Shown one piece after another: positions 1 to 21,433 of a stretch of DNA of 21,433 bases (position 1 is the first letter of the stretch; the number at the start of each line of letters is the position of its first letter). The translations under genes were made by a program, and so were the position numbers. The stretch is from a virus. The notes beneath the pieces are model-generated. The model was not told the origin of the DNA. It did not search any database and saw nothing but the letters and a program-made list of their open reading frames with translations. Location: positions 1 to 21,433 of IMG/VR virus record IMGVR_UViG_3300025430_000126; one strand, given 5' to 3'.

Positions 1-1348
1 CAGTTAAATCTAGTCCATTAAGTTGACCATTCTTAATGTATCTATTTTGTCTTTTTAGACCTAGTTCGCGCCAAGTTCTATCCGAAGTTAACGAAGTGTC
101 ATTAGGTTTAAACAAGTCCATCTGTGAAGACTCTCTGCCTTCTTGTAGTGCCTTGTTTTCTATTTCTGCTTGGGCTAGAGTAGGTATCTCTAATTGTTCT
201 TTTAAAGGTCTTCTATAGTCAGCTTGTTGAGCTTCGTAAGCTTTGTTTGCAGCTGTGTTAGCTTGGTTAGCTTCGGTTACACGTTGTAACTCTAATTGTA
301 AATCTTGAGCTTGTTGCTGTAATTCTGCAACTTTTAGGTTCTCTTGACGAGAAAGTTCGCGAGTTTGAGCTAGATCACGAAGTGAACGTAGTTGATCTTG
401 TATCTTATCATATTTAACTTTGCCTGCTTGAAGGATTGTTTCAGCTTCGGCACGTGGTCCACCTAAATGCATAGCACCAAAGATGGGAGATAGTAAAGCT
501 GCTTGACCCGCAGTTTCAGCGATTTCACGACCAGACATTAAATCTTGTCCAGCTTGTGCACGTCTTAATTCTTCAGTGCCAACCATTAAACCTGTATTAG
601 TTGCAGTATTAACCGCCATGTTCTGAGCATATTGAGTCCATTTACCTGTTAAAGCTTCTTTAGCTGCGTCTAAAGATATTTCACCTTCAACAATTTTAGG
701 AGCTAATACTTTAGCTTCTTCAACTAATCTTGGACCTAATACTTTATTGATAGCACCTGTACCTGGTACACCAAGTGCTGCCACAGATGCTTGCACACCA
801 CCAATTAAAGCTGCTGTTACATAATTAGGGTCTTTACCTGCATCTTTTTGGGCTTTAATATTCTCACCCATTTCAGGTAAGAAATCCGTTAACGCTGTAC
901 CTGCAGCTGCAACACCTGCTGTACCTAATGCACCAATAGCTGCTTCTGGAGCTATTGCAGGGGCTGCTAATCCTGCAGCAATAGGTGCACCAAATCGACC
1001 TAACATACCACCTAGTGGCTCACCTATATATTTTTCTAAGTATGCACCAGCAGTAGGAAGTAAACCTCGTTCTTTAGCGGCAGCAATATCTTGAGCAGAT
1101 GTTTCTTCGTGCGTTTCAGCTATCTTTTTACGTTGTTCTTCAGCTGCTTTGTCAAAGCCTAAAGCTTCTTCAGTACCAGCTAAAGCTTCACGAGCACCAG
1201 CTTTAACAGATGAAATAAATCCTGTTTTAGCTAAGTGTTGTTGATATTGAGGAATAACTTGAGTTGTGATTGCATTAACGATTTTATCGTTAGACCACTC
1301 ATCTGGAAACTCAACTTCTCCTACACCTTTAACGTCTACAATTGGCAT
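1..1348 (-). CDS. Large internal virion (ejection-type) protein, N-terminal 449 residues, cut by window start
   Basis: The frame opens with ATG at 1348-1346 and stays open to base 1, so at least 449 residues are present and the C-terminus lies outside the window. AAGGA in the stop/spacer of the preceding gene sits 5 bases before the ATG and supports this start. The N-terminus (MPIVDVKGVGEVEFPDEWS) has the short 'V-x-FPD-x-S, then helix' opening I associate with phage internal virion proteins. Residues about 112-155 and 178-197 are Ala/Gly-rich and hydrophobic and might contact membrane. Residues about 311-385 are charged, Gln-rich and predicted coiled coil. By position (last of four linked genes after the nozzle) and composition it is probably a pilot protein that leaves the capsid with the DNA at infection. 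I see no transglycosylase or peptidase motif in the visible part; an enzymatic domain could lie downstream. Confidence 0.8.
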   Translation of the reverse strand, partial: MPIVDVKGVGEVEFPDEWSNDKIVNAITTQVIPQYQQHLAKTGFISSVKAGAREALAGTEEALGFDKAAEEQRKKIAETHEETSAQDIAAAKERGLLPTAGAYLEKYIGEPLGGMLGRFGAPIAAGLAAPAIAPEAAIGALGTAGVAAAGTALTDFLPEMGENIKAQKDAGKDPNYVTAALIGGVQASVAALGVPGTGAINKVLGPRLVEEAKVLAPKIVEGEISLDAAKEALTGKWTQYAQNMAVNTATNTGLMVGTEELRRAQAGQDLMSGREIAETAGQAALLSPIFGAMHLGGPRAEAETILQAGKVKYDKIQDQLRSLRDLAQTRELSRQENLKVAELQQQAQDLQLELQRVTEANQANTAANKAYEAQQADYRRPLKEQLEIPTLAQAEIENKALQEGRESSQMDLFKPNDTSLTSDRTWRELGLKRQNRYIKNGQLNGLDLT

Positions 1349-1356
1349 TTAAGTCC

Positions 1357-3948
1357 TTAGAAACCGAATTTCATTTTACCATCAGCACCCATTACTAATT
1401 TGTTTCCTGCTGTTGAATTATTACCTTCTACATTAGAAGCAAGCCAGTCTTTAAAAGAAACACCACTTTGGAATTCTGGTGAAGCTTTCCATGCTTGCAT
1501 TTTAGCTGCATATTCACGAGCTTCAGGACCTTCACCTTTAATATCCATTAAAGTTTTTTTAAGTTCTGGATTTTTTGTTGCTGCTTGATATAACTGTAAT
1601 TCACCAGAAGGTTTATTAGTCTCTAAAAATTTCATGTATAAATCAAGAGGTTTCATTACAGCATCTTGTCTTTGTTTAGCCGCAGCTTCCCATTGACCAG
1701 AACGTGCTCTTTGTTCAGCTTCTAATATATCTGCTTGAGATTTAGATACTTCATTAATAGCTTTCTTAGCTTCATCTTCATCTTTAATATATAAAGGTAT
1801 TTGGTCTTTTAATGCAGACATAGCAGCATATGCCGTTGGACCTGGAATAGTAGCCATTTGAGCAAAAGCCGCAGCTGCATGTAAATACATTCTGCGTTTA
1901 GAATCATTGTCAGCATCATCAATTTGTTTTTGATATCTATCAATAATTTTTTGAGCCATTGGCGATACCTTCATTGTATAAGCTGCTTCTTCATCAAGCC
2001 TATCTTGCATAGACTTATTCATTTCTTCTTTTACATTTTTAGGTAGAGAATTAATAAAACTTTGATAACCACCTACACCACTTTGACCTGTTCCAGCTTC
2101 TTGACCTTGGTCAACTGTTGTTGCTGGTTTAGGTTGTGGTTGTGGTTGATTTGTTGCAGCTAATCCTGGTTGTACGCTAGGGCTTGCAGTATTAATTAAA
2201 GATGCTGTAGGATCGTTATAGTTATATTGTAATGGATTACCACTAGTATTTACAGCATCACTTGGAACAGGACTACCTGTTAAGTTAGCTTTTTGTGTAT
2301 TAATAGCTTTTTGATTAGCTGCCTGTTCTTGTAAGTTTTGAACATTAGCATTTTTTTCAGCTATGTTAGCTTCACGATTTTTAAAATATTCATCTAAATA
2401 TGGAGTTTTACCATACTTTTCTTCACGTGTTTGAACATTACCGTTTTCATCAACACCTGCTACACCACCTTTAAATGGATATCTTAATGCATCTTTAATA
2501 CCTGCTTTTATAGGATTATCAGTCACCATTAAACTAGGTGGGAATAAAGCTTTAAGTCCAGTTTCTACAGCTGGATCGACACCTGCTTGCCATGCATCAT
2601 ATTTAGCACTAGCTACATCGCTGTCAGTTACACTTCCATCTTTAAATGCAACAACACCACCAGAAGCTAAACCCATTTGTTTTTCTTTTTGGATTTTTTG
2701 AGCTTCTTCTCTAATCATTTGACTAGGTGATTGTAGTTCTTTTTTAAATGAATCTGGATCAGTATCATACATAGCTTCTAATCTAGCATCAAGACCTTCA
2801 GTTGCACCACCAATGCCATAAGCTGCAATTCCGCCTTTAGCCATAGCTTCAACTTTACCACCTTCTTTTTTACCAACATTATTTGCACCATATAGGGAAC
2901 CAAAAGCTCCTGCCATACCAATACCTTGAGTTAATGGGTTACCTACGGCATTATATGTTTGTGTTGTAGAAGCTTGCATTGGAAGACCACGCAACATATT
3001 AGACATAGTACCAAGTTCCATAAGTGGGTATTGTTGAGCATTTGCATAGTTTTGAATTTGTTGATTAATCATTTGTTGTTGCATTGCTTGTTGTTGAGCA
3101 CCAAATTGATTTTGTTGGTTTAATATATTTTGTTGACCAGCTAATTGTTCTTGTCCTAACTGACCTAATGTTTGACCTGCACCAATAGCTTGACCATAAC
3201 CTTGAAGACCTGCTTGTAATCCTTGTAATCCTAAACCAGCACCAAATTGTTCTTCTTGTTGTGCTTGATTAAATGCAGTGTTATAGCCTTGAGAAATAGC
3301 TTGTTGTTGAGCTAAGTTTTGGTTTTGTTGATTTAAGCCTTCCATCAATGCTTCACGAGAACCACCAAACGCACCAGCGCCTGTAGCTTGACCTTGAATG
3401 TTAGCATTTTGTTGGCCAAACTGTTGATTTAATAATTGTAGTTGTGGAGCTAGTGATGCTTGAACATATGGGTTCATTAATGACTGAGTCATCGCTGAAT
3501 TACCTGCCATATTAAAATAGTTTTGGCCAGTACCCATAGCTTGGTTAGCAAGACCCATAGAACCCATACCAGCTTGGCTTGCCATTCTAGAACCTACACC
3601 TATTTGACCTGGAAGTCTTAAAGCATTAGCCCCTGCCTGAGCTTGTTGCTGCATAGGTGAAAACCCTGCTACATAATCTTGAGCATTAGTACTATAAGGT
3701 TGATATGGTTTTAAACCTGTTAAAGTTACATTACCGTTTTTATCGGTTGTTGTATTAAATAGTTGTTTTTGAGTAGCACCAAGCATATTCTCAACATAAG
3801 GTTGAGCGTAATCTGGGATGTTAGTATTTTGAACTGTTGTTTGTGAAGGAGCAGATGAACCACCACCATCTCCACCCCAAAGAGTAAAAAAGTTATTAAC
3901 TAACCATGAAGGGTTTAGTAGAAATTTAAAACCATCTAATAATTTCAT
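1357..3948 (-). CDS. Gln/Gly-rich internal virion protein (863 aa)
   Basis: The ATG at 3948 overlaps the TGA of the GNAT-like gene by four bases (ATGA), so the two are probably translationally coupled. Residues 1-30 contain a short hydrophobic stretch followed by GGDGGG. Residues about 155-310 are extremely Gln/Gly/Ala-rich (for example FGQQNANIQGQATGAGAFGG), a pattern I recognise from phage internal virion proteins encoded after the tail genes. Two copies of a GG motif follow: KGGIAAYGIGG at 371-381 and a weaker ASGGVVAFKDG at 428-438, shared with the neighbouring 661-residue protein. Residues about 505-560 and 640-760 are charged and helical. No catalytic motif is visible. It probably forms part of the internal core or ejection apparatus. 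Family-level assignment is an inference from composition and gene order. Confidence 0.8.
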   Translation of the reverse strand: MKLLDGFKFLLNPSWLVNNFFTLWGGDGGGSSAPSQTTVQNTNIPDYAQPYVENMLGATQKQLFNTTTDKNGNVTLTGLKPYQPYSTNAQDYVAGFSPMQQQAQAGANALRLPGQIGVGSRMASQAGMGSMGLANQAMGTGQNYFNMAGNSAMTQSLMNPYVQASLAPQLQLLNQQFGQQNANIQGQATGAGAFGGSREALMEGLNQQNQNLAQQQAISQGYNTAFNQAQQEEQFGAGLGLQGLQAGLQGYGQAIGAGQTLGQLGQEQLAGQQNILNQQNQFGAQQQAMQQQMINQQIQNYANAQQYPLMELGTMSNMLRGLPMQASTTQTYNAVGNPLTQGIGMAGAFGSLYGANNVGKKEGGKVEAMAKGGIAAYGIGGATEGLDARLEAMYDTDPDSFKKELQSPSQMIREEAQKIQKEKQMGLASGGVVAFKDGSVTDSDVASAKYDAWQAGVDPAVETGLKALFPPSLMVTDNPIKAGIKDALRYPFKGGVAGVDENGNVQTREEKYGKTPYLDEYFKNREANIAEKNANVQNLQEQAANQKAINTQKANLTGSPVPSDAVNTSGNPLQYNYNDPTASLINTASPSVQPGLAATNQPQPQPKPATTVDQGQEAGTGQSGVGGYQSFINSLPKNVKEEMNKSMQDRLDEEAAYTMKVSPMAQKIIDRYQKQIDDADNDSKRRMYLHAAAAFAQMATIPGPTAYAAMSALKDQIPLYIKDEDEAKKAINEVSKSQADILEAEQRARSGQWEAAAKQRQDAVMKPLDLYMKFLETNKPSGELQLYQAATKNPELKKTLMDIKGEGPEAREYAAKMQAWKASPEFQSGVSFKDWLASNVEGNNSTAGNKLVMGADGKMKFGF

Positions 3949-4355
3949 ATTGATTTTTCCATAATATGCATTTGTGAATTAAGACCTAGTTTCATACGAT
4001 ATAATCTTGCTTGTGCTTCTTTTGCAAATAATCTTACTTTAGATGCGCCATTTGCTTTAGCCCATTGTTCTATTTGTGTAAATACTTCTTTATTAGCAAT
4101 ACCTCTACCACCTGTAGCAGTTATAGTAACTACTTTAAAATTAGGTTGATTGTTTATTTGTAAAGTCCCTGCACCAATAATAACTTCATTTTCAATAGCT
4201 ACAACTAGTGTTAATGACCTATTTAAAATATATAATTTCATATGGTCAATATTATAGTCATTCATACTAGCTTCAACTGAACGCTTTAACATAGGTTCAA
4301 CTGTTGGCCATACTTCATGAAGTATGTCTGGTGATACAGTTTTAACTTCTATCAT
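3945..4355 (-). CDS. GNAT acetyltransferase-like protein in the internal virion gene block
   Basis: This 136-residue protein overlaps both neighbours by ATGA (4352-4355 and 3945-3948). Its fold signature is GNAT-like: a long N-terminal helix pair (about 10-40), strands at about 48-66 (LTLVVAIENEVIIGAGTLQI) and 73-80, then a GGRGIANKE segment at 82-90 in the place of the acetyl-CoA pyrophosphate loop, followed by a helix (EVFTQIEQWAKANG) and strand KVRLFA. The usual Q/RxxGxG/A loop is only partly kept, so catalysis is uncertain. T7 gp13, also about 140 residues and also encoded beside internal core proteins, is as I recall predicted to have a related fold. This gene may be its functional counterpart, with a role in assembling the internal core rather than acetylating a small molecule. 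That comparison is inference from size, fold signature and position. Confidence 0.7.
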   Translation of the reverse strand: MIEVKTVSPDILHEVWPTVEPMLKRSVEASMNDYNIDHMKLYILNRSLTLVVAIENEVIIGAGTLQINNQPNFKVVTITATGGRGIANKEVFTQIEQWAKANGASKVRLFAKEAQARLYRMKLGLNSQMHIMEKSI

Positions 4356-6337
4356 GAAGGTAAATACTTATTAGGATTTATTTGTGTACCTTGAGCTTTT
4401 TTACCTGTACGAGCTACTCTTACTTTGTCCATCATAGTATGAAGTTTTTTAGCTCCAGCATCTGTTGAACCATTACCTAAATGAGATACTACATCAGCAG
4501 GTATTACAAATTCACCATCAGCTAAACGAGCTGGTTGACGATCTGCAATAGTTGCTGGAATATTATCACTCATACCATCACCTGGACCTTTTAGTAATCT
4601 AGAGTTACCGCCAGTGGCATAACCACCTAAATTATAACCTGCGATACCACCTGATGCTAGTTCTTGTTCAGGTTGAGCTGCGGCTTGAGCTTTATTTTGA
4701 GCTTGAACTAAAGGGTTTAAATTAGCTTGTGGTAAACTAGCTTGATCATTATATGCCAAACCTGGGGCATTTACATATTTAGCTAAAGCATTATGTCTGT
4801 ATTTAGCTGCTTCAAACGCATTTAAATTTCTTGTATTTGCATCAGAATCTTGATAGATACCTACATCAGTTCTAGGAGCAGCAGCTTGTTTTTTATTGGT
4901 CATATTATAATATGCTTCTAATAATATATTACCGCCAGTTGCATATTTAGCAACACCACCTTCAGCCATACTTAACATTTGACCTGAGTATGGATCAGTT
5001 TTAGGTTCATATTGTGCGTTAGCTGCCATAGTAGGTAGATTAATAGGATTAGCAAACTGAGTATGTTCTTGTTGGCTTTGAGGATATGCATTATTAACTT
5101 GACCACCTAAGCCAAAAGCTACCATACCACCTTCTGCAAACACAGGATTACCTTCTGAATCAATATTAATAGTAGGAGCTACTGTTTGTGTAGGTGATGC
5201 TGCAGCTAATCCAGTAGTACCATATGATGGATGATATATGTTTGTATTAGGCGTTGGAGCTGGATCAACTACTGGAGCAGGTGTAGGGGTAGTTTTATTA
5301 CGAAAATCATTAGGTCCTCCATGCATACCCTGTCTACCAAAAGCATTTGCTACATTAGTAGCAGTGTTTTGACCACTTATGTATGGTGATGTTGGATACA
5401 TAGTAGGGTTTAAAGTAGGTACATTAGAAGCACCACCTGTAGCATAAGAAGCAATACCACCACTAGCCATAGATTCTACATCTGCTAATCCACCTTTTTT
5501 ATAGTGTGGATAATAAATATTAGGTGTAGCTGTAGCTGGTTGATAAGCAATATCAGCTCCTACAGTTCCAGGAGTTCCTGCCAAATGATACTTAGATAAA
5601 GGTCCTGAATATTTAGGTGCAACAGGTGGGGTAGATGTACCCATTAAACCTCTAATAATAGTAGGTGCTGCCATAAGTCCTGCTTGTGTTAAAAACTTAT
5701 GTTTATCGGTCCAATTTTCTATTTTATCTAGGGTATCACTAAAAGTATTAGTAATGTTATCCATAGTAGTCATAGGTACAGCTTTACCTATATCACCAGG
5801 ACCTATAGGTGTTTGAGGTGTTACAGCAGCTTGACCAGGAACTGCATTACCTGCAGAAGATTGTACAGGTGCAGAAGCACTAGGTGGAGCTGCATTAGGA
5901 TCAACTGCTTGAGGGTATGATGGAGCACCATTTAATGGATTTTGTACAGCAGCTTGACCAGGAATAGCATTCGCATTTTGGGCTACATCTCCTAGATTAC
6001 TAGCATTAGCTGCATTAGTAGCAGCTTGTGTAGCATCGGCTGCTGTCATAGGTACTGAAGATATAGCATCTCCTACACTATTTAAAGCAGATAACCCACC
6101 AGATGCAACATCTCCTAACATACCAGCACCTGCACCTGCTGAAGCTCCATATGCGGCTAAGGCTGAAGGAGTAGCACCTGCTGCTCCCATTAAAGTTGAA
6201 CCAATCAGTCCATTACCTGCAGCATCTACAGCTCCTGTTGCTGCGGCATCTGTAGCGGCTGTAGCTCCTGCTATTTCAGGATTCATGGTAACAGCAGCAA
6301 TGGTGTCCATTACTAAACTAAGGGGGTTAAGAGACAT
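4352..6337 (-). CDS. Ala/Gly/Pro-rich virion protein with GG-x-x-x-Y repeats and conserved C-terminus (661 aa)
   Basis: The first 180 residues are low-complexity Ala/Gly/Asn/Pro and include a duplicated PGQAAV segment. From about 280 onwards four copies of a motif of the form A-S/E-GG-hydrophobic-x-x-Y/F-x-x-GG occur (291-302, 401-412, 458-469, 561-572), separated by Pro/Thr/Asn-rich linkers. The C-terminal 80 residues (GPGDGMSDNIPA at 584-595, LADGEFVIPADVVSHLG at 605-621, then NGSTDAGAKKLHTMMDK) match a conserved tail I recognise from many phage virion proteins encoded after the nozzle. ATG at 6337 is preceded by AAGGAATAATT, a good ribosome binding site. The protein probably belongs to the internal core or ejection complex. 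The GG motifs are shared with the 863-residue protein, which suggests the two act together. No enzyme motif is visible. Confidence 0.75.
   Translation of the reverse strand: MSLNPLSLVMDTIAAVTMNPEIAGATAATDAAATGAVDAAGNGLIGSTLMGAAGATPSALAAYGASAGAGAGMLGDVASGGLSALNSVGDAISSVPMTAADATQAATNAANASNLGDVAQNANAIPGQAAVQNPLNGAPSYPQAVDPNAAPPSASAPVQSSAGNAVPGQAAVTPQTPIGPGDIGKAVPMTTMDNITNTFSDTLDKIENWTDKHKFLTQAGLMAAPTIIRGLMGTSTPPVAPKYSGPLSKYHLAGTPGTVGADIAYQPATATPNIYYPHYKKGGLADVESMASGGIASYATGGASNVPTLNPTMYPTSPYISGQNTATNVANAFGRQGMHGGPNDFRNKTTPTPAPVVDPAPTPNTNIYHPSYGTTGLAAASPTQTVAPTINIDSEGNPVFAEGGMVAFGLGGQVNNAYPQSQQEHTQFANPINLPTMAANAQYEPKTDPYSGQMLSMAEGGVAKYATGGNILLEAYYNMTNKKQAAAPRTDVGIYQDSDANTRNLNAFEAAKYRHNALAKYVNAPGLAYNDQASLPQANLNPLVQAQNKAQAAAQPEQELASGGIAGYNLGGYATGGNSRLLKGPGDGMSDNIPATIADRQPARLADGEFVIPADVVSHLGNGSTDAGAKKLHTMMDKVRVARTGKKAQGTQINPNKYLPS
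5822..5964 (-). repeat. Direct 20-base repeat inside the 661-residue gene
   Basis: The same 20 bases (TACAGCAGCTTGACCAGGAA on the plus strand) occur at 5822-5841 and 5945-5964, 123 bases (41 codons) apart and in the same reading frame. They encode the core of the two PGQAAV segments. The sequence between them does not repeat, so this is either the remnant of an old internal duplication or a recurrent linker motif. Confidence 0.8.
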
Positions 6338-6364
6338 AATTATTCCTTAAAAAGCAGGGGTTGT

Positions 6365-6393
6365 TTTTGTGTAATAATACCATTATTATAGCC
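6365..6393 (-). promoter_or_regulatory. Possible promoter and small hairpin in the 56-base gap before the 661-residue gene
   Basis: Reading the minus strand, a perfect TATAAT (6390-6385) lies in one of only two sizeable intergenic gaps. It overlaps a weak A/T-only inverted repeat with 7-base arms (6372-6378 and 6382-6388) and a 3-base loop. There is no convincing -35 box at 17 bases, and the sequence is A+T-rich, so a chance match is quite possible. It could act as a late promoter or processing site for the internal protein block. Confidence 0.25.
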
Positions 6394-7029
6394 TTATGAA
6401 TACTGAATTCTAATGGCTGGAACGTATACCGTAGGGGTAATTCCAGGTAATGTTTGTGTTACTAATGATGAGCCTGTGCTACTAGCCCAAATATAATAAC
6501 GAGTTTGTTCTCCAGCAACTGTATATACTGATTGTGGATTTACATATTGTACTGTTTGTCCATTAACTAAATCATAGTATTTACCTGAGTTGGTTGTATT
6601 AGTCCAACCAGAACCAGTATTCTTTTGAGCATATACATATGCAAATTGGTTAGCGCTAGATGTTGTAATATTTAAAGAGATAGATATAGAATAAGTACCT
6701 GTGTACTGAAATGTAAATACTCCAGTTGTATTGTCATAAGTAATACCACTACTACCTGCAACCGTACTAGCAGGAAGTAATAATGTTGGAGTAGTAGCTA
6801 AAGATATAGAAGATGTTAAATCATATGCTTCAATATGTGCATTACTATACCCTGTCGCTGTTGTTAAAGCTGCAGTAGCACCAGTTGTATAATTATCAAT
6901 TTGGTTAAAATATAATCTTAAAGCATTAGAATGTTGTTCTGCATGTCTTTGACTATAATCAACAGGTGATATAGGTAAGTTAGGTGATTTAGTTGATATT
7001 AATGTTGTAGTTTTTAAATCAGTAGCCAT
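6394..7029 (-). CDS. C1q/TNF-like jelly-roll virion protein (211 aa)
   Basis: ATG at 7029 overlaps the nozzle stop codon by one base (TAATG). Residues about 25-46 carry a charged helix RHAEQHSNALRLYFNQIDN, which I recognise as a conserved segment in phage proteins encoded directly after the nozzle and which probably forms the attachment or trimerisation helix. Residues about 75-211 look like a C1q/TNF-type beta sandwich: TGVFTFQYTGTYSISISLNI is the characteristic 'F-x-x-x-G-x-Y' strand pair, followed by further alternating strands ending in PAIRIQYS. Such trimeric heads are common at fibre tips and on tail appendages. It is probably a short fibre or appendage attached to the nozzle. The receptor, if any, is unknown. 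Confidence 0.7.
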   Translation of the reverse strand: MATDLKTTTLISTKSPNLPISPVDYSQRHAEQHSNALRLYFNQIDNYTTGATAALTTATGYSNAHIEAYDLTSSISLATTPTLLLPASTVAGSSGITYDNTTGVFTFQYTGTYSISISLNITTSSANQFAYVYAQKNTGSGWTNTTNSGKYYDLVNGQTVQYVNPQSVYTVAGEQTRYYIWASSTGSSLVTQTLPGITPTVYVPAIRIQYS

Positions 7030-9392
7030 TACCTTCTACCATCTTTTCTAATATCAATTCTAGGTACACCAAGTTGCCAAGCCACACCTAATGAATTAGA
7101 TTCAATTCTAAAGCTTAATTGACGACCACGAAGTCTTGTATAAACTTGTCCTGTAAATTGTTGTACTGTATATTCAGGTATAGTTTGATAGTTTTGTGAG
7201 CTTGTAACTTGTGGATTATCAGCTACTCCATAAGCTGTACCTGAGTTTTGACGCGGTTTAAGTGTCATAGTTACATATGGATCATTTACATTCGATCCAT
7301 TAAAGTTAACGTCTGGTAATATACGCCATACAAATCCAAAGTTATGACCGTCTTCTATATCAAAATCAGATGATTGAACATAAGCATCAATAGGTTGAGC
7401 TGTAATACCTGATACATCATCAACACCAACTTCATGATTTAATAAATAACTTGCGTTATTTGTAACTGTTATTGGTATAGGTGCCATAGAACTTCCAACA
7501 GTTTGACTAAAATTAACAGTATATGTACCAACGCCACCTAGTCCTGTAGATGCAGTTGTATAGGCTGTACCTGAACCAGTCCCAGCACCCGTAGCTACAA
7601 ACGTAACTCCAACGGTATTAGATGAAGCTCCAATAGCCACAAAGTTAGTTGTACCAAGAGTTGCTATAGTGTATGTATTCCCTACAACAAAATTACCTGC
7701 AGTATATGTAACATTGACTGGATTATTTACTCCATTAGTTAAAACCGTAGTTCCTGCTGTAATCCCAGTACCAGTAATAGTAGCTCCTATTTCAATAGAT
7801 CCTGCTGTAGCGTTTGTTATAGTTAAAGTATTACCACTAATATAACCTGTCATTGACGCATTAGTTGTAAAGTATGCAGCGACAGGGTTAGGTAATATAC
7901 CAGAACCACTCCATGCAGTTCTTTCCATAGTGCCATAATACCAAACTTGATCTAGATAATTATAGATAACATAACTATCAATTACTGATGAATTTTTAGA
8001 GCAATAGAACCACCATACTTCATTGTAGCCTTCATTAGCTCCAGCAAATACTTGGTAGCTTTGAGACTGATTTATATTAGCGTAAATATACTGACGAAGT
8101 GAACAAGGTAAAGTTTGTACAGTACCTGAATACATGTAGAACTTTTCTTGACCCATCCAATAAGTCACATTGTTAATCGTAATCATGGAATTTGGACTCA
8201 TCACAGAGATGTTATCCATTAGTATATTGAATCCCCAGATATAAGGTGCGCCTAGATACTGCATAGAATATAGGGCTGAATCTGTCCAAATTAAAATTTC
8301 TTGACGAGTGGCACGAGCTCCCATAATGTATGAACCATTAGTTAACGTGAATTCACCTGATTGATTTGTAACAGATGGTACCCATTGGAATGGATTTAAT
8401 TGATCTGACCATCGTACCAACATAGGATTAAATGTTGTATTTGCATTAGTAGGATCGTATGAATTAGCACCAAACGCAATAACAAACTTTTGAATCGCAG
8501 AAGTAATTACTTGATATGTTGAGTTTGGTACAAATTGACCAGCATTACCGTTTGCAGTAGCTTGAGTTTTAACTAATTGAGCACGAGTTGATAAGCCACC
8601 TGAAGTTCCATTAGGATAATTACCTGATGGTTGCCAGTAATAAATTGGTCCACCTCGTGGAGCTAGGAATAAATACTCACCATAGTTATCATTAGTCCAA
8701 AGTCTTAATTGTGCACCAATACCAGATGCACCTGAATAAGCTGAACCCCAACCACCAAAACCCCAAGGGCTTACACCCCAACCTGTACTTTGAGTATATA
8801 CATTTAGACCTGTTGGAATTTCATAATTAACTGTGAAAGTACCACCTGTACCTGTATCACTTGAGTTAGCAGTAACAACTATACCTGAAGTGTTTTTAGC
8901 AGTAATAGTAAAGTTACCAGAACCAACTCCTGTAATTACGTATTCTTGATTTAATACAGTAGCTGTAATATTGCCACCTAAACCTGTAGCACCTGATATA
9001 ACTACATAATCTCCAACAGCATATGTTGTATATGTACCATCAGTAATAGTTAATGTACTTGATCCATTAGTAGCTGTAATCGCAGCAGTTAAAGAACTAC
9101 TAGCATAATAAGGTGTGATGTCGTAGTAAGTACCACTCCAGTTTAAATAGTATTTAACATTAGAACCTACGCCTACATAGTTATTACTAGCTAAATCTAC
9201 CCAGTCCCATAAACCACGAGCTGTACCTAAAAAAGAATTATTACTATTTAAAAACCTAGTCCATCCACCGATTTTTTCAGGGTATCCTGAACGGAAGCGA
9301 ATCTTGTCGCCATCATACCAACCACCCTCATTGGAGTAGTCAGTACCTTCACGGTTAAGTCCTGGTTTAAGTGTTAGTTTTTGTAAGGGCAT
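7029..9392 (-). CDS. Tail nozzle / DNA stabilisation-type protein with inserted beta modules (787 aa)
   Basis: The N-terminus (KLTLKPGLNREGTDYSNEGG, then WYDGDKIRFRSGYPEKIGGW) and the C-terminus (YTVQQFTGQVYTRLRGRQ, ending VAWQLGVPRIDIRKDGRR) are, from memory, the conserved ends of a phage nozzle family. These proteins form the distal tube of podovirus tails, comparable in role to T7 gp12 or P22 gp10. Residues 200-500 carry the Trp/Tyr-rich propeller-like body (LNPFQWVP, LMDNISVMSPNSMITINN). Two segments look foreign to this body: residues about 102-191 and about 512-642, Thr/Gly/Ala-rich beta sequence with an apparent insert within the second. The gene starts one base after the endolysin stop and lies about 10 kb from the adaptor gene. 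Family call is strong; insert boundaries are approximate. Confidence 0.85.
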   Translation of the reverse strand: MPLQKLTLKPGLNREGTDYSNEGGWYDGDKIRFRSGYPEKIGGWTRFLNSNNSFLGTARGLWDWVDLASNNYVGVGSNVKYYLNWSGTYYDITPYYASSSLTAAITATNGSSTLTITDGTYTTYAVGDYVVISGATGLGGNITATVLNQEYVITGVGSGNFTITAKNTSGIVVTANSSDTGTGGTFTVNYEIPTGLNVYTQSTGWGVSPWGFGGWGSAYSGASGIGAQLRLWTNDNYGEYLFLAPRGGPIYYWQPSGNYPNGTSGGLSTRAQLVKTQATANGNAGQFVPNSTYQVITSAIQKFVIAFGANSYDPTNANTTFNPMLVRWSDQLNPFQWVPSVTNQSGEFTLTNGSYIMGARATRQEILIWTDSALYSMQYLGAPYIWGFNILMDNISVMSPNSMITINNVTYWMGQEKFYMYSGTVQTLPCSLRQYIYANINQSQSYQVFAGANEGYNEVWWFYCSKNSSVIDSYVIYNYLDQVWYYGTMERTAWSGSGILPNPVAAYFTTNASMTGYISGNTLTITNATAGSIEIGATITGTGITAGTTVLTNGVNNPVNVTYTAGNFVVGNTYTIATLGTTNFVAIGASSNTVGVTFVATGAGTGSGTAYTTASTGLGGVGTYTVNFSQTVGSSMAPIPITVTNNASYLLNHEVGVDDVSGITAQPIDAYVQSSDFDIEDGHNFGFVWRILPDVNFNGSNVNDPYVTMTLKPRQNSGTAYGVADNPQVTSSQNYQTIPEYTVQQFTGQVYTRLRGRQLSFRIESNSLGVAWQLGVPRIDIRKDGRR
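7467..7859 (-). other. Inserted beta module in the nozzle (outer)
   Basis: Residues about 512-642 of the nozzle interrupt the conserved body between GILPNPVAAY and YLLNHEVGVDDVSG. The sequence starts MTGYISGNTLTITNATAGS, continues through ITGTGITAGTTVLTNG, and resumes after a further insert with GLGGVGTYTVNFSQTVGS. This order of short strands (ISGxTLT, GTGITAGTT, GVGTYTVN-x-SQTV) is a module I recall from many unrelated phage structural proteins. It is probably surface exposed. Confidence 0.6.
7560..7709 (-). other. Second module nested inside the nozzle insert
   Basis: Residues about 562-611 (YTAGNFVVGNTYTIATLG, TTNFVAIGASSNTVGVTF, VATGAGTGSGTAY) split the outer module between its GTGITAGTT and GVGTYTVN strands. 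Taken alone it reads as a complete small unit with its own Gly-rich end. Removing it rejoins the outer module, which suggests one cassette inserted into another. Confidence 0.5.
8820..9089 (-). other. Inserted beta module near the nozzle N-terminus
   Basis: Residues about 102-191 (ITATNGSSTLTITDGTYTTY, VGDYVVISGATGLGGNITA, EYVITGVGSGNFTITAKNTS) form a Gly/Thr/Ile-rich run between DITPYY and the Trp-rich body. Its strand pattern and composition differ from the flanking Trp/Tyr-rich sequence, and I recall similar units in other phage nozzle-like proteins. It may be an ancestral part of this family rather than a recent insert. Confidence 0.45.
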
Positions 9393-9393
9393 A

Positions 9394-9840
9394 TTATTCT
9401 TTTATAAATAAATCATGTTCGGCTTGTCTTCTTTTAACTAGGCCTTGTTCTGAAACTCCACCTGCGAAATGAAACTTTAAAATGTCGTTAGCTGCAGCAC
9501 TCCACAAACTAGCGTTTATATCTTTAAGAAGCGTACTTTTTTGTAACGTGCCAATACCCAAGTTATAACAGAAAGAACAAAGAGCATCAAACTGATTCTG
9601 GGTAAGTTGCACTCTAATAAGCATATTAATTCCTGATTCAGTACGAGTGAGATCATTAACCAAAAAACCATCTATTTCTTCTTGTGTAAATATTCTGTTA
9701 TCGCCTGACGGCAACGATTTACCATCCCCGATAAGATGACCATAACCAACAGTCCATAGACCAATGCTGTCACGATAAGGGTGATAACGGCAACCTTCAA
9801 AGCGTTTAATAAGATCAATCCCATTTTGTGAAATTCTCAT
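9394..9840 (-). CDS. GH24 (T4-type) lysozyme endolysin
   Basis: This 148-residue protein is a full-length GH24 muramidase, which cleaves the MurNAc-GlcNAc bond of peptidoglycan at the end of infection. The catalytic triad spacing is intact: Glu15 in KRFEG, Asp24 in PYRDSIG and Thr30 in LWTVGYGH match T4 Glu11/Asp20/Thr26 with the same intervals. The C-terminal FHFAGGVSEQGLVKRRQAEH segment is also typical. There is no N-terminal signal or signal-anchor segment, so release to the periplasm should depend on the holin encoded just upstream (stop at 9844, ATG at 9840). No spanin gene is recognisable nearby, so outer-membrane disruption is unexplained within the window. Confidence 0.95.
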   Translation of the reverse strand: MRISQNGIDLIKRFEGCRYHPYRDSIGLWTVGYGHLIGDGKSLPSGDNRIFTQEEIDGFLVNDLTRTESGINMLIRVQLTQNQFDALCSFCYNLGIGTLQKSTLLKDINASLWSAAANDILKFHFAGGVSEQGLVKRRQAEHDLFIKE

Positions 9841-9843
9841 TTA

Positions 9844-10239
9844 TCACTTCTTTAAACTTAAATACATTCTTTCGCCAATGACAAAACTCATACAAGCACC
9901 TGTCATATCTAACAATACAGAAACTACGCTAACTCCTACGATTTGTGGGAAAAAGCATACAACTCCTGTAAAAACAAAGATTGCACTAATAATTACATAT
10001 CTATAGCAAGCTCTTAAATCTACAATCCATTGTGATGGTTGACCCATATTAGGGTTATCTAATGCCGCTAAAGCTTGTAGTTTTTGTGCTTCTGCTTCCA
10101 TTAACTGGATGCGTTCTTGTACATTTTGAGGCTGACCACCAGCACCGCCAGTAATCTTGGCAATTAAACCTCTAACACCATCAGTAAACGCTGGAACTAA
10201 TGCAGGTAATATTAAATTTAAAATAGTACCTGTAAACAT
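9844..10239 (-). CDS. 3TM-type holin (131 aa)
   Basis: The protein has an N-terminal hydrophobic helix (about 5-18), a charged middle (EAEAQKLQALAAL), the conserved NPNMGQPSQWIVDLRACYRY segment (62-81), then two hydrophobic segments (about 81-97 and 99-122) ending in FVIGERMYLSLKK. The 'W-x-V-D-L-R-A-x-Y-R-Y' segment before the membrane pair and the GER-x-x-x-x-x-K ending fit the 3TM holin family found in phages and gene transfer agents. It should form lesions in the inner membrane that let the downstream endolysin out. ATG at 10239 overlaps the stop of the preceding 50-residue gene by one base (TAATG), so the two are probably coupled. Whether the N-terminal helix spans the membrane is uncertain. 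Confidence 0.85.
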   Translation of the reverse strand: MFTGTILNLILPALVPAFTDGVRGLIAKITGGAGGQPQNVQERIQLMEAEAQKLQALAALDNPNMGQPSQWIVDLRACYRYVIISAIFVFTGVVCFFPQIVGVSVVSVLLDMTGACMSFVIGERMYLSLKK

Positions 10240-10391
10240 TATTGTGCGTCTTTAGTTAATACTGTATCTAGTTTTTGTAATACTAAGATAGTTTCTTCAA
10301 CTAATACTTTAAGACCACGAAGAGCTACTTTAAAAGACCATAAAGCCGCGGCTTTAATAAAATCCCAAACTTGTGCTAATTTTGCTTTCAT
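10239..10391 (-). CDS. Small amphipathic helical protein upstream of holin (50 aa)
   Basis: ATG at 10391-10389 is preceded by GGAG at 10400-10397, with five bases between, which is a strong ribosome binding site. The frame runs 50 codons (MKAKLAQVWDFIKAAALWSF... ending KLDTVLTKDAQ) and its TAA shares one base with the holin ATG. The sequence is almost entirely helical, alternating Lys/Glu with Leu/Val/Ala/Trp. It has no uninterrupted hydrophobic run long enough to be a clear membrane span. Its place between the nuclease and the holin suggests a role in lysis timing or holin modulation, but nothing in the sequence proves this and I recognise no family. Confidence 0.75.
   Translation of the reverse strand: MKAKLAQVWDFIKAAALWSFKVALRGLKVLVEETILVLQKLDTVLTKDAQ
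10341..10356. repeat. Perfect 16-base GC-centred palindrome
   Basis: TAAAGCCGCGGCTTTA reads the same on both strands. It lies inside the 50-residue gene, where it encodes IKAAAL, and includes CCGCGG, rare in this A+T-rich sequence. On the minus strand it could fold as a 6-base stem with a CGCG loop followed by TGGTCTTTT. It may be coding coincidence, a protein-binding dyad or a weak attenuator. Confidence 0.4.
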
Positions 10392-10399
10392 AATATCTC

Positions 10400-10849
10400 C
10401 TATTTGTTAAATGTTTTTAAGTAACACATTACCCAGTCTGTTTTAATACACATCTGAGCATCTATGATATTCATTTGACCCTTACAAATTCTTCTATGTA
10501 ATTCGTTTTCTAGCTTATCTTTATCATGTGCATTGTATTTACCACAATAACTTTGAGGCCATAGATTTTGAGCATCATTAGCACCGCCAAGTTCTAAAGA
10601 TACTAAATGATCTATTTCATAACCTTCACCACAAAGATTTCTATCATTACCAGTTAAGCCATAACTCGCAAACACTTTTTTCTTTAACGAGTCAGGTACA
10701 TTTCTAACTGCAGATGTTGATGTAGTACATAGCTCTGTAACTGTAACACTACGCATGTAACCTGGTGTTAGTTTTAAATCAGGTAACTCTGCTGGTATGC
10801 CATTAGATAAATGAAGCATAAATAGTGCAAATAAACCTAGTTTGTTCAT
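10400..10849 (-). CDS. Secreted HNH-type nuclease-like protein (149 aa)
   Basis: Residues 1-20 (MNKLGLFALFMLHLSNGIPA) look like a signal peptide with a plausible cleavage after Ala20. The mature part has the layout of a family of HNH proteins I recall from phages and bacteria: LTPGYMRSVTV, then VPDSLKKKVFASYGL, then YEIDHLVSLELGGANDAQNL (77-96) followed by WPQ, and AHDKDKLENELHRRICKG (107-124). His81 after Asp80, Asn91/Asn95 and His108 are candidate metal or catalytic residues. Six cysteines lie in the mature part (41, 73, 102, 122, 134, 142), which would allow disulfides outside the cytoplasm. The ATG overlaps the preceding 44-residue gene by four bases (ATGA). It could degrade DNA in the periplasm or after lysis; that target is inference. 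Confidence 0.8.
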   Translation of the reverse strand: MNKLGLFALFMLHLSNGIPAELPDLKLTPGYMRSVTVTELCTTSTSAVRNVPDSLKKKVFASYGLTGNDRNLCGEGYEIDHLVSLELGGANDAQNLWPQSYCGKYNAHDKDKLENELHRRICKGQMNIIDAQMCIKTDWVMCYLKTFNK

Positions 10850-10980
10850 GCGGGTTGTGTAGCTTCTGCTTGTAGTCTTGCTACTTCTTCATCACTATAA
10901 GGTATAATAGTTACCTCACCTGTGATTGAATCTGTTTGTGCTGTACATAAACCTAAGTTGATTTTTTCTTGATCTGTCAT
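10846..10980 (-). CDS. Small acidic protein of unknown function (44 aa)
   Basis: ATG at 10980-10978 follows the stop of the 205-residue fibre gene by one base, and GGAG inside that gene's last codons (Gly-Val) lies nine bases upstream as its ribosome binding site. The product (MTDQEKINLGLCTAQTDSIT, then GEVTIIPYSDEEVARLQAEA ending TQPA) ends with TGA inside the ATGA overlap with the nuclease gene. The C-terminal 'PYSDEEVARLQAEA' helix resembles short C-terminal segments common in phage tail-associated proteins, but I cannot name a family. Tight packing on both sides and a clear ribosome binding site argue that it is real. A fibre-assembly role is only a guess from position. Confidence 0.7.
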   Translation of the reverse strand: MTDQEKINLGLCTAQTDSITGEVTIIPYSDEEVARLQAEATQPA

Positions 10981-11001
10981 ATTATTTCACTCCGTAAATT
11001 A
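10978..11001 (-). repeat. 24-base exact repeat, copy 1: fibre 3' end plus next start codon
   Basis: Bases 10978-11001 are identical to 12258-12281. The unit covers the final codons of a fibre gene (Tyr-Gly-Val-Lys-stop), a GGAG ribosome binding site within them, and the ATG of the following gene. Flanking bases differ between the copies. Confidence 0.9.
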
Positions 11002-11599
11002 CAATTGTGCCTGATGCTGAAAATGTTGATGTGCTTTGATGCCTAAAATAAATTGTTGTTGATGATGTTGAAACATTTGTTAAACCACCAAAAGCACAAG
11101 TATGAACAGTAACTGTATTATCACTTAAACTTCCACCAAGAGCGCCAGTTCCTAAATCCAACCAAAAAACACCTGAACTTGCATTACCACCACCAATAAA
11201 ACCACCACCTGATTGTTGATTGTTACTTGAAATATAACAAGCATCATTATTATTAGATGAATTCACATTATTAATTACAATTTGCAATGATTTATATGAT
11301 GTTAAAGTTAATCCTGATAATGAAAGTGAATTGACTGCTGTTGGTGTAATAGTACCAAGTAATGTCATGCCACCAGAAGGTGCTGAGCTTACCCATGTAG
11401 TACCGTTATCAGATAATACATTACCACTTGTACCTGCAGCTGGTAGTTGAGTTTGAACCCAAGCTGAACCATTGTAGACTTCTAAAAAGCCTAGTGTGGT
11501 ATTGTAACCCATTTGACCTGTAGCTGGAGATGCTGGACGACCAGAGGTAATCCATGATGGGAAGGTTTCTCCGTTTGTTCCGTCTAATATAAGTGACAT
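10982..11599 (-). CDS. Tail fibre / receptor-binding tip protein (205 aa)
   Basis: Residues 1-50 include GRPASPATGQMGYNTTLGFL followed by EVYNGSAWVQ, the 'G-x-x-x-Y-N-T-T-x-x-x-x-E-V-Y-N-G-x-W' signature common in phage fibre proteins. Residues about 55-75 (PAAGTSGNVLSDNGTTWVSS) form a fibre linker. Residues 78-205 form a distal domain that is paralogous to that of the 192-residue protein: both begin MTxLGTIT, share LTSYKxLxxVxNxV and end IxIYGVK. Ser, Asn and Gly dominate the middle. The ATG at 11599 has TAGGAAAT upstream. It probably forms a trimeric fibre tip or a branch on a larger fibre. The receptor is unknown. Confidence 0.75.
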   Translation of the reverse strand: MSLILDGTNGETFPSWITSGRPASPATGQMGYNTTLGFLEVYNGSAWVQTQLPAAGTSGNVLSDNGTTWVSSAPSGGMTLLGTITPTAVNSLSLSGLTLTSYKSLQIVINNVNSSNNNDACYISSNNQQSGGGFIGGGNASSGVFWLDLGTGALGGSLSDNTVTVHTCAFGGLTNVSTSSTTIYFRHQSTSTFSASGTIVIYGVK

Positions 11600-11609
11600 T
11601 GTCTATTTC

Positions 11610-12260
11610 CTATTCGTATAAGATGTTTACTGAACCAGCGTCAAAAGTGTCTGTGCCGTTTACTGTGGTAATGCGAACTCGATCTAAAACACCAGATGTT
11701 GTTTTTATTCCTGAGCTAGAATTTATTGCCAATGCAGAATTATATAAATTTCCGCTTTGAGTCCAAATATTTCCACTTAAAAGACAAAGTGCAATAAAAC
11801 CATTTTGAGTAGACACTGCTGAATTTGAGGAAACTAAAAGATAACCAGTTGTTGCAGCTACAATGACATTAGTGCTGCCAATTAATTGAACAGCTCCTGA
11901 CGAATATCCTGTTGTTTCAATAGACCCAGAACCAATTTGTAATTGAAGATTACTTGTTCCGCTTGTACTAACGCCATTAAACATCACAGTAATGCGTTTG
12001 ACCCATGACGGAATAGACGTAAAGTCAATGCTTGTTCCTGACGTAGAAGCTACTGCTGTTCCTGAGACTATTTTAGCTGTAGGTGTTAATGTAGAACCAT
12101 CTGTAGAAAATGGTATTTGACCTATTGCAGAAACAGCACTAGATAAAACTGCTGAAGTGCCTGTTTGTGCTGGTAAAGTGATTGTATTTGAACCAGCTAC
12201 CGCTGGGGCTGCTAAGGTAATGGTACCTGAACTATCGCCTGAAATGACTACTGATGACAT
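11610..12260 (-). CDS. Tail fibre / receptor-binding tip protein (216 aa)
   Basis: The N-terminus (MSSVVISGDSSGTITLAAPA, then VAGSNTITLPAQTGT) is a short beta repeat that I recognise as a common opening of phage fibre proteins. The distal part (about 65-216) contains SGTSIDFTSIPSWVKRITVM, a conserved strand set seen in many fibre tips, and ends RVRITTVNGTDTFDAGSVNI followed by LYE. This tip differs in sequence from the two neighbouring tip proteins but has the same length, the same two-part build and a similar final strand (GSVNILYE versus GSIIIYGVK). The ATG at 12260 follows the previous stop by one base and uses the GGAG inside the upstream gene's last codons. Likely role: receptor recognition or fibre branching. 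Confidence 0.75.
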   Translation of the reverse strand: MSSVVISGDSSGTITLAAPAVAGSNTITLPAQTGTSAVLSSAVSAIGQIPFSTDGSTLTPTAKIVSGTAVASTSGTSIDFTSIPSWVKRITVMFNGVSTSGTSNLQLQIGSGSIETTGYSSGAVQLIGSTNVIVAATTGYLLVSSNSAVSTQNGFIALCLLSGNIWTQSGNLYNSALAINSSSGIKTTSGVLDRVRITTVNGTDTFDAGSVNILYE

Positions 12261-12281
12261 ATTATTTCACTCCGTAAATTA
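12258..12281 (-). repeat. 24-base exact repeat, copy 2: fibre 3' end plus next start codon
   Basis: This copy is identical to 10978-11001 and lies exactly 1280 bases away in the same orientation. It joins the end of the 192-residue fibre gene to the start of the 216-residue gene and supplies the latter's ribosome binding site. Confidence 0.9.
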
Positions 12282-12840
12282 TGATTGAACCATTATCAAA
12301 TGTAGCACCACCAGTATAAACTGTAATTACAGTTGAAGCAGTTGTATAAGTGGAAATACCAGTATAAGGGCTACTATTATTTCCTGTTGGAGCCGCACCT
12401 GTTGGAACAGGAGATGTATTAGCCCAATAAACTCCATTAGATAAATCTATGTAAACTGAACCATAAAAGTTATCACTAACTGCAGCTAACTGTGTTGTTA
12501 TTTGAGCTAATGGTCCTGAAGCAAGATAAAGTTTACTAGTAGCTGTTGCAGAATTTGTTGACACTGCATTAAATACTAATAATAATTGTTTATAACTAGT
12601 TAAACTTAAAGTTCCTGAAGATGCAGAAGTTCCTGATGTAGTTGTTATTGTTCCAAGATTTGTCATACCACCAGTACCTACAAATCCACCAGTAGCTGTT
12701 ACAGTCCCTGCAAATGTAGCATTTTGTGATGCATCTATCGTTAGTGCAGTTACACCAGAGGTTTGTAGTTGTAATTGACCACTAGTATCAGCTGTCTGGA
12801 TTAGTCCATTAGAGGTTGAAGCGTTTATCGTGACTGCCAT
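12262..12840 (-). CDS. Tail fibre / receptor-binding tip protein (192 aa)
   Basis: Residues 1-57 (MAVTINASTSNGLIQTADTS, GQLQLQTSGVTALTIDASQN, ATFAGTVTATGGFVG) are the 'L-T-I-D-x-S-Q-N-x-x-F-x-G-T-V' fibre-stalk signature widespread in phage fibres. Residues 59-192 form a distal domain paralogous to that of the 205-residue protein, opening MTNLGTIT and ending GSIIIYGVK, with a different, Thr/Pro/Asn-rich middle (SPVPTGAAPTGNNSSPYTG). ATG at 12840 has AAGGATATATT upstream. It is probably one of several alternative or co-assembling tip proteins; sequence alone does not say which contacts the host. Confidence 0.75.
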   Translation of the reverse strand: MAVTINASTSNGLIQTADTSGQLQLQTSGVTALTIDASQNATFAGTVTATGGFVGTGGMTNLGTITTTSGTSASSGTLSLTSYKQLLLVFNAVSTNSATATSKLYLASGPLAQITTQLAAVSDNFYGSVYIDLSNGVYWANTSPVPTGAAPTGNNSSPYTGISTYTTASTVITVYTGGATFDNGSIIIYGVK

Positions 12841-12849
12841 AATATATCC

Positions 12850-14244
12850 TTATAAAATAACCCAACGAGATCCTGCTGGGATAGTAACTTTTACATTAGT
12901 TGTAAATGATTGAGTACCTGATTGAGTTCCAGATGTAGCTAATGGAGTACCTCCATATGTAGCGGCAATCTGAAATGTAGAACCTGATACGTTTACTGCA
13001 TAATAAGTTGTACCTGCTGTAATACCTGTAGGTAATGCACCTGTAGTTGCAAACACCACAGTAGAACCAAACAAAGGAACTGTTCCTGATGCTGTTATAA
13101 CACCTGGTGTTGCTATAGTAATAGTGCAAGGTTGTGAAGCTACTCCAGGATTTATAGTAATAGGTCCTACAGATTCACCATTTTTACTTGTAGTCATTGT
13201 GTAACTTACAGTGATTTGTTTGTTGTTTTCATATACAACACCACCAGCTACAGCACCACTACCACCACCTATAGCACCCCATGTACCTGAATATCCTTCA
13301 AAACTACCTGTAGTAGTATTGTAACGAATCATACCATATGTAGGAGATGCTGGCTCTTGAGCTGTTGTTCCTACTGGTAAAGTAATAGCACCTGTACTAT
13401 TAAAAGTAAATCCATTTGGTATATAAACAGTAGGCGTATTAAATGTAACACTAGAATTAATAACCATTGATATAGTAGGATCATATCCACTGGTTGTATT
13501 TACAGGGTTGGCACCATTTAATGTAGTTGATAAGTTAAATGTATAAGGTCCTGTTCCTGTTATATTATATGCATAATATGTAGCACCAGATGTAATTCCA
13601 GATGGCAAAGATCCAGTAGATGTAAACGACACTTGCGCGTTTTGTTTTGGAGGAGTTCCAGAAGCTAATGTTACAACAGCAGGGCTTGCTTGAGATATTG
13701 TTACCGTTTGAGCTGTAGGATTAACTCCTAAAAATGCTCCATCATAAGCATACATATCATAAAACGAACCATTGGCAATAGTTGTACCACCAATAGTTGT
13801 ACCGTCAATAGTACCACCAATAATAGCTACATTAGACGGATTATAGTTAGTTGCTAAATAAAAACCTGTAGTGCCATCAGTATACATAATATATGTAATA
13901 CCACTAGGCACAGTAATAGTAGTTCCCGAACCAATAGACATAATCACATTTTTAGTCGTATTGTTTCTAACAATATATGTTTTAGCTACAGCTGGAGCTG
14001 TAACAGTGCAATCACCTGATGGACTACCTGAGAATACTAAAACAGCATTTCTTGATTGGTCAGTTAAGCCATTATTAGCCGTTAATGTATATGTGGTTCC
14101 AGTAAGCGTAATAGCGCCTACGCCTGTAATGGCTTGTTCTAATAAAGTACCTAGATTGGTATTGGTAGTATTACCCCAAGTACCTGCTTGCTCACCTGTA
14201 GCTATGAGCTGCAATCTTAAACTGGTTGAATAGGTGGATGCCAT
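12850..14244 (-). CDS. Tail fibre protein with two inserted beta modules (464 aa)
   Basis: Residues 1-42 (MASTYSTSLRLQLIATGEQA, GTWGNTTNTNLGTLLEQAIT) are a well-known phage fibre N-terminus that probably binds the tail. Residues 43-135 continue as beta-rich stalk (VLVFSG, TYIVRNNTTKNV). Residues 299-326 carry PASPTYGMIRYNTTTGSFEG followed by YSGTWGAIGG, another common fibre signature. Two copies of one module lie at about 178-263 and 368-450 (consensus P-x-V-x-T-x-x-G-x-x-P ... TTGxLPxGITxGxTYY ... TF). The second splits the C-terminal sequence SVGPITINPG / VKVTIPAGSRWVIL, which in the 929-residue fibre is continuous. The gene follows a 46-base gap with a possible promoter and has AAGGA nine bases before the ATG. 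Confidence 0.8.
   Translation of the reverse strand: MASTYSTSLRLQLIATGEQAGTWGNTTNTNLGTLLEQAITGVGAITLTGTTYTLTANNGLTDQSRNAVLVFSGSPSGDCTVTAPAVAKTYIVRNNTTKNVIMSIGSGTTITVPSGITYIMYTDGTTGFYLATNYNPSNVAIIGGTIDGTTIGGTTIANGSFYDMYAYDGAFLGVNPTAQTVTISQASPAVVTLASGTPPKQNAQVSFTSTGSLPSGITSGATYYAYNITGTGPYTFNLSTTLNGANPVNTTSGYDPTISMVINSSVTFNTPTVYIPNGFTFNSTGAITLPVGTTAQEPASPTYGMIRYNTTTGSFEGYSGTWGAIGGGSGAVAGGVVYENNKQITVSYTMTTSKNGESVGPITINPGVASQPCTITIATPGVITASGTVPLFGSTVVFATTGALPTGITAGTTYYAVNVSGSTFQIAATYGGTPLATSGTQSGTQSFTTNVKVTIPAGSRWVIL
12895..13143 (-). repeat. Fibre module 'TTGxLPxGIT', copy 2
   Basis: Residues about 368-450 of the 464-residue fibre include QPCTITIATPGVITASGTVP, VVFATTGALPTGITAGTTYY and STFQIAATYGGTPLATSGTQ. 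The module sits between GPITINPG and VTIPAGSRW, at the point where the 929-residue fibre reads GPITVSSG directly into VTVTVPSGSRW. The comparison defines both insertion edges to within a few residues. Confidence 0.75.
13456..13713 (-). repeat. Fibre module 'TTGxLPxGIT', copy 1
   Basis: Residues about 178-263 of the 464-residue fibre include VTISQASPAVVTLASGTPPK, VSFTSTGSLPSGITSGATYY and PYTFNLSTTLNGANPVNTTS. It aligns along its length with copy 2 in the same protein (P-A/G-V ... S/T-G-S/A-LP-S/T-GIT ... TYYA-x-N ... TF), but is clearly diverged, so the two are not a recent tandem duplication. Confidence 0.7.
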
Positions 14245-14271
14245 GTAAAAATCCTTATATCATTAGTTAAT

Positions 14272-14301
14272 ATTATAGTCAATTTTATCGTTATTGACTA
14301 T
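14272..14301 (-). promoter_or_regulatory. Hairpin and possible promoter before the 464-residue fibre gene
   Basis: A perfect 9-base inverted repeat (14275-14283 and 14293-14301, 9-base loop) spans the stop codon of the 321-residue gene. On the minus strand the distal arm runs into a perfect TATAAT (14277-14272), 28 bases before the fibre ATG. There is no T-run after the stem as in a classical terminator, and no clear -35 box. It could be a weak terminator, a processing hairpin or a promoter. A 13-base stretch of this site also occurs inside the GNAT-like gene (4248-4260), which lowers its specificity. Confidence 0.3.
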
Positions 14302-15256
14302 CATTTATTGGGTTCCAAGTCGATGTTTCTGTATTATTAACCATACCCCATGTGCTATTTGTAGGGGTATTAATAATTGTCCAAGTACCAGAATTGTTAT
14401 TATTTACTAATACCCACGTATTAGTCTGACTATTCGCATTAGCTTGCCAATTATTTGCTTCAGTATTATTAACATTTGACCATCCTTTAGTTGTGTATAA
14501 ATCTAATAATCCTAAAGTTTCTAGGGTTGATGCTAAAAAATTAGCTTTGCTTGTTATTGAATCTGCTAGTGAGGCATTTTCTGTTATAGAGTATATAATT
14601 TGTTTTATTGCTACATTACTATCTGCATACTGAGCATCTTCTGTTATAGTAAATATAAAAGCATTGGTTAGTGTTTCTATATCAGCTAATGTAGTGGCTT
14701 CAGTTATACTGTTTACAAACTGAGCTGTAATTGAAACTAAATCAGCTAAACTAAAGTTTTCAGTAATACTTTCTAAAGCATTAAACTGTTGAGTATTTAA
14801 ATCAGTAAATACGGCATTTTCAGTTAAACTTTCCAAGAATGTTGATAGCTGGGTGCTAAAATCAGCCAAAGTCATTGGCTCTGATATTGTTTCTTGGAAT
14901 GTAGAAACTTCAGTATTAAAGTCATTTAATATGACATTTTCACTAAATGAAACTAAAAAGTTATACTGTTGTGTAGATGAATCATTAAAGCTTACATTTT
15001 CAGTATCAGATACACTAAACTGGGCGGTGATTGTTAGAACATCTGTAATTCCAGCATTGTCAGTAAATGTAACCGCAAATTGAGCTGATATGGTAGGTGT
15101 ATCATTTAGCGTTGCATTCTCAGTAATACTTTGTAAAAACTGAGATAATTCACTATTTAAATCAGCTAATGTAGTATTTTCTGTAATACTAAAAGGGTAA
15201 TAATTTCCCCCTAAAGCTACAAAAGGGCTTTGAGAGAATACATTTAAACCAAACAT
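14291..15256 (-). CDS. Two-part repeat protein: twelve 20-residue units, then six 11-residue Trp units (321 aa)
   Basis: After a short N-terminus (MFGLNVFSQSPFVALGGNYY), residues 21-258 are built of twelve units of 20 residues without one insertion or deletion, the last slightly short. The unit is roughly hydrophobic-x-S-I-T-E-N-A-x-L-x-D-x-x-T-x-x-A-x-F (for example LESITENFSLADLVSITAQF). The acidic residue after T, the later Asp and the closing Phe are the most constant positions. Residues 259-321 switch to a different repeat: Trp at 259, 270, 281, 292, 303 and 314, exactly 11 apart, with Asn/Thr/Ser between (TWTIINTPTNS). Such regularity suggests a solenoid or fibrous rod with a Trp-rich end. 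The gene starts one base after the large fibre's stop, so it is probably a fibre component. I do not recognise a named family. Confidence 0.8.
   Translation of the reverse strand: MFGLNVFSQSPFVALGGNYYPFSITENTTLADLNSELSQFLQSITENATLNDTPTISAQFAVTFTDNAGITDVLTITAQFSVSDTENVSFNDSSTQQYNFLVSFSENVILNDFNTEVSTFQETISEPMTLADFSTQLSTFLESLTENAVFTDLNTQQFNALESITENFSLADLVSITAQFVNSITEATTLADIETLTNAFIFTITEDAQYADSNVAIKQIIYSITENASLADSITSKANFLASTLETLGLLDLYTTKGWSNVNNTEANNWQANANSQTNTWVLVNNNNSGTWTIINTPTNSTWGMVNNTETSTWNPINDSQ
14294..14482 (-). repeat. Six tandem 33-base (11-residue) Trp repeats
   Basis: These encode residues 259-321 of the repeat protein. Tryptophan recurs at exactly 11-residue intervals six times, with T/N-rich spacers and a hydrophobic pair after most Trp residues (WVLV, WTII, WGMV). 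The DNA copies are diverged, so the period is kept at protein level. Confidence 0.9.
14483..15196 (-). repeat. Twelve tandem 60-base (20-residue) repeats
   Basis: These encode residues 21-258 of the repeat protein. The T-E-N/D block recurs every 20 residues. At DNA level, bases of the form CAGTAATACT or CTGTTATAG recur every 60 bases from about 14581 to 15190, but the rest of each unit is diverged. There is no loss of register over about 700 bases. Confidence 0.92.
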
Positions 15257-15257
15257 G

Positions 15258-18047
15258 TTATACGACTACCCAGCGAGATCCAGATGGTACAGTTACTGTA
15301 ACTCCGCTTGAAACTGTAATTGGGCCTGCACTCATTGCATTAGAACCAGAAGGTATAGAATAAGATGTTGCAATGGTTGCTTTATTGACTACTAGACCAT
15401 TTGTTGCGTTTACTTGTGGTGCATTTAATGTACCAGCTGCTATATATGTTTGTGTTGTAGAGCTATTACCTATTACTGTTGTATTAGAGCCAAGACCTGT
15501 TTGGTTATAACCTATAACAATTTCATTAGTATCTGCCGCAGTAGATGCTTGTGCTTGATAACCTACAAATATGTTATTTGTGCCTGTGGTAAGAGCAGTT
15601 CCTGCGTAACCTGCTTGATAACCAATCGCAGTATTATTGCCACCTGTTGCTGAATATAAAGCCATATATCCAATACCTGTTAAAGCATTGGATGTTGAAT
15701 TACTTGCTAATGCTCCTGCTCCTACAGCAGTTAAATAATTTCCTGAAGTATTAGCATTTCCATTTGCTATACCCCCTGCATTTTGTCCTCCTACAAAAAC
15801 ATTATATGCTCCTGTAGTATTAGCATAACCTGCAGCAGCTCCGTAACCTACATTAAATCTACCTGAAGTAGTATTAACTAAACATTGAAAACCTGTTGCG
15901 GTATTTCCTGTAGCTACTGTATTTGCTGTTAAAGCCTGATATCCCACAGCAGTATTTTGTGTTCCACTTGCTAAAGATGCCACAGGAACGCTAAATCCAC
16001 TACCTGTTCCACCAATAGATGCGGCAGGTGCTGTTAATACTGTGGTTGTGTCTTTAAAGCCTACGCCATTAGATGTAAGTGTTACAGATGTTACTGCACC
16101 GCCTGATACTACGATAGTAGCGGTTGGGTATGTAGTGGCAGTAGAACCTGACGATAATGTCATGACTACACCAGTATATGTTCCTGCGGTGTATCCTGTT
16201 CCACCTGTAATAGTGCCTAGTGTGGCTACGTTGGTGGTGTTATTTTGTAGAGAACCATAACCAATTGCAGTTAAATTTCCTGTTATGGTATTGTTATAAA
16301 GAGATTGCCAACCTACCGCAGTATTAGCACTTGCTGTTGTATTATACCAAAGTGAGTTATATCCAATAGCAATATTATTACTACCTGATATATTTAATCT
16401 AAGCGCATTATGTCCAACACCTGTATTTTGATTGCCTGAAGTATTTGCATATAATGTAGCTTGACCAATACCAATGTTTTGATTGCCATTATTGTTACTT
16501 AATAATGCAGATGAACCAATAGCAACATTCTGTACGCCACCTGTTAAAGATGCAAGAACTTGATAACCTAATCCTGTATTATTTCCACCTGTTGCTGTTG
16601 CATTTAGTGCTTGGTAGCCAACAGCCATATTCGTGCTTACATTTCCCCCACCCAATCCAACAGTAACTGTGTTAAATGTAGAGTCAGCAGTTGTAGTTAA
16701 AGCACCAGCACTAGATAAATACATCTTCTCTGTAGGAGATGCACCGTTAGCGCTTATATAGAAACTTAATTTAGAAGTAGGTGGATTAACGTTGAATGTT
16801 AAAGCGTTTAATTGCATGTATGCTTGTGATGCTACTGCACCTGAAGCACTGTTCCATGCTGAAGCTGTAAAGCCTATAACAGGGCTATTTAAGAAACCGC
16901 CTGCAAATGCTGGGTAAGGTTGATAAGCCCAAATACCGCCTGTTGTTGGTGATGTAGATGCATTAGCACCGCCTGATGCGTAAATATTGCTAGATGATCC
17001 AATACCACCTACTACTGTTAAAGCACCTGTAGTGTTAGATGTAGAGTTAGTTGTTCCGCCAATAGCTACAGAGCCACTAGGAACAGAGATGTTGTTAGTG
17101 GTGGTTACTGCTGTTGTGGTTGTGGGTGTGTAGGATGATGCTACAGAGCCTAATTCTAACTGAGCTCCCCATGTATATACATATTCAGTTCCTGTTGCAC
17201 TCCATGATCTTGTATTAGCAGTTCCTGATCCTGATAAATAAAATTCAGGATAATTTGTGCCTGCTGTTCCAATAGCTGTAGTAATTGAGCAACGATACCA
17301 CCCACTTCCAACGGATGTAATAGATGATGTTACATTGGCATTAGTAAAGCCTACTGTGCCTGTAGATAAATTAAATGTAGCACCTAAAACACCTGTATTA
17401 GAAAAATCTAATGTTACAAAGTTATATGTTCCAGCTTTAAAGTATTGTGAATAAGTATATGTTGCCGCAGCATAAGTAGCAATTTCATATAAGCCGTGAG
17501 AATTATTAACATTTTGAGCTAATATTTTAGCCGCAGTTGATGTTCCATCAGGTGCTGTTGTGTTATTATCTGTAACAGTAACACCACCACCAGCATAAGT
17601 TTGAAACCAAGTTGCTCCAGTAAATGCTTGTGAATAGGTTATTAAATTATTCCCACCCTGTAAGTAGAGTTGTTTGTCTACTATGTTGTTATTAAATATT
17701 GAGGTAGAAGGTGTTACGACACCATTAAGAGGATCATTATAGACTGCTTGAGATGATGGATAATCAATCCATACATTCACTGAAGAACCAAATGTAGATA
17801 CTGCTGAACCAGAGTTACTTGAGGATAATATTGTAGAACGAGTTAGGGTAGGACCTGTAGACGAGTAAATACCAATACCAACTTCCCAGTTAGTACCGTC
17901 TGATGATCCATAAAATACAGTGTTACCGTTGGTGATACCAGCAGTAGCAAATGATTGATAACCCGTTACAGCTGAACCAAGAGTAAAACTTACTGTGGTA
18001 TTAGCTGTAGCGGTTACCTGGACTCTGTCTGCTATTTGAAGAGCCAT
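15258..18047 (-). CDS. Large tail fibre with lectin-like domain and YadA-head-like repeats (929 aa)
   Basis: Residues 1-105 (MALQIADRVQVTAT, WEVGIGIYSSTGPTLTRSTI, NVWIDYPSSQA) are a conserved phage fibre adaptor domain. Residues about 130-308 (NNLITYSQAFTGATW, TAPDGTSTAAKI, GWYRCSI, YTWGAQLELGSVASSYTPTT) form a jelly-roll domain often read as carbohydrate binding. Residues about 326-460 form a stalk. Residues about 472-866 are repeats of the YadA/Hep_Hag head type (NVAIGSSAL, NIGIGQATL, NTGVGHNAL, NIAIGYNSL), expected to fold as a trimeric beta roll. An unrelated module (about 611-692) interrupts them. Residues 908-929 (GPITVSSGVTVTVPSGSRWV) match the C-terminus of the 464-residue fibre. No intramolecular chaperone peptidase domain is seen. 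TAAGGAGCTTAA precedes the ATG. Confidence 0.82.
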   Translation of the reverse strand: MALQIADRVQVTATANTTVSFTLGSAVTGYQSFATAGITNGNTVFYGSSDGTNWEVGIGIYSSTGPTLTRSTILSSSNSGSAVSTFGSSVNVWIDYPSSQAVYNDPLNGVVTPSTSIFNNNIVDKQLYLQGGNNLITYSQAFTGATWFQTYAGGGVTVTDNNTTAPDGTSTAAKILAQNVNNSHGLYEIATYAAATYTYSQYFKAGTYNFVTLDFSNTGVLGATFNLSTGTVGFTNANVTSSITSVGSGWYRCSITTAIGTAGTNYPEFYLSGSGTANTRSWSATGTEYVYTWGAQLELGSVASSYTPTTTTAVTTTNNISVPSGSVAIGGTTNSTSNTTGALTVVGGIGSSSNIYASGGANASTSPTTGGIWAYQPYPAFAGGFLNSPVIGFTASAWNSASGAVASQAYMQLNALTFNVNPPTSKLSFYISANGASPTEKMYLSSAGALTTTADSTFNTVTVGLGGGNVSTNMAVGYQALNATATGGNNTGLGYQVLASLTGGVQNVAIGSSALLSNNNGNQNIGIGQATLYANTSGNQNTGVGHNALRLNISGSNNIAIGYNSLWYNTTASANTAVGWQSLYNNTITGNLTAIGYGSLQNNTTNVATLGTITGGTGYTAGTYTGVVMTLSSGSTATTYPTATIVVSGGAVTSVTLTSNGVGFKDTTTVLTAPAASIGGTGSGFSVPVASLASGTQNTAVGYQALTANTVATGNTATGFQCLVNTTSGRFNVGYGAAAGYANTTGAYNVFVGGQNAGGIANGNANTSGNYLTAVGAGALASNSTSNALTGIGYMALYSATGGNNTAIGYQAGYAGTALTTGTNNIFVGYQAQASTAADTNEIVIGYNQTGLGSNTTVIGNSSTTQTYIAAGTLNAPQVNATNGLVVNKATIATSYSIPSGSNAMSAGPITVSSGVTVTVPSGSRWVVV
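15972..16217 (-). repeat. Shared module 'GTGYxxGTY', copy in the large fibre
   Basis: Residues about 611-692 (GTITGGTGYTAGTYTGVVMT, YPTATIVVSGGAVTSVTLTS, IGGTGSGFSVPVASL) sit between two YadA-like units (TAIGYGSLQNN and NTAVGYQALTAN) without disturbing either. The same module occurs in the adaptor protein. Codon choice looks more G+C-rich here than in the flanking repeats. Confidence 0.75.
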
Positions 18048-18056
18048 TTAAGCTCC

Positions 18057-18671
18057 TTAACTTGTTGCAGTTGTGGAGTATGTGACTGCTACTGTGTCTC
18101 CTACTGTTGTAGCTTTAGGTGTACCAAATGCACCAGCACTATATAAAGTACCTGTGGTAGATGATTGTGTATTAACTGCGCCTGTTCCTGTAACTAAGAA
18201 ACATCCACCTACTGTACCACCAGCACCAGTAATGGTGTATGTAATAGCAGTTGCAGATAGGGTTACAATGTTTGAACCTGGTGTAGTATTGTTATTGCCA
18301 GTTGCTGTTGCAAATACAGCTGTACCACGCACTGCTGAACCACCTACTGTGTAGTTAGTAAATTCTGTCCATCCAGTGTGAGATGTCATAGTGTCTGTAG
18401 GTGAGAATGTATTTGAAGAACCAGATACTAAACCTAAGTATGGACCTACTAAAGTATATCCAGATGCAGTATAAAGTAAGGTATTAAGCATTAAAATCTT
18501 ACCTACTTGCACTACTTGGTTATCAAATTGTTCTTCCCATTTTAAATTGCCATCTTTATCACGGCAAATAACATGGTATCTTCCTTCAATACCAAATGAT
18601 TCATTCGTCACTCCACTGGTATTTAATGTGGCTATAGCGTGATCACCTGAGCCTTGTTTTTCTCTAATCAT
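18057..18671 (-). CDS. Conserved phage virion protein (204 aa)
   Basis: The N-terminal third is conserved in a recognisable phage protein type: FGIEGRYHVICRDKDGNLKW, EEQFDNQVVQVGKILMLNTL, then GPYLGLVSG. This is followed by SHTGWTEFTNYTVGGSAVRG, where the W-T-E-x-x-x-Y block is typical. The C-terminal third is beta-rich Thr/Gly/Ala sequence (ITYTITGAGGTVGGCFLVTG, AFGTPKATTVGDTVAVTY). It has no membrane segment or enzymatic motif. It is encoded between the adaptor and the large fibre together with the 142-residue gene, so it is probably a tail or head decoration protein. ATG at 18671 has TAAGGAGTAATT upstream. The exact structural role is not clear from sequence. Confidence 0.7.
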   Translation of the reverse strand: MIREKQGSGDHAIATLNTSGVTNESFGIEGRYHVICRDKDGNLKWEEQFDNQVVQVGKILMLNTLLYTASGYTLVGPYLGLVSGSSNTFSPTDTMTSHTGWTEFTNYTVGGSAVRGTAVFATATGNNNTTPGSNIVTLSATAITYTITGAGGTVGGCFLVTGTGAVNTQSSTTGTLYSAGAFGTPKATTVGDTVAVTYSTTATS

Positions 18672-18680
18672 AATTACTCC

Positions 18681-19109
18681 TTAACTTATACGAAGAACAG
18701 CAGATGATGATGTTGCTGTTGGAAATGTTATTGTAAATGTATTTAGTGCTGTTTTAGAACTACCAAAATTTAATACAGCAACGGATGCTCCTGTGCCGCT
18801 ATTATATATCAAAGCTCCTGATGTTGTAAAACTTGCAGGAGACCAAGTTACATTATTAAAAGACCAAAAGGCAGTATTGTTTGTTGTATCACCTACAACA
18901 GGAACTATTGTTAAAACTTGTCCGCCTGCAGTATATCCTGTACCTGTAACTTCATTAGTAGAAGTATATGCAGTGGTTGTACTATCTAAACTAGCGTTAC
19001 CATTGTATAAAGCAATTTTATAAACATTAGTAGATGTTGAACTAAAGTTTTCTGCTCCACTAGCTAAATTAACTTTAAACGTAGTTGTTTGCGTTTGAAT
19101 AATTGACAT
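18681..19109 (-). CDS. Conserved small beta-rich virion protein (142 aa)
   Basis: The sequence (NVYKIALYNGNASLDSTTTA, YTSTNEVTGTGYTAGGQVLT, WSFNNVTWSPASFTTSGALI, YNSGTGASVAVLNFGSSKTA) is a pattern I recognise from many tailed phages: 'Y-K-x-A-L-Y' strand, 'T-x-E-V-x-G-x-G-Y-x-A-G-G' turn, 'W-x-x-x-S-x-x-x-x-G-A-L-I-Y-N', and a closing 'V-L-x-F-G-S-x-K-T' strand. It is an all-beta protein without signal peptide, probably a decoration or tail-associated virion component. ATG at 19109 overlaps the adaptor stop by one base (TAATG), so expression is probably coupled to the adaptor. No function has been shown in anything I recall. Confidence 0.72.
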   Translation of the reverse strand: MSIIQTQTTTFKVNLASGAENFSSTSTNVYKIALYNGNASLDSTTTAYTSTNEVTGTGYTAGGQVLTIVPVVGDTTNNTAFWSFNNVTWSPASFTTSGALIYNSGTGASVAVLNFGSSKTALNTFTITFPTATSSSAVLRIS

Positions 19110-20032
19110 TATAGATTATTATATTTAAGTTTAGTTTGACCTTCACGGTATGCATCACCACGTTCAAGACCATCACCAAGACGTTTAAGTTGTGCTAAAG
19201 CTTCTTGATACTTTTGTTCATAATAGGTAACTAAATCTTGTTCGCCTTTCATGAAAAGCATAGCTTCACGCATAGCACCATAAAATAATACAGGATCATA
19301 ATTATTACCTAGCCATGAAGTACCTGTAGGATTATTGATTGCATTTACAGGAACTGAAAAGTTAGAACCTGAATTACCTAGATATGATGGACTTACAGAT
19401 AATACATCTCCAACTACATAACTTGAACCGCCATTAACTACAGTTACTGAAGTTACTGTACCAGATGAACTTACTACTATTGTAGCTATAGCACCTGAAC
19501 CATTACCGCCAGTCATAGGTACATTCTCATAGGTTCCTTGTACATAACCCGTACCTGCTGTAATTGCACCAAATCCTGATATAACACCTTGAACAATACT
19601 AACTGGATAATAAAAATAATGTAATTCTGTTGAATAATTACTATCAGGTGTTGGGCCTAATATAAAAGACAATGAATTTAAATCATTATATTGCGTGCCA
19701 AATAAAGCATAGTACTGTGGAGTACCTTGAAAGCTAGAATTAGGGTATGCTTCCCTAATAAAGTTAACATCTTTATTTAACAAATAACTATATGTGCCTG
19801 AAGAATCTATAACAGCAATAGAAAAGGTAGATAAATAATCTGTAGGCACTGATAAATATTGATTACCAGATGTCATATTACCTAATACGTTTTTACGTAA
19901 TGCAGGTATTTGAACAGCATTATAAATTCTATCTTCAGCTTCTTGAACAAAGCGAGGAATATTCTGGACAAATAATGCCTCAGTATTCTCGCTATAGTCT
20001 TGAATTGCTTGGTATAGTTCTAAATAATTCAC
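19109..20032 (-). CDS. Head-tail adaptor protein with an inserted beta module (307 aa, GTG start)
   Basis: Residues 1-148 (MNYLELYQAIQDYSEN, FVQNIPRFVQEAEDRIYNAV, QIPALRKNVLGNMTSGNQYL, SVPTDYLSTFSIAV) and 235-300 (TSWLGNNYDPVLFYGAMREA, MLFMKGEQDLVTYYEQKYQE) match the podovirus adaptor type, similar in role to T7 gp11 and to the SU10-like adaptors. Such proteins form a dodecameric ring between portal and nozzle. Residues about 149-234 are a beta module foreign to this helical family, placed between FYYPVSI and the W-L-x-N-x-x-x-P-V-L-F-Y-G block. The start is GTG at 20032, supported by AAGGA eight bases upstream and by homologous residues beginning at once. It follows the 105-residue gene by five bases. 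Confidence 0.82.
   Translation of the reverse strand: MNYLELYQAIQDYSENTEALFVQNIPRFVQEAEDRIYNAVQIPALRKNVLGNMTSGNQYLSVPTDYLSTFSIAVIDSSGTYSYLLNKDVNFIREAYPNSSFQGTPQYYALFGTQYNDLNSLSFILGPTPDSNYSTELHYFYYPVSIVQGVISGFGAITAGTGYVQGTYENVPMTGGNGSGAIATIVVSSSGTVTSVTVVNGGSSYVVGDVLSVSPSYLGNSGSNFSVPVNAINNPTGTSWLGNNYDPVLFYGAMREAMLFMKGEQDLVTYYEQKYQEALAQLKRLGDGLERGDAYREGQTKLKYNNL
19331..19588 (-). repeat. Shared module 'GTGYxxGTY', copy in the adaptor
   Basis: Residues about 149-234 of the adaptor (GAITAGTGYVQGTYENVPMT, GGNGSGAIATIVVSSSGTVT, SVTVVNGGSSYVVGDVLSVS, SGSNFSVPVNAI) align along their length with residues 611-692 of the large fibre. Shared positions include G-x-GTGY-x-x-GTY, T-A/I-TIVVS, VTSVT, and SG-S/N-x-FSVPV. 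Similarity is clear in protein and weak in DNA, so the copies are old or arrived separately. Confidence 0.78.
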
Positions 20033-20037
20033 TAGAA

Positions 20038-20355
20038 TTATCCTTGTTTACCGCTAGTTTTACGACCTTTAGTTGCAGCACCATATCCACGCATTTCTTT
20101 TTGACCAAATCTATTTTCTGGAGCGAAAGCATTTTTAGATGCATTGCCAGCAGAAATATTCATTTGATTTGTGTTAGTGCCTTGTTCATAAATCTCACTA
20201 GGGACTTGGATATCTTGTGGTTGTTTGTAAACTCCAATATCATCACCACCACCTGATGGATATACAAAACCTGTATACGCACTAGCGTCTTTATTTTCTT
20301 TAGCGTGACCTAATGGATACTCTCCTGCTGGAGTTGGATTAACTTTCTTTTCCAT
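20038..20355 (-). CDS. Small hypothetical phage protein (105 aa)
   Basis: The product is hydrophilic and probably partly disordered: MEKKVNPTPAGEYPLGHAKE at the start, a Gly/Asp stretch GFVYPSGGGDDIGVYKQPQD, and a basic C-terminus (MRGYGAATKGRKTSGKQG). There is no membrane segment, cysteine or enzymatic motif. It starts two bases after the preceding stop and ends five bases before the adaptor GTG, so it is co-translated with structural genes. The Lys/Arg-rich C-terminus could bind DNA or the acidic surface of a virion protein. I do not recognise a named family. Confidence 0.65.
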   Translation of the reverse strand: MEKKVNPTPAGEYPLGHAKENKDASAYTGFVYPSGGGDDIGVYKQPQDIQVPSEIYEQGTNTNQMNISAGNASKNAFAPENRFGQKEMRGYGAATKGRKTSGKQG

Positions 20356-20357
20356 AA

Positions 20358-20552
20358 TTATCTACCCTTTTTTTGATTGTTAGCACGAGCTAGATTACGA
20401 CCTACAGCTCTCATAGCTTGGCCAGTAACTGTTGATGCACCTTTAGAACCTTTACCAGATTCAATACCTACGTTAGGACCTGTATCACCTAAGTTTTTAC
20501 CTTTGGTTTTACCTGTCTTGTTAATGCCTTGAGCACCTGATTTAAAACCCAT
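20358..20552 (-). CDS. Small basic Gly/Lys-rich hypothetical protein (64 aa)
   Basis: The 64-residue product (MGFKSGAQGINKTGKTKGKN, ending VGRNLARANNQKKGR) is strongly basic and low in hydrophobic residues. AGGAGA lies six bases before the ATG, which is one of the best ribosome binding sites in the window. The charge and position next to the adaptor suggest a nucleic-acid or scaffold-binding role in the virion, but no motif confirms it. The good ribosome binding site and tight spacing to both neighbours support it as a real gene. Confidence 0.65.
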   Translation of the reverse strand: MGFKSGAQGINKTGKTKGKNLGDTGPNVGIESGKGSKGASTVTGQAMRAVGRNLARANNQKKGR

Positions 20553-20567
20553 TTTACTTCTCCTAAT

Positions 20568-20996
20568 TTAAGTTGTTGTTATTGTAACACTTCCTACAGC
20601 ACTAAGTCCAATTAAGTCATTAGGTGTAAGAACTGTATCAAATAATCTTGCTCCACCTACTGGAGCCCATCCCCATTGAAATACTCTACTACCACCTTCT
20701 GGAGTACCATAACCAGCAACACTAGTTCCTGCTGAAGAATTAGTTAAAACTCCACTATTTCCTGATTGGTAATATGATACATCAGGTCTTGGTTCTCTAA
20801 CTGCCTGTGGATCATTAACAGGGTAGAGACCTAATTGTAGTTGTGGATGATCTGGGTCCCAGCAACTTGGGCATACTTTAATATTGTAGAGCTTTGTTTT
20901 TATTGTTTGTTTTTTAAGCTCTTTTAATTTATAGCGTTGACCACAACGGTCACATTCCGCTATTGCGTGTTTGCCTGATGCAAATTTACTAGGCAT
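20568..20996 (-). CDS. Zinc-ribbon virion-region protein (142 aa)
   Basis: An N-terminal zinc ribbon is clear: Cys15-x2-Cys18 (AECDRCGQRYKLKELKKQ) and Cys42-x2-Cys45 (VCPSCWDPDHPQ). Residues 50-75 carry DHPQLQLGLYPVNDPQAVRE followed by PRPDV, which I recall from related phage proteins. The remainder is Gly/Ser-rich and ends in a beta-like segment TPNDLIGLSAVGSVTITTT. The gene starts four bases after the stop of the truncated gene upstream. Its spacing in the structural operon suggests a virion or assembly protein. The zinc ribbon could bind DNA or simply stabilise a small domain. Confidence 0.75.
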   Translation of the reverse strand: MPSKFASGKHAIAECDRCGQRYKLKELKKQTIKTKLYNIKVCPSCWDPDHPQLQLGLYPVNDPQAVREPRPDVSYYQSGNSGVLTNSSAGTSVAGYGTPEGGSRVFQWGWAPVGGARLFDTVLTPNDLIGLSAVGSVTITTT

Positions 20997-21000
20997 CTAA

Positions 21001-21433
21001 TTACCTATAATAGTTCATGTTACGTGGAACAAATCTAATGCTTGCTTTCTCACGATCTTCATCGGCTGCAAGTTGAAATGTTTCATCATAAACTTGTTTT
21101 AAACCCATTACCCTTTGTGGATCTACACCATCTAATTTAACGCTTAGGTGGTATGCTAATCCTGCAATCATAGCAGGTATAAATCTAAATGGCATATCTT
21201 GAATAAATGTACCACCACCGCCTGTATCTTGTATACGTCTTAGTCTCCAATACACAAATACATAGTTACCACCAGCATTTGGAGTTGGCCACACATTAAT
21301 AGATGGTAGCCATGGTACATATACAACTACACCCGCTGTATGTGAAGTAGCTGTTGTATTGTTTTGACCACGAGCACAATTTTGTATTTGGTTGCCAGTA
21401 ACATTTGCATAATAGATTACTTCAGTATCTAAC
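21001..21433 (-). CDS. Conserved phage protein, C-terminal part (N-terminus beyond window end)
   Basis: The frame is open from the window edge to TAA at 21003-21001, giving 144 visible residues. An apparent GTG start at 21294 is not the true start: the same frame continues upstream with good coding sequence (GVVVYVPWLPSINVWPTPNA). The visible part contains NYVFVYWRLRRIQDTGGGGT, MPFRFIPAMIAGLAYHLSVK, and ends QLAADEDREKASIRFVPRNM then NYYR. This C-terminus (A-A-D-E-D-R-E-K-A-S-x-R-F-V-P-R) is one I recall from phage contigs in this neighbourhood, upstream of the zinc-ribbon gene. It is probably a virion structural protein. I cannot assign a precise role. Confidence 0.75.
   Translation of the reverse strand, partial: LDTEVIYYANVTGNQIQNCARGQNNTTATSHTAGVVVYVPWLPSINVWPTPNAGGNYVFVYWRLRRIQDTGGGGTFIQDMPFRFIPAMIAGLAYHLSVKLDGVDPQRVMGLKQVYDETFQLAADEDREKASIRFVPRNMNYYR

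Follow-up and report, generated by a model that had tools for sequence, protein, structure and literature searches.

A phage tail nozzle protein carries a small tail module interrupted by a second, unrelated module

Shuffling of protein domains is already known in phages. Domain mosaicism, in which homologous domains occur in otherwise unrelated phage proteins, was described by Smug et al. (2023, PMC10684548) as ongoing in tail and neck proteins without a dedicated mobility gene; the examples that a text search of that article brought up concern exchange, insertion and deletion of domains, the word "nested" being absent. Ig-like domains (Fraser et al. 2006, in PMC8718954) are small beta domains found sporadically on virion proteins across phage types, and weak binding of cell-surface carbohydrates has been proposed for those of tails (PMC8718954). 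At the DNA level, Rickettsia palindromic elements and other in-frame mobile repeats are short in-frame pieces that recur in unrelated genes. Nozzles are members of the tail tubular protein class. Tail tubular proteins have been reported to bind a Vibrio parahaemolyticus receptor (PMC7241545).

The stretch of DNA analysed here, hereafter the window, is a virus record of 21.4 kb (21,433 nt, IMG/VR). Its minus-strand ORF at positions 7029-9392 encodes a protein of 787 aa that, by sequence and by fold, belongs to the podophage tail nozzles (T7, VP1, SU10, Pa223; phrog_3287). Indeed, it matches phrog_3287 with E=3.2e-63 and, in a phmmer comparison with solved nozzles, 9nwi (E=5.6e-14), 8zkm and 8zkk, while the best Foldseek matches of a modest nozzle model are the portal-tail nozzles of Pa223, SU10, VP1 and T7. 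The AF2 model of the full nozzle is poor (mean pLDDT 61), with values below 50 in the region of the inner module described below, for want of aligned rows. An HGL-type domain at 8901-9080 (minus strand, approximately residues 105-164) is native to the nozzle; some nozzle relatives carry a second HGL copy. The insert that is the subject of this work is accessory and missing in most relatives.

This insert lies at window positions 7467-7859 on the minus strand, corresponding to nozzle residues 642-512, and consists of a module that we call OUTER interrupted by an unrelated module that we call INNER. The left part of OUTER (7731-7859, residues 512-554), recognised by the OUTER profile, is separated from its right part (7467-7547, residues 616-642; TGLGGVGTYTVNFSQTV...) by a piece of 61 aa (7548-7730, residues 555-615) made of a 10-aa linker, the 46-aa INNER core (7563-7700, residues 565-610; AGNFVVGNTYTI...GTGSGTA) and a 5-aa linker. 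With an OUTER profile from which the window lineage had been left out, the intact segment scored 33.8 bits, the left half 42.4 and the right half 25.2, and the two halves once rejoined scored 72.6 bits, which falls within the range of uninterrupted natural nozzle copies (69.9-82.9 bits); nozzles with an empty site gave no score. When every deletion of 20-90 aa was simulated (7,171 in all), the optimum fell at exactly residues 555-615, a piece of 61 aa and 183 nt at window positions 7548-7730, and PHROG phrog_21413 matched the rejoined sequence with 49.4 bits versus 37.9 bits with the insert present. The INNER core itself was matched with E=2.9e-25 by a profile built from other proteins, window lineage excluded. 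These data confirm that the nesting is real and far beyond chance. A preliminary description of this DNA had read residues about 512-642 as one module split by a second complete unit of about 50 residues whose removal rejoins the first; both the nesting and the rejoining are borne out, and the inner domain is indeed a separate unit, its extent now being refined to a 61-aa insert with a 46-aa core.

INNER was predicted alone, from 40 aligned copies, as a three-stranded fold with a mean pLDDT of 90.4 and a pTM of 0.74, and seven predicted proteins from uncultured phages contain modules matched by this model (E<0.001, 0.3-1.3 A); no fold match was obtained in the PDB. Three alignments in which modules were wrongly placed were left out of the structure prediction. 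Neither INNER nor OUTER matched a named family in Pfam, NCBIfam or the PDB, and a literature search on the motif strings and on insertions of the nested kind returned nothing relevant. INNER resembles the Ig-like domains in being a small beta domain found sporadically on virion proteins; it differs from them by its size of 46 aa, by its three predicted strands only, by the lack of an Ig (Big) match in Pfam or among PDB folds, and by lying internally, within loops, and not as an appendage at a terminus. MAFFT tended to align INNER with OUTER, but a relation between the two was rejected, as there was no profile match; likewise, hhalign found no relation among the INNER, OUTER and HGL profiles (probability 0.4-5%). 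An origin of INNER from the nozzle's own HGL domain was also discarded, a clean profile giving only E=0.007 without a profile-profile match; the earlier HGL match at E=2e-10 had been obtained with a profile that contained that match itself.

Comparison with nozzle homologues is informative about the order of events. Among 80 IMG/VR nozzle loci, most are of about 640 aa with neither module at the site, as in L005 (NPVAAKYDSATNTGLLLYHE). Uninterrupted OUTER is present at the same site in 19 nozzles, counting the 80 loci and two found later (L004, L007, L022 and L053 are among them), and L057 carries an unrelated module there. OUTER with INNER inside was found only in L001-L003, which are practically identical to the window itself; no near-identical pair of nozzles with and without INNER was found among the homologues. 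On a quick tree of the nozzle core, built without bootstrap and on which change counts give no direction, OUTER needs a minimum of three changes, INNER within OUTER one, and INNER at three other nozzle sites two, two and one. Since OUTER is shared with sister lineages and INNER within OUTER arises once on this tree, the most parsimonious order would be OUTER first and INNER later, in at least two successive steps. The preliminary description had proposed at least two successive insertions and had suggested looking for homologues with only the outer module or with neither; both kinds exist, those with neither module being the majority, and the tree agrees with successive insertions. Its placing of both insertions in the same loop of the nozzle does not hold, since the second insertion lies within the first module, in one of its turns. 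The empty-site and OUTER-only nozzles also rule out that the whole 130-aa segment is one conserved domain.

INNER occurs alone in many other proteins, as the preliminary description had proposed to check. A scan of IMG/VR yielded 187 relatives and the genome collection seven, and the fetched loci contained 128 non-redundant copies in 22 clusters of host proteins. INNER is thus homologous across 22 host clusters with unrelated flanks, as in domain mosaicism. Eleven of the 22 clusters could be annotated, every one of them as virion or tail: nozzle, central tail fibre J, distal tail protein, two phrog_2048 tail proteins, T4-type sheath stabiliser, T4-type baseplate wedge, tail collar fibre, internal virion proteins and a large virion structural protein. 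Homologues with and without INNER are clear in several of these families; the figure of 108 "empty site" matches among 123 is not used as a count of true empty sites, because matches between modules are among them. In cultured phages the module search gave only three records, a type of search limited by the low-complexity filter. Some loci carry multiple copies: the 1,243-aa nozzle-like protein of L142:3336-7064 has about seven of them spread over various positions, and in L086:1074-8366 INNER is found in three adjacent tail genes (distal tail protein, phrog_2048 tail protein and J-like protein). INNER copies are also found within very long proteins of L159-L163, from Spirochaetes and Verrucomicrobia metagenome bins.

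Nesting is not restricted to the window. In four further combinations the outer module scored higher once its flanks had been rejoined: INNER within the second HGL copy of a subset of the nozzles that have one (L056, gain of 28.5 bits), INNER within INNER in a tail collar fibre (L120:3114-5723, 17.2 bits), INNER within a TRG-type module of a baseplate protein (L097, 9.6 bits), and a GTGY-type module within OUTER (L302 and L335, 31-33 bits). In the last combination, the turn that is split is identical to that of the window. The GTGY-type module and INNER therefore split OUTER at the same turn, and the turn preceding the GVGTYTV strand of OUTER is a repeated acceptor site.

How the modules spread was approached by comparing their DNA. 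INNER copies in unrelated hosts, in a sample of loci found by peptide patterns, reach an amino acid identity of 0.87 with at most 0.75 nucleotide identity; between hosts the median amino acid identity is 0.64 and identity at fourfold sites is 0.29, near random. INNER copies are thus conserved as protein, and recent DNA copying or transposition is not supported, because the copies share protein but not silent-site sequence. No terminal inverted repeat or palindrome of at least 9 nt was found in the window insert or in L256. INNER shares with the Rickettsia palindromic elements its short, in-frame recurrence, but DNA-level relatedness of copies, looked for in this sample, and inverted repeats, looked for in these two copies, were not found. 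Evidence of exchange comes from L256, which has the module, and L250, which does not: they are 96.6% identical over 1,668 nt on the left and 94.8% over 1,720 nt on the right, and differ in length by exactly 162 nt (54 codons). The 290 nt beside the joint contain 42 mismatches (14.5%) versus 104 in the other 3,098 nt (3.4%; Fisher p=2.4e-13), the densest 290-nt stretch (44 mismatches; maximum of 29 in 2,000 permutations) begins 20 nt before the joint, and L250 is placed within the module-bearing clade. The simplest reading is that a short tract of homologous recombination replaced a module-bearing allele by a module-free one. This pair represents a recent exchange between close genomes, as in domain mosaicism, and is one event in a gene family other than the nozzle. 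The analogy with mobile elements that had been drawn from the nesting is thus not retained in the sense of DNA transposition, silent sites being nearly unrelated and the L256/L250 pair looking like homologous recombination.

A 14-nt imperfect direct repeat (13/14) is present in the window, on the minus strand, with its left copy at 7700-7713, at the edge of the INNER core, and its right copy at 7517-7530, inside OUTER (VGTYTV). Its spacing of 183 nt equals the insert length obtained independently from the protein profiles; among the repeats at all lags it is in the longest two, and 300 trials with codon-shuffled sequence never reached it at the 183-nt lag. This repeat was noticed after the fact, and the joint that its parse implies lies seven residues further downstream than the optimum of the profile scan. 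No direct repeat of insertion length was found in 14 other insertions. The repeat of the window may be a sign of microhomology or of target duplication, and is to be taken as a clue, not as proof.

Our results make it probable that the nozzle gained OUTER and then INNER from a pool of shuffled tail domains spread by ordinary phage recombination; here the DNA evidence of recombination comes from one event outside the nozzle gene, and the order from the quick tree and parsimony. OUTER (about 65 aa) would have entered between the RTAW and LLYHE strands in an ancestor of the nozzle clade, and the 61-aa piece with INNER would later have entered the turn of OUTER, between TTVLTNG and TGLGGVGTYTV, in the window lineage only. 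Both modules would be part of this pool, made up of short domains that fold by themselves and are shuffled in frame among the virion tail proteins of tailed phages and tolerated wherever turns accept them, including the turns of other modules, which would lead to nesting. Their spread would proceed through recombination between co-infecting phages, without a dedicated mobility gene. We infer the way in which a module first jumps to a non-homologous site as well as the surface exposure of the modules. From their location in tails and by analogy with other tail domains, INNER and OUTER would most likely decorate the tail exterior and provide additional weak contacts to the cell surface or the environment; a role as external accessory domain fits the annotated INNER hosts, since these are restricted to tail and virion proteins.

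Other explanations have to be considered. The Thr/Gly-rich composition of these beta sequences, together with the weak INNER-like match in the nozzle's own HGL domain at E=0.007, might suggest that the modules are products of convergence or of alignment of low-complexity sequence, which is highly improbable: the profile E values in unrelated proteins lie between 1e-20 and 1e-25, the common fold is predicted with confidence, and the deletion scan has an exact optimum. The 130-aa segment might also have come as a ready composite, with INNER already inside OUTER, and taken the place of an older OUTER. OUTER does occur in other proteins and, split by another module, exists elsewhere, so that ready composites do exist; nevertheless, we regard this course of events as unlikely, considering that sister nozzles have uninterrupted OUTER at the same site and that no further composite of OUTER and INNER was found in the loci fetched with either module.

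The DNA data bear on the possibility that INNER, like the Rickettsia palindromic elements, is a selfish DNA element transposing in frame into phage genes, perhaps mobilised in trans, whose protein fold would be a by-product making insertions tolerable. Such an element would agree with the insertion of INNER into unrelated genes, other modules and itself, with the strictly kept reading frame and with the 14-nt repeat at the exact insertion length in the window. Against it stand the nucleotide identity between unrelated hosts, never above 75%, and the near-random fourfold sites next to such a conserved protein, as well as the lack of inverted repeats in both copies inspected and of insertion-length repeats in the 14 other cases, and we hold a selfish element to be quite improbable. 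Likewise, there is only a slim chance that INNER is an active class of phage-borne cassette, inserted in frame by a dedicated or hijacked recombination that leaves short direct repeats, the window copy being young with its 14-nt target duplication still visible. Regarding mobility genes in the window itself, a small nuclease-like protein is encoded at 10400-10849 (minus strand), with a motif EIDHLVSLELGGANDAQNLWPQ that is HNH-like by eye and a weak match to PF13930 (E=0.0028); as a candidate, it might bear on the statement of the preliminary description that a mobility gene is absent.

Compared with the examples of domain mosaicism found by text search in PMC10684548, the present case differs in that insertion takes place inside other shuffled domains, and by a domain that is unnamed in databases. 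What is new is two tail modules, named here and recognised by none of the family databases used although widespread, their insertion into each other, and a recurrent acceptor turn. The empty-site relatives document that phage tail proteins are built by small domains inserted within inserted domains. Moreover, the L256/L250 pair is an actual example of a domain gained or lost in frame by way of a short recombination tract, so that this route of shuffling can be tested directly in uncultured phages. Should INNER prove to bind a surface ligand, its occurrence in nozzle, sheath, baseplate and fibre proteins would make it a common accessory across tail types.

Other genes of the window show related features. 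An SU10-type adaptor gene at 19109-20032 (minus strand) matches PF24175 with E=3.6e-19 over its N-terminal 147 residues only; it contains a GTGY-like stretch (ITAGTGYVQGTYENV...SVPVNAI) that resembles the OUTER-splitting module of L302 and L335 and that is probably another insertion. Two large fibre-like proteins at 15258-18047 and 12850-14244 (minus strand) have further repeat-like modules (ITGGTGYTAGTYTGV... and SGITSGATYYAYNITGTGPYTFNLS...) that are also present in other loci, and the 321-aa protein encoded at 14291-15256 (minus strand) has repeats of about 20 residues of the kind ITENATLADLNTQ..F.

Follow-up and report, generated by a model that had tools for sequence, protein, structure and literature searches.

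Phage HNH proteins are usually interpreted as homing or packaging enzymes. The locus described here raises the question of why a nuclease of this type, encoded close to the lysis genes of a phage, would carry an export signal, and on which DNA it would then act. The gene lies in a 21,433-base virus record (hereafter, the window). According to the ORF list and a PHROGs search, nearly all genes of the window are on the − strand, and they encode an ejection-type protein, a stabilization-type virion protein, lysis proteins and tail-fibre-like proteins.

Gene order around the nuclease

The HNH-type nuclease gene, whose product is predicted to be secreted, occupies positions 10400–10849 on the − strand and encodes 149 aa from an ATG start, as delineated by the ORF, a family alignment (A2) and an AF2 model. 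Its ATG overlaps, as ATGA, the stop of a 44-aa ORF (10846–10980, − strand). Only 8 nt after the nuclease stop, and preceded by AGGAG, begins a 50-aa lysis-region ORF (10239–10391, − strand) that is conserved and amphipathic, followed by a gene for a 131-aa membrane protein (9844–10239, − strand) and by a GH24 phage lysozyme gene (9394–9840, − strand) assigned as an endolysin by PF00959 (135.5 bits, E = 1.6e-39) and phrog_7. The 131-aa protein is a putative holin solely from its position and hydrophobic segments; its one PHROG match, phrog_28107, is of unknown function. This order agrees with the initial annotation, which had placed the nuclease gene upstream of and close to a holin and an endolysin. 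A scan for promoters and terminators was uninformative: it found no terminator, and its 5 promoter-like sites compare with 9.2 expected.

Next to the endolysin lies the gene for a virion stabilization-type structural protein (7029–9392, − strand; phrog_3287), which shares 37% identity with the ‘stabilization protein’ of phage DSL-LC04, its best-ranked match. In phage DSL-LC04, genes for a holin, an M15 peptidase and the stabilization protein follow one another in matching order, with no HNH gene at the corresponding place. The 50-aa ORF matched no family in Pfam, PHROGs or NCBIfam, and its homologues form a 28-member neighbour cluster. Judging from gene order, it travels with lysis and holin genes. 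We considered an immunity protein and set this idea aside, since in some loci the ORF is found at +3 rather than +1 of the nuclease and accompanies holin genes.

Elsewhere in the window, a run of repeat-rich fibre-like genes (10982–18047), several of them with common N-terminal motifs, suggests duplicated tail-fibre modules. A 136-aa ORF between two large structural genes (3945–4355) is acetyltransferase-like by eye and had no PHROG match at E 0.01.

Export signal, cysteines and catalytic core

A signal peptide had been proposed for the HNH-like protein, and its N-terminus, MNKLGLFALFMLHLSNGIPA^ELP, satisfies a simple signal-peptide rule. The rule is home-made and distinct from SignalP; it asks for a hydrophobic stretch, no acidic residue ahead of that stretch and small residues at −3 and −1. 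The segment so scored comprises residues 1–20 (10790–10849, − strand; GIPA^ELP), and its h-region is weak. The same rule marked 42/50 non-redundant viral relatives as signal-peptide-like versus 27/496 other genes of the same loci, a comparison that favours the HNH set somewhat, as HNH starts were chosen by a hydrophobicity-favouring score and control genes were taken at their first start. The cleavage region is kept in kind, not in letters (GIPA^ELP, GVSA^ELP, AYA^ALP and AYA^GDL). A hydrophobic stretch at the N-terminus was found in each of the 78 bacterial relatives examined, with a lipobox-like motif in 20. Judged by sequence, the family is one of secreted or lipid-anchored HNH nucleases.

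The mature part was said to contain six cysteines, and six indeed follow the predicted cleavage site of the 149-aa protein, at residues 41, 73, 102, 122, 134 and 142 (numbering of the full protein with Met; alignment outputs are one lower, as row 1 lacks it). Alignment A2 comprises 62 members, namely the window protein with viral and bacterial relatives, after removal of sequences containing X, of very long fusion proteins and of some distant relatives. C41 and C122 are invariant across the 62 rows. The pair C134/C142 is complete in 28 rows and entirely missing from the other 34, neither residue ever appearing singly; the pair C73/C102 is complete in 27 rows and entirely missing from 27. The remaining 8 rows have C73 without C102, and in these a further Cys immediately precedes the E-x-D-H motif. 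Cysteines gained and lost in pairs are expected of disulfides, which would fit an oxidising compartment. The likely bonds are an ancestral C41–C122, with C73–C102 and C134–C142 added in this phage clade.

The HNH core spans residues 80–118 (10496–10612, − strand). D80, H81, N95, K110, D111, E114 and H118 are identical in 62/62 rows of A2, and H108 is found in 57. Through D80, H81, N95, E114 and H118, the protein contains the catalytic set typical of the HNH / His-Me finger superfamily, (D/H)H ... N ... H/E. The HNH identity given to the protein at the outset is upheld by this retention of the catalytic residues throughout the alignment; together with the signal-peptide-like N-terminus, it answers both objections that the initial annotation had foreseen, namely lost active-site residues and a missing signal peptide. 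The AF2 model built from A2 (mean pLDDT 88.4, pTM 0.80) places strands 76–80 and 95–99 and helix 106–121 (148-residue numbering) at the HNH motif, forming a beta-beta-alpha core. VIA-align returned weak matches to HNH / His-Me finger enzymes, the best being Cas8-HNH (Z 5.0), followed by Sda1 (5fgw_B; Z 4.4, rmsd 4.4, 117 residues aligned) and the HNH protein of phage GVE2 (Z 4.1). For the modelled structure, these matches support the HNH fold class and no closer kinship.

Foldseek against the PDB found nothing at E ≤ 0.001 (best E 0.34), and a PDB sequence search with the single nuclease protein found nothing up to E 10; the family profile retrieved 7 PDB sequences, none better than E 0.078 and most of them matching through the HNH motif. 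Foldseek against BFVD matched three proteins of uncultured Caudovirales phages (A0A6J5L196, A0A6J7WMW0 and A0A6J5KMW5; E 8.5e-11 to 1.9e-6), which are database predictions and probably belong to the same nuclease family; two of them are labelled ‘HNHc domain containing protein’. With the nuclease as query, Endonuclea_NS_2 (PF13930) reached 18.3 bits against a gathering score of 27 and HNH_5 (PF14279) 14.8 bits against 27.5, both below the cut-off, and neither NCBIfam nor the PADLOC defence families gave a match at E ≤ 1. The best E values among the 62 members of A2 were 0.00033 for Endonuclea_NS_2, 2.6e-5 for HNH_5 and 0.0021 for HNH. The nuclease falls below every curated cut-off tried, so its relatives are named only generic HNH or hypothetical in the records examined. 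With the HNH (His-Me finger) nucleases (HNH, HNH_5, Cas8-HNH and the colicin/pyocin DNases) it shares the DH...N...H motif and the strand-strand-helix core, but it differs from them in scoring below the Pfam cut-offs and in being predicted to be exported with likely disulfides.

Relatives and their gene neighbourhoods

Pattern matches were confirmed as relatives of the nuclease in 291 of 448 cases in viral-contig stretches and in 286 of 295 cases in genome-contig stretches. The best 80 of the 291 and the best 80 of the 286 were retained; the latter include MAG contigs, which may contain viral DNA. For the viral set, 50 non-redundant loci were analysed; when records were searched for gene families, four of them (L026, L030, L048 and L077) were represented by longer contigs on which the gene is identical or almost so. 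Bacterial carriers of the family come from many phyla, and 45 of 72,556 plasmid records match the window nuclease query. Among 50,697 deposited phage records, the window nuclease had no match at E 1e-3, and the best E values there, 0.03 for an nrdB-linked phage member and 7 for a Streptomyces member, were not significant.

A tree of 145 rows, built from few columns and with many forks left open, unites 39 viral rows in one group (support 100/97) that includes the window gene through the identical protein L001. A separate 10-row viral group holds L079, L080, L084 and L089, which are linked to nrdB (ribonucleotide reductase small subunit); of the other nrdB-linked members, L090 branches elsewhere and L069 is outside the rows of the tree. 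Between the window gene and nine relatives, dN/dS was 0.09–0.23, with most dS > 1 and unreliable; as judged from these comparisons, the gene is under purifying selection. Given the frequency of signal-like N-termini (42/50 against 27/496), the invariant catalytic residues and these dN/dS values, the combination of signal, cysteines and lysis context is unlikely to have arisen by chance. In L010:5851-8685 (= L072) and L088, the nuclease domain belongs to much larger proteins, of 944 and 358 aa, whose N-termini are lipoprotein-like.

The lysis-gene context noted at first in a single phage recurs over many. An endolysin-type gene lies within 3.3 kb of the nuclease in 22 of the 50 viral records, drawn from four unrelated types: GH24 in 11, M15_3 in 9, GH108 in 2 and DUF5675 in 1 (one record has two types); the DUF5675 gene occupies the endolysin position, and its endolysin identity is putative. 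None of these four families was found in 28/50 records, many of which are short. In the eight records longer than 30 kb that contain an endolysin-type gene, the gap to the nuclease is 0.4–2.4 kb in 8/8, for which random independent placement gives a product of 1.5e-10, a figure that ignores kinship; gaps outside these eight records were taken by hand from locus tables. Because endolysin and holin types vary while the nuclease stays, the association appears to be kept.

The neighbourhood of the nuclease across viral records is not uniform. In 6 of the 50 it lies within 1.5 kb of nrdB, and this second phage group indicates that lysis timing is not the whole story for the family. Of 34/50 records searched for terminase, 13 had a terminase-family match, located within about 2 kb of the nuclease in 4 (one of which scores under the cut-off and is probably a PhoH-type ATPase), at ~4.7 kb in 2 and at 12–57 kb in 7. 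In L021, L043 and L008, the nuclease gene is found among virion-type genes.

Several further neighbours were observed. The nuclease is near ribonucleotide reductase genes in L084:3860-6097, L079, L069, L089 and L090, and in some of these loci a SegE-type GIY-YIG endonuclease is encoded two genes on. Many relatives (L033:844-1185 and similar; a 17-member cluster) have, immediately upstream of the nuclease, a gene for a 113-aa protein with an HExxH zinc-peptidase-like motif, whose cluster representative matched only PHROGs of unknown function. In members from Methylococcales and Deinococcota (L012:4636-4959, L013:4717-5037, L100, L103 and L115), the nuclease is followed by a gene of ~107 aa with no obvious signal peptide; a cytoplasmic inhibitor is possible, and this gene was not seen beside phage copies.

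Candidate roles of the nuclease

From its sequence features, we consider it highly probable that the nuclease is exported, and it probably acts on DNA outside the cytoplasm, unlike most phage enzymes of this kind. Starting from the features with direct support (gene, family, catalytic residues, signal-like N-terminus, paired cysteines, conserved neighbourhood and purifying selection), we favour on balance an exported, disulfide-stabilised DNase that would be made with the lysis proteins and clear unprotected DNA from the periplasm and the lysate. The protein would be synthesised alongside the lysis proteins, a late timing that we infer, and travel by the Sec route to the periplasm, where as many as three disulfides would form as it folds. 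Since it would be exported, and would need its disulfides to fold, the cytoplasm would contain either none of it or an inactive form, which would spare the replicating DNA of the phage itself. Its periplasmic substrate would be naked DNA, such as DNA brought in by a superinfecting phage; after rupture of the cell by holin and endolysin, it would escape into the lysate and cut host DNA there, each activity being of presumed benefit to the phage.

An arrangement of this kind has been described. In the prophages of Streptococcus pyogenes, secreted DNase genes adjoin lysin and holin genes, and the streptodornases (Sda1 and relatives) covered by the same account are likewise secreted phage-genome DNases in this position (PMC2609857); a secreted DNase beside lysis genes is, given this precedent, not new in kind. 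Sda1 is larger, with 247 residues in the chain versus 149 aa here, and is encoded by prophages whose host is a Gram-positive pathogen. Host periplasmic endonuclease I (EndA/Vvn) is an exported DNase of the same broad fold, encoded by a host gene and belonging to a different family. Among the open-licence papers that our searches listed, we found no recognisable description of the present nuclease family or of a phage-encoded secreted HNH nuclease.

Which substrate would matter most is harder to say. Cutting of host DNA after lysis could free virions from viscous DNA and debris, and we hold this as a tentative candidate for the main role: the gene is placed with four kinds of endolysin-type gene (GH24, M15, GH108 and DUF5675), much as the streptococcal prophage DNases are placed (PMC2609857), yet the nrdB-linked group is left unexplained and dilution in open water would lower the benefit. 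That second context suits a role not tied to lysis, such as destruction of the DNA of later phages in the periplasm of the infected cell, and the export signal and paired cysteines would put the nuclease on the path of incoming DNA. For phage T4, it is described that the DNA of a superinfecting phage, when trapped in the periplasm, stabilises an antiholin–holin complex and delays lysis (PMC12642591), a view that another paper calls a working hypothesis (PMC6832632). This makes a periplasmic DNase beside a holin gene of interest, as it could also set lysis timing. Late, lysis-linked expression would, however, give brief protection only; internal virion proteins of podophages reportedly protect DNA against nucleases of the periplasm (PMC8951688); and the word ‘nuclease’ is absent from the main text of a 2024 review devoted to superinfection exclusion (PMC11436027). 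We regard a superinfection barrier as rather unlikely to be the main role. Of the three roles proposed initially, these two and an attack on competitors, the last is the least supported, given the absence of a receptor-binding part and of a consistent partner gene; a colicin-like toxin was rejected because the protein is one small domain with no receptor part and no consistent immunity-type neighbour.

The proximity to nrdB in 6/50 viral records, with the SegE-type endonuclease gene of L084 two genes on, would also accord with breakdown of extracellular or periplasmic DNA for uptake of nucleotides or phosphorus, as would the secreted-type enzymes of the bacterial members. Such salvage is improbable for the window phage, where no nrd gene was seen and a late lysis-linked gene would leave little time for it. 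It is very improbable that the protein is an ordinary phage HNH enzyme, serving in homing or in packaging with the terminase, whose N-terminus is hydrophobic by chance. HNH proteins are known as packaging parts (PMC8951688), and a terminase-family match is near the nuclease in 4 of the 13 records having one, but it is 12–57 kb away in seven others, which led us to set a packaging HNH aside. A homing endonuclease was rejected because no interrupted coding gene was seen in the window and because synteny is stable and selection purifying. The signal-like N-termini of 42/50 relatives and the paired cysteines stand against both forms of this reading.

What appears new is a probably secreted HNH family in uncultured phages, missed by the curated models tried and recurrently linked to lysis genes. 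The family argues for another compartment than the one implied by the usual homing or packaging reading of phage HNH proteins. It is doubtful, on present evidence, that the enzyme, as a widespread periplasmic DNase recurrent in the lysis modules of uncultured phages, destroys superinfecting DNA and so removes a signal or a rival before lysis. If true, this would amount to a nuclease-based, envelope-located form of superinfection exclusion, without counterpart in the deposited phage collection searched. The family offers a simple, testable entry to the question of whether phages police DNA in the periplasm.
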